From Nitrospiraceae bacterium (lineage in GTDB: Bacteria > Nitrospirota > Thermodesulfovibrionia > Thermodesulfovibrionales > UBA1546): 64,000 nucleotides of DNA. Where the stretch lies: the NCBI GenBank assembly GCA_021373015.1, contig JAJFTJ010000005.1:1-64000 (forward strand), in the 5' to 3' direction. Under the pieces are notes generated by a model. The model saw only the letters and a list, made by a program, of their open reading frames with translations. It was not told the origin of the DNA and searched no databases. Position 1 is the first letter of the stretch; every line of letters starts with the position of its first letter. Both the position numbers and the translations under genes were made by a program. Positions 1 through 64,000 of this stretch are shown in pieces.

Positions 1-1
1 A

Positions 2-337
2 AGAAAAATTGCACAAAATAAGCTTATGATTGGTGTGTCAACACACAGTATTGATGAGGCTGTTAATGCAGAGAAGCAGGGCGCTGATTTTGTAATACTT
101 GGACCGATTTATGAGACGCAGTCAAAGCTTGAATATGGAAAGCCTTTGGGCATTGATATTTTAAATAAGGCGGAGAAAAAAGTTTCTATTCCTGTTTTTG
201 CAATAGGAGGGATTAAGGCTGACAGGGTTAAGGAAGTAATAAGTGCCGGTGCAGACGGAGTTGCAGTTATATCAGCAATATTGAATTCAAAAAATGTACA
301 AGAAGATACAGAAAAGTTTTTGAGGTTATTAAAATGA
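2..337 (+). CDS. thiE: Thiamine-phosphate synthase, C-terminal part (5' end outside window)
   Basis: The reading frame is already open at base 2, so this is the 3' part of a gene that begins upstream; the ATG at 26 is internal. ThiE joins HMP-pyrophosphate and thiazole phosphate to make thiamine phosphate in the cytoplasm. The visible 112 residues carry the second half of the TIM barrel: the GVSTHS strand-loop, the GADFVILGPIYET segment with the phosphate-binding Gly-Pro, and the late AIGGI and GADGVAVISAI strands. Full-length family members are about 210 residues, so roughly the first half is missing here. It is followed by thiC, the enzyme that makes the pyrimidine half, after a repeat-containing gap of about 140 bases. 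Confidence 0.93.
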   Translation, partial: RKIAQNKLMIGVSTHSIDEAVNAEKQGADFVILGPIYETQSKLEYGKPLGIDILNKAEKKVSIPVFAIGGIKADRVKEVISAGADGVAVISAILNSKNVQEDTEKFLRLLK

Positions 338-341
338 TATT

Positions 342-448
342 AAGGCAGAGCACAATATTTCGCTCATTCTCGTCCAAATTTTATCGGGACTCCGAGGTGA
401 ATATGCCTGCGGCATATTCAAATCCGCTCAAATATTATGCTCTGCCTT
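342..448. repeat. Nested palindromic repeat element between thiE and thiC
   Basis: Two 19-base arms (342-360 and 430-448) are inverted copies with one mismatch. Inside them lies a second, perfect 10-base inverted repeat (398-407 and 411-420) with a 3-base loop. The short string CGCTCA also occurs in direct orientation just inside the left arm and just before the right arm. The structure looks like a REP/MITE-type intergenic palindrome rather than a simple terminator, because no T-run follows either stem. No second copy was noticed in this window. It could also act as an mRNA-stabilising or attenuating hairpin in a thiE-thiC transcript. Confidence 0.7.
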
Positions 449-478
449 CCATAAAAAATTATTAATCAGGTGGTTAAC

Positions 479-1768
479 ATGACAAGAATAGAATTGGCAA
501 AAAAAGGGATTGTAACTGATGAAGTGAAGCTGGTTGCTTCAGAAGAAGGTATTGCTCCTGAGCAGCTTTCTAAGGACATTGCTTTGGGAGCCAGTGTTAT
601 CCCGATAAACAAAAATCACAAAATAAAACCATTGGGCATCGGCAGGAATCTTCGCACAAAGATAAATGCTAACATCGGCACGTCAAAGGACAAGGTTTCA
701 TTCGACAGTGAGATTGAAAAACTTAACGTGCTTGTGAAATACGGAGCTGATGCAGTAATGGATCTTTCAACAGGCGGAGCTATAAAAGAACTTCGTAATA
801 TAATGCTCAAAAAATCTTTGATAGCTGTAGGCACTGTTCCTATTTATGAAGCTGCTGTAAAAGCGGCTGAAAAAAAAGGCTCTATTACAAAGATGACAAC
901 AGATGACATTTTTGCAGTAATAGAAGAACAGGCAGAAGAAGGAGTCGATTTTATAACTGTTCATTCAGGTCTTACTATGAGAGCAGTTGAAAGACTTAAG
1001 CAGGAAGGAAGAATACTCGACATAGTGAGCAGAGGAGGATCATTTCTCCTTGAATGGATGATATACAATCAAAAAGAAAATCCGCTCTACGAAGATTATG
1101 ACAGACTTTTAAAGATTGCAAAAAAATATGATATGACATTGAGTCTTGGCGATGGGATGAGACCGGGATGTCTTGCTGATGCAACAGACCGCACGCAGAT
1201 AGAAGAGCTTTTGACTCTTGGAGAATTAAGAGACAGGGCAGTAGATGAGGGAGTTCAGGTTATTATCGAAGGACCGGGGCATGTGCCATTAAACCAGATA
1301 GAATTAAATGTGAAGATACAGAAAGAGATATGCAAGGGCGCGCCGTTTTATGTATTGGGACCTCTGGTTACAGATATTGGCATGGGTTATGACCATATTG
1401 TTGCTGCAATAGGAGGCGCAATTGCTGGCGCAGCAGGAGCAGATTTCCTATGCTATGTGACGCCTTCTGAACATATAAGACTACCTGATATAGAAGATGT
1501 AAAAGAAGGAGTAATAGTTTCTAAGATTGCTGCTCATGCTGCTGATATTGCCAAAGGAATAAAGAGCGCGATCGATAAAGATATCAAAATGGCAGAGTAT
1601 AGAAAGGCATTGAACTGGAATGGCCAGATAGGATTGAGCTTTAATCCGGAGAAAGTCAAAAAATGGAGAGACGAAGTCCCGCCTTCAGAAAAAGATGTAT
1701 GCAGTATGTGCGGAGAATTCTGCGCCATCAGGACAGTTGAAAGGGCGCTGAAGAAAGACAAAAAATAA
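479..1768 (+). CDS. thiC: Phosphomethylpyrimidine synthase ThiC
   Basis: Radical-SAM enzyme that rearranges aminoimidazole ribotide into HMP phosphate for thiamine. The ATG at 479 is preferred over the in-frame GTG at 470 because an AGGTGG ribosome site at 468-473 sits just ahead of it; this gives 429 residues. Family blocks are clear: DLSTGG, TVPIYEA, FITVHSGLT, SRGGSF, SLGDGMRPG, EGPGHVP and GPLVTDIGMGYDHI. The C-terminal iron-sulfur motif reads CSMCGEFC, which is CX2CX3C; the textbook ThiC motif is CX2CX4C. The neighbouring thiE supports thiamine synthesis rather than the BzaF-type cobamide-ligand paralogue. No TPP riboswitch was recognised in the gap upstream. Confidence 0.95.
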   Translation: MTRIELAKKGIVTDEVKLVASEEGIAPEQLSKDIALGASVIPINKNHKIKPLGIGRNLRTKINANIGTSKDKVSFDSEIEKLNVLVKYGADAVMDLSTGGAIKELRNIMLKKSLIAVGTVPIYEAAVKAAEKKGSITKMTTDDIFAVIEEQAEEGVDFITVHSGLTMRAVERLKQEGRILDIVSRGGSFLLEWMIYNQKENPLYEDYDRLLKIAKKYDMTLSLGDGMRPGCLADATDRTQIEELLTLGELRDRAVDEGVQVIIEGPGHVPLNQIELNVKIQKEICKGAPFYVLGPLVTDIGMGYDHIVAAIGGAIAGAAGADFLCYVTPSEHIRLPDIEDVKEGVIVSKIAAHAADIAKGIKSAIDKDIKMAEYRKALNWNGQIGLSFNPEKVKKWRDEVPPSEKDVCSMCGEFCAIRTVERALKKDKK

Positions 1769-1874
1769 TATAATTATTAAATTGAATTAATCGCATTTCC
1801 CTTATATCATAATATACATATGCTTATTCAAGCAGATGATTTAAGCTTAAGATTTATTTCAGAGGTTGGACATA

Positions 1875-2489
1875 GTGTTCGATATCCTGAATAAATTTCT
1901 AAAAATTCTGATAATCCTCGCGATTGTAGCGCTCATACTTTTTGTAAGTTATGGTTTTCTTCTGAATAAGATGGGGAAGCATCTTTATTATAAAGATGAA
2001 CTTAAACCTGCAGATGTTATCGTAGTTCTTAAAGGTGAAGATGCAGAAAGAATCGAACATGCTGTTAAGCTTTTCAAAGAAGGCTGGGCAAGGAAAGATG
2101 TGGTAATTTTTTCAGGAGGACATGTTGTTTGGAGATATACATGGGCATCTCTTATGCAGGAGCACGCATTGTCGCTGGGCCTGCCAAAAAACTCTGTTCT
2201 TCTGGAAGAAAAATCAATCAACATACTCCAAAGCGCACAGTTCACAAAAGACATGATGAAAAAATTAAACTACAAATCATGTATCCTTGTCACTTCTGTT
2301 TATCAGAGTAAAAGAGCAGGAAATATTTTCAGGGAAATAATGGGTGAAGATATAAAAGTCATCAGCTCCTCTCCTGTCGAAAGCAATTTTAATTTTGAGA
2401 AATGGTGGAAAAAAGAACCGGACAGAACGAGAGTTATCGATGAATATTTTAAGTTTTTAGGCTCAGCGATATTTGGGATACAAGACTGA
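1875..2489 (+). CDS. YdcF/SanA-like DUF218 membrane protein
   Basis: About 204 residues. An N-terminal hydrophobic helix (roughly residues 8-30) is followed by a DUF218 domain: PADVIVVLKGEDAERIEHAVKL, FSGGHV, and a long stretch resembling other YdcF/ElyC/SanA proteins, with the conserved serine/basic cluster near VTSVYQSKRA. Members of this family are single-pass inner-membrane proteins linked to envelope or peptidoglycan precursor homeostasis; the biochemical function is unsettled. The start is taken as GTG 1875, because AGAGG at 1861-1865 is well spaced from it; TTG 1866 directly abuts that site and is less likely. It stands alone between thiC and a convergent glycosyltransferase gene. Confidence 0.8.
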   Translation: MFDILNKFLKILIILAIVALILFVSYGFLLNKMGKHLYYKDELKPADVIVVLKGEDAERIEHAVKLFKEGWARKDVVIFSGGHVVWRYTWASLMQEHALSLGLPKNSVLLEEKSINILQSAQFTKDMMKKLNYKSCILVTSVYQSKRAGNIFREIMGEDIKVISSSPVESNFNFEKWWKKEPDRTRVIDEYFKFLGSAIFGIQD

Positions 2490-2522
2490 AAAATAAAGAT
2501 GTTTTTTTATGGAAGCAAGAAG

Positions 2523-3647
2523 TTAAATAGAAAGATTATTTCTAAAATCCGAGATTGTTTTTAAAAATTCTTCTTCTGCTTTTTCGATAGAAAACCTTTC
2601 AGCTTTGATTCTTGCCTTAATTCCCATTGTTTTTGAATTATTCAGACAAAGCTTGATTTTTTCTGCCAATTCCAGTGGGTCTAATATATTTATTGTCACA
2701 AATCCTTCTTCGCCATTCTCTATTATCTCTGATACACCATTATTTTTTGTTGTGATAACCGTAATGCCTGAAGCCATTGCTTCGATCGTTGCATTGCTGA
2801 ACGGGTCATACATAGTAGGAAGCACAAAGATATCTGCCGCAGCATAGAATTTTTGGATATCTTTCTGGGGCCCGATGAAAATAACTTTGTCTGAAACTTC
2901 GAATTTCTTTGCAAGTGTTCTGAATTTACCAACCCTCCCTCTGCCTATTATTATTAGCTTAATATCATGTTCATCTTCTACAAAAGATAATGCTTTAATC
3001 AGTGTTCCCAGTCCTTTTCTCCCGAATTCTGTTCCTACAAAGATTATTACCTTTGAGAATTCTTTTATAGACAGATTTTTTCTGATATCTGTTCTATATA
3101 ATTCTTTGTTTTGAGGCGAGAATTTTTTAAGATCAACCCCATTGTATATAACCTTGATCTTTTCCTCAGGAACAGCGTAGTTTTGAATTATTTGTGATTT
3201 GACCATATTTGAATTAGCTATGATAAGTTTTGTGCCGGCAAACAATTTCTTTTCAATATAAAGGAGCGCAAGATGCAAGGGATTTATAAAATAGGTGAAT
3301 CTTTTCCATAATGGATCAATCTGTTTTCTCAGCTTCAGCCATTCAATATGACATCCTTCTCCTGCCCTGTATATATCCTGAAAAGTTGTGCGCTCAAAGC
3401 TTATAGTGCAATCAGGGTTAAGTGATTTAATTTTTTTTTGTGCATTCCAATTAAATGAAAGCACTGAAAGAAATGAGATTAATGAGATAGATTTTATTTT
3501 ATGGAAGATTATGCACGGACTCTCTATCCATTTGCTTGCTATAACATGTATCTCAGCTCTGTTTTTGAGTTTTTCCATTAGGGTCTGCATATACTTCTCT
3601 GCTCCGCCATGAATAGAAAAATTCTTTTTAATAAAAGCAAGTTTCAT
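2523..3647 (-). CDS. Glycosyltransferase family 4 (GT-B fold)
   Basis: 374 residues, cytoplasmic or membrane-associated. The N-terminal Rossmann half starts with the glycine-rich HGGAEKY loop typical of GT4 enzymes. The C-terminal half has GTEFGRKGLGTLIKAL, then the nucleotide-sugar-binding stretch PTMYDPFSNATIEAMASG with the EX7E-type acidic pair, and NNGVSEII. GT4 enzymes are retaining transferases using nucleotide sugars for lipopolysaccharide, exopolysaccharide or glycogen; the acceptor cannot be read from sequence. It is divergent from the GH57 gene and convergent with the YdcF-like gene, so it is probably its own transcription unit. Confidence 0.85.
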   Translation of the reverse strand: MKLAFIKKNFSIHGGAEKYMQTLMEKLKNRAEIHVIASKWIESPCIIFHKIKSISLISFLSVLSFNWNAQKKIKSLNPDCTISFERTTFQDIYRAGEGCHIEWLKLRKQIDPLWKRFTYFINPLHLALLYIEKKLFAGTKLIIANSNMVKSQIIQNYAVPEEKIKVIYNGVDLKKFSPQNKELYRTDIRKNLSIKEFSKVIIFVGTEFGRKGLGTLIKALSFVEDEHDIKLIIIGRGRVGKFRTLAKKFEVSDKVIFIGPQKDIQKFYAAADIFVLPTMYDPFSNATIEAMASGITVITTKNNGVSEIIENGEEGFVTINILDPLELAEKIKLCLNNSKTMGIKARIKAERFSIEKAEEEFLKTISDFRNNLSI

Positions 3648-3759
3648 GTTCTGACATCCTTTTTTGTATTAAATCGATGAGCTCTGATTTATGTGCTATA
3701 ATTATAAAACTAAAGCGGGTGTGTTCTTCAAGGTAATTCAAGAAAGGATGGATTATTGA

Positions 3760-5853
3760 ATGCCAAAACTTAACCTCATCCTTGCAATTCACAATCACCA
3801 GCCTGTTGGGAATTTTGATAATGTTCTGGAAGATTCATATAAAAAAGCCTATCTTCCTTTTCTTGAAAAGCTGCTTGCATATAAAAGCCTGAGATTTGTC
3901 CTTCATTATTCAGGCAATATTCTTTTATGGCTTAATGACAACCATCCTGAGGCTGTTGATATTATAAAGACACTTTTAAAGGAAAACCGCATAGAACTTC
4001 TTTCTGGCGGTATTTATGAACCAATCTTTGCCTCAATCCCTGAAACTGACAGAATTATGCAGATTGAAGAGATGACAGATTATATTAAAGAAATATTCAG
4101 GGTTGTTCCAAAAGGCATGTGGCTTCCTGAAAGGGTATGGGAACCAAACATGCCTAAATATATTGCTCAGGCAGGCATTGAATATCTGCCTGTTGATGAT
4201 CATCATTTTAAACTCTCAGGCCTTAAAGACAAAGAACTTTTTGGTTATTACATAACCGAAGAACAGGGTAATTACATAAAAATATTTCCGGGGAGCGAGA
4301 AGCTCAGGTATTGGATCCCATTCAGAGATGTCAGCGATATAATAGAGTATTTAAGGGAAGTTCATAAAGAAGACGAATCACGCCTTTTGACAATGGCTGA
4401 TGACGGCGAGAAATTTGGTGTCTGGCCTGACACATACAAGCATTGCTACGAAGACGGATGGCTTGATAAATTTTTTTCTGCATTAGAAGAAAATAAAGAG
4501 TGGATCGAGACAACAACATTCGATGAATATCAGAAAAAATTTTATCCTTTGGGCAGGGCATATCTCCCTGCAGCATCTTACAGGGAAATGGGTGAATGGA
4601 GCCTTCCGTTGGAAAGCGCGAAGGAATACGAAAATCTTTTATCTGAGATGGAAAAAATATTTGGAGACAGCGCAAAAGGTTTTTTAAGGGGCGGGATATG
4701 GCGTTCATTTTTTGCAAAATACCCTGAGTCAAATCACATAAATAAAAGGATGCTTGGTATAAGCAAAAAAGTACATGATGCGGCTAATATCATTAAAAAG
4801 AAAAAAACTGATTTTACAGGTTCAAAGGCTCTTTTGCATGAATTATGGAAAGGCCAGTGCAATGATGCATACTGGCATGGTATTTTTGGAGGCTTGTATC
4901 TGCCGCACCTGAGATCTGCTCTTTACAGACACCTGATCAAGGCAGAATCGATGGCAGAAAAAATACTTGCAGACGAATCTATAACAAAACAAGATGTTTT
5001 TTTTCAGGAAGGCGACATTGATTGTGACGGATACAAAGACATATTAATAAGCACCAAAACAATGTCAGCATTTTTTACAGAAAACAGCGGCGCTTTGACA
5101 GAACTTTCAGTAAAAAGACAGAACATAAATGTGCTGGACATTCTTACGCGCAGACCTGAAGCTTACCACACGCGTATTTCTGAAACAGCAAATTCTATAG
5201 ACAATGCAACAAAGACAATACATAACAGAATTTTTACAAAGGAACAAGGGCTGAAGAATGTACTTGTTTATGATAATTACAGAAGAGCATCTTTGCTGGA
5301 TCATTTTTTAAACTATGACGTTAAAATTGATGATCTGATTAATTCCAGCTATATTGAAAATGGTGATTTCATAAATGGTCATTACGAGATTGAAAGTAAT
5401 ATTGATAAAAGCAGAGTAAGATTATTTAAAAAGGGAGCGGTTTTCGGTGAGGAAATGAGGATAGAAAAACTGATTGGCTTCAATAAATCAGGAATAAGGG
5501 TTGACTATCTGCTCGAAGGTAAATATAATGGCATATTTGGCGTAGAATTCAATCTTTCTTTTTTGGGTTCTTCATACACAGCTGTAAATTTAAGGGATAG
5601 TGTTTTTTATATTAAAGACAAAGGGCTGCATGAAACAATAGATAAAATTGTTATTAGTGACGAAATTTCAGGTCTTAAAATGGAATTTGTTTTTGATGAG
5701 AATATCGATTTTTGTCATTATCCTGTTGAGACCATATCTCTGTCTGAAAATGGAATTGAAAGGATTTATCAGGGCACAGAATTTTTATTTATGAATAAAA
5801 TAGAACTCACAGACAAGAAAAAAATCGGATTCACTATAAATATTGGAGAATGA
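3760..5853 (+). CDS. GH57 alpha-amylase / 4-alpha-glucanotransferase
   Basis: 697 residues with no signal peptide, so probably cytoplasmic glycogen or maltodextrin metabolism. The N-terminal catalytic domain opens with LAIHNHQPVGNF, the GH57 signature. The likely nucleophile Glu lies in MWLPERVWEP near residue 124, and the acid Asp lies in MADDGEKFGVWP near residue 214; both positions match the Thermococcus litoralis 4-alpha-glucanotransferase type. A middle helical domain (HELWKGQCNDAYWHG, DUF1925-like) and a C-terminal beta domain (DUF1926-like) complete the architecture, and the length fits that subfamily (about 650-700). The next gene starts five bases after its stop, suggesting co-transcription. 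Transferase versus amylase activity cannot be decided by eye. Confidence 0.9.
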   Translation: MPKLNLILAIHNHQPVGNFDNVLEDSYKKAYLPFLEKLLAYKSLRFVLHYSGNILLWLNDNHPEAVDIIKTLLKENRIELLSGGIYEPIFASIPETDRIMQIEEMTDYIKEIFRVVPKGMWLPERVWEPNMPKYIAQAGIEYLPVDDHHFKLSGLKDKELFGYYITEEQGNYIKIFPGSEKLRYWIPFRDVSDIIEYLREVHKEDESRLLTMADDGEKFGVWPDTYKHCYEDGWLDKFFSALEENKEWIETTTFDEYQKKFYPLGRAYLPAASYREMGEWSLPLESAKEYENLLSEMEKIFGDSAKGFLRGGIWRSFFAKYPESNHINKRMLGISKKVHDAANIIKKKKTDFTGSKALLHELWKGQCNDAYWHGIFGGLYLPHLRSALYRHLIKAESMAEKILADESITKQDVFFQEGDIDCDGYKDILISTKTMSAFFTENSGALTELSVKRQNINVLDILTRRPEAYHTRISETANSIDNATKTIHNRIFTKEQGLKNVLVYDNYRRASLLDHFLNYDVKIDDLINSSYIENGDFINGHYEIESNIDKSRVRLFKKGAVFGEEMRIEKLIGFNKSGIRVDYLLEGKYNGIFGVEFNLSFLGSSYTAVNLRDSVFYIKDKGLHETIDKIVISDEISGLKMEFVFDENIDFCHYPVETISLSENGIERIYQGTEFLFMNKIELTDKKKIGFTINIGE

Positions 5854-5857
5854 TAAG

Positions 5858-7525
5858 ATGAAAAATATTCAGCGTTATATAATTTTTTCTTTTTTATTCA
5901 CTGTATGCATTATCTCAACAGCTCTTTCAAAGGAAAATCCGTTTGAACCTTTGAAAAATAGCGCACTTTCTTATTTTAAACCCTTGAAGGGGAAGATAGT
6001 GTCTGTAAGCAGTGATGGAACTGTAGCTGATATAGGAACAAGTTCTCAGGCAAAAAAAGGAATGCGCTTTTCTGTTGTAAGAGAGGGCGCTTCATTTCTG
6101 CATCCTGTGACCAAAGAACCGATAGGTCTTGTTGAGACTGCAGTGGGAAAGGTAGAGATTAAAGACGTAAGCTCTAATACATCGTCAGTAACTATTCTTA
6201 ATGGTGATGTTAAGCCTGAAGACAAAATAAGAATATCTGAAACCGGAGTTAAAGCGCTATTTTATCAGAGCGCAAATGTTGATTGGAGCCTTGGCGATGC
6301 TTATTTCAGGACACTTAAGGATACAGGAAGGTTTGAGCTTCTCGAGACAGCGATTGAGAGTGACAATCAGGCAGAGATTATAAAAGAGGCTAAGAAGCAG
6401 AATGCCGATGTGCTGATTATGCTTGCTGCAAAGGACGCAGGAGGAGATGTAAAGCTCAAACAAAGCCTCTTCTGGGTTGAAGATTCTTCCAAGCTTTCAG
6501 AAGATGAAGTAAAAGTTCCGTTGTCATTTATAAAGGATCTTAAATTCGGCGAGGAGATGCTTGGCATTAAAAAAGAAGATGTTGCACGCGAACTGAAACT
6601 GCCGGTTGGCGGAAGATTCATACTAGCTGCTGATGTAAATGGAGACAAAAAAACAGAACTGCTTGTCAGCACTGACAGGGATATCCGCATGTATACTCCG
6701 GATGGCGAGCTAAGCACTGTTTATAAGATTAAGGGTTCTTATTCTGATGAAAATTTATGGTTTGACAAGATTGACCTTAACAAAAACGGCAGGGATGAGA
6801 TAATCATCACCTTTTTCAGGTATGACACGGTAGTTTCAAGGATATATGAACTTCAGGAAGACAAGTTTGTTATGCTCTGGGAAGGCAAGGTTTTTTTAAA
6901 AGCTATGGGCAATGAACTTTTTGCACAAGAATTTGATCAAGGCGATGGATATAAGGGACCTGTATATCAGATTGTCTGGGATAATGGATACAAAAGAGGC
7001 AGTGATGTAAAACTTCCAACTGGTGTAAATATCTATGATTTTGCCTATATAAAAGATGAGGATAAGAAAATGGTTATTGCATATGATGATGCCGGTTATC
7101 TGAATCTTTATGATGACAAAGGGCTTAAGCTTTGGCGCAGCAGCGAGGACTATGGAGGTTTTCTGACCAAATTCAAAAGAGCTGTTCCAAATATGTTTAT
7201 AGACAGAGGAGAATGGTCTATCAAGGATAGAATTTTTGTTTTCAATAAATCAGCTTATGTAATAAGAAGGCTCCCTCTTGTAGGGATGGCCCGTGGAGTT
7301 GGATTCAGCAGTTCACAAATAAAAAATCTATGGTTCACAGGCGCTTCCATGGAAGAAAGAACTATTGTGGATTATATATCAGGCAGTGCATTGGATTTTG
7401 GGATTGCTGACGATAAAATTGTTGTGCTCGACAGCCCTGCTGTTACTCTTTCCATTAAGAAACTTTTCAAAGGCGAAGGTCTTTACGGGAGCCTGGTTTA
7501 TATATACTCGCTCAAGGGAAGATAA
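5858..7525 (+). CDS. Secreted FG-GAP/VCBS-like repeat protein with FlgT-like N-terminal region
   Basis: About 555 residues. The ATG at 5858 is chosen over TTG 5843 because GGAG at 5845-5848 precedes it. A signal peptide covers residues 1-25 (hydrophobic run ending at ALSKE). Residues of roughly 40-130 resemble a beta domain found in FlgT-type proteins (GKIVSVSSDGTVADIG, KKGMRFSVVREG). The middle (FELLETAIES, QNADVLIMLAA) looks like a CsgG/FlgT-type alpha-beta fold. The second half contains FG-GAP-like calcium-loop repeats (DVNGDKKTELLVS, DLNKNGRDEIIIT), consistent with a beta-propeller. Probably periplasmic or surface-exposed; function unknown. It follows the GH57 gene closely, although a link to glycan metabolism is only positional. 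Confidence 0.65.
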   Translation: MKNIQRYIIFSFLFTVCIISTALSKENPFEPLKNSALSYFKPLKGKIVSVSSDGTVADIGTSSQAKKGMRFSVVREGASFLHPVTKEPIGLVETAVGKVEIKDVSSNTSSVTILNGDVKPEDKIRISETGVKALFYQSANVDWSLGDAYFRTLKDTGRFELLETAIESDNQAEIIKEAKKQNADVLIMLAAKDAGGDVKLKQSLFWVEDSSKLSEDEVKVPLSFIKDLKFGEEMLGIKKEDVARELKLPVGGRFILAADVNGDKKTELLVSTDRDIRMYTPDGELSTVYKIKGSYSDENLWFDKIDLNKNGRDEIIITFFRYDTVVSRIYELQEDKFVMLWEGKVFLKAMGNELFAQEFDQGDGYKGPVYQIVWDNGYKRGSDVKLPTGVNIYDFAYIKDEDKKMVIAYDDAGYLNLYDDKGLKLWRSSEDYGGFLTKFKRAVPNMFIDRGEWSIKDRIFVFNKSAYVIRRLPLVGMARGVGFSSSQIKNLWFTGASMEERTIVDYISGSALDFGIADDKIVVLDSPAVTLSIKKLFKGEGLYGSLVYIYSLKGR

Positions 7526-7573
7526 CAGAGAATCAATATCTCTGCTTAAGCTTAATTATGGAGGAAAATAGTT

Positions 7574-8287
7574 TTGTCAAAAGATAAAATCCCTGGCCAT
7601 GTGGGAATCATAATGGATGGAAATGGCAGATGGGCGGAATTGCGCGGTCTTCCGAGAATTGAGGGACACAGAAGAGGGGCCGAGAGAGCAAAAGAGACGA
7701 TCGAGATTGCGCAGGAAATTGGCATAAAGGTTCTGACTCTCTATACTTTTTCGATCGAGAACTGGCAGAGACCCAAAGATGAAATTGATACATTGATGAA
7801 GCTGCTCGAAATGTACCTGAGAAAAGAGTTAAGAAAATTTATGGAAAATGGTATTGTGTTCAGGGCGATTGGAGAGATATGGAGGCTTCCAAAAAATATA
7901 CAATCTCTTGTTTTAGAGACAGAGGAGCTGACTGCTGGGAATAAAGGGATGACTGTTGTTACTGCTTTGAGTTACGGCGGAAGAAATGAGATTATCAGGG
8001 CTGCAAAAAAAATTGCAGCTCAAATAAAAAATCCTGATGAAATAACTGAAGAATTATTCGAATCATGTCTTGACACAAAGGGAATCCCTTCGCCTGACCT
8101 TATAATACGCACAAGCGGCGAAAGACGAACTAGTAATTTTCTGTTATGGCAGGGAGCATATGCTGAATATTATTTTACGGATACGCTCTGGCCTGATTTT
8201 ACAAAAGACGAGTTAATGCTTGCTTTACATGATTATCAGATGAGAGAAAGGAGATTCGGCTGTGTCCAAACAAAGACAAGTCCATAA
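7574..8287 (+). CDS. uppS: Isoprenyl transferase (undecaprenyl diphosphate synthase)
   Basis: Cis-prenyltransferase that extends farnesyl diphosphate with IPP to the C55 carrier lipid for peptidoglycan and LPS. The 237 residues are full length. Motifs: HVGIIMDGNGRWA with the catalytic Asp, GHRRGAERAKE, LTLYTFSIENWQRP, and DLIIRTSGERRTSNFLLWQ near the C-terminus. Translation starts at TTG 7574, supported by GAGGAAA at 7561-7567. It heads the classic uppS-cdsA-dxr-rseP envelope operon, with only five bases before cdsA. Confidence 0.96.
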   Translation: MSKDKIPGHVGIIMDGNGRWAELRGLPRIEGHRRGAERAKETIEIAQEIGIKVLTLYTFSIENWQRPKDEIDTLMKLLEMYLRKELRKFMENGIVFRAIGEIWRLPKNIQSLVLETEELTAGNKGMTVVTALSYGGRNEIIRAAKKIAAQIKNPDEITEELFESCLDTKGIPSPDLIIRTSGERRTSNFLLWQGAYAEYYFTDTLWPDFTKDELMLALHDYQMRERRFGCVQTKTSP

Positions 8288-8292
8288 TTCAT

Positions 8293-9111
8293 ATGCACCA
8301 TATTAAAAGATTAATCATTGCTTTGATTATTTTGCCTTTGCTTTTTATTTATATTACAAAGCTTCCTGCAATTTATTTTCTGTTCATACTGATGATAGTA
8401 TCTGCCCTTGCACAGTATGAATTTTATACGATGTACGGCATTAAAGGACTTTTAAGATTCACTGGAATTCTTTTGGGGATGTTAATTCTTTATTTTATTT
8501 TTATATTTCAATATTCTCTGGATCCGCAAAAGCCTTTTGTCACTGATCTGGCTGCTATCGGATTTTTAATAGTTGCTGTTATCAGATTGTTTTATAAACG
8601 CAAACCCGAGTCTTCTCTTAGGGATATAGCTCCGGTTGTTACTGGTATTGCCTATATACCAGGACTTCTGGGTTTTCAGGTTTACCTGAGAGAACAGGGC
8701 TTTGATTGGATAATTTTGCTTTATGGATGTGTATGGGCTTCAGACAGCATGGCTTATCTGCTGGGCAGCACAATAGGCAAGAGAAAGCTTTATTCTGAAA
8801 TAAGTCCTAATAAAACCATAGCAGGTCTTTTCGGCTCGATACTCGGAGGCGCTATCGGCGCACTTATATTCAAATATGCGCTTGCAGATATGCTGGTTCT
8901 CAGTTTTATAAATGCTGTCATACTCGGCATGGTTATCGGCGCAGTATCTGTTATAGGAGATCTAGTTGAATCAATGTTCAAACGTGACGCAGGAGTTAAA
9001 GACTCAAGCAGCTTGATCCTGGAACATGGAGGAATGCTTGACAAGTTGGACAGCTCTCTTTTCGCAGCGCCGGCTGTTTATTGGACTGCAATGGCGCTGA
9101 GGTTGATATAG
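8293..9111 (+). CDS. cdsA: Phosphatidate cytidylyltransferase
   Basis: 272 residues, polytopic inner-membrane protein (about eight hydrophobic segments) that makes CDP-diacylglycerol from phosphatidate and CTP. The C-terminal signature is intact: GDLVESMFKRDAGVKDSS followed by HGGMLDKLDSS. Its product feeds PssA and Psd, which are encoded at 36.4-37.9 kb in this same window. The stop codon TAG shares its last base with the GTG start of dxr, implying translational coupling. Confidence 0.95.
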   Translation: MHHIKRLIIALIILPLLFIYITKLPAIYFLFILMIVSALAQYEFYTMYGIKGLLRFTGILLGMLILYFIFIFQYSLDPQKPFVTDLAAIGFLIVAVIRLFYKRKPESSLRDIAPVVTGIAYIPGLLGFQVYLREQGFDWIILLYGCVWASDSMAYLLGSTIGKRKLYSEISPNKTIAGLFGSILGGAIGALIFKYALADMLVLSFINAVILGMVIGAVSVIGDLVESMFKRDAGVKDSSSLILEHGGMLDKLDSSLFAAPAVYWTAMALRLI

Positions 9112-10262
9112 TGAAGCGCATTACAATCCTCGGCTCTACAGGATCAATAGGAAAGAATGCCCTTGATGTAGCAGCAAGATACAAAGACAGATTTAAAATT
9201 GTTGGGTTGACCGCAAGAAATAACATATCACTTCTCGAAGAGCAGATAAGACAGTTTAAGCCGGAGGTTGTTGCAGTGGCTGATGAAGCCAGCGCTGTTA
9301 AGCTGAGGGAAAAACTTGACATGGACATTTTATCAGGTGATGAAGGAATTATTGAGGCTGCATCGCACCCAAAAACTGATTTTGTTCTTTCAGCAATAAT
9401 AGGTTTTGCAGGACTCATGCCCACGCTTGCTGCTATAAATGCCGGAAAAACAATCGGGCTTGCAAACAAAGAGTCTATGGTAGTAGCAGGCGATATCGTA
9501 AAAAACAGCGCAAAAAAATCCGGCTCAAAGATAATCCCTGTTGACAGCGAGCACAGCGCGGTTTTTCAGTGTCTTGAAGGCAGGCATCCTGATTCAGTAA
9601 AAAAAATAGTCCTCACAGCATCAGGAGGGCCGTTTCTGGGAAAGGGAAAAAGCGAACTTGAAAAAGTTACGATTGAAGATGCATTAAAGCATCCCAGATG
9701 GGAGATGGGCAAAAAAATAACGATCGATTCTGCCACGCTGATGAATAAAGGGCTTGAAGTAATAGAGGCGCATTATCTTTTCGATATTGCTCCGGAAAAT
9801 ATTGATGTTCTCATACATCCACAGAGCATTGTGCACTCAATGGTCGAGTTCAAAGACAGAAGTTATATTGCACAGCTTTCTATTCCTGATATGAGAGGGC
9901 CTATTGCATATGCGCTTTCGTATCCTGAGAGACTGAGCGATCCAATGCCAGTGCTTGATTTCAGCAAACTTGATAAACTGACATTTAAGGATCCTGACAC
10001 AAGTAATTTCCCTTGCCTTACATATGCTTATGAAGCATCAAAACTCGGAGGCACAATGCCTGCTGTTTTGAATGCTTCGAATGAGATTGCTGTAAATTCT
10101 TTTTTAAGCAAAATGATAAAATTCACTGACATCCCTTTAGTAATAGAAAAAACAATGAGCAGACATAAGACTGAGACTGTATCAGACCTGAGCATTGTGA
10201 TGAAGGCTGATGACTGGGCAAGACATCAGGCAAAAGAGATTGTAGATAAACTGATAAAATAG
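9111..10262 (+). CDS. dxr: 1-deoxy-D-xylulose 5-phosphate reductoisomerase
   Basis: NADPH-dependent enzyme of the MEP isoprenoid pathway, converting DXP to MEP. I take GTG 9111 as the start: it gives the family N-terminus MKRITILGSTGSIG, has GAGG at 9099-9102, and overlaps the cdsA stop by one base. The result is 383 residues, normal for Dxr. The Rossmann GSTGSIG loop, ANKESMV, PVDSEHSAVFQ, the TASGGPF flexible-loop region, and the metal/substrate segment IDSATLMNKGLEVIEAH are all present. MEP-pathway isoprenoids are substrates for the upstream uppS. Confidence 0.96.
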   Translation: MKRITILGSTGSIGKNALDVAARYKDRFKIVGLTARNNISLLEEQIRQFKPEVVAVADEASAVKLREKLDMDILSGDEGIIEAASHPKTDFVLSAIIGFAGLMPTLAAINAGKTIGLANKESMVVAGDIVKNSAKKSGSKIIPVDSEHSAVFQCLEGRHPDSVKKIVLTASGGPFLGKGKSELEKVTIEDALKHPRWEMGKKITIDSATLMNKGLEVIEAHYLFDIAPENIDVLIHPQSIVHSMVEFKDRSYIAQLSIPDMRGPIAYALSYPERLSDPMPVLDFSKLDKLTFKDPDTSNFPCLTYAYEASKLGGTMPAVLNASNEIAVNSFLSKMIKFTDIPLVIEKTMSRHKTETVSDLSIVMKADDWARHQAKEIVDKLIK

Positions 10263-10292
10263 ATAATCAGAATTAAGAATAAGGAGATATAA

Positions 10293-11648
10293 ATGTCATT
10301 TCTTTCAGCAATAATACTTTTAGGCGTCCTCATTTTCGTGCATGAGTTCGGGCATTTCCTGTTTGCAAAAAAACTCAAGGTAAGAGTTCTGAAGTTTTCG
10401 CTTGGGTTTGGCCCCAAGCTGATAGGAAGAAAATTTGGAGAAACAGAATATCTTATCTCCAGCATACCGCTTGGCGGATATGTGAAGATGCTTGGCGAAG
10501 AGCCAGGCGAGACTTTAAAAGAAGAAGATAAACCATTTGCCTATAATTACCAGCCTGTATGGAAAAGATTTTTGATAGTGGCTTCAGGTCCGATATTCAA
10601 TCTTATTTTTGCCGCTGTGCTTTTCTTTTTTGTCTTTCTATCAGGTGTTCCAATGCCGGAGCCTTACATAGGCACTATTGTTAATAACTCTCCTGCTGAC
10701 AAGGCAGGACTCAGCACAGGCGATAAGGTTATTGAGATTAATAACATCCCTGTTATGAGCTGGTATGAGATAAATGAATCAGTAAGCAAAAGCAAGGGCA
10801 ATGCACTTGCTTTCAAGATAGAAAGAGAAGGGAAAATAATTGAGCTTAATGTAACGCCTGTTAAAGAAACAGAAAAAAATATATTCGGCGAGAAAATTGA
10901 TGTCTTTGAAATAGGAACCTCGCCCTTACTCTATTCTTACATCGGGGAAGTTGTGTCAGATTCACCTGCAAAAAAAGCAGGGATCGAAAAAGGCGACAGG
11001 GTTATAAGAATTCAAGACACGGATATAAAAACATGGCAGGAAATGACCTCAATAATACATCAAAATCCCGGGAAGCCCTTGAGATTCAAGATAAAAAGAG
11101 GAGAACGGATTCTTGATATCATAGTGTCACCAGAGACAAAGACTATAACAGAACCTACAGGCAAGAGAAAAGATATAGGACTGATCGGCATAAAGCCTTT
11201 AGCTAATGAGGTAGAGAAAAAATTCGGATTAATAGATTCACTATATCTTGGTTTCAAAAGAACATGGGACATTTGTGTTCTCACACTTGTTGTAATCGTA
11301 AAATTGTTCCAGAGAATCATACCTGCTGATACACTTGGCGGTCCTATAATGATACTCCAGATGGCAGGAGAGCAGGCATCGATGGGAGCGATGAGTTTCT
11401 TCAGTTTTATGGCAGTAATAAGCATTAACCTTGGAGTGCTTAATCTCCTTCCTATCCCGATACTTGACGGCGGACATCTGATGTTTCTTACTATAGAGGG
11501 AATAAGACGCAAACCATTAAGCGAGAAAGTGATAATTATCTGCCAGAAAATAGGCGTAGCTCTTCTCATTACATTAATGATATTTGTACTATATAATGAT
11601 GTCATAAGAGTAGTAGTTCCTTGGGTAAAAAAACTATTCAGCATATAG
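10293..11648 (+). CDS. rseP: RseP-like site-2 zinc metalloprotease
   Basis: 451-residue inner-membrane protease that cuts transmembrane anti-sigma factors and leftover signal peptides. The zinc site HEFGH is in the first membrane helix (around residue 17), and the second metal ligand is in the LDGGH motif near the C-terminus. Two tandem PDZ domains lie between them (one around IVNNSPADKAGLSTGDKV, the second around VVSDSPAKKAGIEKGDRV), as in Escherichia coli RseP. Start ATG 10293 has a strong AAGGAG site. It is the last member of the uppS-cdsA-dxr-rseP group, and the Nudix gene follows after 8 bases. Confidence 0.96.
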   Translation: MSFLSAIILLGVLIFVHEFGHFLFAKKLKVRVLKFSLGFGPKLIGRKFGETEYLISSIPLGGYVKMLGEEPGETLKEEDKPFAYNYQPVWKRFLIVASGPIFNLIFAAVLFFFVFLSGVPMPEPYIGTIVNNSPADKAGLSTGDKVIEINNIPVMSWYEINESVSKSKGNALAFKIEREGKIIELNVTPVKETEKNIFGEKIDVFEIGTSPLLYSYIGEVVSDSPAKKAGIEKGDRVIRIQDTDIKTWQEMTSIIHQNPGKPLRFKIKRGERILDIIVSPETKTITEPTGKRKDIGLIGIKPLANEVEKKFGLIDSLYLGFKRTWDICVLTLVVIVKLFQRIIPADTLGGPIMILQMAGEQASMGAMSFFSFMAVISINLGVLNLLPIPILDGGHLMFLTIEGIRRKPLSEKVIIICQKIGVALLITLMIFVLYNDVIRVVVPWVKKLFSI

Positions 11649-11656
11649 TTTGATAT

Positions 11657-12112
11657 ATGACAAGACCGGTAAGCTTACAAGCTCAGGTTTCATCAGGCGG
11701 AGTGATATCCAGAAATACATCAGGTATTTCTGAGATAGCGCTCATTGCAGTAAAAGGCGGCAATATCTGGTGCCTGCCAAAAGGTATCATTGAAAAAAAT
11801 GAGAGTCAGGAAAAAGCAGCAGTCAGAGAAGTTCAGGAGGAAACAGGACTTAAAGGAAAAGTCATAGAAAAAATCGGAGAGATATCATACTGGTATTTCA
11901 TCAAAGATAAAAACATAAGAACAAGAAAAACAGTCCACTTTTTTCTAATGTCATATGTTGATGGAAAAACAGAGGATCACAACTGGGAAGTGGATTCGGC
12001 AGAATGGTTTGCGATAGATCAAGCTCTGGAAAAGGTAAGTTACAAAGGCGACAAAGAGATAATAGAAAAAGCAAAAAAGATGCTGGAAGACATAAATTCA
12101 AAGAATAAATAA
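11657..12112 (+). CDS. Nudix (MutT-family) hydrolase
   Basis: 151 residues. The Nudix box is complete: GIIEKNES followed by AAVREVQEETGL, giving the GX5EX7REUXEEXGU pattern with the magnesium-binding glutamates. Members hydrolyse nucleoside diphosphates linked to another moiety. The short form with an N-terminal SSGGVISR strand resembles the diadenosine polyphosphate / ADP-ribose-type subgroup, but the substrate cannot be fixed by eye. It lies eight bases after rseP, so it is likely co-transcribed. Confidence 0.88.
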   Translation: MTRPVSLQAQVSSGGVISRNTSGISEIALIAVKGGNIWCLPKGIIEKNESQEKAAVREVQEETGLKGKVIEKIGEISYWYFIKDKNIRTRKTVHFFLMSYVDGKTEDHNWEVDSAEWFAIDQALEKVSYKGDKEIIEKAKKMLEDINSKNK

Positions 12113-12147
12113 CTAGGATTTTTTGAATATAAGCTATTAGGATATAT

Positions 12148-12606
12148 ATGGCTAGGATAATATTAAGCTGGGATTCCCTAAAAAAAGAGATTGATGCCGC
12201 AAGATCAAAAGGCAGAAAGATTGTCTTTACTAACGGCTGTTTTGATATTATCCATATAGGTCATGTCAGATATTTAAAAGAAGCAAAGACATTCGGCGAT
12301 GTTCTTGTCATAGGCTTAAACTCTGATAAATCTGTATCCCGCATAAAACCAGGAAGACCTATTAATCCGCAGGATCACAGGGCAGAAGTGCTTGCAGCTT
12401 TAGACATGGTTGATTATGTAACTTTGTTTGATGAAGACACTCCATATGAATTAATAAAGATTGTTAAGCCTGATGTTCTTGTCAAAGGCGGGGATTGGAA
12501 AAAAGAAGACATTGTCGGCTCTGACATAGCAAAAGAAACCCACAGTCTTCCATATATAAGCGGCATCTCAACAACCGAGATTATCGAAAAGATTAGAAAG
12601 CTGTAA
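12148..12606 (+). CDS. rfaE2: D-glycero-beta-D-manno-heptose 1-phosphate adenylyltransferase
   Basis: 152-residue cytidylyltransferase-fold protein corresponding to the C-terminal half of HldE. It activates heptose 1-phosphate to ADP-heptose for LPS inner core. The nucleotide-binding motif FTNGCFDIIHIGHVRYL (HIGH-type) is at residues 27-43, with the conserved GLNSDKSVSRIK and KPDVLVKGGDW later. A separate kinase half (RfaE1) is not in the window. Its presence is direct support for a heptose-containing LPS, hence a diderm cell. Confidence 0.93.
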   Translation: MARIILSWDSLKKEIDAARSKGRKIVFTNGCFDIIHIGHVRYLKEAKTFGDVLVIGLNSDKSVSRIKPGRPINPQDHRAEVLAALDMVDYVTLFDEDTPYELIKIVKPDVLVKGGDWKKEDIVGSDIAKETHSLPYISGISTTEIIEKIRKL

Positions 12607-12654
12607 AATTAGCCACAATAAATTATTTTGTAGTTTTGGTTTTAGCAATCACTA

Positions 12655-15600
12655 ATGTATTTCAGCGAGTTTGCTCATAGAATAAGAAATATTCCATATA
12701 CTTCTCATGTATATAACCTCACAGGCTCGTCCATGGCTCTTTTTCTTGCATTGCAAGAAAAACCTTTTGTCATGGTCGAGTCGAACGAAGAGAAGGCAAG
12801 AGAGCTTTATCAGGACATTTTGTTTTTCCGTTCAATAAATCCTTCTAATATAAAAAATAATATTTTTTTTCTGCCTGAGCCTGATAACCCTGAGACAACT
12901 GGACAAAGAGCAGAGTTGATTTATAATCTCACCAAGTTTGATTCGGTCGTGCTTTCAAAAGATGCACTTAATGCAAATTTATGGACTCCTGATGAATTAG
13001 GGGAAGATGCGCTTGTGCTGAATCTCAAATATGAAATCAGTAGAGACTTGTTCGAGAAAAAACTTATAAGGCTTGGTTATAAGCGCGTAGCGCTTGTTGT
13101 TGAAAATGGTGAATTCAGTCATAAAGGATGGGTCTTTGATATTTTCCCATCTTCTGCAAAAGACCCGCATCGAATCGAGTTTTTCGGCGATACAATAGAA
13201 ACAATAAAAACATTTGACGTAAGCACGCAGAAATCCACAGACATTGATAAAGAGCTTGTCATTTTTCCTGCATCAGAACCGGATGAAAACAGCAGATATC
13301 AAATAACGGAGAATAGAAATTATTTTTATTCAGATACAGACGGTCTATCAGATGATATCCCTGAGAATGCTGTAATGCTCTCGCAGTTTTCATTCGCAGG
13401 TGAAGGGATTGATGCAGGGCTGATTTCAATGGCAGGACATGGGATACTGCATGCTGAGAGAAAGACTGTTTATGAGTTTCCTGATGCTTTAAAAAAGATT
13501 TCTGAGAGCAACAATGTTTTGATTGCTGCTTCCTCGCATGGGCAGGCTGAAAGGATAAAGGAGATTCTGTGGGAAAAGGAGATCATAGCTCCGATAATTT
13601 CCAAGGAAGACGCAGCAGATTATGAGGGAAATATTCTGATAACAATCGGCGAGCTTTCATCAGGATTTTTTATCAACGATCTTATTGTCTTAACTGAAAA
13701 AGAGATCTTTGGCGAAAGACAGCATTTCAGGCCTATAAAAAAATCAAGAGTGTCAGAACTTCTTAATACACTTGATGATATTGAGAAAGGTGATTTTGTT
13801 GTTCACAAGGATCACGGCATAGGAAAATTTCTTGGGATTGAAACACATCTGCTTGAGAATTATGAAAGCGATGTCATGATTATTGAATATTCAGGAGGCG
13901 ACAGACTGTATCTGCCTCTTTACGGAATCGAGAAGATAAAAAAATATCATGCTGAAGAAGATATTTTCCCCAAAATTGATAGGCTCGGAGGCATAACATG
14001 GGCGAGGACAAAGGAAAGAGTCAGAAAAAAGATAAAGGAGATGGCAGAAAGGCTTGTGAAACTCTATGCTGAGAGAGAAATTACAAAGGGTTTTTCATTC
14101 AGCCCTGATTCTGAACTTCACAGAGAATTCGATGATTTTTTCCCTTACGTGGAAACCACTGATCAGCATAAGGCGATTGAAGAGATAAAGCTCGACATGG
14201 AGTTGGAAAAACCAATGGACAGGCTCTTGTGCGGTGATGTTGGTTATGGAAAAACAGAAGTTGCAATGCGGGCTGCATTCAAGGCAGTGTTTGACAATAA
14301 ACAGGTTGCTCTGCTTGTGCCTACAACTCTTTTGTGCGAACAGCACTTCAGAACATTTACGCAGAGATTTGCTGCATTCCCTGTGAACATAGACTATCTG
14401 AGCAGGTTCAAGACAAAAAAAGACCAGAACGAGACAATAAAAAAAGTTACGAGCGGAGATGTGGACATACTTATCGGCACACATACATTACTGAAAAAAA
14501 ATATGAATTTTATTAACCTTGGACTTCTTATAATTGATGAAGAACATAAATTTGGTGTTGCCCAAAAAGAAAAGATGAAGGAGATAAAAAAAGGCGTTGA
14601 TGTGCTGATATTAAGCGCAACGCCGATACCCCGTACACTGAACATGGCGCTGTCAGGCATAAGGGGTATGAGTCTTATAGAAACGCCTCCTGAAGAAAGA
14701 CTCGCTGTTAAGAGTATAGTCTCTGAATTCAGGGAAGATATTATCAGAGATGCTGTGGTGAGAGAACTTGAAAGAAAAGGACAGGTATTCTTTGTGCATA
14801 ACAGGATAAGGGATATAGATAAAATCTACGGCAGTATAAATAAGCTTATTCCAGATGCAAGAATTTCTGTTGCCCATGCACAGATGCCTGAGAGACATTT
14901 GGAAAAAATAATGAAACAGTTTATTGCCAAAGAGATTGACATACTTGTCTCTACGGCTATTGTCGGATCAGGGCTTGATATATCAAATGCAAACACAATA
15001 ATTATAAACATGGCTGACAGGATGGGTCTTGCAGATTTATATCAGCTCAGAGGCAGGGTTGGAAGAAGCAATGTAAAGGCATACGCTTATTTTCTTATTC
15101 CTGGAAAAAATATTATTACGAATGAGGCAAAAAAAAGACTCCAGGCTGTGCAGGATATGAGTTACCTTGGCGCTGGATTCAGGCTTGCAATGAAAGACCT
15201 GGAGATAAGAGGCGCTGGGAATTTTCTAGGCGCAGAGCAGTCAGGACACATTCATGCGGTCGGTTTTGATATGTATGTTGAGATGCTCGAAAATGCTGTA
15301 TCAGAAATAAAAGGAATAAAGATTGAGGAAGAGATAGAGCCCCGCATGAGCCTTAGAGTGCCTGCATTCATAACAGAAGAATTTATAGAGGATGTAACAC
15401 TGAGACTGAGCATTTACAGAAAGATTGCATCAGCAAAGAGGGAAGAAGATTTAAACAGTTTATTGGATGAAGTCAGGGACAGATTCGGGAAGCTGCCTGA
15501 TCAGGTGAATAACTTATTCGATATTATGAGGCTGAAGATTGCTGCAAGACAACTAAGGGTTATTGATATGATTGAGGCTGGAGGTTTTATAAAAGTTATA

Positions 15601-15765
15601 TTCTCGCAAGACACAAAAGTAGCTGTGAATAAGATACTCTCACTCCACAACATATACGGCAATAAAATAAAATTTTTAGAACAGGGATTTCAGATAAATG
15701 TCAAAAATCTTTCATGGGCTGAGATTTACTCAATGATAAAGAAAGTTCTGGAAAAACTATTGTAA
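12655..15765 (+). CDS. mfd: Transcription-repair coupling factor Mfd
   Basis: 1036 residues; DNA translocase that removes stalled RNA polymerase and recruits UvrA. Domain order: UvrB-like N-terminal region; CarD-like RNA-polymerase-interacting domain near residue 375 (GDFVVHKDHGIGKFLG); RecG-type helicase core with Walker A GDVGYGKTE near 526, DEEH box (IDEEHKFGV) and SATPIPRTL; second RecA lobe with RGRVGRSN; C-terminal TRCF/D7 domain. It is slightly shorter than the roughly 1150-residue E. coli protein, mostly in the N-terminal half. No obvious Shine-Dalgarno precedes the ATG. Confidence 0.97.
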   Translation: MYFSEFAHRIRNIPYTSHVYNLTGSSMALFLALQEKPFVMVESNEEKARELYQDILFFRSINPSNIKNNIFFLPEPDNPETTGQRAELIYNLTKFDSVVLSKDALNANLWTPDELGEDALVLNLKYEISRDLFEKKLIRLGYKRVALVVENGEFSHKGWVFDIFPSSAKDPHRIEFFGDTIETIKTFDVSTQKSTDIDKELVIFPASEPDENSRYQITENRNYFYSDTDGLSDDIPENAVMLSQFSFAGEGIDAGLISMAGHGILHAERKTVYEFPDALKKISESNNVLIAASSHGQAERIKEILWEKEIIAPIISKEDAADYEGNILITIGELSSGFFINDLIVLTEKEIFGERQHFRPIKKSRVSELLNTLDDIEKGDFVVHKDHGIGKFLGIETHLLENYESDVMIIEYSGGDRLYLPLYGIEKIKKYHAEEDIFPKIDRLGGITWARTKERVRKKIKEMAERLVKLYAEREITKGFSFSPDSELHREFDDFFPYVETTDQHKAIEEIKLDMELEKPMDRLLCGDVGYGKTEVAMRAAFKAVFDNKQVALLVPTTLLCEQHFRTFTQRFAAFPVNIDYLSRFKTKKDQNETIKKVTSGDVDILIGTHTLLKKNMNFINLGLLIIDEEHKFGVAQKEKMKEIKKGVDVLILSATPIPRTLNMALSGIRGMSLIETPPEERLAVKSIVSEFREDIIRDAVVRELERKGQVFFVHNRIRDIDKIYGSINKLIPDARISVAHAQMPERHLEKIMKQFIAKEIDILVSTAIVGSGLDISNANTIIINMADRMGLADLYQLRGRVGRSNVKAYAYFLIPGKNIITNEAKKRLQAVQDMSYLGAGFRLAMKDLEIRGAGNFLGAEQSGHIHAVGFDMYVEMLENAVSEIKGIKIEEEIEPRMSLRVPAFITEEFIEDVTLRLSIYRKIASAKREEDLNSLLDEVRDRFGKLPDQVNNLFDIMRLKIAARQLRVIDMIEAGGFIKVIFSQDTKVAVNKILSLHNIYGNKIKFLEQGFQINVKNLSWAEIYSMIKKVLEKLL

Positions 15766-15813
15766 CTTTTATGTTAAAATAACTAAATTCAAATTTTAAA
15801 AGGATAGAGAAAT

Positions 15814-16521
15814 ATGAAAAAAGGACAGATTTTTTTGCTGATAGTTATGCTTTTGATATGTTCCTGTGCAACAAGCACTGAGAATGTTCAAAAGGCAACC
15901 TCTCATTACAAATTGGGTCTGGCCTATTTCAATGAAAATAATATGCAGTCTGCATTCATAGAGTTTCAGAATGCGCTTAAATACAATCCAGAGGATAAGG
16001 AAGTCCTGTACTCATTAGGTGTCATCTATCTGATTCACTATGAAGAATATGATAATGCCATAGAGTATTTTCGGAAAGCAATAAATGTCGACAGCAATTA
16101 TTCAGAGGCATATAACAATCTCGGTTATGCATATATGATGAAAGGAAAGTATAAGGAAGCAGCGGATGTTTATAATAAAGCTGTTTCAAATAAAGTCTAC
16201 CGCACACCTGAAAAGGCTTATTATAATCTTGGTCAAGTATATTACAGAATGGGGCAGTATGACGATTCTATCGAGGCATATAAAAATGCCCTGAAGAGAG
16301 CAGTTGATTTTTACCCTGCTTATTATGGTATTGCACTAAGCCAAAATGCAAAAGGCAAATACGGAGATTCATCAACAGCCATCACAAGGGCAATAGAGCT
16401 TGATCCAAATTATAAGGGCGACAGGAATAAGGCTATAGGTGATTTCCTGCAGAAGGAAAAAAAATCAAAAGGCGATGAGAAGAAAGATATCACTGATTAT
16501 CTTGAAATTCTCAAATATTAG
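15814..16521 (+). CDS. TPR-repeat lipoprotein (PilF/PilW-like)
   Basis: 235 residues. A lipoprotein signal peptide ends at LLICSC (probable lipidated Cys near residue 18). Then come about five tetratricopeptide repeats: HYKLGLAYFNENNMQSAF, ALKYNPEDKEVLYSLG, SEAYNNLGYAYMMKGKYKEA, AYYNLGQVYYRMGQYDDSIEAY, PAYYGIALSQNAKGKYGDS. Similar proteins act as type IV pilus pilotins (PilF) or generic periplasmic scaffolds. No pilus genes are nearby, so the role stays open. An AAAGGA ribosome site precedes the ATG; the tRNA cluster follows. Confidence 0.8.
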   Translation: MKKGQIFLLIVMLLICSCATSTENVQKATSHYKLGLAYFNENNMQSAFIEFQNALKYNPEDKEVLYSLGVIYLIHYEEYDNAIEYFRKAINVDSNYSEAYNNLGYAYMMKGKYKEAADVYNKAVSNKVYRTPEKAYYNLGQVYYRMGQYDDSIEAYKNALKRAVDFYPAYYGIALSQNAKGKYGDSSTAITRAIELDPNYKGDRNKAIGDFLQKEKKSKGDEKKDITDYLEILKY

Positions 16522-16561
16522 ACTCCTGAAATTTTTTGCTTTTAATTCTTGAAATAATCTG

Positions 16562-16567
16562 TATAAT
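16562..16567 (+). promoter_or_regulatory. Probable -10 box (TATAAT) for the tRNA cluster
   Basis: A perfect TATAAT lies 48 bases before the first tRNA in an otherwise AT-rich gap. The -35 box is not convincing: TTGCTT lies about 20 bases upstream and is weakly placed. A 7-bp hairpin (16589-16595 with 16601-16607) sits between this box and the first tRNA and would be in the leader. Confidence 0.5.
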
Positions 16568-16615
16568 ATTTTTCTTGTGTTTTTAGTTTTTCTGCGTCTG
16601 GCAGAAAGTTAGATT

Positions 16616-16694
<79 letters not shown>

Positions 16695-16700
16695 TAATAA

Positions 16701-16822
16701 ATTTTTGCAAGATAAGCTTTATTGCTTTCACCTATATGAAGCTGCTTCAGCAGATTTTTTCTGAGGTGAATTCTAATGCAAGCTGGAATTAAAATCCGCT
16801 CAGAGGCCATATCTTGTAAAAT
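16701..16822. repeat. Inverted repeat spanning the Pro-Arg tRNA spacer
   Basis: Arms at 16701-16714 and 16810-16822 are imperfectly complementary: seven perfect pairs (CAAGATA with TATCTTG) flanked by A-T and G-T pairs. Nearly the whole 146-base spacer lies in the loop, which itself has shorter complementary pieces (CTGAG near 16763 with CTCAG near 16798). No reading frame or tRNA-like remnant was recognised inside. Confidence 0.45.
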
Positions 16823-16839
16823 ATAAATAATTAAGGTGT

Positions 16840-16916
<77 letters not shown>

Positions 16917-16942
16917 ATAAAAATTATCAAAAGCTAATGTAG

Positions 16943-17011
16943 AAACCAGTTATCAGTATTTGTTTGGGTTTGACGGAATATGGTTGTTTTTGTTTTACTA
17001 ATAACTGGTTT
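16943..17011. repeat. Perfect 11-base inverted repeat in the Arg-His tRNA spacer
   Basis: Arms 16943-16953 and 17001-17011 are exact inverted copies, and the right arm runs into a short T-rich stretch. The 47-base loop is long for an intrinsic terminator, so this may be an inefficient terminator or a processing structure between tRNAs. Confidence 0.5.
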
Positions 17012-17020
17012 TTATTAGTC

Positions 17021-17096
17021 GGTGGGTGTAGCTCAATGGCAGAGCACTGGATTGTGGTTCCAGCTGCTGGGGGTTCGAGTCCCCTCACTCACCCCA
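17021..17096 (+). tRNA. tRNA-His (anticodon GTG)
   Basis: The extra 5' G (position -1) opposite the discriminator C is encoded, as expected for tRNA-His. Acceptor GTGGGTG pairs with CACTCAC with one G-T pair; anticodon loop TTGTGGT gives GTG. CCA is encoded. Confidence 0.96.
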
Positions 17097-17109
17097 TAAT
17101 TCTGTGTAA

Positions 17110-17153
17110 ATTAAAAGTTTAGGGTTGTGCATATATAACTTTAGACTTTTAAT
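17110..17153. repeat. 9-base inverted repeat in the His-Arg tRNA spacer
   Basis: Arms ATTAAAAGT (17110-17118) and ACTTTTAAT (17145-17153) are perfect inverted copies; the right arm directly abuts the next tRNA. It is AT-only apart from one pair per arm, so folding strength is modest. Confidence 0.4.
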
Positions 17154-17230
17154 GCGCCTGTAGCTCAGTGGATTAGAGCATCGGCCTCCGAAGCCGAGGG
17201 TCGCCCGTTCAAGTCGGGTCAGGCGCACCA
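17154..17230 (+). tRNA. tRNA-Arg (anticodon CCG)
   Basis: Acceptor GCGCCTG pairs with CAGGCGC; anticodon loop CTCCGAA gives CCG. CCA is encoded. Its acceptor stem is identical to that of the upstream tRNA-Arg(TCT). Confidence 0.96.
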
Positions 17231-17241
17231 AAAAACGTTTA

Positions 17242-17314
<73 letters not shown>

Positions 17315-17323
17315 CTTTAAAGC

Positions 17324-17357
17324 AAAAGGCTTGCATCTAAAACTGCAAGCTTTTTTT
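17324..17357 (+). terminator. Rho-independent terminator after the tRNA cluster
   Basis: Stem GCTTGCA (17329-17335) pairs with TGCAAGC (17344-17350), extended by A-T pairs on the outside, with an 8-base loop and a run of seven T immediately after. It separates the tRNA transcript from the kinase gene. Confidence 0.88.
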
Positions 17358-17388
17358 ATTTTTTTCATGTGATATAACTAATTTTAAC

Positions 17389-17418
17389 TTGCATAAAATT
17401 TACTAAATTTAGTATAAA
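17389..17418 (+). promoter_or_regulatory. Sigma70-type promoter of the haem sensor kinase gene
   Basis: TTGCAT (17389-17394) and TATAAA (17413-17418) are separated by 18 bases. Only five bases lie between the -10 box and the GTG start at 17424, so transcription would begin at or next to the start codon. Confidence 0.6.
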
Positions 17419-17423
17419 TTGCA

Positions 17424-19046
17424 GTGGTCAGATTGCAGATAAATAAGATCTTTTCTTCCCTCACAGGAAAACTTGTCCTTGCTATAGGAACTCTCATGGT
17501 AGTCGGAACTGCAATATTCTGGTATTTTCTTATTAATTATCAAGAAAAGGAATCTATAAAAAGTTCTGTAAGCTACGGACGTTCATTCATGGGTTTTGTG
17601 GAAAAGAGCACGCAATATGGAATGCTTACAAATCAGAAACCTTTGATACAGCACACTATTGAGTCGATAAGCTCTGGAGAAGGAGTTAAAAGAATAAGGA
17701 TATTTGAAGGAAAGGGCAAGATCGCATATTCATCAGATAAAGAAGAGATAGGCGCTGTATTTACAAAGGATGAATCAATGTGCATGTTCTGTCATTCAGA
17801 AACTAAAAAGCCATTAGAGATGCCTAACTGGTCTATAAAGAAAGACAGAGATGGAAAAAGATTCCTTAATATTGTGCAGCCTGTTTACAATCAGCAACCT
17901 TGTTATTCTGCAGCGTGCCATATACACAAAAAAAATACTACAATTCTTGGATTCATCGAGTCAGATATATCTCTGAATAGAATGGATACGGCAATAATGA
18001 GGCAGGAGATAGCAATGACGGCATACGTGCTTGTTTTTATCTGTGTGCTTTCTGTTGTCCTGTGGGCAATACTCTGGAGGCTTGTGCATAATCCATTAAA
18101 TATGCTTACACAGGGAATGAAACGCGTATCTGCAGGTGAACTTGATTTTGTCCTTGATATAACAACAAAGGATGAAATCGGAGAGCTTGCTAATGTGTTT
18201 AATACAATGACTACAGATTTGTCAAAAGCCAAATTATTGATTATTGAGTGGGGAAATACACTTGAAAAAAAGGTCGCTGAAAAGACAAAGGAGATACAAA
18301 AGACTCAGGAGCAGCTTGTGCATTCTGAAAAACTTGCTTCACTTGGCAGAATGGCAGCAGGCGTTGCCCATGAAATAAACAGCCCGTTAACAGGCATAGT
18401 AACATTCGGACATCTTCTGCTTAAAAAATTCCCGCATGGAAGTCAGGAGAAAGATGATGTTGAGGTGATTATTGAACAGGCAAATAGATGCTCAAGCATA
18501 ATAAAGGGATTGCTGGGTTTTTCAAGAGGAACGTATTCAGAGAAAACTATTGTCAATATTAATGATATTCTGAATACAACTTTGCATATGGTTAAGCATA
18601 GAATGGATTTTTTTGATATAAAACTTTTGGTTAATCTTGCTGATGCTCTGCCGCCTGTTAAGGCTGATGCATCACAGATACAACAGGTTTTTTTGAATAT
18701 AATATTAAATGCTGCAGATGCCATGGAAGGAAAAGGCACTTTGACTATAAATACACGAAAGGTTGTTGAAACTGACGGGGTTTACGCTGAGATTGAATTT
18801 ACTGATACAGGAAGCGGCATATCAGATAAAGATCTTGCAAAGCTTTTTGAGCCTTTTTTTACGACAAAACCAGTTGGCAAGGGTACTGGACTTGGGCTTG
18901 CAGTAAGCCATGGAATAATTCAGGACCACGGCGGAAGGATACATGTAAGAACTTCATTGGGAAAAGGGACAAGTTTCTTTGTCAGAATTCCAGTTCAAAA
19001 AGATGAGTTTTTGAGTTTAAAAAGCCCTAATAACAATAGAGGATAA
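17424..19046 (+). CDS. Membrane sensor histidine kinase with two c-type haem motifs
   Basis: 540 residues. TM helix 1 (about 16-36) and TM helix 2 (about 199-219) frame a periplasmic sensor of about 160 residues. The sensor holds a CXXCH motif (C120-M-F-C123-H124) and a CX4CH motif (C160 to C165-H166), both signatures for covalent haem c. Next come a HAMP domain (RLVHNPLNMLT onward), a short coiled coil, the phosphoacceptor H-box GVAHEINSP (His316), N-box LNIILNAADAME, and the ATP lid DTGSGISDKDL / GTGLGLAVSHGI. It probably reports redox state or a gaseous ligand to the two response regulators downstream; the first begins two bases after the stop. The GTG start has no Shine-Dalgarno and is probably leaderless; TTG 17433 is an alternative. 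Confidence 0.85.
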   Translation: MVRLQINKIFSSLTGKLVLAIGTLMVVGTAIFWYFLINYQEKESIKSSVSYGRSFMGFVEKSTQYGMLTNQKPLIQHTIESISSGEGVKRIRIFEGKGKIAYSSDKEEIGAVFTKDESMCMFCHSETKKPLEMPNWSIKKDRDGKRFLNIVQPVYNQQPCYSAACHIHKKNTTILGFIESDISLNRMDTAIMRQEIAMTAYVLVFICVLSVVLWAILWRLVHNPLNMLTQGMKRVSAGELDFVLDITTKDEIGELANVFNTMTTDLSKAKLLIIEWGNTLEKKVAEKTKEIQKTQEQLVHSEKLASLGRMAAGVAHEINSPLTGIVTFGHLLLKKFPHGSQEKDDVEVIIEQANRCSSIIKGLLGFSRGTYSEKTIVNINDILNTTLHMVKHRMDFFDIKLLVNLADALPPVKADASQIQQVFLNIILNAADAMEGKGTLTINTRKVVETDGVYAEIEFTDTGSGISDKDLAKLFEPFFTTKPVGKGTGLGLAVSHGIIQDHGGRIHVRTSLGKGTSFFVRIPVQKDEFLSLKSPNNNRG

Positions 19047-19048
19047 AT

Positions 19049-19429
19049 ATGAGAAAGAAAAAAATTCTGGTAATCGATGATGAGGAGATAGTGCTTCAAA
19101 GCTGCAGGAGAACGCTTGAGCCTGAAGGGTACGAAGTAAAAACAGTCAGAAGCGGCACTGATGGGATCATCTTGCTTGAAAACGAATCGTTTGATCTTGT
19201 GCTTACTGACCTAAAGATGCCTGATATGGACGGCATAAAGATATTATGTATGATAAAAGAAAGCTGGCCTTCTGTAGAGGTTGTAATTATTACTGGATAC
19301 CAGACAGTAGAAACTGCTGTGAGCGCTCTTAAATTAGGGGCATTTGATTATCTGGAAAAGCCTTTCACTCCAGACCAGATATTATCAGCAATCAATAATG
19401 TTTTTATGCATAAGACAAAGCAGCAGTAA
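19049..19429 (+). CDS. Stand-alone CheY-like response regulator
   Basis: 126 residues, receiver domain only. Acidic pocket VIDDEE, phospho-acceptor Asp in LTDLKMPDMDG (around residue 53), switch Thr in IITGY and the invariant Lys in LEKPF are all present, so it should be phosphorylated. It has no output domain. It lies two bases after the haem kinase, so it is the presumed direct partner, passing phosphate onward or acting by protein contact. Confidence 0.92.
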   Translation: MRKKKILVIDDEEIVLQSCRRTLEPEGYEVKTVRSGTDGIILLENESFDLVLTDLKMPDMDGIKILCMIKESWPSVEVVIITGYQTVETAVSALKLGAFDYLEKPFTPDQILSAINNVFMHKTKQQ

Positions 19430-19500
19430 AATTTAGTTTTTTTATTGATTAAATAATGCTATTATTTTTTAAGGATTGAATTTATTAAAAGGAATTTCTG

Positions 19501-20268
19501 ATGAGCAAAAATCGCAGAATACTTGTTCTTGATGATGATCCTGCCGTAACACTGAGTTGCAAGAGAATCCTTGGAGCTGAGGGTTATGCCATTATTACTG
19601 CTGACAAAGGCGAGGATGCTCTTGAAAAAATTTCAAAAGAAGATATTGATCTTCTGATTTCAGATATCAGGCTTCCTGATATAAACGGCATCACTGTTTT
19701 AAAGGAATCAAAGATAATCAATCCTGAACTGGATGTTGTTATGATTACCGGCTATCCTACGGCTGAAGATGCAAAAGAATCAATAAGACTCGGGGCGTTT
19801 GAATATATAGAAAAGCCATTTATCCCCGATTTCATGATCAATGTTGCAAAAAAAGTCTTTGATCAGAGAGGCTGGATATTAAGAAAGGCATTTATTGATG
19901 AATTCAGGAATGAAGTAGTGTTATTAAGAGACTCAGAAAATCCTGTCATCTATTACAAAGAAGGCACTTGGGCTAGGGCGCTAAGGCAGGGGATATGGGA
20001 GATAGGATTTGATGTAAGATACTGGCTTCTTGGAGGCCAACTAATGTATGTGGATATTCTAAAGGGGATTGATATTGTCACTGCCGGACAGGCCTTTGCC
20101 AAAATATTGTCAGGTTCTGGACAAGAAGAATATCTTGTCTCTCCAATGACAGGCAGGATAAAAGAGCTGAATGAAAATGCAAACAATGCAATTGCATCTC
20201 TTATTGGTGAAAACTTAAGTGAAGGCTGGCTTTTATGGCTTGCACGCATCCAGTTGCTTAATGCTTAG
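19501..20268 (+). CDS. Response regulator fused to a degenerate GcvH (lipoyl-carrier-like) domain
   Basis: 255 residues. Residues 1-125 are a complete receiver (LDDDP, phospho-Asp in ISDIRLPDING, MITGY, IEKPF). Residues about 146-253 align along their length with glycine-cleavage H protein: YYKEGTWARA with the KEHEW region, WEIGFDVRYWLLGGQLMYVD with GITEHAQELLGDMVFVD, SPMTGRIKELNENA with APVSGEIVAVNDAL, and SEGWLLWLARIQL with the GGWIFKIKA end. The lipoylated Lys of the ESVKA motif is absent: the matching loop reads SGSGQEE (about 204-210). It is therefore unlikely to carry lipoate and may be a binding or scaffold output domain. A 71-base AT-rich gap and an AAAGGA site precede the ATG. Confidence 0.75.
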   Translation: MSKNRRILVLDDDPAVTLSCKRILGAEGYAIITADKGEDALEKISKEDIDLLISDIRLPDINGITVLKESKIINPELDVVMITGYPTAEDAKESIRLGAFEYIEKPFIPDFMINVAKKVFDQRGWILRKAFIDEFRNEVVLLRDSENPVIYYKEGTWARALRQGIWEIGFDVRYWLLGGQLMYVDILKGIDIVTAGQAFAKILSGSGQEEYLVSPMTGRIKELNENANNAIASLIGENLSEGWLLWLARIQLLNA

Positions 20269-20313
20269 AGCTGTATCGTTTTTTTCTTTTTATTTCAATA
20301 TGTTTTGCTCCAC

Positions 20314-20341
20314 TTGACAGAGATAGGGGTTTACTGATAAA
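20314..20341 (+). promoter_or_regulatory. Sigma70-type promoter of the hrcA heat-shock operon
   Basis: Perfect TTGACA (20314-20319), a 16-base spacer and GATAAA (20336-20341) as the -10 box. The predicted start of transcription falls around 20348, inside the CIRCE operator, so bound HrcA would block initiation. Confidence 0.75.
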
Positions 20342-20344
20342 TTA

Positions 20345-20371
20345 TTAGCACTCTAATGTTGAGAGTGCCAA
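20345..20371. promoter_or_regulatory. CIRCE operator for HrcA
   Basis: TTAGCACTC, nine bases, then GAGTGCCAA: eight of nine bases of each arm match the consensus CIRCE repeat, with one change (GCC for GCT) in the right arm. It ends two bases before the hrcA ATG, and the GAGAG inside it is the only plausible ribosome site, so operator and ribosome site overlap. Expected to give HrcA/GroE-dependent repression of hrcA-grpE-dnaK-dnaJ. Confidence 0.95.
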
Positions 20372-20373
20372 CT

Positions 20374-21402
20374 ATGCTTGATAACAGAAATAAACAGATA
20401 CTCTGTGCAATAGTGCAGAGCTATATAGATAATCCTGATCCTGTGGGATCAAGATTTATAACAAAGAAATTTGCCATAAGTCTTTCACCTGCAACAATAA
20501 GAAACATAATGTCAGACCTTGAAGAACTAGGCTTTCTAAGTCAGCCGCATACCTCTGCAGGCAGAGTGCCGACTGACAAAGGGTACAGGTTTTATGTTAA
20601 CTCGCTTATCAGCGGAGAATCTCAGCCTGATGACAGTGCATTTGCCAGAGAGCTTGCAAAAGAGCTCGAATCCATAAGAAATGATATGAATTTTCTTTTA
20701 AGTGAGACAACAAAAAGACTTTCTAATTTTCTGCACTATCTTGGATTTGCGCTTTCTCCAAAGACAAGAACAGCAACATTTAACAGGATCAATCTTCTTA
20801 AGCATAAAGGGAATTTCATAGTTACTGTATTGTTTACGGATGAAGGGCTGGTAAATAATAAAATAGTAGATATAGATTGTGATCTGACCCAGAGAGACCT
20901 TAACAGGATAGCGGCATATCTCAATTCAGAATTTTACGGCTGCACTCTGGAAGAAATAAGCTCAATAATAATACGAGAGATGGCTATTGAGAAAGCAGTG
21001 TGCGACTCTATGATATCAAGGGCAATGATGATATGCAGGGAAGCAATGGCTTTTTCTTTCGGAGATATCTATGTCTCAGGTCTGTCTGAAGTTCTGAATC
21101 TGCCTGATTTTGCTGATCTGGAAAAAATAAAAGAGATTTCAAAGGCAATTGAGGATAAACACCTGATTATAAAGCTGCTTGATAAGATTTCTGATTTTGA
21201 CAGCGTTCAGGTAATAATCGGTTCTGAAAATTCTGTTTCTGAGATGAAGAAATTCAGCATAGTGGCAAAGACATTCATGCAAGGCGACAAGCCTGCAGGG
21301 AGTATTGGTATAATAGGTCCAACAAGAATGGACTACCCAAGGGCAATAGCAATGATTGATATAACTGCAAAGTTAATAAGCCAGGTACTCTCTGACAAGT
21401 AA
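20374..21402 (+). CDS. hrcA: Heat-inducible transcription repressor HrcA
   Basis: 342 residues from ATG 20374; the earlier in-frame ATG 20356 lies inside the CIRCE element and is rejected. The N-terminal winged helix is typical (RNKQILCAIVQSYIDN, DPVGSRFITKKF, SPATIRNIMSDLEELGFL, QPHTSAGRVPTDKGYRFYV). A GAF-like dimerisation region and the C-terminal IGPTRMDYPRAIAMID follow. HrcA binds CIRCE and requires GroEL for activity. The operon order hrcA-grpE-dnaK-dnaJ is the standard one. Confidence 0.96.
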   Translation: MLDNRNKQILCAIVQSYIDNPDPVGSRFITKKFAISLSPATIRNIMSDLEELGFLSQPHTSAGRVPTDKGYRFYVNSLISGESQPDDSAFARELAKELESIRNDMNFLLSETTKRLSNFLHYLGFALSPKTRTATFNRINLLKHKGNFIVTVLFTDEGLVNNKIVDIDCDLTQRDLNRIAAYLNSEFYGCTLEEISSIIIREMAIEKAVCDSMISRAMMICREAMAFSFGDIYVSGLSEVLNLPDFADLEKIKEISKAIEDKHLIIKLLDKISDFDSVQVIIGSENSVSEMKKFSIVAKTFMQGDKPAGSIGIIGPTRMDYPRAIAMIDITAKLISQVLSDK

Positions 21403-21417
21403 ATCAAGGATATTGAG

Positions 21418-22098
21418 GTGAAGATAAAATTGAAAAAAGACAAGACTAGACATGATTCCCATGTCAAAGAAGTAGCTGAGGAAAAAGATAAGAAGCCTGT
21501 GTCTGGTGAAACAGCTGAAAGCATTTTAGAAGCCGGACTTGAGGCTATAAAGCCAGACTTTGAAAAGGAACTCGCAGAACAAAAGGATAAATATTTTAGA
21601 CTATATGCAGAATTTGAGAATTACAAAAAAAGAATAATCAAGGATAAGGAAGAGATTGCTAATTACGGGAATGAGTCTTTGATCTATGATCTCCTGCCTG
21701 TTGTTGATAATCTTGAGATGGCTCTTAAGCATTCTGCTGATAATGCGGAAGCAGGAGAGGGATTTGTGCAGGGGGTTGAGATAACGCTCAAAGAGTTTAT
21801 GAAAGTACTTGGAAGATTTGGAGTTGTTCCGATTGAGGCGCAAGGCAAACATTTCGATCCATCTGTTCATCACGCAATGTCAATTGCAGAGAAGGATGAT
21901 GTTGAGGCGAATACAATAATTGAAGAATTAAGAAAAGGCTATATGCTTAAAGATAAGGTGTTAAGGCCTTCATTGGTTACTGTTTCAAAGAAAAAAAATG
22001 AAGGAGGAAATGTAAATGAAGAGAGTTCTAAGACAGAGAAAAGCGAGAATGAAAATAAGATAAATTTAAATAATGAGGAGGAAATACAAAATGGGTAA
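21418..22098 (+). CDS. grpE: Nucleotide exchange factor GrpE
   Basis: 226 residues, cytoplasmic co-chaperone that releases ADP from DnaK. A charged, low-complexity N-terminus leads into the long dimerising helix ([18 protein letters not shown]) and the four-helix/beta-wing part ([49 protein letters not shown]). A charged C-terminal tail of about 30 residues extends beyond the usual end and overlaps the dnaK start by eight bases, so the tail may exist mainly to couple translation. Start GTG 21418 with AAGGA at 21406-21410; TTG 21430 is possible. Confidence 0.94.
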
Positions 22099-24019
22099 AG
22101 CAATAGGAATAGATCTTGGTACGACAAACTCTGTTGTTGCTGTTGTGCAGGGCGGAGAACCTGTGGTAATCCCAAACCAGGAAGGAACAAGGACTACTCC
22201 TTCTGTTGTTGCATTTACGGATAAAGGAGAAAGACTTGTAGGACAGATAGCAAAAAGACAGTCTATAACAAATCCGGAAAATACAATTTTTTCCATAAAA
22301 AGACTGATGGGAAGAAAATATACTTCACCGGAAGTTGACCATGCAAAAAAACGTCTGCCTTATAAAATTACCGAGGCTTCCAATGGAGATGCGCATGTTG
22401 AGATAAGAGGCAAGAAATACTCACCGCCTGAAATATCAGCAATGATACTCCAGAAGCTCAAGCAGGCAGCAGAGGATTATCTCGGTGAATCTGTAACTGA
22501 TGCGGTAATAACGGTCCCCGCATATTTTGACGACAGCCAGCGCCAGGCAACTAAGGATGCAGGAAAGATTGCAGGATTGAATGTTCTAAGAATAATAAAC
22601 GAGCCTACTGCAGCCGCCCTTGCCTATGGCATGGATAAGAAGAAAGAGGAAAAGATCGCAGTCTATGATTTGGGAGGCGGAACTTTTGACATATCAATAC
22701 TCGAGATTGGCGAAGGTGTAATAGAAGTTAAATCCACCAATGGAGACACATATCTTGGCGGTGATGACTTTGATATCAGGATAATGGATTGGATGGTTGA
22801 GGAATTCAAAAAAGATCAAGGCATTGACCTTAAGGGCGATAAAATGGCTCTGCAGAGGCTTAAGGAAGCTGCAGAAAGGGCAAAGATAGAGCTTTCCACT
22901 GCAGCTGAGACAGATATAAATCTGCCTTTTGTAACTGCAGATGCATCAGGACCAAAACATCTTCTAATGAAGCTTACAAGGTCCAAATTTGAACAGCTCA
23001 CAGGCGACCTTGTCGAGAACACAACAGGTCCATGCAAAAATGCTCTTAACGATGCAAATCTTTCAGCTTCTAATATAGATGAAGTCCTGCTTGTCGGCGG
23101 ACAGACAAGAGCTCCAAAGGTTCAGCAGACTGTTCAGAATTTCTTTGGCAAAGAACCAAACAAGACAGTTAACCCTGATGAGGTTGTTGCTGTTGGAGCT
23201 GCAATACAGGCAGCAGTGCTGAAAGGTGATGTGAAAGAAGTTCTTCTTCTTGATGTAACGCCGCTTTCACTTGGCATAGAGACACTTGGCGGAATATTCA
23301 CAAAGATTATAGAAAGGAATACAACGATTCCTACGAAGAAAAGCCAGGTATTCTCAACAGCCGCTGATAACCAGCCTGCTGTGACCATAAAGATACACCA
23401 GGGTGAAAGAGAGATGGCTAACGACAACAGACTCCTGGGAAACTTTGAACTTATTGGAATTCCACCTGCACCAAGGGGTGTGCCTCAGGTAGAGGTTACA
23501 TTTGATATTGATGCAAACGGAATTTTGCATGTTTCTGCAAAAGATCTTGGAACTGGCAAGGAACAGTCTATAAAAATAACTGCATCAAGCGGATTGAGCG
23601 AGGAAGAGATAAAGAAAATGACTCGCGATGCTGATTCTCATGCAGAGGAAGACACAAAGAAAAAGCAGCTTGCTGAAGCAAGAAATGAGGCAGACACTAT
23701 TGTATACAGCGTGGAAAAATCACTTGCAGACTATGGAGACAAACTGAGCGAGACAGAGAAAAAAGACATACAGGATGCGCTGGAAAAATGCAAGAAGCTT
23801 AAAGATTCGAGCACGGATCCAACTGAGATAAAATCTTCGGTTGAAGCTTTGATGAAGGCTTCTCATAAGCTAGCAGAGCATGTATACAAGACAGCAGGCG
23901 CACAGCAGCAGGGAGCATCTGCCGGCGCGGGTGCAGGAACAACAGGTGCAAAACCAGCTGAAGAAGAGGTTGTTGAAGCTGAATTTGAAGATGTTGATAA
24001 AGGAAAGAAAGAGAGCTGA
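22091..24019 (+). CDS. dnaK: Chaperone DnaK (Hsp70)
   Basis: 642 residues from ATG 22091, which has a strong GAGGAGG site; the in-frame ATG at 22073 would lie inside grpE and is rejected. ATPase domain motifs: [54 protein letters not shown]. The inter-domain linker [14 protein letters not shown] and the substrate-binding beta domain follow, then the helical lid and the acidic tail ([12 protein letters not shown]). Co-transcribed with grpE and, across a hairpin, dnaJ. Confidence 0.98.
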
Positions 24020-24025
24020 TATCCG

Positions 24026-24071
24026 GTAAGCAGTGAATAGGATTTAGCATTGAAAACTATTCACTGCTTAC
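24026..24071. repeat. Perfect 15-base inverted repeat between dnaK and dnaJ
   Basis: Arms 24026-24040 and 24057-24071 are exact inverted copies around a 16-base loop. No clean T-run follows, so this looks like an intergenic palindrome or an mRNA-processing/attenuation hairpin inside the operon rather than a strong terminator. It starts six bases after the dnaK stop. Confidence 0.75.
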
Positions 24072-24089
24072 TATTTTCTATTTACTAAA

Positions 24090-25184
24090 ATGAAAGACTA
24101 TTACGACATTCTAGGTGTGTCCAGAGAGGCTACTGATGCTGAGTTAAAAAAGGCATTCAGGCAGCTTGCCATGAAACATCATCCTGATAGAAATCCTGAT
24201 AACAAGGAATCAGAGGATAAATTCAAGGAGATAAACGAGGCATATTCCTGTCTCAGCGACCAAGATAAGAGGGCGCATTACGACAGGTTCGGAACTTCTG
24301 AGGGAATGGGGAATGGTTTCAGTAATTTTGGGGCAGGGTTTGGAGATATATTCGAAGATGTTTTCGGTGATTTTTTTGGCACATTCACGGGCCAGCGCAG
24401 GGCAAGACCAACAAGAGGCGAAGACCTTAGATACGATCTTGATATAACTTTAACGGAAGCAGCATTCGGCACGGAAAAAGTTCTCCAAATCCCAAGATGG
24501 GTGCACTGTGCGGAATGTAATGGCAGCGGGGCTGCATCAGGCAAAGGACCTGTAACATGTTCTAATTGCAAGGGCACAGGACAGATAAGATTTCAGCAGG
24601 GTTTTTTCAGCGTTGCAAAGACATGCGGAAAATGCGGCGGTCAGGGGAAAATTATCACAGACCCATGCAGGAAGTGCAAGGGAAGCGGAAAGACAAGGGA
24701 AGTAAGAAATATTATAGTAAAAATTCCTCCGGGTGTTGATACAGGCTCAAGGCTTAGAATGACAGGAGAAGGCGAACTCGGAACACATGGAGGACCAGCA
24801 GGAGATCTTTATATAATTCTCGATGTTGAAGAGAATCCTTTTCTTAAAAGAGAAGGCATGAATTTATACTGTAACGTTCCCATAACATTTCCACAGGCAG
24901 CATTAGGTGCAGAAATAGACGTGCCAACTCTCTATGGCGTTTCAAAATTAAAGATCCCGGCAGGAACGCCTTCAGGCAAGGCAATTCATCTTAAATCCAA
25001 GGGAATGCCAAAAGTGGGAAGCCATAGTAAAGGAGATCAGATAGTTATTGTTAATATCGAAGTTCCAAAAAGTCTCAATAAGAAGCAGAAAGAACTTCTT
25101 GAAGAATTCTCTAAGATTAACAGCGATGATATTTATAAGAGTTTCAGGGAAAAGGTGAAAAATTTTTTCTCAGTGACAAAGTAA
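24090..25184 (+). CDS. dnaJ: Chaperone DnaJ (Hsp40, type I)
   Basis: 364 residues. J-domain with the catalytic HPD (KHHPDRNPDN), a Gly/Phe-rich linker (GNGFSNFGAGFGDIFEDVFG), four zinc-binding CXXCXGXG repeats (CAECNGSG, CSNCKGTG, CGKCGGQG, CRKCKGSG), and the two C-terminal beta domains (VKIPPGVDTGSRLRM, LKIPAGTPSGK). It stimulates DnaK ATPase and delivers substrates. Its stop is three bases from the convergent stop of the DUF3343 gene, so any terminator must lie inside coding sequence. Confidence 0.97.
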   Translation: MKDYYDILGVSREATDAELKKAFRQLAMKHHPDRNPDNKESEDKFKEINEAYSCLSDQDKRAHYDRFGTSEGMGNGFSNFGAGFGDIFEDVFGDFFGTFTGQRRARPTRGEDLRYDLDITLTEAAFGTEKVLQIPRWVHCAECNGSGAASGKGPVTCSNCKGTGQIRFQQGFFSVAKTCGKCGGQGKIITDPCRKCKGSGKTREVRNIIVKIPPGVDTGSRLRMTGEGELGTHGGPAGDLYIILDVEENPFLKREGMNLYCNVPITFPQAALGAEIDVPTLYGVSKLKIPAGTPSGKAIHLKSKGMPKVGSHSKGDQIVIVNIEVPKSLNKKQKELLEEFSKINSDDIYKSFREKVKNFFSVTK

Positions 25185-25187
25185 GTT

Positions 25188-25415
25188 TTAAACCTTGTAT
25201 ATCCCCTCGAATTCTATATTTCCCTCAAGCAATAATTCCTGGATTTTTTCTTTATCACCACTTTCAAAACTCAGACATATTCCGCAGTCTGAACTCAGAT
25301 GCCTTGGAACTGGTATAAGCTTTACTTTAATATCAGTTCTCTTTTTTATCAGTATCTCTGATCTGATTGCTGAACTTGTTGTATTGAAAAGTACAATGCT
25401 GAAATTTTTTTCCAA
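25188..25415 (-). CDS. DUF3343 small protein, putative Se/S carrier
   Basis: 75 residues. It matches the DUF3343 pattern: FNTTSSAIRSEILIKK near the start, KLIPVPRHLSSDCGICLSF in the middle with Cys-Gly-Ile-Cys, and IEFEGIYKV at the end. The family is found beside selenium- and sulfur-handling genes and is thought to carry reactive chalcogen on its cysteine. Here it is the last gene of yedE-tusA-csd-DUF3343, only three bases after the cysteine desulfurase, so the pairing with a persulfide donor is direct. Confidence 0.8.
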   Translation of the reverse strand: MEKNFSIVLFNTTSSAIRSEILIKKRTDIKVKLIPVPRHLSSDCGICLSFESGDKEKIQELLLEGNIEFEGIYKV

Positions 25416-25418
25416 TGA

Positions 25419-26573
25419 TTATTTCCCTTTTTTTGCAATATCAGCAACTGCTTCCAATGTATTGTCTATATCTTTTTCAGTCGTGAAATAACTCATGCTG
25501 AATCTGACTGTCCCATCAGGAAATGTCCCGATTGTTTTATGAGCTGCCGGTGAGCAGTGAAGCCCTATTCTGCACATAATGTCATATTTTTCATCTAGTG
25601 TAAGCCCTATGTCGGATGAAGCAATACCTTTTATGTTGAATGAGACTGTTGCTGTTCTTTTTTCAGGATTATCCAGACCGTAAACAATTACATCCTGAAT
25701 GTTTTTTAGTCCTGTGATTAATTTTCGTGTCAGTTTTATTTCATGTTTCTGAATTTTTTTGATTCCTTCTTTGAGCACAAACTCGACTCCGGCGCCAAGT
25801 CCCGCCAATCCGATTGTGTTCGGTGTTCCGCTCTCGAACTTGTCAGGCAGAAAATCAGGCTGTTTCTCATATTCAGATCTGCTACCTGTTCCGCCTGTTT
25901 TGAGGGGCTGGAATTTTTTTATATCAATTATTTCTCCGATAATCAGCCCGCCTGTACCTTGCAGACCATAAAGGTTCTTATGTCCTGTAAATGCAAGCAG
26001 ATCTATCATATCTTTTTCAAAATCAATCGGACAGCAGCCTCCTGTTTGTGCAGCATCCAGAAGAAAGAGTGTTCCATGTTCTCTTGCAATTTTCCCTATT
26101 TCTGAAACAGGCTGGATTGTTCCTATAATATTTGAGGCGTGATTAATGACAATTAAACGAGTATTTTTTTTGATAGATTCCCTTATATCATCAGGATCTA
26201 TTAATCCATGGGAAGAACACTTTACAACACTTATTTCAATGCCGTTTTTCTCTAGCTCTCTTAATGGACGCATAACTGAGTTATGCTCGATACTGCTTGT
26301 GATTACATGATCTCCTTTTTTTAATATTCCGTTCAATGCAAGGTTCAGCGCTTCTGTTGCATTAAGTCCGAATACAATTCTAAGTGGGTCTTTTACCCCG
26401 AATAAAGCAGCTAGACTTTCTCTTGTTTTGTATATGATGCGTCCAGCTTCAATAGAAAGGCGGTGGCCTGAACGGCCGGGATTGGCTCCAATATTCCTCA
26501 GAAAATTAAGCGCAGCTTCTTCCACCTGTTTTGGTTTTGGAAAAGAAGAGGCTGCATTGTCAAGATATATCAT
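25419..26573 (-). CDS. Cysteine desulfurase / selenocysteine lyase-like class V aminotransferase
   Basis: 384 residues. PLP enzyme that takes sulfur (or selenium) from cysteine (selenocysteine) as an enzyme-bound persulfide. The PLP lysine is in TGHKNLYGLQGTGG, with the cofactor Asp/Gln in LLDAAQTGG and the substrate-region FGLNATEALN. The catalytic Cys is Cys340 in GLHCSPAAHKTIGT. This is the small stand-alone family often found with YedE/DUF3343 rather than IscS or SufS; no iscU or sufBCD lies nearby. Start ATG 26573. Confidence 0.88.
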   Translation of the reverse strand: MIYLDNAASSFPKPKQVEEAALNFLRNIGANPGRSGHRLSIEAGRIIYKTRESLAALFGVKDPLRIVFGLNATEALNLALNGILKKGDHVITSSIEHNSVMRPLRELEKNGIEISVVKCSSHGLIDPDDIRESIKKNTRLIVINHASNIIGTIQPVSEIGKIAREHGTLFLLDAAQTGGCCPIDFEKDMIDLLAFTGHKNLYGLQGTGGLIIGEIIDIKKFQPLKTGGTGSRSEYEKQPDFLPDKFESGTPNTIGLAGLGAGVEFVLKEGIKKIQKHEIKLTRKLITGLKNIQDVIVYGLDNPEKRTATVSFNIKGIASSDIGLTLDEKYDIMCRIGLHCSPAAHKTIGTFPDGTVRFSMSYFTTEKDIDNTLEAVADIAKKGK

Positions 26574-26594
26574 ATTAATTATATTGTAATGTAT

Positions 26595-26807
26595 TTACTT
26601 GGAGAGAGTGATTATATATTCTTCATTATTCTCTTTAACATAAACACCCCAGCCTGAATTTCTTGCCATTCGTGATACATTCTCTTTTGCAGTTGCATTA
26701 TCAACAAAAACTTCTAATGTCCCTTTTTTTATCTGTGACAGTTTTTTCTTTGTCTCTATAACAGGCTGAGGACATGAAAGCCCTCTTGCATCAAGTTGCT
26801 CAGTCAT
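26595..26807 (-). CDS. tusA: TusA/YedF-like sulfur carrier
   Basis: 70 residues, single SirA/TusA domain. The hallmark DARGLSCPQPVIETKK carries the sulfur-accepting Cys-Pro, and VFVDNATAKENVSRMARNSGW is the typical second half. It is shorter than the two-domain YedF selenium protein, so tusA is the safer label. It lies between the YedE transporter and the desulfurase, as expected for a carrier receiving sulfur or selenium from either. Confidence 0.9.
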   Translation of the reverse strand: MTEQLDARGLSCPQPVIETKKKLSQIKKGTLEVFVDNATAKENVSRMARNSGWGVYVKENNEEYIITLSK

Positions 26808-26820
26808 TTTTTAATTCTCC

Positions 26821-27903
26821 TTATGTTATTTTTTCTCTCATTGCAAAGCCGATAATAACGCAGACTATAAGTCCAACAATTACTGAAGCCGGTCCCCACA
26901 ATCCAGGGCCTGCCGGCGTGCTTGCAGCTGTGAAATTATGCGCAAATGCAGCTCCTGAAAACATACCGATAACAAATACTGCTGCATCGCCGTCTCCTTC
27001 GCCGGATAAAAACAACTGACGTCCCGGACATCCTCCTGCGAGTGAAAATGCAATACCAGCCAGTACCATTCCTCCAAAATTCCAGAGAATATCTGTATGA
27101 GCTATCGGCTGGTTCTCAAATCCCGGGTTGAACTGGTTGAATATCAAATTTGTTACGAATGCTCCGATTACAAGAGCAATTATTCCGCTTAGAAGATGGA
27201 AATCTTTTATTAAAATAACGTCTCTTATCGCTCCCATTGTGCAGAAGCGTGTTCTTTGTGCAAAAAATCCAATGGCTGATGCAAGAATCAATGAAAAAAA
27301 TATTGCAGCATGTTGAGAGCCTGGACCTTTAACACTGAAAAAGACAGTCCCTGTTGGAAGCTTTGGTGCAAATAAAAGCAGGAGCAGCAGTCCGATCATT
27401 ATTGCAGGCAAGATAAATCCGACAATAGAATAAGTTTTTTTATTAGCGCCTAATGAATAACCTGATTTTATGAAAAGCGAGCCGGCTCCTATTCCTGCAG
27501 AAAGACCCAATAATCCGACGATTGCATTCCCGTCTCCTCCTGCAAGTCTGAGCAGAGCTCTCCATGGACATCCAAGGAATACCAATGCACCGACCATAGC
27601 AAAAAATCCAAGTACAAATCTTACTATTGGTGCAGAGCCTGTCCTTGCCTTGAACTCCTTGAATAAAAATGCAGCCAGCATTGCGCCAAGGACAAGACCG
27701 ATGATCTCTGGACGTATATACTGAACAACACCATCTCTGTGAAAGCCAAGAGCGCCTACAATATCTCGTTCCATGCACGCAACGCAGATCCCCATATTTG
27801 CAGGATTTCCAAGTTTTTGCAGTAGAGCAGCGACAGCTCCGATAAACAGACCAACAGATACAATTCCCTTTCGCGAGCCAAAGAATGAGGTAAGGGTAGA
27901 CAT
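26821..27903 (-). CDS. yedE: YedE-type (YeeE/YedE) selenium or sulfur transporter
   Basis: 360-residue inner-membrane protein with about ten hydrophobic segments. Two internal YeeE/YedE repeats are visible through paired cysteine motifs: GCPWRALLRLAGGDGNAIVG in the first half and GGCPGRQLFLSGEGDGDAAV in the second, plus RFCTMGAIRD and CVACMERD. The GCP-R-LR-GDGNA pattern is nearer to YedE (the proposed selenium transporter group) than to the thiosulfate importer YeeE. The ATG has a strong AGGAGG site. It heads yedE-tusA-csd-DUF3343, and a palindrome lies 55 bases upstream. Confidence 0.85.
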   Translation of the reverse strand: MSTLTSFFGSRKGIVSVGLFIGAVAALLQKLGNPANMGICVACMERDIVGALGFHRDGVVQYIRPEIIGLVLGAMLAAFLFKEFKARTGSAPIVRFVLGFFAMVGALVFLGCPWRALLRLAGGDGNAIVGLLGLSAGIGAGSLFIKSGYSLGANKKTYSIVGFILPAIMIGLLLLLLFAPKLPTGTVFFSVKGPGSQHAAIFFSLILASAIGFFAQRTRFCTMGAIRDVILIKDFHLLSGIIALVIGAFVTNLIFNQFNPGFENQPIAHTDILWNFGGMVLAGIAFSLAGGCPGRQLFLSGEGDGDAAVFVIGMFSGAAFAHNFTAASTPAGPGLWGPASVIVGLIVCVIIGFAMREKIT

Positions 27904-27934
27904 GTTTACTTCCTCCTTTTGATTTACAATAAGA

Positions 27935-27978
27935 TTGTATTTGAATATACAAGGTAACCTATTGGAAATTCCAATAGG
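27935..27978. promoter_or_regulatory. Palindromic operator candidates upstream of yedE
   Basis: A 21-base palindrome (27958-27978) has perfect nine-base arms, CCTATTGGA and TCCAATAGG, around AAT. A weaker six-base inverted repeat, TTGTAT/ATACAA, is at 27935-27952. Both lie in the 176-base divergent gap between yedE and rsmE, closer to yedE. The symmetry suggests a dimeric regulator of the Se/S operon; the protein is not identified in this window. Confidence 0.6.
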
Positions 27979-28040
27979 AAATATCGATTAAAGCATCATG
28001 ATTTATAGGTTTGGCTGATTGCCTTATGAAGGGCTTTTTC

Positions 28041-28070
28041 TTGTCAATTTTTGTTTAACGCAGATATAAT
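28041..28070 (+). promoter_or_regulatory. Sigma70-type promoter of rsmE
   Basis: TTGTCA (28041-28046), 18-base spacer, perfect TATAAT (28065-28070). The ATG follows nine bases after the -10 box with no Shine-Dalgarno, so the transcript is probably leaderless or nearly so. Confidence 0.75.
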
Positions 28071-28079
28071 AAATTTCAT

Positions 28080-28793
28080 ATGAAGATTATTCTTTCAACA
28101 GACGAGTTGAAAAACAAAAAAGTTTCTATCTCTGGAGAAAAGGCAAGGTATCTTATTTCTGTTCTCAGATGCAGGGTGGGAGATGAGATACAGATATTTG
28201 ACGGAGAAGGCGGACTTTATAATGCAAAAATTTCTGCACTTGAAAATAAAAGGGTCATCGCTGATCTGCCAGAAAAATTGTCTTATTCAAATGAATCGCC
28301 TTTGAATCTAATCCTTGTTCAGGGAATTCTCAAAGGCGAGAAAATGGATTGGGTTATTCAGAAAACCACTGAACTTGGAGTTAAGGGGATAATCCCTGCA
28401 ATCACAGAAAGAAGTCAGCTCAGGTATACAAGAAAACTTGCTAGATGGAAAAAGATTGCCGAAGAGGCAGCAAAGCAATGCGGAAGGACATTCATCCCTG
28501 TTATTCATGAATATATGGAATTCAATGATATTTTTAAAAAGCAGATGAATGGTCTGATATTTTATGAAGACGGAGGAATATCTTTGTCAAATGCATTGCA
28601 AAATAAAAATATCCGCGATGAGCCATTTTATGTTTTTATTGGTCCTGAAGGAGGGTTTGCAAAACAGGAGATTAAACTTGCGGAAGACAGAGGGATTATA
28701 ACAGTAAGCCTTGGAAAAAGAATACTCAAGGCAGAAACAGCAGCAATCTCAGCTTTAACACTGGTCCAGTTTATTATCGGAGATATGAATTAA
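28080..28793 (+). CDS. rsmE: 16S rRNA (uracil-1498-N3) methyltransferase
   Basis: 237-residue SPOUT-class enzyme using S-adenosylmethionine. The N-terminal PUA-like part includes KARYLISVLRCRVGDEIQIFDG. The knotted methyltransferase part has LVQGILKGEKMDWVIQKTTELGV, AAKQCGRTFIP and the SAM-binding end IGPEGGF followed by SLGKRILKAETAAI. Full length. The stop overlaps by four bases with the convergent 60-residue gene. Confidence 0.95.
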   Translation: MKIILSTDELKNKKVSISGEKARYLISVLRCRVGDEIQIFDGEGGLYNAKISALENKRVIADLPEKLSYSNESPLNLILVQGILKGEKMDWVIQKTTELGVKGIIPAITERSQLRYTRKLARWKKIAEEAAKQCGRTFIPVIHEYMEFNDIFKKQMNGLIFYEDGGISLSNALQNKNIRDEPFYVFIGPEGGFAKQEIKLAEDRGIITVSLGKRILKAETAAISALTLVQFIIGDMN

Positions 28794-28972
28794 GACTCTT
28801 CAGTCTGTTCAATATTTTTTTCAACAATATCTATAATATTTTCAACAGGAATCATAAGCCAGCCAGCCTCAGTCTCGATATAAACGTCTGTTTCATTCAC
28901 CTCAATGAGCCTGCCTGTGTATTTAGTCTCTGCTGAAATAACATCAACTATCTTTCCGATAAGATCCTGCAT
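28790..28972 (-). CDS. Small Sm-like (beta-barrel) conserved protein
   Basis: 60 residues. The pattern DLIGKIVDVISAETKYTGRL, then a run of alternating hydrophobics (DVYIETEAGWLMIPVENI), resembles an Sm/Hfq- or SH3-like small barrel; this is a fold guess by pattern only. It is probably real because its ATG overlaps the der stop by one base (TAATG), a typical coupled arrangement, and the frame is full of acidic residues at the end (EKNIEQTEES). No function is assigned. Confidence 0.6.
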   Translation of the reverse strand: MQDLIGKIVDVISAETKYTGRLIEVNETDVYIETEAGWLMIPVENIIDIVEKNIEQTEES

Positions 28973-30300
28973 TAGTCCCCCTGTCTATCGCGTCTGCTTC
29001 GCATCCTATTGTAAATCTTTATTGGGGTGCCTGTGAATGAGAATTTTTTTCTGATGCAGTTTTCTATATAGCGCAAATAGGATTTTCTGATGCCTTCAGG
29101 ATGATTACTGAAAAGTGTAAATGCAGGAGGCTCTGTCTTGACTTGTGTAATATAAAAAATTTTTACAGGATTGCTTCTATACAAGGGAAGAGGGCTGCCT
29201 TCAATAATATCCTTGAGAAGTCTGTTCATTTCACCTGTTGTTATTCTTTTTTTTCTTTCCTTGATTATCTCGTCAATGACAGGGAATATTTTCGTTATCC
29301 TTTTCTTTTCCATGCCTGATATCGTGATGATCGGAGCATAGTCAAGGAACCAGAATGTTCTCCTCAGCTCTGCCGTGAGTTTTTTATAAACCTGTTCTGG
29401 ATCGCTGATAAGATCCCATTTGTTCAGTAAAAATATCGCACCTTTGTGATAGCTCTCGACAATTCCTGCTATTTTCTGGTCTTGCTCTGACACGCCTTCA
29501 ACGGCATTTATCACGATAAGAGCAACATCGCATCTCTCGATGCTCTTAATTGCGCTTACCACTGAAAATTTCTCTACTGAAAAACTTAACCTGCTTTTCT
29601 TTCTTATGCCGGCAGTGTCTATGATTAAATACTTGCTTTTGTAATATGTGCATATTGAATCAATAGCATCTCTTGTTGTGCCTGGCACAGAGTTTACTAT
29701 CATTCTTTTTTTTCCAAGCAGACTGTTTACAAGAGTTGATTTGCCGACATTTGGTTTTCCCACAACAGCGATTTTTGGATATGATGATTCCTTTTCTTTA
29801 GCAGCAGGAAGTAAAGATGCAACCTTGTCCATCATCTCGTCAAATTCATATCCTGTTTCAGCAGAGACAGGGATAAGCTCATCAACGCCCAAGGCATAAA
29901 AATCATAAATCCGATCGGTTTTTTTGGGAATATCAATCTTATTCACAACCCATAAAACTTTCTTGCCTGATGCTCTGAGAAGATTTGCAAGTTCTTTATC
30001 AGCAGGGTTAAGTCCTTCTTTCCCGTCAAGCAGGTGGATTATCAGGTCTGCCTCTTCTATTGCAAACAGAGCCTGTTCTCTTATCTGGACTAATATGTCA
30101 TCTGCCGCCTCAGGATAAAAGCCTCCTGTGTCTACTGCAATGAATGCCTTGTTTTCCCATATGCCTTCTCTGTAATTTCTGTCACGAGTAACATTTGGGG
30201 TATTTTCCACAATAGCAGCATTAGCGCCAACCATCTTGTTAAACAAGGTGGATTTGCCGACGTTCGCTCTTCCGACTATCACTACAAATGGTTTTGACAT
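28972..30300 (-). CDS. der: Ribosome biogenesis GTPase Der (EngA)
   Basis: 442 residues, two tandem GTPase domains. The first has GRANVGKSTLFNKM, DTGG and NKID; the second (from about residue 175) has GKPNVGKSTLVNSL, DTAGIRKK and NKWD. The C-terminal KH-like domain (residues about 350-440, YITQVKTEPPAFTLFSNHPEGI) binds the 50S subunit. Normal length, all G motifs intact. The small Sm-like gene is coupled to its stop. Confidence 0.97.
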   Translation of the reverse strand: MSKPFVVIVGRANVGKSTLFNKMVGANAAIVENTPNVTRDRNYREGIWENKAFIAVDTGGFYPEAADDILVQIREQALFAIEEADLIIHLLDGKEGLNPADKELANLLRASGKKVLWVVNKIDIPKKTDRIYDFYALGVDELIPVSAETGYEFDEMMDKVASLLPAAKEKESSYPKIAVVGKPNVGKSTLVNSLLGKKRMIVNSVPGTTRDAIDSICTYYKSKYLIIDTAGIRKKSRLSFSVEKFSVVSAIKSIERCDVALIVINAVEGVSEQDQKIAGIVESYHKGAIFLLNKWDLISDPEQVYKKLTAELRRTFWFLDYAPIITISGMEKKRITKIFPVIDEIIKERKKRITTGEMNRLLKDIIEGSPLPLYRSNPVKIFYITQVKTEPPAFTLFSNHPEGIRKSYLRYIENCIRKKFSFTGTPIKIYNRMRSRRDRQGD

Positions 30301-30331
30301 TGGTATCCAGAAAATTTATTTACAGTTTTTA

Positions 30332-30790
30332 CTAAATCTCAAATATAAATTCGATCTCGACAGAAGCATTGAACGGCAGTGTGTTTACTCCGACTGCTGC
30401 TCTTGCATGCCTGCCTGATTCACCGAATATCTCGAACAGCAGATCAGATGCAGCATTCAATACTTTTGGCTGATCATGAAAGTTTTGCGCAGAAGCTACA
30501 TAGCCGGTCAGTTTTATGCAGCGTTTTACGCTGTTCAGACTTTTGATATGAGACTTTAAAATCGAAAGTGCATTTATCACGATCTGTCTGGCTTCCTGCT
30601 GCGCTTCCTCAAGCGTAACTGATTCTCCGACCTTTCCTGTTTTTGTTAATTTTCCCTCTCTCAGAGGCAGCACCCCGCTCAGAAAAAACAGTTTGCCTGT
30701 CTGCACGCATGGCAGATAAGAAGCAAGAGGTTTTGGCGCATCGGGAAGAGTGATGCCGATATCCTTTAGTTTTTGTTCAGGAGTAATCAT
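30332..30790 (-). CDS. RidA/YjgF/YER057c-family protein
   Basis: About 152 residues, trimeric RidA fold. The N-terminal MITPEQKLKDIGITLP resembles the longer YjgF-like subgroup. FFLSGVLPLREGKL, LSILKSHIKSLNSVKRCIKLTGYV, and the C-terminal GRHARAAVGVNTLPFNASVEIEFIFEI keep the imine-deaminase Arg and Glu. RidA enzymes hydrolyse reactive enamines made by PLP enzymes. I choose ATG 30790 over ATG 30808: it matches family N-termini and sits nine bases after a TACAAT -10 box (30800-30805), while neither start has a ribosome site. Confidence 0.87.
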   Translation of the reverse strand: MITPEQKLKDIGITLPDAPKPLASYLPCVQTGKLFFLSGVLPLREGKLTKTGKVGESVTLEEAQQEARQIVINALSILKSHIKSLNSVKRCIKLTGYVASAQNFHDQPKVLNAASDLLFEIFGESGRHARAAVGVNTLPFNASVEIEFIFEI

Positions 30791-30799
30791 GATGCAGTT

Positions 30800-30828
30800 A
30801 TTGTACATATAAAGTGAGGGATTTGAAA
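30800..30828 (-). promoter_or_regulatory. Probable promoter of ridA
   Basis: On the minus strand TACAAT (30805-30800) is preceded, 17 bases further, by TTTCAA, a weak -35 box. Predicted transcription start is within about three bases of the ATG at 30790, so the mRNA would be leaderless. Confidence 0.45.
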
Positions 30829-30865
30829 GAAAGAAGAGGATTGCATATCAAATCATTAAAATATT

Positions 30866-31024
30866 TTATTCATAGTGAGTCCACATTCTGATTATTTTTA
30901 TTGTTTTAATTTTATCCAAGACCTGATAAACCAGCCTGTTCTGAATGTTAATTCAGCTGGAGTATGCACCGGTCAGATCTCCGACTAATTTTTCAAGTCT
31001 GGACGGATTTGAAATTGTACCATA
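30866..31024 (-). pseudogene. Txe/YoeB-family toxin remnant with in-frame stop
   Basis: Reading the minus strand in one frame gives the C-terminal part of a Txe/YoeB mRNA-interferase toxin: RLEKLVGDLTGAYSS, a TGA stop at 30955-30953, then INIQNRLVYQVLDKIKT and IIRMWTHYE before the natural stop. Intact relatives read AGAYSRRINIQHRLVYQV, so the TGA replaces the second Arg codon (CGA to TGA). The first 30-35 residues of a normal 85-90-residue toxin are missing, replaced by a stop shared with the HNH gene. No antitoxin gene (YefM/Axe-like) remains next to it. Non-functional relic. Confidence 0.85.
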
Positions 31025-31351
31025 TTACGTACCATGTAAATAATCTCCAAGGATCCCTCTGCTGTGTTCATCGTCATGGCAATAGACGCAGAGATTTTCC
31101 CAGTTAGAGCCGTCCGTCGGATTATTGTGATGATTTCCGTCTTTATGGTGGACTGTTAGAAGATTCCTGTTTTTAAAATCAAATTCTCTGCCGCACTTTG
31201 CGCAGATCAAGCCGTGGATTTTCAAAGACTGCTCTCTGTAATTTGACTCTGGAGCAAAGGCTCCTTTCAATTCACGCACTATTTCTGAGGCGGTTTTGTT
31301 TTCTGCTGGTTTTTGTTGAAGAGGTTTCCTGAATTTTATTCTTTTTCTCAA
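31025..31351 (-). CDS. yajD: YajD-like HNH nuclease-family protein
   Basis: 108 residues if translation starts at TTG 31351, which has an excellent AGGAGG site at 31363-31358; the open frame runs further upstream into leuC but that part looks non-coding. The HNH/zinc motif is CAKCGREF, then LLTVHHKDGNHHNNP and NWENLCVYCHDDEHSR, as in Escherichia coli YajD. An extra Lys/Arg-rich N-terminus (RKRIKFRKPLQQK) could bind nucleic acid. YajD's role is unknown. It lies 46 bases after leuC and directly before the toxin relic. Confidence 0.8.
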   Translation of the reverse strand: MRKRIKFRKPLQQKPAENKTASEIVRELKGAFAPESNYREQSLKIHGLICAKCGREFDFKNRNLLTVHHKDGNHHNNPTDGSNWENLCVYCHDDEHSRGILGDYLHGT

Positions 31352-31397
31352 AACTCTCCTCCTGAGATCAAAATTTGCCCAAGAGCAATAATGAGTT

Positions 31398-32657
31398 TTA
31401 TAAACCCAATTCGTCAGGTGTTCCGATTCTTCCAAGCACTGCTGATGCTGCTGCAACAGCAGGATTTGAGAGATAAACCTCGCTTTCAGGGTGTCCCATC
31501 CTGCCTACGAAATTTCTGTTTGTGGTTGCGATTGCTCTTTCGCCTTTTGCGAGTATTCCCATATGGCCTCCGAGGCAAGGACCACATGTGGGAGTTGACA
31601 CAGCAGCCTCTGCATCAACAAAAATGTCGAAAAGTTTTTCTTTCATAGCCTGTTTGTAAATCTGCTGTGTTGCAGGTATAATTATTAGTCTAACATTCGG
31701 GTTGACCTTGCGGCCTTTTAGAACAAGAGCAGCTTCTCTCAAGTCCTCAAGCCTTCCATTAGTGCACGAGCCTATAACAACCTGATCTATTGTTATTTTG
31801 CTTAATTCAGACGCAGGTTTTGTGTTTGAAGGAAGATGAGGGCATGAAACAGTAGTAGGAATTTTTGAACAGTCATATTCTCTTGTTTCGATGTATTTTG
31901 ATTTTTTGTCAGATCTGTAAAATATGGGTTCTCTTTTTGCTCTTCCTCTAAGATATTTTTTCGTGATCTTGTCAGGGACGATGATCCCGTTTTTCCCTCC
32001 TGCTTCAATAGCCATGTTGCACATTGTGAGTCTTCCGTACATCGGAAGTTCGTCTATAGCTTCTCCTTCAAATTCCATTGCTCTGTATAATGCTCCGTCA
32101 ACACCTATATCGCCTATTGTGTGAAGTATCAGGTCTTTACCGCTAACCCATTTATTGAGCTTGCCGTAATATATGAATTTCATGGATTCAGGAACCTTGA
32201 ACCAGCATTCTCCAGTTGCCATTGCAGCAGCAACATCAGTCGAGCCAACGCCTGTTGAGAAAGCCCCAAGCGCTCCGTATGTGCAGGTATGGCTGTCAGC
32301 TCCAATAACAACATCTCCTGATACAACCAGGCCCTGTTCTGGAAGAAGTGCATGCTCGACTCCCATTCTGCCGACCTCGAAATATAGACTTAGGTCGTAT
32401 TCTTTTGAAAAATCTCTTAGCAGCTTGCACTGTTCAGCAGCTTTTATGTCTTTCTGAGGCGCAAAATGGTCGGGAACAAATACAACACGGTTTTTATCGA
32501 ATACGTTTCTTGCGCCTGTTTTTTTGAATTCCTGTATTGCTATCGGTGCAGTAATGTCATTGGCAAGTATAAGGTCGACCTTTGCATTGATAAGCTCGCC
32601 TGCCTCTACTTTTTTCTTTCCTGAATGTGCGCTCAGGATTTTTTCAGTAATAGTCAT
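31398..32657 (-). CDS. leuC: 3-isopropylmalate dehydratase, large subunit
   Basis: 419 residues, the short (archaeal/clostridial, LeuC2/HacA-like) type. It isomerises 2- to 3-isopropylmalate in leucine synthesis with LeuD. The [4Fe-4S] cysteines are in VIGSCTNGR and [31 protein letters not shown] forms the first active-site block and [27 protein letters not shown] the C-terminal signature. LeuD and LeuB are not in this window; leuA is 3.5 kb away on the same strand. The ATG has a GGGAGA site. Confidence 0.94.
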
Positions 32658-32691
32658 ATAATCTCCCGAAGTACAGAATTTTCAAAAAATT

Positions 32692-32721
32692 ATTATAGCT
32701 GTACTTGTGATAGTTTAACAA
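32692..32721 (-). promoter_or_regulatory. Sigma70-type promoter of leuC
   Basis: On the minus strand TTGTTA (32721-32716) and perfect TATAAT (32697-32692) are separated by 18 bases; a leader of about 28 bases carrying a normal ribosome site leads to the ATG at 32657. No leader peptide or T-box was recognised. Confidence 0.65.
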
Positions 32722-32853
32722 GTAAGTTGTGAAAATTTTTTAGTTCTTTTATTCTGTAACAGGTTAGTTTATAATTATTTTACAGATGATAAATCCAGGC
32801 AGGATGAGTCGACAAGATAAAAGACCCTGCTGTTTCATAAAAAGGGGGTATTC

Positions 32854-34965
32854 ATGTTTTTAACTGTCAAGAACAAATTTGTAATTTCTATTATCGCTGC
32901 AGGTATTTTTTTTGGCGTTATTGGATTATCTGCATTGTTAATACAGGGAAAACTGGGTGATAGCATTGGAAAGGTATCAGCGTATACAGAGAAGGTTAAC
33001 CTTTTAAATGAATTACAGCTTGCTATCAATGAAACAGTAATACCTGTCAGTGAATATATTGTTGTCGGAGACCCTGCTTATAAGAAAACTTTTGACTCGG
33101 CAGACAACAAGGTTCAGAGAATTCTTTTAAGCATAAAAAACAATAAGAATTTTACGAAAGAAGAACTTGTCGATATAGAAAAAATCTGGTCTCTATATAT
33201 TGAAGCAAACAAAGTCTCTGTCAAACTATTAGGAATGTCTAACAGATCCGCGGGACTTTCAGCACTGGTTCAATCAATGAGCAATGATTATGTATATCCT
33301 GCGCTTGGCAAGATAGATTATTTAAGGACAGGCCTGCAAAAAAAACTGTTTGCAGAAAAAGAAAATGCTTTAACTGTAAAAAATTACTCAAGGAATATAA
33401 TTATAATAATTTTCCTTATAGTAGGTATTCTGGGCCTTATTTTTTCAATTTTGGTAAGCAGATCAATTATCAAACCTATTTCTAACGTAATGGTCATGCT
33501 CAATCATATAGCTGAAGGGAAAAGCGATCTTACAAAAAGGCTCACGATTGATTCCAACGATGAAATGGGGATGGCAAGCAAGTGGTTCAATAAGTTTATG
33601 GACGGGATCCAGGGAATAGTAAAAGATAATATTTCAACTTCCAATGACATAACTAATACATCCAAATCAATAAAACTTTCTTCAAGCGGGATACAAATAT
33701 CTGCTCAGGCTCAGCATGATGCAATGCAGGATATTTCTTCTTCCATAGAAGAGATGGATAAATCAATAAGAGCTGTTGCAGGTGATATCGAAGTGCTTTT
33801 TGAATCCACAGAAGCTGCATCGGCGTCTTCTCTTGAAGTGTCTACAAATATTTCTGAAGTTGCAGAAAATTCCGAGAGACTTACAGGATCGGTAGAAAAA
33901 GTATCGTCTTCAATAGCAGAGATCGCTGCTTCACTCAAGGAAGTTGCTTCAAGCGTTGACAAACTTTCTCAGGAGACAGAAGGAGTAGTGTCCGCTGTAA
34001 CGGAAATAAATACAACATCAATGGAAGTGGGTATGCGTTCGCAGGAGCAGGCATATCTTTCTGAAAAGGTTAAATCAGACGCAAACACTATTGGTCTTGA
34101 AGCTGTAAGGAATACAAAAGATGGAATGGATAAGATAAAAAAGGAAGTTGAGAACACAGCATTCATAATCAGCGACCTCGGAGAGCGGTCAAGAGAGATT
34201 GGAAAAATAATTAATGTCATTAATGAAGTTGCTGAGACGACAAATCTGCTTTCTCTAAATGCTGCAATACTCGCTGCTCAGGCAGGAGAATATGGGAAAG
34301 GGTTTGCTGTTGTCGCAGACCAGGTAAAAAATCTTGCGCAGAGAACAGCTGATTCTACAAAAGAGATTGGCGAACTGATAAAACTTGTGCAGAGCAAGGT
34401 CGATGCTGCCGTAGATTCGATGAATAAAAGCTCAGAAAGAGTTGCTGAAGGAGTGAAACTTTCTAATGCAGCTGAGAATGCGCTTGCCAAGATTGTGGAG
34501 AGTGCAGATGCTTCACTTGAGATGGCAGTGAGTGTGGAAAAGGCGACAGAAGAACAAGGACAAAGCATAGCCCATGTTACAAAAGCTGTAACAAAGATGA
34601 GCGATATGGTGGAAGGAATAAAGAAAGCTACAGACGAGCAGAAAGGCGCTTCACAAGAAATATTATATGCAACAGAGGATATGAGCGATATAACTGTGAG
34701 AGTAAAACAGGCAACAGCACAGCAGTTGAAAGAGGTAAAGTATATCTCACAGGTTATAACGGATGTTGCTCAGAAAATGCAGTCTGTTGCCAAGGCTGCC
34801 GCTGAGCAGAAGAAGGCGTCTGAAATGATTCTTGGCTCGGTCGAGACAATTAAGGGCAAGACAGACGAGAGTATTTCTCTTTCCGCAGAACTTGATAAAA
34901 CAGCAGATAATCTTGGGAACAAGGCAGAGGCGCTAAATCAAAAAGTAAGTATTTTTAAAGTATAG
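32854..34965 (+). CDS. Methyl-accepting chemotaxis protein
   Basis: 703 residues. TM1 (about 7-30) and TM2 (about 180-205) enclose a periplasmic helical sensor of about 150 residues of four-helix-bundle type, with no PAS or Cache motif I can name. HAMP follows ([21 protein letters not shown]), then a long cytoplasmic coiled coil with the hairpin tip [21 protein letters not shown] / [20 protein letters not shown]. The tip is conserved enough to bind CheA/CheW. Neither chemotaxis nor flagellar genes are in the window. AAAAGGGGG serves as ribosome site; the 196-base divergent gap to leuC holds the leuC promoter and nothing else I recognise. Confidence 0.93.
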
Positions 34966-34969
34966 AAAA

Positions 34970-36472
34970 TTATTTCTTTTTTGAAGCGAGTTTGTTCAGG
35001 GCATTTATGTATGCCTTTGCAGCGGCTACAATAATATCAGTGTCAGCGCCATTTCCTCTTACAGTTTTTCCGTTTTCTTCAAGAGTTACAATAACCTCTC
35101 CAAGTGCATCTGTTCCGCCTGTAATGCTCTTTACCTCAAATTTTTGGAGTTTGCTTTTTGTCTTTGTTGTGAGCGAGATTGCCTTGTAAGTTGCATCAAC
35201 AGGTCCGTCTCCTTCAGATGTCCTTTGCACTGTTTTGCCTCTGACCTTCATCTTTATAGTTGCCTTAGGTGTTTTTTTCATTCTGCTGACAATAGAGAGG
35301 CCTACAAGGCTGTATATCTCTTCCAGCTTTGAAGTTTCTTCTGAAACTATAAACTCAATATCTTCATCGAATATCGATTTTTTCTGGTCTGCTAGATTTT
35401 TGAATTTTTGGAAAGCCCGTTCAATCTCTTCTTCATTCAGATCATACCCAAGTTCCTTCAGCCTTGTCTTGAATGCATGCCTGCCTGAGTGTTTTCCTAG
35501 AACTAATTTTGTACTCTGAAGACCTATGCTTTCAGGGCTGATTATCTCGTAAGTGGTCTTTTCTTTTAAGAGACCGTCCTGATGTATGCCGGACTCATGT
35601 GCGAATGCATTTGCTCCTACAATCGCTTTATTGGGCTGGACTGTGATTCCGGTTATTTTTGTTATCAGCCTGCTTGAGCGAATGATCTCTTTTGTGTTGA
35701 TATTGGTATCAGCATTGAAGAAGTCTCTGCGTGTCCTTAATGCCATGACTACTTCTTCCATAGAGCAGTTTCCTGCTCTTTCGCCAATCCCGTTTATCGT
35801 GCATTCGACCTGACCGGCGCCGTTGATTATTGCGGACAATGAATTTGCAACCGAAAGCCCAAGGTCATTATGACAATGTACAGAAATAACCGCCCTTTCT
35901 TTGATTTTGTCGCTTATTGTCTTTATTATTCCCCCGAATTCTTCAGGAGTTGTATAACCCACAGTATCAGGAATATTTACGGTTGATGCTCCTGCTTCCA
36001 CAACTGCCTCAACCACTTCAAGAAGATATACGAGATCAGTTCTTGTGGCATCCATTGGAGAGAACTCTACATCAGCGACAAGACTGCGCGCAAATTTTAC
36101 CATCTCAACAGAGCGCCTGAGCGCCTCTTCTCTGCTTACTCTGAACTGATATTTAAGATGTATGTCAGAAGTTGAATGGAAAGTGTGTATTCTTTTTTTA
36201 GGTGCATTCTTCAGGGCTTCCCCTGCGCGTTTTATGTCTTCTTCCTTTGCCCTTGCAAGACTGCATACAACGGGTCCTTTTACTTCTTCACATACGCGCT
36301 TCACAGCATCGAAATCACCCTGAGAACTTATTGCAAATCCTGCTTCGATTATATCAACGCCAAGACGCGCAAGTTGTTTTGCGACCTGTATTTTTTCATC
36401 CACAGTCATGGATGCTCCAGGTGACTGTTCGCCGTCTCTTAATGTTGTATCAAATATTTTTACCTGTCTCAT
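34970..36472 (-). CDS. leuA: 2-isopropylmalate synthase
   Basis: 500 residues from ATG 36472, supported by AGGG upstream and by the family start MRQVKIFDTTLRDGEQSPG. The HMGL-like TIM barrel holds FDTTLRDGEQSPG, the metal ligands in SVHCHNDLGLSVANSL and INGIGERAGN. The C-terminal LeuA dimerisation/allosteric domain (KFEVKSITGGTDALGEVIVTLEENG) indicates leucine feedback and argues against citramalate or homocitrate synthase. It overlaps the end of pssA by 23 bases and closes the ilvC-psd-pssA-leuA operon. Confidence 0.94.
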   Translation of the reverse strand: MRQVKIFDTTLRDGEQSPGASMTVDEKIQVAKQLARLGVDIIEAGFAISSQGDFDAVKRVCEEVKGPVVCSLARAKEEDIKRAGEALKNAPKKRIHTFHSTSDIHLKYQFRVSREEALRRSVEMVKFARSLVADVEFSPMDATRTDLVYLLEVVEAVVEAGASTVNIPDTVGYTTPEEFGGIIKTISDKIKERAVISVHCHNDLGLSVANSLSAIINGAGQVECTINGIGERAGNCSMEEVVMALRTRRDFFNADTNINTKEIIRSSRLITKITGITVQPNKAIVGANAFAHESGIHQDGLLKEKTTYEIISPESIGLQSTKLVLGKHSGRHAFKTRLKELGYDLNEEEIERAFQKFKNLADQKKSIFDEDIEFIVSEETSKLEEIYSLVGLSIVSRMKKTPKATIKMKVRGKTVQRTSEGDGPVDATYKAISLTTKTKSKLQKFEVKSITGGTDALGEVIVTLEENGKTVRGNGADTDIIVAAAKAYINALNKLASKKK

Positions 36473-37244
36473 CACTGTTCCCTGCATGTTCTGTTATTTT
36501 TTCAGGTTTTGATATTAATTTTCTTATGAAGATTAATATATTTTCGATTATACCCCAGATCAGGTATGACATTGCAAAAATGAATATTGTGATTGACGGC
36601 CGTACCAGCAGCATAAATAAAAAAAGGACAAAGACAATCAGCGCCCAGAAAGGTTTTCTTTCCTTAAAATCTACTTCTTTTATCCCGTGATATCTGAATG
36701 TGCTGACCATAAGAAGGGAAAGAAGCATTGTGATGGTAAGGAAAAATTCATTTATATCAGGTCTTCCTGACCAGAATTCGTAATAAAAAATCACTATAGA
36801 AGAAAGAATGACCGCTGCAGCAGGAATAGGCATTCCTTTAAATGCCTTTGATCCGGTTGTGCCGGTCTGTATATTGAAACGAGCAAGTCTTAATGCGCCG
36901 CATGCAACAAAAAGGAATGCTGCTGCCCAGCCAAGCCTGCCAAATGGGATAAGCGACCACTTGTATATCATTATTGACGGTGCAACACCGAATGCAACAA
37001 GATCAGATAATGAATCAAGCTCAATGCCAAAACGGGTTGATGTGTTAGTGAGCCTTGCTATCCAGCCGTCCAATCCGTCAAAGATAGTTGCCAGAACAAT
37101 CGCCCATGCAGCATGCAAAAAATTGCCGTTTATCGAAGACAGAATAGAGTAAAACCCGCAGAACATTCCGCAGAGCGTTAATGTATTGGGAAGCAGATAG
37201 ACGCCTTTCTTGGGTTTTAGTTCGCGAACTTTTTTAAGATACAT
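36450..37244 (-). CDS. pssA: CDP-diacylglycerol-serine O-phosphatidyltransferase
   Basis: 264-residue inner-membrane CDP-alcohol phosphatidyltransferase (Bacillus-type PssA). The active-site motif DGLDGWIARLTNTSTRFG with LDSLSDLVAFG gives the complete D-G-AR-G-D-D pattern. It converts CDP-diacylglycerol (from CdsA) and serine to phosphatidylserine, which the adjacent Psd decarboxylates. Overlaps psd by 11 bases and leuA by 23. Confidence 0.95.
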   Translation of the reverse strand: MYLKKVRELKPKKGVYLLPNTLTLCGMFCGFYSILSSINGNFLHAAWAIVLATIFDGLDGWIARLTNTSTRFGIELDSLSDLVAFGVAPSIMIYKWSLIPFGRLGWAAAFLFVACGALRLARFNIQTGTTGSKAFKGMPIPAAAVILSSIVIFYYEFWSGRPDINEFFLTITMLLSLLMVSTFRYHGIKEVDFKERKPFWALIVFVLFLFMLLVRPSITIFIFAMSYLIWGIIENILIFIRKLISKPEKITEHAGNSDETGKNI

Positions 37245-37863
37245 GGCCTATTATAGTTTCTCCTGCTTTTACTGAATCACCTAATTTCACCTTGATATCA
37301 ATATTTTTTGGCAGATATATATCAACCCTTGAACTGAATTTTATGATCCCATAACGCTCGCCGCGTTTTAGAGAATCACCCGCTTTTACTCTGCATACAG
37401 CTCTTCTTGCAATATACCCAGCAATCTGCCTTAAAAGTATGTTGCCGTACCTGCTCTCAAATACCATAGCAATATTCTCATTTTTCAGAGACGCTTCATC
37501 TTTATATGCGGCCTTAAAGGAACCTGGGATATATTTAACAGTTTTAACAGTTCCATCACAAGGCACACGATTGACATGTACATTCAATGGAGACATGAAT
37601 ATGCTTATCTGCTTCACATCCGTTTTCAAATGCTCATTTTCGAATGTGTCTTTTATCACAATTATCTTTCCGTCTGCAGGAGAAACAAATATGTCTCCTT
37701 CTTCAGGGATTTTCCTTTCAGGATCTCTAAAAAAATAAAACATGAACATAGTCAGAAGAAAAGGGAGAATTGTGAACCATGATCCCTGTAATAAAAAAGA
37801 GATTATTGTTGCAATACCGAAAAAGGCAATAAAGAAATAACCTTCAGGAGCAAATTTCAGCAT
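37234..37863 (-). CDS. psd: Phosphatidylserine decarboxylase proenzyme (short type)
   Basis: 209 residues, the short PSD-A type with an N-terminal membrane helix pair. It makes phosphatidylethanolamine using a pyruvoyl group created by self-cleavage. Conserved: FFRDPERKIP, SPADGKI, IFMSPLNVHVNRVPCDG, and the C-terminal cleavage region. There the usual Gly-Ser reads Ser-Ser (IIKFSSRVDIYLP), with the second Ser available to form pyruvoyl. Nearby ilvC ends four bases upstream. Confidence 0.93.
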   Translation of the reverse strand: MLKFAPEGYFFIAFFGIATIISFLLQGSWFTILPFLLTMFMFYFFRDPERKIPEEGDIFVSPADGKIIVIKDTFENEHLKTDVKQISIFMSPLNVHVNRVPCDGTVKTVKYIPGSFKAAYKDEASLKNENIAMVFESRYGNILLRQIAGYIARRAVCRVKAGDSLKRGERYGIIKFSSRVDIYLPKNIDIKVKLGDSVKAGETIIGHVS

Positions 37864-37867
37864 TGTA

Positions 37868-38932
<1,065 letters not shown>

Positions 38933-38952
38933 TTAAAAAATTTTCATTAAAT

Positions 38953-38981
38953 TTGACTAAATATTACAACTGTTTTATATT
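38953..38981 (+). promoter_or_regulatory. Sigma70-type promoter of yicC
   Basis: TTGACT (38953-38958), 17-base spacer, TATATT (38976-38981). The ATG follows after nine bases with no ribosome site, so the predicted mRNA is leaderless. It is divergent from the ilvC promoter in the same 106-base gap. Confidence 0.7.
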
Positions 38982-38990
38982 TAGCACACG

Positions 38991-39839
38991 ATGATACAGA
39001 GCATGACAGGATTTGGTGCTTCGGAAAAAGACGGTTTCAGGATAGAGATACGCTCTCTTAATCACAGGTTTACAGATATCTCTATGAGGCTTATGCCATG
39101 GCTTAGCGAGCATGAGATACCTTTGAGGAATCTTCTCAAAGAGAGATTTTCAAGAGGGAAGTTTGATGCAACAGTAACATTAAAGGATTATTCAAAACTT
39201 AAGCTCAAGGTGAATACAGCTCTGGCAAAAGAGATATATGACAACCTCAATTTCATGAAAACTGACTTAGCAATTTCTGAAGAAATAGGGATTAATGCAA
39301 TGCTTGCTTATAAAGAGTTTTTGATTTCAGAAGAGCCTGAATATAACATCTCATCTCTTTACGATGCTTTCAACCAGGCAATGGATCAGCTCGAAAAAAT
39401 GAGAAGAAACGAAGGCAGGACTATACAGGAAGATATTGTCAAGAGGATTGATCACCTTGAATCTTTGAATAAACAATTAATGGAGCTGAGCCCTGAAGCT
39501 GAAAATAAATTCAAGATTAAGATCAATGAAAGGATAAAAGAATTTCTTGATGAGATCCAGACTGATAAAGACAGAATCACACACGAGATTGTTGTTCTGG
39601 CAGAGAAAATAGATATTACAGAGGAGATAATAAGAATAGATAATCACCTTAAGCAGTTCAGGAAAATTCTTTCCAATGGTGATACAATAGGCAAAAGGCT
39701 AGACTTCCTGTTGCAAGAGCTTAACAGGGAATCCAATACAGTTGGTTCAAAAACAGACGACTATAAAATCTCATCTTTTGTTATTGAGATGAAGAGCGAG
39801 ATAGAAAAAATCAGAGAACAGGCACAGAACATTCAGTGA
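38991..39839 (+). CDS. yicC: YicC-family endoribonuclease
   Basis: 282 residues. The start MIQSMTGFGASEK and the segment IEIRSLNHRFTDISMRLMPWL are characteristic of YicC, and the C-terminal DUF1732 part (LDFLLQELNRESNTVGSK followed by EMKSEIEKIREQAQNIQ) is complete. Escherichia coli YicC is an RNase acting on RyhB. Here it heads yicC-remA-gmk-rpoZ-coaBC, an order known from several phyla. Confidence 0.93.
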   Translation: MIQSMTGFGASEKDGFRIEIRSLNHRFTDISMRLMPWLSEHEIPLRNLLKERFSRGKFDATVTLKDYSKLKLKVNTALAKEIYDNLNFMKTDLAISEEIGINAMLAYKEFLISEEPEYNISSLYDAFNQAMDQLEKMRRNEGRTIQEDIVKRIDHLESLNKQLMELSPEAENKFKIKINERIKEFLDEIQTDKDRITHEIVVLAEKIDITEEIIRIDNHLKQFRKILSNGDTIGKRLDFLLQELNRESNTVGSKTDDYKISSFVIEMKSEIEKIREQAQNIQ

Positions 39840-39854
39840 TGAGAAGGAGTGAAT

Positions 39855-40139
39855 ATGAAGAGAGGTGATATAAGCTCGGTGTTGGTCAATATAGGATTCG
39901 GCAATGTAGTTTCTGTTTCAAAAGTTGTTGCTATAGTAACACCCGGTTCAGCGCCAATGAAAAGACTCAAGGATGAGGCAAAAAAACAGGGAAGGCTTGT
40001 TGATGCAACAGAAGGAAGAAGAACTCGCGCAATAATAGTCACTGACAGCAATCATATAATTCTAAGCGCTTTACAGGTTGAGACCATAACTCAGAGATTT
40101 TCAAATGGTAAGGTAACTGCGGATGAAGAGGAAGAATAG
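39855..40139 (+). CDS. remA: RemA-like (DUF370) regulatory protein
   Basis: 94 residues from ATG 39855 (AAGGA at 39844-39848); GTG 39849 is too near that site. The family pattern is clear: [65 protein letters not shown]. In Bacillus, RemA is a DNA-binding activator of matrix genes; outside Firmicutes its role is undefined. The last 17 bases overlap gmk. Confidence 0.9.
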
Positions 40140-40740
40140 GGGAAGTCTTTTCATCGTATCCGCACCATCAGGCGCAGGAAAAACAACACTCTGCAATGAG
40201 ATAAGTGCAATCCTGCCGAATATCCAGCATTCAGTTTCATACACTACGAGACAAAAGAGAAAAACAGAAGTTAATAACAGAGATTATACATTCATAAAAG
40301 AAGATGCATTCCTTAAGATGGCAAAAAAAGGTGGATTTTTGGAATGGGCGAGAGTTCACGGCAATTTGTACGGCACATCCAAAAAGAGACTGGAGTCAAT
40401 GCTTAACAGCGGAATTAATGTAGTGCTTGATATTGATACCCAGGGCGCAAAACAGATGAAAAAGAAATATTCTGAAGGCATATATATATTTATTCTCCCT
40501 CCATCAATGAAAATTCTCAAAGAGCGTCTCAAAAAAAGAATGGCAAATTCTGATGAAGAGATTAAAAAAAGGCTGAGAAGGGCTGTTGGAGAGATTAAGG
40601 ACTATAAAATGTATGATTATGTTATAATTAACGACATATTTGAGAGCGCCCTTGATAAACTTATAGGGATTATTTTAATTGAAGGGCTTCGTACAAAGAA
40701 TATCAATCAAGAATGGATAAAAAAACATTTTTTGAAATAA
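40123..40740 (+). CDS. gmk: Guanylate kinase
   Basis: 205 residues, phosphorylates GMP to GDP. P-loop [11 protein letters not shown] at residues 14-24; GMP-binding [52 protein letters not shown]; and the lid [18 protein letters not shown]. Overlaps the end of remA by 17 bases. Normal length. Confidence 0.97.
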
Positions 40741-40782
40741 AGTATTAGAGCTTTGAAAGTTAAGACTATTTAGGAGGAGTAG

Positions 40783-41181
40783 ATGGATATAATTTCACTG
40801 CCGGTTGAGATCGATGAAAAAAAGATCGATGGAAGATATAGGCTTGTAATGGTTGCTTCGCAGAGAGCAAAAGAGCTTGCCGCAGGAGGCAAGCCAAAAG
40901 TACAGACCAAGTCTAAAAAAATCACGACAATTGCAATTGAGGAAGCTGTTAAAGACAAACTTGAATTTGTGGTTGGTGAAGAGGCAAGGAAGGCCAGGGA
41001 AGAGGCTAAAAAGTTTGATTACAGGAAGCTTTTAGAGGAAAAGAGAAAAGAAGCTACCCCTGAAGAACTAACAGAGCTAGAGAAAGACTTGAAGGTCTAT
41101 CTCCATGAGAGAGAGAGTATAGACAAAAAAGCGCTTGAAGAGCTTTTTGGTGAAAGACAAGACGAAGTTGCTGAAGAATAA
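40783..41181 (+). CDS. rpoZ: RNA polymerase omega subunit with long C-terminal extension
   Basis: 132 residues. The core omega signature is in the first 75: SLPVEIDEKKIDGRYRLVMVASQRAKEL, then KKITTIAIEEAVKDKL. Canonical omega proteins are 70-90 residues; here about 55 extra, strongly charged helical residues follow (EEARKAREEAKKFDYRKLLEEKRKE...). Position between gmk and coaBC is the conserved place for rpoZ. AGGAGG precedes the ATG. Confidence 0.9.
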   Translation: MDIISLPVEIDEKKIDGRYRLVMVASQRAKELAAGGKPKVQTKSKKITTIAIEEAVKDKLEFVVGEEARKAREEAKKFDYRKLLEEKRKEATPEELTELEKDLKVYLHERESIDKKALEELFGERQDEVAEE

Positions 41182-42340
41182 AAAGATACTTCTCGGGGTT
41201 ACCGGAGGAGCGGCAGCATATAAAGCAGTTGAACTCACAAGAAGATTAAAAGATGAAGGGGCATCGGTTACTGTGGTAATGACTGATGCCTCTAAATATT
41301 TTGTAACTCCTCTATCATTGGAGATCGCATCTGAGAACAGCGTATTCTCAGATCTTTTCGGCGACCCAATGTCACATATAAGTCTTTCGAGAGATGCAGA
41401 TGTAATGGTCATTGCTCCGGCAACTGCTGACATAATAGGAAAATTCGCAAATGGCATTGCTGCTGATCTGCTTAGCACATGTTTTCTTTCATTCAAGGGA
41501 AAGATAATAATTGCTCCATCCATGAATTGGAGGATGTACGAACATCCTATATTTAAGGAAAATCTTAATCGTCTTTTGGCGCTTGGTGTAATTCAGATTG
41601 GACCGGAAAAAGGAACACTGGCATGCGGTGAAGATGGCATCGGCAGAATGTCAGAGGTGTGTGAAATAATTGATGCAATAAAATCTTCTTTATCAAATAA
41701 AGACCTTTCAAAAAAAAAAGTAATTGTCACAGCCGGACCAACAAGAGAGTATCTTGACCCGGTAAGATATATTTCTAACCGTTCATCAGGCAGGATGGGT
41801 TATGCACTTGCAATTGCGAGCATGCGAAGAGGAGCAGAAGTCATTCTGATAAGCGGTCCGTCTTCATTAAAAACTCCTCGTGGGCTTAAGTCATTTGTTC
41901 CTGTTGAAACTGCAGCAGCGATGAAGAATGCTGTTTTCAGTAATCTCAAGGATGCTGATATGGTTATTATGGCAGCAGCTCCTGCTGATTTCTTTCCTGA
42001 AAAAACACATGCTAAAAAGATCGAAAAATCAGATGTGCTTGATATTAAACTTAAAAAAAATCCTGACATTCTGACTGAGCTTGGACAATTAAAACGCAGG
42101 CCTGTACTTGTTGGTTTCGCTGCAGAAACAGGGGAAAGACTTGACAGGGCAAGGAAAAAACTTGTTGAAAAAAATGTAGATATAATTATTTTTAATGATG
42201 TCACATCTTCTGGTGCAGGATTTGATGTGGATACTAACAGAATAACAATAGTCGAAAGAAACAATGAGACTGCCCTGCCTCTAATGACAAAGGAAGACGC
42301 ATCAGAGGAAATTCTTAATGCTGCCTTAAAACATTTATAA
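41168..42340 (+). CDS. coaBC: Bifunctional phosphopantothenoylcysteine decarboxylase/synthetase CoaBC
   Basis: About 390 residues. The CoaC half (residues 1-180) has LLGVTGGAAAYKAVELTRRL, the FMN/active-site SHISLSRDADVMVIAPATADIIGKFANGIA, and PSMNWRMYEHP. The CoaB half has VIVTAGPTREYLDPVRYISNRSSGRMGYALA and LKKNPDILTELG. It produces 4'-phosphopantetheine for CoA. Start TTG 41168 matches the usual MLKNKKILLG beginning and overlaps rpoZ by 14 bases; GTG 41150 is an alternative, and neither has a strong ribosome site. Confidence 0.94.
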   Translation: MLKNKKILLGVTGGAAAYKAVELTRRLKDEGASVTVVMTDASKYFVTPLSLEIASENSVFSDLFGDPMSHISLSRDADVMVIAPATADIIGKFANGIAADLLSTCFLSFKGKIIIAPSMNWRMYEHPIFKENLNRLLALGVIQIGPEKGTLACGEDGIGRMSEVCEIIDAIKSSLSNKDLSKKKVIVTAGPTREYLDPVRYISNRSSGRMGYALAIASMRRGAEVILISGPSSLKTPRGLKSFVPVETAAAMKNAVFSNLKDADMVIMAAAPADFFPEKTHAKKIEKSDVLDIKLKKNPDILTELGQLKRRPVLVGFAAETGERLDRARKKLVEKNVDIIIFNDVTSSGAGFDVDTNRITIVERNNETALPLMTKEDASEEILNAALKHL

Positions 42341-42349
42341 CCAATAATC

Positions 42350-42379
42350 TTGCAATCTTTACGCTTATAGCTTTAATAT
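42350..42379 (+). promoter_or_regulatory. Probable promoter of the DUF502 gene
   Basis: TTGCAA (42350-42355), 18-base spacer, TAATAT (42374-42379). The ATG at 42387 follows seven bases after the -10 box without a ribosome site, so the transcript would be leaderless. Confidence 0.5.
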
Positions 42380-42386
42380 AAAAAAT

Positions 42387-43004
42387 ATGATTTCTTATAT
42401 TCGTGCAACATTAAAAAGAAAATTTCTTGCAGGGCTTGTTGTTTCCATCCCTGCTGTTGTCACTGTTTTAGTTATTTTATGGTTTTTTCATTTTGTCGAT
42501 GGCCTGCTGGGTCCAATGCTGACAAATTTTCTTGGCTATAAAATTCCAGGTCTTGGTTTCATATCCGCAATAATACTTATTTTTCTAATCGGCATAGTAT
42601 CAACAAATGTATTCGGCAAAAAAACGCTTGAACTCTTTGATTTCACGCTTGCAAGAATACCTGTATTTAAAGGAGTGTACACTGCTATAAAACAGCTTGT
42701 TGACGGTTTTGCACCGAATGAGAAAAGTTCATTCAAAAAATTCGTTATAGTTGAATATCCCCGTAAGGGCGCCTTTGCATTTGGTTTTCTCACAAAAGAT
42801 AAAACAGTTAAAACAGAAAACAGCGGCAATGAAACATCTCTTAGGGCAGTTTATATACCAACGAACAATCTTTATCTTGGTGAAATAGTGCTTTTTGATG
42901 AGAAGGATGTTTTTAATACTGACATATCAATAGAAGAAGGCATAAAAATAATACTATCAGGAGGGATATCGACTCCTGGAATAATAAAAGAGGCAAAAGA
43001 ATGA
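42387..43004 (+). CDS. DUF502-family inner-membrane protein
   Basis: 205 residues with two strong TM segments (residues about 13-40 and 53-78) and the DUF502 pattern: FLAGLVVSIPAVVTVLVILW, PGLGFISAIILIFLIGIVSTNVFGKK, RIPVFKGVYTAIKQLVDGF, FKKFVIVEYPRKGAFAFGFLT, YIPTNNLYLGEIVLF. The family is widespread (including a plant homologue, COV) but its function is unknown. It overlaps glmU by four bases (ATGA), so the two are co-translated. Confidence 0.9.
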   Translation: MISYIRATLKRKFLAGLVVSIPAVVTVLVILWFFHFVDGLLGPMLTNFLGYKIPGLGFISAIILIFLIGIVSTNVFGKKTLELFDFTLARIPVFKGVYTAIKQLVDGFAPNEKSSFKKFVIVEYPRKGAFAFGFLTKDKTVKTENSGNETSLRAVYIPTNNLYLGEIVLFDEKDVFNTDISIEEGIKIILSGGISTPGIIKEAKE

Positions 43005-44377
43005 AGACAGCAGTTGTTATACTTGCGGCCGGACAAGGAAAGAGAATGAACTCTTCCTTGCCCAAAGTGCTCCATAAAATTTTCAACAAGCATATGATTC
43101 AGTATGTTATTGATTCTGTCAGCATGCTTAAACCTTTCAAGATTACTGTTGTTGCAGGCAAACATTTTAAAGAGATAAAGAATTCCATAAATTCAGAAAA
43201 AATTTTTTTCGCCTTGCAGAAACAACCTAAAGGCACTGCTGATGCGCTTCTAAGCGCCAAAGAGCCGCTTAAGGGATTTAAAGGCACTGTGTTGGTGGTA
43301 AATGGAGATACACCTTTGATTACCCCTCAGATTTTAGGAAAATTTTTGGAATTGCATTCTAAAAAAGATAAACATATATCTTTTATCTCATTTAAACCTG
43401 ACAATCCAGCTGGATATGGAAGGGTGATCAGGGATTATTCGGAAAACGTTTCAGGGATTATTGAAGAAAAAGATGCATCAGATGAAGAGAAAAAAATAAA
43501 TGAGGTTAACAGCGGGGTATACGCAATAGAATCAGAGGCGCTGGAACTCTTAAGAAAAATACCGATAAATCTTAAAAAGAAGGAATATTATCTTACTGAC
43601 ATAATCCGTATCGGGCTGGATCATGGCTACAATGTCGGAGCTTTTTGCATCGGTTCTGAAGAAGAGATGTCAGGGATTAATACGCGCATTGAACTTGCAT
43701 CAGCTCAAAAAATGCTGAGGAAAAGATTTAATAGTAAATGGATGGAAAAGAGTGTTGAATTTATAGATCCTGATCTGGCATTTATTTCCCCTGAAGCTGT
43801 AATAGGCGCAGGAACTAGAATATATCCAAACGTTCATATTGAAGGAAAGACAAAGATCGGGAAGGGATGTGTGATCTGCCCTAATGTGAGAATTATTGAC
43901 AGCGCAATTAATGATAATGCTGTTATAAAGGATTCAACAATTATCGAGAGTTCAACAATTAAATCAAAAGCTGTTGTAGGTCCTTTCGCACATATAAGAC
44001 CCGGCTCTGAGATTGGTTCAGGCGCAAAAATAGGGAATTTTGTAGAGATAAAAAAATCAAAAATCGGAGATAAAACAAAGGCATCTCATCTCAGCTATAT
44101 TGGAGATGCTTCCACAGGCAAGTCTGTAAATATCGGAGCAGGAACAATAACATGCAATTATGACGGCATGAATAAACATAAAACTACAATTGAAGATAAT
44201 GTATTTGTTGGCAGCGATACTCAGCTGGTTGCACCTGTAAAGATCGGGAAGGGCGCATATATTGGCGCTGGTTCCACAATAACGAAGGATGTACCGCCAA
44301 TGTCGCTTGCAGTCAGCAGGACAGAGCAAAGGCATATCAAAAATTGGGCGTCTAAGAAGAACAAAAAGGTCAGATAA
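43001..44377 (+). CDS. glmU: Bifunctional GlcNAc-1-phosphate uridyltransferase / GlcN-1-P acetyltransferase
   Basis: 458 residues, makes UDP-GlcNAc for peptidoglycan and LPS. Uridyltransferase half: LAAGQGKRMNSSLPKVLHK, QPKGTADALLSAK, VNGDTPLI, NPAGYGRVI, EVNSGVYAI. Acetyltransferase half: left-handed beta-helix hexapeptides from about residue 250, with HIRPGSEIG, KKSKIGDKTKASHLSYIGDA, and NCDG-type turn CNYDGMNKHKT. Directly followed by glmS, giving two successive steps of amino-sugar synthesis. Confidence 0.97.
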   Translation: MKTAVVILAAGQGKRMNSSLPKVLHKIFNKHMIQYVIDSVSMLKPFKITVVAGKHFKEIKNSINSEKIFFALQKQPKGTADALLSAKEPLKGFKGTVLVVNGDTPLITPQILGKFLELHSKKDKHISFISFKPDNPAGYGRVIRDYSENVSGIIEEKDASDEEKKINEVNSGVYAIESEALELLRKIPINLKKKEYYLTDIIRIGLDHGYNVGAFCIGSEEEMSGINTRIELASAQKMLRKRFNSKWMEKSVEFIDPDLAFISPEAVIGAGTRIYPNVHIEGKTKIGKGCVICPNVRIIDSAINDNAVIKDSTIIESSTIKSKAVVGPFAHIRPGSEIGSGAKIGNFVEIKKSKIGDKTKASHLSYIGDASTGKSVNIGAGTITCNYDGMNKHKTTIEDNVFVGSDTQLVAPVKIGKGAYIGAGSTITKDVPPMSLAVSRTEQRHIKNWASKKNKKVR

Positions 44378-44395
44378 CTTTAAGAGGACAATAAA

Positions 44396-46222
44396 ATGTG
44401 CGGGATAATTGGATACACAGGAAAACGGAATGCAGTCGCTATTGTTCTTGAAGGGCTTAAGAAGCTTGAATACAGGGGATATGATTCTGCTGGCATAGCT
44501 TTTTTCAATGGCAAAGGAATAGAAGTCCGTAGACGTAAAGGAAAGATAAAAGACCTTTGCTCAGCAATAGATCTTGATAAACCTGTAAGTCATACAGCAA
44601 TAGGCCATACACGATGGGCAACTCATGGAAAACCAACAGAAGATAATGCCCATCCGCACAGATCGAACGGCATTGTTATTGTTCATAATGGAATAATCGA
44701 GAATTATCTAACGCTCAAAAAACAGCTCATTGATGAAGGATATAAATTCACTTCTGATACTGACACAGAGGTGATATGTCATCTGATAGAAAAATATTCT
44801 GAAGGATGTTCTCTGGAAAATGCTGTCAGAAAAGCGCTTGGTCAGCTAAAAGGGGCTTTTGCAATTGCTGTAATGGATGAGAAAGAACCCGGCAAGATTG
44901 TTGGAGTTAAAAAAGACAGCCCGCTCGTTATAGGATTAGGTGAAGGAGAATATTTTCTTGCCTCGGATGTCCCTGCATTTCTTGCTCACTCAAGGGACGT
45001 AATATTCCTTGATGAAGATGAGATGGTTATTATAACCGATGATGGTGTAATGGTAACCAGATTTGACGGAACTGCGATTCAAAAAGAGGTTGTGTCAGTA
45101 TCATGGAGTCCTTCAATGGCTGAGAAGGGTGGATATAAACATTTCATGCTTAAAGAAATATTTGAGCAGCCAAGGGCAATAGGAGACACTCTAAGAGGAA
45201 GATTTTATCCTGAGAGCGGTGAAGTTAACATGGAAGAGTTCGGTCTTAAAAAAGACGAACTCTTAAAAATAGAAAAGGTCTTCATAGTTGCATGCGGAAC
45301 ATCATGGCATTCAGCCCTGGTTGGCAAATACATGATAGAAGAACTTGCTAGAGTTCCTGTTGAGGTGGATATAGCTTCGGAATTCAGATATAGGAATCCT
45401 ATTGCCGGGAAGGAAAGTCTTCTTATTGCAATAACACAATCAGGCGAGACTGCGGATACTCTTGCAGCGCAGAGAGAGGCAAAGAAACTTGACTGCAAAG
45501 TGCTAAGCATATGTAATGTTGTGGGAAGCACATCTTCCAGAGAGGCAGATGCAGTATTTTATACCCACTCAGGGCCTGAGATAGGAGTTGCATCAACAAA
45601 GGCATTTACGACCCAGATTCTAGGGCTTTATCTCTTTGCAGTCGGTTTTGCAAGAGCCAAAAAAGCAATTGATAAAAACACAGCAGCAGCGCTTCTTAAA
45701 GATCTGCTGTTTTTGCCAGGCATGGCAGAAAAAGTTCTTGAATCAGACCCTGAGATAAAAAAGATTTCTAAAGATTTATTTAAGGCAAAAGATTTTCTCT
45801 ATCTTGGAAGAGGAATAAATTATCCAATAGCGCTTGAAGGCGCTTTAAAACTTAAGGAAATTTCCTATATTCATGCTGAAGGCTATCCTGCAGGAGAGAT
45901 GAAACACGGGCCAATAGCGCTTATTGATGAGGCTCTGCCTTCAGTTATCCTTGCGCCAAAGGGCAAGCTTTATGAAAAGATTCTCTCTAATATACAAGAG
46001 GTAAAGAGCAGAGGGGGAAAGATTATGGCAGTAACAGACGAGGGCAATTCAGATATCATAACTTGTTCTGAGTACCAGATGTATGTTCCGAACTCCAATC
46101 AATTTCTTATGACAATTCTGCTTACAATACCATTGCAGCTTCTGGCGTATCATATAGGAATTCTCAGGGGCTGTGATGTTGATCAGCCCAGAAATCTCGC
46201 CAAAAGCGTTACAGTTGAGTGA
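44396..46222 (+). CDS. glmS: Glutamine-fructose-6-phosphate aminotransferase (isomerising)
   Basis: 608 residues. N-terminal nucleophile glutaminase domain begins CGIIGYTGKRNAV, where Cys2 is catalytic after Met removal; GHTRWATHGKP and the glutamine-binding region follow. The two SIS domains bind fructose 6-phosphate (ACGTSWHSALVGKY, ITQSGETADTLAA; then YLGRGINYPIALEGALKLKEISY, AEGYPAGEMKHGPIALI), and the C-terminus DQPRNLAKSVTVE closes the active site. The product feeds GlmU. No glmS ribozyme was recognised in the short upstream gap. Confidence 0.97.
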   Translation: MCGIIGYTGKRNAVAIVLEGLKKLEYRGYDSAGIAFFNGKGIEVRRRKGKIKDLCSAIDLDKPVSHTAIGHTRWATHGKPTEDNAHPHRSNGIVIVHNGIIENYLTLKKQLIDEGYKFTSDTDTEVICHLIEKYSEGCSLENAVRKALGQLKGAFAIAVMDEKEPGKIVGVKKDSPLVIGLGEGEYFLASDVPAFLAHSRDVIFLDEDEMVIITDDGVMVTRFDGTAIQKEVVSVSWSPSMAEKGGYKHFMLKEIFEQPRAIGDTLRGRFYPESGEVNMEEFGLKKDELLKIEKVFIVACGTSWHSALVGKYMIEELARVPVEVDIASEFRYRNPIAGKESLLIAITQSGETADTLAAQREAKKLDCKVLSICNVVGSTSSREADAVFYTHSGPEIGVASTKAFTTQILGLYLFAVGFARAKKAIDKNTAAALLKDLLFLPGMAEKVLESDPEIKKISKDLFKAKDFLYLGRGINYPIALEGALKLKEISYIHAEGYPAGEMKHGPIALIDEALPSVILAPKGKLYEKILSNIQEVKSRGGKIMAVTDEGNSDIITCSEYQMYVPNSNQFLMTILLTIPLQLLAYHIGILRGCDVDQPRNLAKSVTVE

Positions 46223-46292
46223 TTTTGCATAGAATTATAATAAATTATAGACTTATCCTGCATGTATCTGTTATTCTAAGCATGTATTAAAA

Positions 46293-48413
46293 ATGTCAAA
46301 AGATACCTTGTTAAAAGACCTAAACAAACAGCAAAAAGAAGCTGTACTGCACAAAGGAAGTCCTCTGCTTGTGCTTGCCGGCGCAGGAAGCGGTAAAACA
46401 CGGGTAATAACGCATAAATTTGCCTATCTTGTAAAAGGTGAGAAATTATCCCCTAACTCTATACTCGCAGTCACATTTACCAATAAGGCAGCTGAGGAGA
46501 TGAAGGGAAGAATAGAGAGTCTCATTGGTAAAGACCTTAACGGTTCATGGATCGGCACTTTTCATTCACAGTGCAACAGGATATTAAGACATGATATTAA
46601 GGCGCTCGGCTACACTAGTAATTTTCAGATATATGACGACGATGATCAGTGCAGTCTTGTCCGCCATATCCTTAAAGAATTCAAGATTTACGAGGCAATG
46701 TATAGAGGTGTTGTATCAAGAATAAGTTCTCTTAAATCCTCCTTGACCAGTCCAAGCAAATTCCTGTCTTCAAACGATGGGTTTGGTTTTGACGAAAAAC
46801 TTGCGAAAGTTTATGTGAGATATCAGGATGAGCTGAAAAGGTGCAACGCTGTTGATTTTGACGACCTTATAGGTTTAGTAGTGAAACTTTTCGAGGAATA
46901 TCCTGCAGTACTAAAAAAATACCGCAGTATATTTAATTATATTTTAATCGATGAATTTCAGGACACAAATTATGCACAGTACAAGCTTTTAAAACTTCTG
47001 GACAAGAGTGACAGCATGTGCGCAGTTGGCGATGACGACCAGAGCATATACAAATTCAGAGGAGCTGATGTTGCCAATATTCTCAATTTTGACAAAGACT
47101 TTCCTAAAACAAAAACCATTAAACTTGAACAGAATTACCGCTCGACTCAGAACATACTTGATGTAGCTGGCGCTGTAATAGCCGGCAATACAGCAAGGAA
47201 GTCAAAAAAACTCTGGACAGACAGAGGAACAGGCGAAAAAGTATTTCACTGCTGGCTGAACACAGAAGAAGAAGAAGCAAAACAGGTAGCAAGCGTTATA
47301 AAGGAGCTCTATTTAAAAGGCGAACACAATTACAAGGATTTTGCAGTTGTATATCGCGTTAATTTTCAGGCCAGAGCGATAGAAGACGCACTGAGGAGCG
47401 AACTTATAACTTATCGTGTAATGGGCGGAATAAGTTTCTATCAGAGAAAAGAGATTAAAGATATAATCTCTTATATGCGGCTTGGAATTAATCCTCATGA
47501 CAATGTCAGCTTAAGACGCATAATAAACACGCCTGCAAGAGGGATTGGAGCTGCAACGCTTTCAAAAATAGAACATGAGGCAAAAAAGAAAACATGCAGT
47601 CTTTTCAGCTCAATCAAGGGCATAATCAAAAGCAATTCAGTTGCAGCATCTGCAAAAGAAAAACTTTCAGATTTCATAAAATTAATCGAATCAATAAATG
47701 CTGATAGCTACAAAACAGCTGCTGACATGATTAAAGACATAGTAGAAAAAACAGAGTACATGGATGCGCTGGCTGAAGACAAGGTTCAAAATGTAGATGA
47801 ACTTATATCATCTGCGCAAGGCAAATCAATGCAGGAATTCAGCGATACTGCCTCACTTGTTTCAAATATTGACGATTCGAATTCAGAAAATGCCGTGTCT
47901 CTCATGACAATGCACAGTACAAAAGGTCTGGAATTCCCTGTAGTCTTTGTTGTCGGGCTTGAAGACGGATTAATGCCATATTTCAAGACATTCAATAACG
48001 AGGATGATATATCAGAGGAACGGAGGCTTTTATATGTTGGAATGACCAGGGCAAAAGATATCCTCTGGCTCACAGGAACAAAAAAGAGAAGACTTTATAC
48101 AAAGACTCAGGAGCAGGAACCGTCAAGATTTCTTGATGATATTCCGCCGCATTGTTATCACTGGATCGAAAAGTCATCAACACGAAAGCCTATTCCTGCT
48201 TTTTCTTCAAAAAAAACAATTACCGTTTTGCCGGCTTCCTTCAAGAAATCACTTCTTTATGTTGTTGGCAGCAGGGTTAAACATCCTAAATGGGGCGTTG
48301 GCGTAATTAGGGAATGTTACGGCGAAGGCCATGAGCAGAAGGTGATGGTCAATTTCCCGGAGGTAGGAGTTAAAAGGCTTGCCTTGAAATTCGCAAATCT
48401 CCAGAAAATATAA
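46293..48413 (+). CDS. pcrA: UvrD/PcrA-family DNA helicase
   Basis: 706 residues, superfamily 1A 3'-5' helicase. Motifs in order: Q-motif LNKQQKEAVLH, Walker A AGAGSGKTRVIT, VTFTNKAAEEMK, GTFHSQCNRILR, DDLIGL, Walker B ILIDEFQDTN, VGDDDQSIYKFRGA, QNYRSTQNILDVA, MTMHSTKGLEFPVVFVVG, and RRLLYVGMTRAK. The C-terminal Tudor-like domain that contacts RNA polymerase is present (VVGSRVKHPKWGVGVI). Acts in repair and conflict resolution. No Shine-Dalgarno before the ATG. Confidence 0.96.
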   Translation: MSKDTLLKDLNKQQKEAVLHKGSPLLVLAGAGSGKTRVITHKFAYLVKGEKLSPNSILAVTFTNKAAEEMKGRIESLIGKDLNGSWIGTFHSQCNRILRHDIKALGYTSNFQIYDDDDQCSLVRHILKEFKIYEAMYRGVVSRISSLKSSLTSPSKFLSSNDGFGFDEKLAKVYVRYQDELKRCNAVDFDDLIGLVVKLFEEYPAVLKKYRSIFNYILIDEFQDTNYAQYKLLKLLDKSDSMCAVGDDDQSIYKFRGADVANILNFDKDFPKTKTIKLEQNYRSTQNILDVAGAVIAGNTARKSKKLWTDRGTGEKVFHCWLNTEEEEAKQVASVIKELYLKGEHNYKDFAVVYRVNFQARAIEDALRSELITYRVMGGISFYQRKEIKDIISYMRLGINPHDNVSLRRIINTPARGIGAATLSKIEHEAKKKTCSLFSSIKGIIKSNSVAASAKEKLSDFIKLIESINADSYKTAADMIKDIVEKTEYMDALAEDKVQNVDELISSAQGKSMQEFSDTASLVSNIDDSNSENAVSLMTMHSTKGLEFPVVFVVGLEDGLMPYFKTFNNEDDISEERRLLYVGMTRAKDILWLTGTKKRRLYTKTQEQEPSRFLDDIPPHCYHWIEKSSTRKPIPAFSSKKTITVLPASFKKSLLYVVGSRVKHPKWGVGVIRECYGEGHEQKVMVNFPEVGVKRLALKFANLQKI

Positions 48414-48419
48414 AAATAT

Positions 48420-48698
48420 ATGAAAGTATCTGTAGAATATGTAGCAAAACTTGCCAGACTTAATATCTCAGAAAAAGAAAAAGAACTTTTCGGCAAACAG
48501 CTTGAAAATATTCTTGATCATATAGAGACGCTGAATGAACTTGATACAAAAGATATCGAGCCGACCTCGCATGTGCTTTCCTTGAGCGATGTGATGAGAG
48601 AAGATAAGCCAGATAAATCGCTTTCAAAAGAAGATGCGCTGATGAATGCGCCTGACTGCACAGATAAATTTTATCGTGTGCCAAAGATAATAGAGTGA
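48420..48698 (+). CDS. gatC: Asp-tRNA(Asn)/Glu-tRNA(Gln) amidotransferase subunit C
   Basis: 92 residues, complete GatC: VSVEYVAKLARLNISEKEKE, LENILDHIETLNELDTKDIEPTSHVL, MREDKPDKSLSKEDALMNAPD and FYRVPKII. It stabilises the GatAB complex that makes Gln-tRNA(Gln) by transamidation. gatA and gatB are not adjacent; panD follows instead. It starts six bases after pcrA with no clear ribosome site, so it is likely coupled. Confidence 0.94.
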   Translation: MKVSVEYVAKLARLNISEKEKELFGKQLENILDHIETLNELDTKDIEPTSHVLSLSDVMREDKPDKSLSKEDALMNAPDCTDKFYRVPKIIE

Positions 48699-48706
48699 GG
48701 TAAGAG

Positions 48707-49063
48707 ATGTTAAGATGCATGCTTAGAGCAAAGATTCACATGGCAACAGTCACAGAGTCTAATATTGCCTATGAAGGCAGTATAACGATTGATGAAGATA
48801 TCCTGAAAAAATCAGGCATTCTTCCATACGAACAGGTCATGATCAGCAACATAAATAACGGTGAGAGGTTTGAGACATATGCTATTCCCGGGAAAAAGGG
48901 TTCAGGCATGTTTTGCCTTAACGGACCTACTGCAAGAAAAGGGCTGGTTGGAGACAAGATAATAATATTCTCATATGCATATCTCGAAGAGAACACTCTT
49001 AAAAACTTCAAGCCAAAGATAATAATTGTAGATTCAAAGAACAGGATTAAGAAGACTACTTAG
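48707..49063 (+). CDS. panD: Aspartate 1-decarboxylase proenzyme
   Basis: 118 residues, cytoplasmic pyruvoyl enzyme converting aspartate to beta-alanine for pantothenate. Self-cleavage site Gly-Ser in YEGSITIDEDILKKSGIL, near residues 24-25; catalytic-loop MLRCMLRAKIHMATVTE, YAIPGKKGSGMFCLNGPTARKG and IIIFSYAYLEE are canonical. With coaBC in the same region, two CoA-pathway steps are close together. GAGG site at a good distance. Confidence 0.96.
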   Translation: MLRCMLRAKIHMATVTESNIAYEGSITIDEDILKKSGILPYEQVMISNINNGERFETYAIPGKKGSGMFCLNGPTARKGLVGDKIIIFSYAYLEENTLKNFKPKIIIVDSKNRIKKTT

Positions 49064-49106
49064 CATTTATTGGAAGTTGTCTCTTAATCTGAACTTGAAC
49101 TTTGTG

Positions 49107-49126
49107 GATTTAAAGAAATTTAAATC
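49107..49126. terminator. AT-rich GAAA-tetraloop hairpin at the convergent gene ends
   Basis: Perfect eight-base stem GATTTAAA/TTTAAATC with a GAAA loop in the 61-base gap between the panD stop and the stop of the minus-strand hydrolase. The stem is almost all A-T, so termination strength is doubtful, and the T-run on the plus side begins seven bases later. Confidence 0.35.
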
Positions 49127-49970
49127 AATTAGATTTTTCCTTTAAGTATTCAATAAATTTCTCCCTGATCTTCTTGTCAGCAAAAGACTGGATATGACCT
49201 TTGGTTTCTGTAATCCAGAAATCTTTAGGATTTACAGCTTTTTCTGAAATTTCAATACCGTGGTGAAGAGGTACTATATTGTCATATTCCCCATGCAAAA
49301 TTAAAAGCGGCACAGGACTTATATTTTTTATCCATTTGACAGGACTGTAATAATCACTTACAAGAAATGACAGGGGGTATTGGAAAGTCCATGTAATTAT
49401 AATCTGTGAAGCCTTTTCCCTTGTAATCTCTCTGTAACTTGAAAAAGTGCTCTCTATAATTAATGCTTTAAGATTATTTTTATATTTTGAATTTGCAACT
49501 GTATATACTGCAATTGCTCCGCCAACGCTCTGGCCAAACACAAATATTTTTTCACCAGACATTGATAATGCTTTCTCAAGTGCGGTTTCTGCATCTATAT
49601 GCACGCCTTCTATTGTTGGATGTCCATCTGATTTGCCGTATCCCCTATAATCAAATGCAAAAACAGTGAACTCTTCTTTAACAAGCCAGAGCACGCTATT
49701 GATGTGTGTACTTATGTTTTCAGCATTGCCATGAAGAAAAAGTATAAACCCGATGCTTTTATCTTTTGGTTTTAAAACCCATCCGTGTAATTTCAGGCCG
49801 TCAGGGGTTTTAAAATATACATCTTCATAATTAAACTTTTCTAGCATTGGATTTGGAATCATATTCTTGCTAGGATAAAAAAAATAACCATTACAGCCAG
49901 ACGTAATAAGAAAGATAAGAATAAGAAGAACTAGCGGATGAGATAGTTTATGCTTTAGAAAGTACAGCAT
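49125..49970 (-). CDS. Alpha/beta-hydrolase lipoprotein
   Basis: 281 residues. A hydrophobic N-terminus ends in a probable lipobox (LITSGC), so it is likely a membrane-anchored lipoprotein. The alpha/beta-hydrolase fold has oxyanion segment FLHGNAENI, nucleophile elbow GQSVGG (Ser in GXSXG), catalytic Asp in HGEYDNIVP and His in TKGHIQSF. It resembles the ABHD13/BEM46-like group; the substrate is unknown. It ends a minus-strand series with the DUF4105 gene, which stops one base upstream of its start codon. Confidence 0.85.
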   Translation of the reverse strand: MLYFLKHKLSHPLVLLILIFLITSGCNGYFFYPSKNMIPNPMLEKFNYEDVYFKTPDGLKLHGWVLKPKDKSIGFILFLHGNAENISTHINSVLWLVKEEFTVFAFDYRGYGKSDGHPTIEGVHIDAETALEKALSMSGEKIFVFGQSVGGAIAVYTVANSKYKNNLKALIIESTFSSYREITREKASQIIITWTFQYPLSFLVSDYYSPVKWIKNISPVPLLILHGEYDNIVPLHHGIEISEKAVNPKDFWITETKGHIQSFADKKIREKFIEYLKEKSN

Positions 49971-51866
49971 TTAAAAGTACAGATTCCAACTTAATATCGC
50001 TTCACTTTGATATATTGTATAAGTCTTTATTCTCGAAAGATTAAGCGAGATGCTATTGTTTTGGCTGATTCTGAAGTTCTGATTGAATGTGCCTTTGTAC
50101 GTATCTGTTTTATCTCCTGCGAAATAATGAAGGGCTTCAAGCGAGAAAGTAATTTTCCAAAACCTGGTTATGGGTTTTATTATGCCGGGTGTTATACCAA
50201 TGCCGACTGAGTATTTATCTTCAAGTTTCCTGCTTATATAGATATCTGATTCTGCAAGGATATAATACAGCCCTTTTGAGTTGTCTTCAAATGCAAGTCC
50301 ATACCCGCCATTCCCATATAAAACAGCATGGTCATTGCCATCCTTGAATATTTTTTGAGTTATGCCTGTGCTTATCTTCCATGAATTTGGCTTAAAAAAT
50401 TCGGTCATAGGAGAAATTGAGACTATATCTACAATGTCCACACCTTCCAATTTGAATTTTTTATTCTCAAAATAATATCTTGCCCTGATATCTGTGAAAA
50501 CAATCTGAGAACCTTCCCTGTAACCTTCGTCAGGATCGAGAAGATCATGATATGCCGGCCTTATTTTTATTTCTTGAAATAGGTAGTCTTTTTTAACACC
50601 TATCCCAACAGCTAACCTATTAGATAGATGTCCGTTTTCTGGATTAACGGGGTTGGGGATTTTATAAAAATTATCGTCTCTTTTTCCCAGCTGGCTTCTA
50701 ATTTTAAGAATGTGCAAAAACCTTTTAAGATAATCGTCTTTATTTAATTCCCCTTTAAGATATTTATACTGAACCATTTCAGATGCAATATCGAGTCCAT
50801 GGGTTTTTTCATCTACAGTTAGATTTTTGTTGTTCAATAAGGTTTCTGGGTCTGTTTCTCCATTGATTATCTGAAGTGCAATTGAATTGGTATTTTCATC
50901 GAGTAAAGATGATATATGATTTATTGTTGTTGTTTTTGATGCGCGGTAATTTACTGAGTCTACTAAACCACTTTCTTTTACAGCCCTTACAGTATCAATA
51001 GGTATTACCCAGAAACCAAACTTGTCAGTAAGATTTAAAGACGGCCTGGCAGCCTCGAGAAGAAAAAGAATATTATAAGAACAGTTTTCGTCAAAAAAAT
51101 AGTAATATGAGTAGAGATTTTTCAACTCCCATATATGCATAAGCATTTTTTTCAATTCATCCTCAGACAGATTCATAATGTATTCCCACATATCCCTCTG
51201 ATCTATATCATTATATTCTTTGACCTTCTCGTAGTAGGGGAGAATAGAATAGTATCCTTTATAAAATCCAAAAACGCCTTTTATAGCATAGAGCATATCG
51301 TCTCCTCCGCCGGTAAAGGCAGAGTAGTTGACTGCGTGTCCAAGCAATTTGCTCTGGTATTCGCTGTCAATTCGTATGAATGTATGGCCGAACATAGAGG
51401 CCGGTCTGTTCATAAAAGAGCCGGGAAATACAAAGGCTGCAGATTTTGGCTTCATCTTACCAGTCACTTCAATATACTCTGTGCATTGAACTTTTGGAAG
51501 TTTAGTTTCATCAATATTTAGTTTTTCTTTTAGCCAGTTGTATCTGGCTATGAACCTGCACTGAGGGTGTTCGATATCCTTTATTTGTTCTGAAAAAAAG
51601 CTTTTGATTGTTTCTTTTAGTTCTGATTGCGGGTTTGTCTTTCCATTATCAGCAATAAAAAATCTGGGATCATCGATCAGGCTTCTTTTTTCGAAAATTC
51701 CAGCTTTATAGTGAAGAAGAGTATGCCAGTATCTATCTTCATATAGTTTCTTTTCTTCAGAAAGTTCTAAGAGTTGTTCGAGGTAAGATTCTTCAGCTGC
51801 TGCATGAAATGCATTTATAAAAGCAAATAAGAGTATAAAAAAAAGGCATATGAAATTTTTTCTCAT
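49971..51866 (-). CDS. DUF4105 (Lnb_N) outer-membrane protein with C-terminal beta-barrel
   Basis: About 631 residues from ATG 51866 (AAAGG upstream; the in-frame start at 51893 lacks a site). Signal peptide to about residue 26. The central DUF4105/Lnb N-terminal domain has SMFGHTFIRID, with conserved His, and FFDENCSYNILFLLEAARPSL, with conserved Cys. The C-terminal 230 residues alternate polar and hydrophobic and end in a Trp-X-Leu-Tyr-Phe strand (SWNLYF), as in outer-membrane beta-barrels. Function unknown; the Cys/His pair suggests a papain-like enzyme. Confidence 0.8.
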   Translation of the reverse strand: MRKNFICLFFILLFAFINAFHAAAEESYLEQLLELSEEKKLYEDRYWHTLLHYKAGIFEKRSLIDDPRFFIADNGKTNPQSELKETIKSFFSEQIKDIEHPQCRFIARYNWLKEKLNIDETKLPKVQCTEYIEVTGKMKPKSAAFVFPGSFMNRPASMFGHTFIRIDSEYQSKLLGHAVNYSAFTGGGDDMLYAIKGVFGFYKGYYSILPYYEKVKEYNDIDQRDMWEYIMNLSEDELKKMLMHIWELKNLYSYYYFFDENCSYNILFLLEAARPSLNLTDKFGFWVIPIDTVRAVKESGLVDSVNYRASKTTTINHISSLLDENTNSIALQIINGETDPETLLNNKNLTVDEKTHGLDIASEMVQYKYLKGELNKDDYLKRFLHILKIRSQLGKRDDNFYKIPNPVNPENGHLSNRLAVGIGVKKDYLFQEIKIRPAYHDLLDPDEGYREGSQIVFTDIRARYYFENKKFKLEGVDIVDIVSISPMTEFFKPNSWKISTGITQKIFKDGNDHAVLYGNGGYGLAFEDNSKGLYYILAESDIYISRKLEDKYSVGIGITPGIIKPITRFWKITFSLEALHYFAGDKTDTYKGTFNQNFRISQNNSISLNLSRIKTYTIYQSEAILSWNLYF

Positions 51867-51926
51867 TCCATATGCCTTTTTATCTAATCGCAAAACAATA
51901 TTAACGAAATCAGAATAGAGTCCTTA

Positions 51927-52409
51927 TTAGATCTGAGAATATGCTGCTGCTATGCTGTCTACTACAGCTGCATACTCAACCTTCTCAGAAGTGAATATCT
52001 TGTCAAAACCTGTCTGGAGCTTTGCATAGAAGTCTGCTCTCTGTGGAGCTGAAATCTCCATAAGCTCTGCCATTGCATCAAGAGTTTCTCCTCTGCCAAT
52101 TGCAATTTCTTTTGCAATAGTATCAAGATTTGATGAAACGAATTCTTGAAGTTTTTTGTTCTCTACGAATTTTGCAGGCTGTTTGCAGTCTGATGTTCCG
52201 CTTGTAATCCCGAATGTCTGGTTGCCGAATGTTCCGTTTGTGGTTGCCTGTAAAGACTGTGATACGGTTGATCCGTCAGCTGAACTTGATTCCTTCCATA
52301 ACATTGTACCCAGTCCGCAGCCTGTGTTGTCCTTGGCTGTGCCTGCGAATGCGATGCCTACAACAAGCATAACTGAAACTGCTACAAATAATGCTAAAAA
52401 TCTTTTCAT
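51927..52409 (-). CDS. DUF3015 periplasmic protein
   Basis: 160 residues with a clear signal peptide (cleavage after AFA). The DUF3015 hallmark TGCGLGTMLWK is near the start, followed by the Gly/Asn/Thr-rich segment QTFGITSGTSDCKQ and a helical second half. Function unknown. It lies next to the DUF4105 gene, a pairing I recall from other genomes, which hints that they work together at the outer membrane. GGAGG precedes the ATG. Confidence 0.82.
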   Translation of the reverse strand: MKRFLALFVAVSVMLVVGIAFAGTAKDNTGCGLGTMLWKESSSADGSTVSQSLQATTNGTFGNQTFGITSGTSDCKQPAKFVENKKLQEFVSSNLDTIAKEIAIGRGETLDAMAELMEISAPQRADFYAKLQTGFDKIFTSEKVEYAAVVDSIAAAYSQI

Positions 52410-52493
52410 AAAGCACCTCCTGTAGAATTTATGTTAAACCTTATCATAGAAAAAAACGTTTGTCAATTGTTTGTCGATTTTTGTATCAATTAC

Positions 52494-53117
52494 TTATTTC
52501 ACATAAAGTTCTATTATCTTGTCTGCAAAAATCAAGGGGTCTTTGTGTGTCTCTGACAAAGCAGTTATCCTTGTAGTAGCTTCTTTTTGTTCTGTTGGAG
52601 CAACAGATAATAAATCCATCAGCGAATTTAGATATTCTCCTGAGCCTCTTGAGATATCTGACATTATGTTTTTATACTCTAAAACAATAAATTTTTTTGC
52701 CTTATTTTTTTTCTCAGTTAGGGGATCAAGGCGAGTATTATCAAGAGGAGTTAACGGAATAAAATATTGAGCTGGAACATATTCGTGTATTGATCCTGAA
52801 AGACCATCTGTTGTAGATCCCAAAAGTCCACCAAAAATAATATTTCCAAAAAACCAGGGGTTCAGGTGTGTAGTAAGTTGCATAGTCTCGGTCTTGTATC
52901 CTTCTTTTTCAAATGTAAGTTTCTGGTCGTTTTTTTTCTTAAGAGTTGTTGTAAATGGAGTTTTCCCGAGAGGTTTTCCGTCAACAGAAACTGTGGCGCC
53001 CTCTGGCTGACTCTGAAATGTCACTTCTTGAGTAGATCCTGATATTATACTTGCACAACCAGTCAAAACAATACTGCAACATAACAAAAGGAGTAATAAA
53101 AATAACTGTTTACGCAT
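52494..53117 (-). CDS. PEGA-domain lipoprotein
   Basis: 207 residues from ATG 53117, which has a GGGAGGGG site; the open frame extends 12 codons upstream without one. Lipobox at IVLTGC, then ASIISGSTQEVTF and a PEGA domain (QPEGATVSVDGKPLGKTPFTTTL, KEGYKTETMQL). The middle resembles lipoproteins carrying a glycine-rich PEGA-linked insertion (IIFGGLLGSTTDGLSGS), and the tail is helical. Such proteins sit in the outer membrane facing the periplasm. Divergent from the TetR gene. Confidence 0.85.
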   Translation of the reverse strand: MRKQLFLLLLLLCCSIVLTGCASIISGSTQEVTFQSQPEGATVSVDGKPLGKTPFTTTLKKKNDQKLTFEKEGYKTETMQLTTHLNPWFFGNIIFGGLLGSTTDGLSGSIHEYVPAQYFIPLTPLDNTRLDPLTEKKNKAKKFIVLEYKNIMSDISRGSGEYLNSLMDLLSVAPTEQKEATTRITALSETHKDPLIFADKIIELYVK

Positions 53118-53205
53118 AAATTTCCCCTCCCAATTTTTTTTGTAAATTAGCAAAAAAAACAGATTTTTTCAATATGAAATTTTCCTGCTATTTTAATAAA
53201 TTTTC

Positions 53206-53234
53206 TTGACAGTTTTTTTTTTATAATTTATACT
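53206..53234 (+). promoter_or_regulatory. Strong sigma70-type promoter of the efflux operon
   Basis: Perfect TTGACA (53206-53211), 17-base spacer made largely of T, and TATACT (53229-53234). Predicted start of transcription near 53241, between the two palindromic operators. The best promoter match in the window. Confidence 0.88.
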
Positions 53235-53263
53235 GAACTCAGGTTCACATGAACAAACGTTCA
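53234..53263. promoter_or_regulatory. Tandem palindromic operators (probable TetR sites)
   Basis: Two 14-base palindromes of identical form, TGAAC-N4-GTTCA, at 53234-53247 and 53250-53263, with centres 16 bases apart. The first touches the -10 box; the second covers the ATG. The arrangement predicts cooperative binding of two TetR dimers and autorepression of the whole efflux operon. Confidence 0.85.
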
Positions 53264-53824
53264 GGCATAGAGTCACAGAAGAGGATTTTCAGTGCAGCTG
53301 AAAAAGTATTCTCCGAGTACGGTTATGCACGGGCAAATATGCGCGCTATCGCAAAAGAATCCGGCATGAGCATCGGAGGTATTTACCTCTACTTTAAAAA
53401 TAAGGAAGACCTGTTCATTACGCTTATGAAGTCCAACATGGAAACTATGGCAAGAGAGACCAGAGAAATCCTCAAGTCTATTAACGACCCTGAAGAAGCC
53501 CTTAAAACTTTCATATCTATTGCAGTTAGCAATATTAAAAAATACAGGCAGCTCATTTTAGTATCAGGGAGAGAGCTTGGTTTTACTCTCGGCGTAAAAG
53601 TGAAAAGGAAATATTTTAAGATACAGAGACAGCATATAGAAGATATTATTCAAGACGGAATAAGATCAGATATGTTTCGGAAGTGCAATGTAGAAGAATC
53701 AGCAAAGGTAATAAACTGCGCTCTTCGAGGATATGCACTTTCAATGGTAATAGACCCTGAAACATTATACGTTCCTGAAGAATTCAGCAGTCTTGTACTT
53801 AACGGGTTTTTAAGGAGGAATTAA
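53249..53824 (+). CDS. TetR/AcrR-family repressor
   Basis: 191 residues. The N-terminal helix-turn-helix is complete: RIFSAAEKVFSEYGYARANMRAIAKESGMSIGGIYLYFKNKEDLF. The C-terminal ligand-binding half is unassigned. It lies two bases before the TolC-like gene, and the tandem palindromes sit over its own promoter, so it is the expected local repressor of the efflux genes. The leader is only about eight bases, with AGG as a minimal ribosome site. Confidence 0.92.
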   Translation: MNKRSGIESQKRIFSAAEKVFSEYGYARANMRAIAKESGMSIGGIYLYFKNKEDLFITLMKSNMETMARETREILKSINDPEEALKTFISIAVSNIKKYRQLILVSGRELGFTLGVKVKRKYFKIQRQHIEDIIQDGIRSDMFRKCNVEESAKVINCALRGYALSMVIDPETLYVPEEFSSLVLNGFLRRN

Positions 53825-53826
53825 AA

Positions 53827-55152
53827 GTGAAAAAGATATTTTTTCTTGTGATTGTTTTCTTGTTTATTACGATAAATGCCTATGCAGTCGAATATACGCT
53901 GGAAGATCTTTATAAGCTTGCACTAGAGCGGGCAGAAAGCATAAAAATATCTGAGGAAGATGTTTTTATTGCAGAGACAACGAAGGACAAGGCTGTCGCA
54001 GCCTTGCTGCCGAAGCTGTCTGCATTTGCCGGTTATACAAAATACACTGAAGAAAAATACGCATCTTCGGGTGGACAGCTGATACAGCCTGATAATTCAA
54101 AGACATGGGGCTTCAGGCTTGATCAGTCATTCACGATTAACGGCAGGGAGCTAAAGGCGTTTCAGATCACAAAGGAAAATATCGAAAAAAGCAAATACGA
54201 TTATAATGCGCTAAAAGAAAATTATCTCCTGAGTGTTTCTGCTGCTTACTATGATGTTCTCAGAGCAAAGAAAACTTTCGAGATCACAAAATCGAATGTA
54301 GAGAGGCTGACAAAATACAGGGAAGCAGCTGCAATCAGGCTTAGGATTGGCGAAATAACAAAGACCACTCTTTTACGCGCAGAGGCAGAATTGGCCGGAG
54401 CAAAGTCAGAGGAGATAAAGGCAAGAAATTTTTTTGAACTTGCGAGAGCTATTCTGGCTAGAATTGTGGGGATAACCGGACCATATGAACTGAAGGAAAC
54501 TCCTTTCAGCTTCAAGTCAATAACAGAGATAAAGGGGATGGAAACAATAAATATTTTGAAACATACAGCATTTTCAGAGAGAACAGAGCTCAAAAGCCTC
54601 GAGATGCAGAAAAAGATGAACGAAAATCAGGTTAGTTACGCAAAAGGAGCTTACTGGCCTACGATTTCCATTGAAGGAGTTTATTCAAAAAAAGAGGATG
54701 ATCCAATGGCATCGAGTGTTAACAAAGAGAGCGTATACGGAGGCGTTAAATTGAATTTTCCGTTTTTTGAAGGCGGTCTCAGAAGGGCAGAAGTAAGAGA
54801 GGCAGAAGCAAGAATGAGACAGGCTGTTCTTTTATATGAGGACAAGAAAAAGGCAATAGGCGTTGAGGTAGAAAATGCATACCTTGATTTGCAGACACAG
54901 AAAGGCATAATGGAGCAGTTTGAAGCACAGCTTGCCTTTGCCACAGATAATTACAATGCTGTAAATAAACAGTTTCAGTATGGAATAGCCAACAGTCTTG
55001 ATGTTATGGATGCAAACAATCTTCTTGTTACAGCAGAGAGACAACTGGCTGACGCAAAATACAATTATCAGGTTGCTGTATTAAAATTAAAAAAAGCCGC
55101 AGGCATTCTTCTGAAAAATATAATTGTTCAGGCTGACAATAAAAATAATTAA
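53827..55152 (+). CDS. TolC-like outer-membrane efflux protein (first copy)
   Basis: 441 residues with a signal peptide ending at NAYAVEYT. Two OEP repeats are visible: SVSAAYYDVLRAKKTFEITKSNVERL in the first, and VENAYLDLQTQKGIMEQFEAQL plus NSLDVMDANNLLVTAERQLADAKYNYQVAVLKLKKAAG in the second. These form half of the trimeric alpha-beta channel. It is the likely exit channel for the adaptor and RND pump encoded next. Confidence 0.92.
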   Translation: MKKIFFLVIVFLFITINAYAVEYTLEDLYKLALERAESIKISEEDVFIAETTKDKAVAALLPKLSAFAGYTKYTEEKYASSGGQLIQPDNSKTWGFRLDQSFTINGRELKAFQITKENIEKSKYDYNALKENYLLSVSAAYYDVLRAKKTFEITKSNVERLTKYREAAAIRLRIGEITKTTLLRAEAELAGAKSEEIKARNFFELARAILARIVGITGPYELKETPFSFKSITEIKGMETINILKHTAFSERTELKSLEMQKKMNENQVSYAKGAYWPTISIEGVYSKKEDDPMASSVNKESVYGGVKLNFPFFEGGLRRAEVREAEARMRQAVLLYEDKKKAIGVEVENAYLDLQTQKGIMEQFEAQLAFATDNYNAVNKQFQYGIANSLDVMDANNLLVTAERQLADAKYNYQVAVLKLKKAAGILLKNIIVQADNKNN

Positions 55153-55167
55153 GCAAAGAGGGCTCTG

Positions 55168-56334
55168 ATGAAAATAAACATAGGACCAAACACTCTAAAT
55201 AAAATACTGGGGATATCGCTGCTAATTTTTTCGGTTTCATTTATTGCTGCATGTTCTGGAGGAAAACCCGATAAAGGCAAGACAATGCCTGTTCCTGTCC
55301 TTGTTGCAAGTGTTTCAAAAGAAACAGTGCCTGTTCAGATCAATGCAATAGGGAATATTGAGGCGTATTCAACTGTCTCGATAAAGGCGCGCGTCAACGG
55401 AGAGTTAACGGCTGTTCACTTTCAAGAAGGCAAAGATGTCAATAAGGGCGATCTGCTTTTTACCATAGACCCCAGACCATATAAGGCAGCGCTGGATTCT
55501 GCAAAAGCTAATCTTTTAAAGGATACGGCTTTATACAAAAAAGCTGAAGAAGACGAAAAAAGATATTCAGAACTCTACAAAGAACAGCTTGTGAGCAGAT
55601 CGCAGTATGAGCAGATTTTTGCAAATGCCGAGGCTTTAAAGGCAACAGTTGAAGCTGATAAAGCGGCTGTTGAGAACGCTGAGCTTCAGTTAAGTTATTG
55701 CACGATACATGCTCCAATTTCAGGAAAGACAGGAAGCCTGCTTTTTAATAAGGGAAATCAGATAAAGGCTAATGATGATAAGGCAATGGTTGTTATTAAT
55801 CAGCTGCAGCCGACATATGTGAATTTCTCTGTGCCTGAGCAGAATTTCCCTGAGATAAAGAAATATATGTCAAAGGGCTCTTTGAAGATCGAGGCGGTTG
55901 TTGCAAAAGACTATCAGGATACAGAAAAAGGAACACTTAGCTTCATTGATAATGCAGTTGATGCATCAACAGGGACTATAAGAATAAAAGGAACCTTTGC
56001 GAACAAGAGCAAGAGACTCTGGCCGGGGCAGTTTGTGAATGTTGTCATGACATTAACGACACAACCTGATGCAATCGTTGTTCCTTTGCAGGCGGTGCAG
56101 ACAGGCCAGAGCGGACAGTATGTTTTTGTTGTAAAGAATGATATGACTGTTGAAATGCGTCCTGTTGTGGCGAACAGGAGTTTCAATGACAAGGCTGTTA
56201 TTGAAAAAGGTCTGCAGCCTAATGAGAAAGTTGTTACAGATGGACAGATGAAGCTTATTCCCGGAGTAAAAATAGAGATCAAGGACGGGAAAAACAGCAA
56301 AGAGATTAAAGAAAAACAAGGCAGCAAACAATAA
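55168..56334 (+). CDS. RND efflux periplasmic adaptor lipoprotein
   Basis: 388 residues of the AcrA/MexA type. Signal peptide with lipobox FIAAC (lipidated Cys). The order is lipoyl half (IGNIEAYSTVSIKARVNGEL), helical hairpin, second lipoyl half (LSYCTIHAPISGKTGSLLFNKGN), then beta-barrel and membrane-proximal parts (DQ-rich end VVTDGQMKLIPGVKIEI). Its stop and the ATG of the pump gene overlap by one base, indicating coupled production. Confidence 0.94.
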   Translation: MKINIGPNTLNKILGISLLIFSVSFIAACSGGKPDKGKTMPVPVLVASVSKETVPVQINAIGNIEAYSTVSIKARVNGELTAVHFQEGKDVNKGDLLFTIDPRPYKAALDSAKANLLKDTALYKKAEEDEKRYSELYKEQLVSRSQYEQIFANAEALKATVEADKAAVENAELQLSYCTIHAPISGKTGSLLFNKGNQIKANDDKAMVVINQLQPTYVNFSVPEQNFPEIKKYMSKGSLKIEAVVAKDYQDTEKGTLSFIDNAVDASTGTIRIKGTFANKSKRLWPGQFVNVVMTLTTQPDAIVVPLQAVQTGQSGQYVFVVKNDMTVEMRPVVANRSFNDKAVIEKGLQPNEKVVTDGQMKLIPGVKIEIKDGKNSKEIKEKQGSKQ

Positions 56335-59300
56335 TGAATATCGCTGAGATTTTTATAAAAAGACCTGTCATGACAACGCTTGTCATGACAGCATTAGTGC
56401 TTTTTGGGATTATCGGTTACAAATTTCTGCCTGTTAATGACCTGCCGAGTGTGGATTTCCCTACAATAAATGTCACGGCAGATCTGCCGGGCGCCAGCCC
56501 TGAGACTATGGCATCAGCAGTAGCCACTCCTTTGGAAAGACAGTTTTCTACAATTGCTGGTATTGATTCAATGACATCAACAAATACTTTAGGGAAAACG
56601 CAGATTACACTCCAATTTAATCTCAGCCGTAATATTGATGCAGCAGCGCAGGATGTTCAGGCAATGATCTCGAAGTCAGCGCGTCTGCTTCCGCCTGATA
56701 TGCCGAGTCCTCCTTCATATCAGAAGGTTAACCCTGCTGATTCCCCGGTTATTTTTATTTCGATGAATTCTCCTACTCTGCCGCTTTCAACAGTGAATGA
56801 ATATGCAGATACATATGTTGCACAGCGCATCTCGATGATTAGCGGAGTGGCTCAGGTTATGATTTATGGCGCTCAGAAATATGCAGTGCGCGTTCAGCTT
56901 AATCCTGAAGCCTTATCCTACAGAGGCATTGGCATTGATGAGATCATGAATGCTGTTTCAAAGGCTAATGTTAATTTGCCTATAGGCGCTTTATACGGTT
57001 CTGACAAGGCATTTACATTACAGGCAAGCGGTCAGCTTTATGAAGCTTCGGCATATCGCAAATTGATAGTGGCTTACCGCAACGGCTCTCCTGTGTATCT
57101 TGAGCAGCTTGGAAATGTCATAGACAGTGTGGAGAACAGCAGATTGGCCAGTTGGTATAATGATACGCGTTCGATTGTTCTTGCTATTCAGCGCCAGCCC
57201 GGAACGAACACTATTGAAGTAGTTGATTCAATTAAAGCTCTTCTTCCGGCTTTTCGCGCTCAGATACCTGCATCAATTAATCTAAATATACTTTTTGACA
57301 GATCTGTTTCTATTAAGGAATCAGTCAATGAGGTTAAATTCACACTATTTCTTGCAATCTGTCTTGTTGTTCTCGTTATATTTCTGTTTTTAAGAAATCT
57401 TTCTGCAACAGTAATTCCAAGTCTTGCCTTGCCAATATCGATCATATTTACTTTTGCGGCAATGTATCTTCTTGATTACAGCATTAATAATTTTTCATTA
57501 TTGGCGATGATCCTCGCTGTAGGATTTGTTGTAGATGACGCTATTGTTATGCTGGAAAACATCGTCAGACATATGGAAAAGGGCGAGAGTGTAAAGGAAG
57601 CTGCATTGAAAGGCTCGAAGGAAATTGGATTTACCATTTTATCAATGACATTATCGCTGGTTGCAGTATTTATCCCCGTACTTTTTATGGGCGGGATACT
57701 CGGCCGTCTGCTTCATGAATTTGCAGTCACAATAAGCATGGCAATTCTTGTATCTGGGTTTGTGTCATTGAGCCTTACGCCGATGCTTTGCAGTAAATTT
57801 ATACGGCCTCACGGTGAAGAACGCCACGGCAGGCTTTACATGACACTTGAGAAATTTTTTAACAAGATGCTTGATACATACAAATGGAGTCTTGATATAG
57901 TCCTAAAGCACAGAAGAACAACTATGATAATTACAGTCATTATGTTAATCCTAAGTCTTTTTATGTTCGCTTCAATGCCAAAGGGATTTCTTCCAAGCGA
58001 GGATATAGGAAGAATTTTTGCATTTACAGAGGCACAGCAGGGGATTTCTTTTGATGCAATGGTAAAACGCCAAAAGGAATTGGCGGATATTATAAGCAAG
58101 GATCCTAATGTTGATGCCTTTATGTCAGTAGTAGGTGCAGCAGGTCCTAGCTCTTCACTCAATACAGGAAGAATGTTCATAAATCTAAAGCCGCGCTCAG
58201 AACGTAAATTGAGAGCAGAGGGAGTTATACAGGAACTCAGAAAAAAAACTTCTAATGTAACTGGAATACAAATTTTTATGCAAAACCCTCCGCCTATTGT
58301 TATCGGCGGCAGATTAACAAAAGGGCAGTATCAGTACACTCTCCAGGGGCCTGATATAGAAGAACTTTATAAATATTCTGCAATACTCGAAATGAAACTT
58401 CGTGAAATCCCGATTCTTCAAGATGTAACAAGCGATCTTCAGATAAAAAATCCTCAGTTGGATATTGATATAAACAGGGATAAGGCCTCGGCATTAGGAA
58501 TAAGCGCCCAGCAGATAGAAGATGCTTTAAGCACCGCATATTCTACAAGACAGATATCTACAATATACGCTCCAACTAATCAGTATCAGGTTATTATGGA
58601 GGTAGAATCAAAATATCAGCTGGATCCATCGGCATTGCTGTTATTATATGTCAGGTCTTCTTCCGGGAAACTAGTTCCTTTAAATGCTATTGCAGACCTT
58701 AAAAATACCGTTGGTCCTCTGTCAGTCAATCATCAGGGACAGCTTCCTGCAGTTACGCTTTCATTTAATCTAAGACCTGATGTATCTTTGAGCGAGGCTG
58801 TCTCATCTGTTGATAAAGCGTCGAGTGCAACCCTGCCTCAAACCATAAGCACAAATTTTGGCGGCACAGCTCAGGCGTTTCAATCATCAATGCAAAATTT
58901 ATGGATTCTTTTAATTGTAGCTGTGCTTGTTATATACATTGTTCTCGGAATACTTTATGAAAGTTTTATCCATCCGATAACTATTCTTTCAGGTCTGCCG
59001 TCTGCAAGTTTCGGAGCATTATTTACGCTTATGATATTCGGTATGGAACTTAATATCTATGGATTTGTTGGAATAATCATGCTTATTGGGATTGTTAAGA
59101 AAAATGCGATTATGATGATAGATTTTGCGCTTGTTGCCCAAAGGGAAAAAGGCGAGGAGCCTGCTGAAGCCATATATGAAGGATGTATTGTAAGGTTCCG
59201 TCCGATTATGATGACAACAATGTCAGCTATGATGGGAATATTGCCAATTGCCCTTGGTTTTGGCGCCGGCGCTGATGTGCGTCGTCCATTAGGACTTGCT

Positions 59301-59423
59301 GTTGTTGGCGGTCTTGTAGTTTCACAGTTAATGACGCTGTATGTTACTCCTGTTTTTTATGTATATATGGAGGCATTCAAAGATAAGGTGAATGAATGGA
59401 GACATTCCAAAAAAAATCAGTAA
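56334..59423 (+). CDS. RND multidrug efflux pump (AcrB/MdtB type)
   Basis: 1029 residues, 12 TM helices with two large periplasmic loops. Start MNIAEIFIKRPVMTTLVMTALVL is typical. Proton-relay residues: the Asp pair in VGFVVDDAIVMLENIVRHME (near residue 400) and the Lys in GIVKKNAIMMIDFAL (near 920). Other landmarks: QPGTNTIEVVD, GMELNIYGFVGIIMLIG and GFGAGADVRRPLGLAVVGG. It resembles MdtB/MdtC-like subunits more than AcrB, but one copy is present here, so it is probably homotrimeric. Confidence 0.96.
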   Translation: MNIAEIFIKRPVMTTLVMTALVLFGIIGYKFLPVNDLPSVDFPTINVTADLPGASPETMASAVATPLERQFSTIAGIDSMTSTNTLGKTQITLQFNLSRNIDAAAQDVQAMISKSARLLPPDMPSPPSYQKVNPADSPVIFISMNSPTLPLSTVNEYADTYVAQRISMISGVAQVMIYGAQKYAVRVQLNPEALSYRGIGIDEIMNAVSKANVNLPIGALYGSDKAFTLQASGQLYEASAYRKLIVAYRNGSPVYLEQLGNVIDSVENSRLASWYNDTRSIVLAIQRQPGTNTIEVVDSIKALLPAFRAQIPASINLNILFDRSVSIKESVNEVKFTLFLAICLVVLVIFLFLRNLSATVIPSLALPISIIFTFAAMYLLDYSINNFSLLAMILAVGFVVDDAIVMLENIVRHMEKGESVKEAALKGSKEIGFTILSMTLSLVAVFIPVLFMGGILGRLLHEFAVTISMAILVSGFVSLSLTPMLCSKFIRPHGEERHGRLYMTLEKFFNKMLDTYKWSLDIVLKHRRTTMIITVIMLILSLFMFASMPKGFLPSEDIGRIFAFTEAQQGISFDAMVKRQKELADIISKDPNVDAFMSVVGAAGPSSSLNTGRMFINLKPRSERKLRAEGVIQELRKKTSNVTGIQIFMQNPPPIVIGGRLTKGQYQYTLQGPDIEELYKYSAILEMKLREIPILQDVTSDLQIKNPQLDIDINRDKASALGISAQQIEDALSTAYSTRQISTIYAPTNQYQVIMEVESKYQLDPSALLLLYVRSSSGKLVPLNAIADLKNTVGPLSVNHQGQLPAVTLSFNLRPDVSLSEAVSSVDKASSATLPQTISTNFGGTAQAFQSSMQNLWILLIVAVLVIYIVLGILYESFIHPITILSGLPSASFGALFTLMIFGMELNIYGFVGIIMLIGIVKKNAIMMIDFALVAQREKGEEPAEAIYEGCIVRFRPIMMTTMSAMMGILPIALGFGAGADVRRPLGLAVVGGLVVSQLMTLYVTPVFYVYMEAFKDKVNEWRHSKKNQ

Positions 59424-59446
59424 AGCAAAGTATGAGGGCTTATAAC

Positions 59447-60748
59447 ATGACAGAGCGTAAATTTTATTTTATTCGGGTAATTTTTTCAGTCATTTTCTTG
59501 TTGTCTCTTCCTTTTCATGCAGCTGGCGAGGAGATAATTAAAAAGAATGAGAATTTAAACTTGGAACGATGTATTGAATTAGCTTTCAAATTCCATCCGA
59601 GTATTGTTGCTGCTAAAAATAATGTTTTAGTGAACCAGAGCAAAATAGGACAGGCGCAGTCTAATTATTTTCCTCAGCTAAGCGCATCGGGAGGCTATAG
59701 CAAAATAAAATCAGCATCAGGAGGGTCAACGCTTAAATCCGACAACCCTTATGATCAATATACCAGCAGTATAAATCTCAACCAGATGCTTTTTGATTTT
59801 GGTAAGACTCCGACACAGGTCAGAATTCAGGAGTTCAACCGCGATGCCTCTAAAGCTGATCTTGACAACATTATAGATCAGACAATATTCAACGTAAAAC
59901 AGGCTTATTATAATCTGCTCCAGACAAAGAGAAGCAGAGATGTTGCTCTTGAAACAGTAGCCCAGTATCAGCAGCATCTTGAGCAGGCAAAAGGATTTTT
60001 CAGTGTTGGAACTAAATCAAAATTCGATGTGACAAAAGCTGAAGTTGATCTTAGCACTGCAAAGCTTAATCTGATAAAGGCTGAAAATAATCTTAAGATC
60101 GCTTTTGTAACACTCAATAACGCCATGGGAATTCCAAATGCGCCGGAATATACGCTTGTAGACAATCTTACTGTAAAAAAACAACATGTAACATTACAAG
60201 AAGCTATTGAGACGGCCTTTAAAAATCGTCCTGATCTTATTTCGCTTACAGCAAAGAAAGAGGCTGCAAAAGAATCCGTTTCACTTGCAAAAAAAGGATA
60301 TTATCCTGTGTTGAACGGAAGCGCTGCTTATAACTGGTCGGCGCAGAAATTTCCTCTTCAAGAAGGCTGGACCGCAGGAGTTACAATGACATTTCCGATA
60401 TTCAGCGGATTTCTCACAAGGCATCAGGTGAAAGAAGCAGAGGCTAATCTGGATTTAGTTAGAGCCAATGAAGAGGCACTAAAAAATACAATTCAATTAA
60501 ATATAAGACAGGCATATCTTCAGCTTCTTCAAGCTGAAGAATCAACAACAACTGCTGAGCTTGCGGTAAAGCAGGCAACTGAAAATCTAGAAATTGCAAA
60601 TGGGAGATATGAAGCAGGAATAAGCAGCCCGATCGAAGTAACTGATGCACAAGTTGCATACAGCAATTCAAAACTATCACACATACAGGCGCTTTATGAT
60701 TATCAATTGGCGCTTGCAAGCCTTGAGCAGGCTATGGGGTTAAAATAA
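59447..60748 (+). CDS. TolC-like outer-membrane efflux protein (second copy)
   Basis: 433 residues from ATG 59447 (GAGGG at 59434-59438); earlier in-frame ATGs run inside the RND gene. Signal peptide ends at FHAAGEE. OEP repeats: IFNVKQAYYNLLQTKRSRDVALETV with KFDVTKAEVDLSTAKLNLIKA, and IRQAYLQLLQAEESTTTAELAV with SSPIEVTDAQVAYSNSKLSHIQALYDYQLALASLEQAMG. Sequence differs clearly from the first TolC-like gene at 53.8 kb. It precedes the MacAB-type genes and likely serves them. Confidence 0.93.
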   Translation: MTERKFYFIRVIFSVIFLLSLPFHAAGEEIIKKNENLNLERCIELAFKFHPSIVAAKNNVLVNQSKIGQAQSNYFPQLSASGGYSKIKSASGGSTLKSDNPYDQYTSSINLNQMLFDFGKTPTQVRIQEFNRDASKADLDNIIDQTIFNVKQAYYNLLQTKRSRDVALETVAQYQQHLEQAKGFFSVGTKSKFDVTKAEVDLSTAKLNLIKAENNLKIAFVTLNNAMGIPNAPEYTLVDNLTVKKQHVTLQEAIETAFKNRPDLISLTAKKEAAKESVSLAKKGYYPVLNGSAAYNWSAQKFPLQEGWTAGVTMTFPIFSGFLTRHQVKEAEANLDLVRANEEALKNTIQLNIRQAYLQLLQAEESTTTAELAVKQATENLEIANGRYEAGISSPIEVTDAQVAYSNSKLSHIQALYDYQLALASLEQAMGLK

Positions 60749-60749
60749 T

Positions 60750-61925
60750 ATGAAAAAGAAAATTATTATTACTTCTGGAATCGCTGTATTAGTTATTGTT
60801 CTTACAGCTGTTTATTTTTTAAGCGGCAATAAAGAAATGAAGTTCAGGACCGAAAAGCTTGCAAAAGGTGATATCACTGCAGCTGTCTCGGCAACGGGAA
60901 ATGTTAATGCTGTTACAAATGTTTTGGTTGGCACGCAGGTTTCAGGAACAATAAAAAATATCTACGTTGACTTCAATTCAATTGTTAAAAAAGGCCAGCT
61001 TATTGCTCAGATCGATCCAACAACATTCGAGGCTCAGGTTGACCAGGCAAGGGCGAATCTGATGTCATCAAAGGCAAATGAGGACAAGGCAAATGTAACA
61101 GTTCTTGATGCAAAGCGTACAATGGAGAGATATAAAGAATTGTTCGCAAAAAATCTTATTGCGCGCAGTGATCTTGATGTTGCCGAGACCAATTATTTGA
61201 CATCAGTAGCAGCTGCAAGCTCTGCAAAGGCTCAGGTTGCTCAAACAGCTGCTGCTTTAAAGATTGCAGAAACAAATTTGAGGTATACAAGAATCCTGTC
61301 TCCTGTTAATGGGATTGTGGTATCAAGAAATGTGGATGTTGGACAGACAGTTGCCGCAAGTTTTCAGACACCGACACTTTTTACAATAGCTCAGGATCTC
61401 ACAAAGATGCAGATCGACACAAATGTCGACGAAGCGGACATAGGCAAAATAGCTGTTGGACAAAAAGTCGAATTCAATATCGATGCATATCCTGAAATAA
61501 CATTTAAAGGGGTAGTGGCTCAGATAAGAAATTCTCCGATAAATGTTCAAAACGTTATCACTTATGACGTCGTGGTTATGGTTGATAACAGTGATATGAA
61601 ACTAAAACCGGGAATGACGGCAAATGTTTCGATTATTATTGCTTCTCAGAAAAATGTACTCAAAGTTTCGAATGCTGCTCTTAGATTCAGACTCAGTGAA
61701 GCGCCTGAAAAGACAGCAGGCAAACCGGGGAAAAAATCTATTGGTATCTGGATATTGGAAAACAAAAAACCAAAAAGGATAAATATCAAAACAGGACTAA
61801 GCGACGGCAATTATACGGAAGTGATTTCTGAAGAACTGAAAGAAGGACAAGAAGTTATTGTTGAGGCTTTGACACAGCAAAAAAGCGGTTCAACAAAACA
61901 GTCTGGTGGTCCCAGACTGTTTTAA
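60750..61925 (+). CDS. MacA-like periplasmic adaptor
   Basis: 391 residues of the HlyD/MacA type, anchored by an N-terminal TM helix (IIITSGIAVLVIVLTAVYFL) instead of a lipobox. Lipoyl halves around VSATGNVNAVTNVLVGTQVSG and ILSPVNGIVVSRNVDVGQTV; long helical hairpin with RTMERYKELFAKNLIARSDLD; beta-barrel domain; C-terminal WILENKKPKRINIKTG. Starts one base after the second TolC stop and precedes the ABC genes by seven bases. Confidence 0.93.
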   Translation: MKKKIIITSGIAVLVIVLTAVYFLSGNKEMKFRTEKLAKGDITAAVSATGNVNAVTNVLVGTQVSGTIKNIYVDFNSIVKKGQLIAQIDPTTFEAQVDQARANLMSSKANEDKANVTVLDAKRTMERYKELFAKNLIARSDLDVAETNYLTSVAAASSAKAQVAQTAAALKIAETNLRYTRILSPVNGIVVSRNVDVGQTVAASFQTPTLFTIAQDLTKMQIDTNVDEADIGKIAVGQKVEFNIDAYPEITFKGVVAQIRNSPINVQNVITYDVVVMVDNSDMKLKPGMTANVSIIIASQKNVLKVSNAALRFRLSEAPEKTAGKPGKKSIGIWILENKKPKRINIKTGLSDGNYTEVISEELKEGQEVIVEALTQQKSGSTKQSGGPRLF

Positions 61926-61932
61926 ATTAAAT

Positions 61933-62619
61933 ATGGCGCTCATAGAAGTAAGAAATATATGCAAAATTTACAGCCTAGGTGATGTCGAGGTGAACGCTCT
62001 GTGCGGAGTGACTGTCTCTATAGAAAAAGGAGAATTCGTAGCGATCATGGGACCTTCTGGCTCAGGCAAATCAACATTCATGAATATTATCGGATGCCTC
62101 GACAAGCAGACCAGCGGTGAATATCTGATAGACGGTATTGATACTGCAAGCCTTTCAAGAGATGAGCTTGCAGGAATAAGAAATAAAAAAATAGGTTTTG
62201 TGTTCCAGGGTTTTAATCTTTTGTCCAGAACATCGGCAATAGAAAATGTTGAACTCCCTATGTTGTATAACGGATTTACGCCTGAGGAACGAAGAGAAAG
62301 GGCTATGAATGCGTTAAAGCTTGTAGGGCTCGATGGTAGAGAACATCATCATCCCAACCAGTTATCAGGCGGACAACAGCAGAGGGTTGCCATAGCCAGA
62401 TCACTTGTTAATGATGCTCCTATGATTCTTGCTGATGAACCAACAGGAAACCTCGACACAAAAACAAGCAATGAGATAATGGATCTTTTTGTAAATCTTA
62501 ATAAAAAATCGGAGATAACAATTATTCTTGTGACTCACGAACCTGATATAGCGGCATATGCGCGGAGAAATATAAAATTCGTAGACGGCAGAATAATAAA
62601 AGACGAGAAGAGAAAATAA
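61933..62619 (+). CDS. MacB/LolD-type ABC transporter ATPase
   Basis: 228 residues from ATG 61933 (the earlier GTG-type starts lie in macA). Walker [11 protein letters not shown]-loop VFQGFNLL, signature [15 protein letters not shown], Walker [14 protein letters not shown]-loop LVTHEPD. In E. coli MacB the ATPase is fused to the permease; here they are separate genes, so two of each probably assemble. Confidence 0.95.
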
Positions 62620-62620
62620 T

Positions 62621-63850
62621 ATGATTTATATACCCTCGGCATTAAAGATTTCTCTTAGAGCGCTCAAGGTGAATAAGACTCGTTCTGCGCTGACTATGCT
62701 TGGAATAATTATAGGTGTTGGAGCTGTAATAACAATGCTTGCAGTAGGAACAGGAGCAAGCAGAAAAATTGCTGAGCAGATCGCAAGCACTGGAAGCAAT
62801 CTTATTATGGTACTTTCCGGAGCAACTACTTCAGGCGGAGTTAGAATGGGAGCAGGTTCCCAGCCAACTCTTACAACAGGAGACGCTGAGGCAATACAAA
62901 AAGAATTGTCTGCAGTTGCGTATGCTGCGCCTATTCTGAGTGGAACAGCGCAAATAGTCTATGGAAATCAGAACTGGTCCACAGGTGTCACAGGCACGAC
63001 ACCTGAGATGCTTGATGTAAAAGAATGGGCATTGTCTTCAGGAAGACCGTTCACTTCAGAAGATGTAAAAAGCGCAACAAAAGTCTGTCTGCTGGGCCAG
63101 ACTGTGGTTGACAGCCTTTTCGGAAGTCTTGACCCTGTTGGTCAGATTGTAAGAATAAAAAAAGTTCCTTTTAAGGTCATCGGTGTTCTTGATAAAAAAG
63201 GCCAGTCTGCGACTGGACAGGACCAGGACGATGTTATCTATGTTCCTGTAACTACCGCACAAAAAAAACTTTTCGGAACTACTCTGCCTGGTATGGTCAG
63301 GTTTATCATGGTCAAGGCAAAAGGATCTGAAGAATTGCCAGCTGCTGAAAAACAGATTACAGAACTGCTCAAACAGAGGCATAAAATAGGTTTTAAAAAA
63401 GATTTAGATTTTACTGTTAGAAATCTCACTCAGATGATGCAGGCGGCTGAAGAATCAACAAGAGTTATGACGCTGCTTCTTGGCGCGATTGCTTCTGTGT
63501 CTTTGCTTGTTGGAGGGATAGGCATTATGAACATAATGCTTGTTTCTGTTATAGAGAGGACAAGAGAGATAGGGATACGTATGGCAGTCGGAGCTAAAAC
63601 ATGGGATATAAGGCTGCAGTTTATTATCGAGGCGCTTATTCTTTCTATGACAGGAGGAATAATAGGAATAATTCTCGGCATAACAAGCTCGGAAATCCTG
63701 TCTTTTACAGCTGGATGGACAACAGTAGTCTCAGTTTTTTCTATAGTGCTTTCGTTCAGTTTTTCTGCGATTGTCGGGATATTTTTCGGTTTTTATCCGG
63801 CATATAAGGCGTCTCTGCTTAATCCAATAGATGCCTTGAGATATGAATAA
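62621..63850 (+). CDS. MacB-like ABC permease (FtsX-type, four TM helices)
   Basis: 409 residues. TM1 near the N-terminus (LTMLGIIIGVGAVITMLAV), a large periplasmic MacB_PCD domain (residues about 45-270), and three C-terminal TM helices in the FtsX domain (LLLGAIASVSLLVGGIGIMNIMLVSVIERTREIGI ... PAYKASLLNPIDALRYE). The coupling motif RTREIGIRMAVGA contacts the ATPase. Mechanotransmission-type exporter working with the adaptor and TolC-like protein upstream. Confidence 0.95.
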   Translation: MIYIPSALKISLRALKVNKTRSALTMLGIIIGVGAVITMLAVGTGASRKIAEQIASTGSNLIMVLSGATTSGGVRMGAGSQPTLTTGDAEAIQKELSAVAYAAPILSGTAQIVYGNQNWSTGVTGTTPEMLDVKEWALSSGRPFTSEDVKSATKVCLLGQTVVDSLFGSLDPVGQIVRIKKVPFKVIGVLDKKGQSATGQDQDDVIYVPVTTAQKKLFGTTLPGMVRFIMVKAKGSEELPAAEKQITELLKQRHKIGFKKDLDFTVRNLTQMMQAAEESTRVMTLLLGAIASVSLLVGGIGIMNIMLVSVIERTREIGIRMAVGAKTWDIRLQFIIEALILSMTGGIIGIILGITSSEILSFTAGWTTVVSVFSIVLSFSFSAIVGIFFGFYPAYKASLLNPIDALRYE

Positions 63851-63874
63851 ATTATATTTTGAAGGAAAAAATAG

Positions 63875-64000
63875 ATGGATGAAATGAATGTTGTCAGCAA
63901 TAATGATAAAAGAAAAAAGACAGCTCTTGTTGTATTTGGCGTTCTTGTCATAGTAAGCTCAATCTCACTTGCAATCTATCTTCCGTATAAAGAAAGTCAT
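63875..64000 (+). CDS. N-terminus of a HlyD/EmrA-like membrane fusion protein (3' end outside window)
   Basis: 42 codons are visible. After a short polar segment a single TM helix runs through KKTALVVFGVLVIVSSISLAIYL and then YKESH, the layout of EmrA/HlyD adaptors. GAAGGA precedes ATG 63875, 24 bases after the permease gene, so it probably belongs to the same operon. Other single-pass proteins could share this layout, so the family call is tentative. Confidence 0.5.
   Translation, partial: MDEMNVVSNNDKRKKTALVVFGVLVIVSSISLAIYLPYKESH

Follow-up and report, generated by a model that had tools for sequence, protein, structure and literature searches.

A cluster of genes for YedE, a SirA-like protein, a selenocysteine (Sec) lyase, and DUF3343 has been described in Slackia heliotrinireducens and other organisms: it contains the same four families as the locus that we analyze here, and it is linked to organisms that have SelD and Sec (Lin et al. 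2015, PMC5322559). An enzyme related to the desulfurase of our locus, SclA from Enterococcus faecalis, is also found in a selenium context, as it is encoded in a selD operon and prefers Sec over Cys (PMC13188914). The permease fold and an adjacent TusA-family partner are shared with the thiosulfate uptake system TsuA-TsuB (YeeE-YeeD), in which YeeD is the partner that receives thiosulfate from YeeE (PMC11073785). As for regulation, HrsM, which belongs to the LysR_Se family (NF040786), binds the frc-vhc intergenic region in Methanococcus (PMC11097638). According to the available text of two of these reports, a dedicated selenium transporter has been established in no organism (PMC11097638, PMC13188914). 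Bacterial selenium sensing is still a largely open field.

Our locus is a minus-strand run of four open reading frames (ORFs), separated by 13, 21, and 3 bp, in the window (that is, the whole 64-kb stretch of DNA that was analyzed) (Table 1). The initial annotation had described four adjacent minus-strand genes, 3 to 21 bases apart, for a YedE permease, a TusA-like carrier, a class V desulfurase, and DUF3343, with a promoter palindrome. All of the ORFs lie where it placed them, the profile scores uphold the four families, and the palindrome is real. The residues that it pointed out are present as well: Cys340 in the desulfurase, and a GCP motif in each half of YedE. These two motifs hold Cys112 and Cys292.

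Table 1. Features of the yedE operon and its promoter region (positions in the window)
Feature	Position	Strand	Remarks
yedE, TIGR04112 putative selenium permease, 360 aa	26821..27903	-	474.5 bits, cut-off 200
TusA/SirA-like carrier, 70 aa, CPxP motif with Cys12	26595..26807	-	PF01206 73.9 bits, cut-off 28.6
Class V PLP enzyme, TIGR01977 (cysteine desulfurase/Sec-lyase-like), 384 aa	25419..26573	-	503 bits, cut-off 377
DUF3343/Se_S_carrier, 75 aa, TTG start	25188..25415	-	PF11823 77.5 bits, cut-off 25
AGGAGG ribosome-binding site of yedE	27912..27917	-	sequence inspection
Candidate -10 TATATT (5/6), spacer 19 bp (weak)	27944..27949	-	putative
Perfect dyad CCTATTGGAA-T-TTCCAATAGG	27958..27978	.	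two perfect 10-bp arms, 55-75 nt upstream of yedE ATG
Conserved promoter element, proposed selenium-regulon (LysR_Sec_metab) operator, ATCGATATTTCCTATTGGAATTTCCA	27963..27988	-	-85 to -60 from yedE ATG
Candidate -35 TTGGAA inside element (weak)	27969..27974	-	by position of TTGACA in relatives

Among carriers of this already known gene set, the operon is an ordinary one. The identical four-gene order is found in 18 of 80 yedE loci from GTDB, sometimes joined to selD, which flanks the same cluster in L109, L112, L130, L137, L154, and L156. More broadly, a TusA gene directly follows yedE in 77 of the 79 loci with room for one. Here, the TusA-like protein consists of a single domain and lacks the DsrE part that YedF has, and we rejected its assignment to YedF: it scores 72.3 bits against TIGR03527 (below the cut-off of 110) and matches only positions 1 to 65 of 194. 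Similarly, the desulfurase, which has the catalytic Lys (TGHK motif from residue 196) and the catalytic Cys (Cys340), was rejected as the selenocysteine lyase SclA because it is below that cut-off (NF040779; 406.1 bits versus 525), a shortfall that counts against the selenium reading. The DUF3343 protein carries Cys44 and Cys47 in the motif SSDCGIC and is the only PF11823 member that we found in this genome. DUF3343 also occurs outside of selenium organisms, which likewise counts against the selenium reading of the operon.

We then consider the promoter. Dyads with arms of at least 10 bp and a loop of at most 3 are more frequent in the window than in Markov shuffles (4 versus 0.55 expected). 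When up to 3 mismatches were allowed, the 21-bp palindrome before yedE had a single occurrence in its own genome, and a search of 20 relatives gave just one more (in G012, with 3 mismatches), so we rejected the exact palindrome as the operator. Because the perfect dyad is nearly unique to this genome, it is not the shared signal; the shared signal is a wider 26-bp element, whose 3' part overlaps the dyad (that is, the palindrome is one end of the element). The training set for a matrix of this element consisted of 200-bp upstream regions from 88 promoters, and 84 were left once near-duplicates had been taken out. When this genome was excluded from the training, the matrix gave its highest score in the window to the site before yedE (19.6 bits). 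Upstream sequence of at least 150 bp was available for 77 of the 80 loci, and 40 of these yedE genes have the element no more than 500 bp upstream, while 0.05 would be expected. A culturable relative, Desulfosarcina widdelii (L166), also has the box.

Could this be a mere sigma-70 promoter with a chance dyad, which no selenium regulator binds? The element does include a -35 hexamer (TTGACA), the window's own -35 is poor, and the perfect dyad is, save for the one inexact copy, confined to a single genome. Also, none of 40 selD upstream regions from the order scores at least 15 (0.1 expected; 0 of 20 for iscS-type controls), and we rejected selD as a general member of the regulon in the order. 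Against a plain promoter, about 11 of the matrix's 18.9 bits (summed by hand) are in columns 5' of the -35, and the element precedes 11 of 68 other selenium genes that were tested (excluding yedE) versus 6 of 1253 control ORFs (p = 3e-11). Lineage by lineage, it is also found before selB, selD, yedF, and genes of the double-cubane (HGD-D) type. Here, selB has a 13.2-bit site about 55 nt upstream, and no site above 13 bits was found in the stretches examined for selA, selC, fdhA, selD, and both lysR genes.

The presence of a potential regulator also argues against a plain promoter. This genome encodes two LysR_Sec_metab regulators (NF040786; 316.6 and 286.9 bits, with a cut-off of 250), both outside the window; their genes lie at C7:159028-159903 and C14:132392-133270. 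We compared the box and the regulator across 50 loci, taken from the two ends of a ranking of 74 by score (the top 25 and the bottom 25); L124 was left out and two loci came from one genome, which gave 48 genomes. Kinship among these genomes confounds the association. By the 200-bp rule, which was set first, the regulator is present in 22 of 24 genomes with the box and in 14 of 24 without it (p = 0.017). Wider rules of 500 and 1500 bp, adopted after boxes farther upstream had been noticed, give 29/32 versus 7/16 (p = 9e-4) and 31/34 versus 5/14, respectively. General autoregulation of the LysR gene through the box was rejected: 3 of 30 LysR loci hold a box, and two of these (L203 and L208) are, by position, the promoters of neighboring yedE genes.

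Overall, a plain promoter seems unlikely, and we read the 26-bp element as a putative selenium-regulon operator. On balance, we favor the view that the box (ATMGATATTATCTATTTGACATATAG, 27963-27988) would act as operator for a selenium regulon of bacteria that is conserved across several phyla; that it is read by LysR_Sec_metab, overlaps the -35 of yedE promoters, and is common, lineage by lineage, to the other genes listed above; and that its targets here are the yedE operon and, perhaps, selB. That LysR binds the box, and in which direction it would act on transcription, we infer. In a literature search conducted mostly outside subscription journals, we found no description of a bacterial LysR_Se operator or a LysR_Sec_metab binding motif; among the matches listed, no paper joined YjeF with SelD.

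The initial annotation had favored selenium over sulfur, had observed that selD is missing from the window, had left the destination of the chalcogen open, and had named, as a finding that would speak against selenium, a lack of selenium traits elsewhere in the genome. The window does lack selD, and the genome holds it elsewhere, along with the rest of the Sec machinery, which supports selenium. SelD scores 333.9 bits and has an in-frame TGA in its active-site segment (AAG*AGK). As selA, selB, and tRNA-Sec(tca) were also located outside the window, the selA/selB/selC/selD set for selenocysteine decoding is complete, and the formate dehydrogenase FdhA has a UGA in a classical Sec context (...CARVUHAPTVAGL). 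SelU/MnmH (TIGR03167) had no match in this genome; across 101 genomes, none was over the cut-off, which was exceeded in 1 of 14 controls. Because SelU is absent at the search sensitivity used, selenocysteine is the most likely destination of the selenium. Within the order, SelD is present in all 24 genomes with YedE and in 65 of 77 without it (Fisher p = 0.064), which carries limited weight since SelD is nearly universal there.

We think it quite probable that this is an operon for selenium acquisition and delivery. TusA proteins and class V desulfurases normally act on sulfur, so YedE might instead import thiosulfate or sulfane sulfur, with TusA, the desulfurase, and DUF3343 supplying tRNA thiolation or cofactors. 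Indeed, the solved fold closest to the AlphaFold model of YedE (pLDDT 88.5, pTM 0.88) is that of TsuA/YeeE (Z of 23-25; next match, 4.8), a thiosulfate transporter with a TusA-like partner. Despite the matching fold, YedE scores just 43.8 bits against TsuA (NF052577; cut-off of 400) versus 474 bits against TIGR04112, and we rejected it as a TsuA transporter. Furthermore, yedE is repeatedly linked to selD (27 of 80 loci contain it), and the promoter box is shared with selenium genes. A sulfur operon is thus improbable. The TIGR04112 score alone cannot prove the operon context, because in 8 of the 24 genomes of the order with YedE over the cut-off, the copy is diverged and has no TusA nearby.

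Six cysteines of YedE (Cys40, 43, 112, 221, 292, and 348) are invariant in 39 aligned homologues. By sequence alignment, with the pairing read by eye, Cys221, Cys292, and Cys112 match Cys22, Cys91, and Cys293 of YeeE. This pairs the halves of the two proteins crosswise, while the structures align colinearly. The YedE/YeeE fold is pseudo-symmetric, and we considered a circular permutation of YedE relative to YeeE.

Export of excess selenium for detoxification, a role considered for YedE by Lin et al. (PMC5322559), is very doubtful: the YeeE-YeeD pair is an importer (PMC11073785), the yedE transcript of Methanococcus maripaludis increases by 5.3 log2 on selenium depletion (PMC11097638), and a permease followed by carriers and a Sec lyase-like enzyme suggests delivery. 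According to the available text on M. maripaludis, deletion of yedE did not abolish the use of any tested selenium species (PMC11097638), which counts against our reading.

For an acquisition and delivery operon, we infer the transport itself, its direction and substrate, and the hand-over steps as follows. YedE would move a selenium species across the inner membrane, most likely inward. The TusA-like protein would dock at its cytoplasmic face and accept selenium on its single cysteine, as YeeD does with thiosulfate. The PLP enzyme might release selenium from selenocysteine or form a perselenide at Cys340, and DUF3343 may be a small thiol carrier toward SelD, the selenophosphate synthetase, whose gene is at another locus. 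With SelA, SelB, and tRNA-Sec, selenocysteine would then be inserted into proteins, among them formate dehydrogenase and also SelD. Transcription would start from behind the box, and a LysR_Sec_metab regulator probably binds this box. By analogy, such a relay from transport to carrier is plausible, because the TsuA-TsuB complex has the closest fold and TusA so regularly follows yedE.

The operon is a compact and well-bounded candidate for a route from uptake to SelD. If the box is the LysR_Sec_metab operator, then in vitro tests have a defined sequence to work with, selenium-regulated genes can be called across many genomes, and the effector becomes easier to approach. Several features set our locus apart from the described systems. 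YedE differs from TsuA by the additional invariant Cys40 and Cys43, by the crosswise pairing of its halves in the best sequence alignment, and by a score far under the TsuA cut-off, and the desulfurase is likewise short of SclA from E. faecalis (406 bits against a cut-off of 525). The cluster of Lin et al. also lists a two-domain YedF, while our operon has just the one-domain TusA-like protein, with selD elsewhere; the available text of that report gives no DNA operator (PMC5322559). HrsM binding at frc-vhc is from Methanococcus, and the box as a target of LysR_Sec_metab is proposed here. The gene set itself was known (Lin et al. 2015), and what is new is the conserved element that overlaps the palindrome.

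The four adjacent minus-strand genes described in the initial annotation, yedE-tusA-desulfurase-DUF3343, agree with both the open reading frames and the profile families (see the table). From yedE to the DUF3343 gene, the intergenic gaps are 13, 21, and 3 bp. We take the 3' neighbor to be a convergent dnaJ and the gene at 28080, divergent from the operon, to be RsmE-like. The desulfurase does contain Cys340, as had been claimed, and six cysteines of YedE (Cys40, 43, 112, 221, 292, and 348) are all invariant across 39 aligned homologues.

The same annotation favored a role in selenium metabolism, a reading that would be refuted if selenium traits were missing from the rest of the genome (22 contigs totaling 1.69 Mb, with completeness given as 100%). 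Because selD, selB, selA, tRNA-Sec (anticodon tca, on contig C12; 69 bits), and a TGA-containing homologue of Fdh-alpha are all present, this objection falls away. The selD gene carries one in-frame TGA, and reading through it gives MDYRLTEKVKAAG*AGKVGP, which puts the UGA within the active-site segment. Two LysR genes exceed the cut-off of 250 for NF040786 (LysR_Sec_metab), a selenium-type regulator subfamily. SelU was not found in this genome at E ≤ 0.001, nor over its cut-off in any of 101 genomes, and the only PF11823 protein in the genome is the one in the window. Together, the four genes make up a genuine selenium operon whose kind is already known.

Locations of the main features (C, contigs of this genome; L, loci analyzed)
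Feature	Location	Strand	Details
yedE (seleno_YedE permease)	window 26821-27903	-	TIGR04112, 474.5 bits (cut-off 200)
TusA-like gene	window 26595-26807	-	PF01206
Desulfurase	window 25419-26573	-	TIGR01977, 503 bits (cut-off 377)
DUF3343 / Se_S_carrier	window 25188-25415	-	PF11823
Palindrome	window 27958-27978
Promoter box	window 27963-27988	-	score 19.6
selD	C14:134970-135890		one in-frame TGA
selB	C14:124901-126748		382.8 bits
selA	C7:88345-89694		610.7 bits
Fdh-alpha homologue	C21:71022-73025		one TGA, context CARVUHAPTVAGL
NF040786 LysR no. 1	C7:159028-159903		316.6 bits
NF040786 LysR no. 2	C14:132392-133270		286.9 bits; close to selD
PF01256-like gene (examples)	L066:11635-12528; L057:11303-12151; L058, L041, and others

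An AlphaFold2 model of YedE (39 homologues; pLDDT 88.5, pTM 0.88) matched only YeeE/TsuA entries in Foldseek at E ≤ 0.001, and VIA-align gave Z scores of 23-25 across 275-288 residues, versus 4.8 for the next entry. When YedE is aligned to YeeE (6leo) by phmmer, the halves are crossed: as read from the alignment, Cys221, 292, and 112 lie opposite YeeE positions 22, 91, and 293. PMC11073785 proposes that YeeD docks where YeeE opens to the cytoplasm, accepting thiosulfate on a conserved Cys. On the same model, selenium would pass from YedE to the TusA-like protein, and the desulfurase and DUF3343 protein would supply or carry selenium to SelD. In Methanococcus maripaludis, selenium depletion is reported to raise yedE by 5.28 log2, but a yedE deletion retains the use of every selenium species tested (PMC11097638).

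A scan of GTDB contigs gave 572 YedE relatives, and the best 80 were kept as loci. Among these 80, the highest identities (70-73%) were in Spirochaetes, Atribacteria, and deltaproteobacterial MAGs; identity to the aligned relatives from the order is lower (60-66%). Among loci long enough to show it, the gene directly behind yedE is tusA in 77 of 79, and the desulfurase comes next in 20 of 66 (23/80 in all). The complete order was found in 18 of the 80, and 27 have selD somewhere; two (L109 and L112) read selD-yedE-tusA-desulfurase-DUF3343. In many yedE-tusA operons, a longer DUF3343-domain protein and a protein of ~290 amino acids with weak similarity to PF01256 (Carb_kinase/YjeF-C) replace the desulfurase. 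Across 55 informative GTDB loci, 28 have the PF01256-like gene, 17 the desulfurase, none both, and 10 neither; the PF01256-like gene is also present in 15/15 TusA-linked relatives from the order. It is a candidate for an unnamed selenium gene.

Within the order, TIGR04112 was over its cut-off in 24 of 101 genomes, all 24 of which have SelD over its cut-off. SelD is also found in 65 of the 77 genomes without TIGR04112, so the association is not significant (p = 0.064). Eight of the 24 YedE copies form a diverged group (about 37-42% identity) with no TusA nearby. These (L055, L056, L059, L064, L067, L068, L070, and L072) exceed the TIGR04112 cut-off yet lack TusA, and at the three loci inspected they are surrounded by genes for other membrane proteins and for periplasmic proteins; for this group the family name may be too broad. 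The TIGR01977 desulfurase is over its cut-off in just 4 of 101 genomes, this one included. In G094 it shares an operon with selD, YedF, and DUF3343, and in G054 and G063 DUF3343-YedF-desulfurase adjoins selB. Because closer YedE proteins lie outside the order and the desulfurase is rare within it, the operon in the window may be a horizontally acquired version. G054 and G063 (loci L104 and L105) belong to one genus, are 98 and 96% complete, and have selB and tRNA-Sec; SelD over its cut-off is absent, for which assembly gaps are a possible explanation.

The palindrome reported in front of yedE is present, and it overlaps the 3' part of a conserved 26-bp element (the box). Aligned yedE upstreams from relatives in the order share a block around -35, and Gibbs sampling on 84 nonredundant 200-bp yedE upstreams, with the window left out, converged on ATngatAttAtCaATTTgAcatatag. 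In a repeat, three runs reached log-likelihoods of 742, 741, and 632, versus 485-504 for six shuffled sets. The element contains TTGACA, with a TATAAT-like hexamer downstream, most commonly at a spacing of 17 bp (11 of 39 sites, match ≥5/6). With a matrix built from 51 sites, the window's top score is the box before yedE. That score was attained anywhere in 1 of 30 shuffled windows, so by our own arithmetic a chance match inside the window's 200-bp yedE upstream has a probability of about 5e-5. A weak copy (ATAGAGTTTTTCTATTTTATTGTTTG, 13.2 bits; L101:18804-18829, minus strand) lies about 55 nt upstream of this genome's selB. The window also has a dyad with 12-bp arms, CTGTCATGACAACGCTTGTCATGACAG, at 56365-56391, near the start of a 1029-aa ORF (56334-59423).

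The box (score ≥17) is within 500 bp upstream of yedE in 40 of 77 loci drawn from the best 80 of 572, versus 0.05 expected. Outside the training genes, it precedes selB (4/8), HGD-D, a double-cubane reductase gene (2/7), selD (3/34), and yedF (2/19), versus 6 of 1253 control ORFs (Fisher test, 2.9e-11, with some selenium genes counted twice from overlapping or closely related loci such as L104 and L105). Among the six controls, one match comes from the window's own site read on the opposite strand and another from an ORF that precedes yedE in L182. In the yedE-less G054 and G063, the box precedes selB with scores of 24.5 and 24.7. It was absent before activase (0/6), the PF01256-like gene (0/49), the desulfurase (0/30), lysR (0/10), fdhA (0/1), and the diverged yedE group (0/7), classes that are mostly operon-internal or few. 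Two results point the other way: the box was not found in 40 selD upstreams of the order, and it is in only 3 of 30 LysR loci. At L103:4860-8844, HGD-D and activase are in an operon with selD, DUF3343, YedF, and desulfurase, and this operon has a box; a second HGD-D gene with a box is in L185.

NF040786 was over its cut-off in 29 of 32 genomes with a box within 500 bp versus 7 of 16 without (p = 9e-4, ignoring kinship). Under our first rule, a box within 200 bp, it was in 22/24 versus 14/24 (p = 0.017, also ignoring kinship). All nine genomes of the order that were tested have it. The LysR_Se subfamily was described by Lin et al. (PMC5322559), the available part of which gives no operator for it, and we found no description of one in the literature searched. 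What the window adds to a known kind of operon is one copy of the box, a candidate operator of the bacterial selenium regulon.
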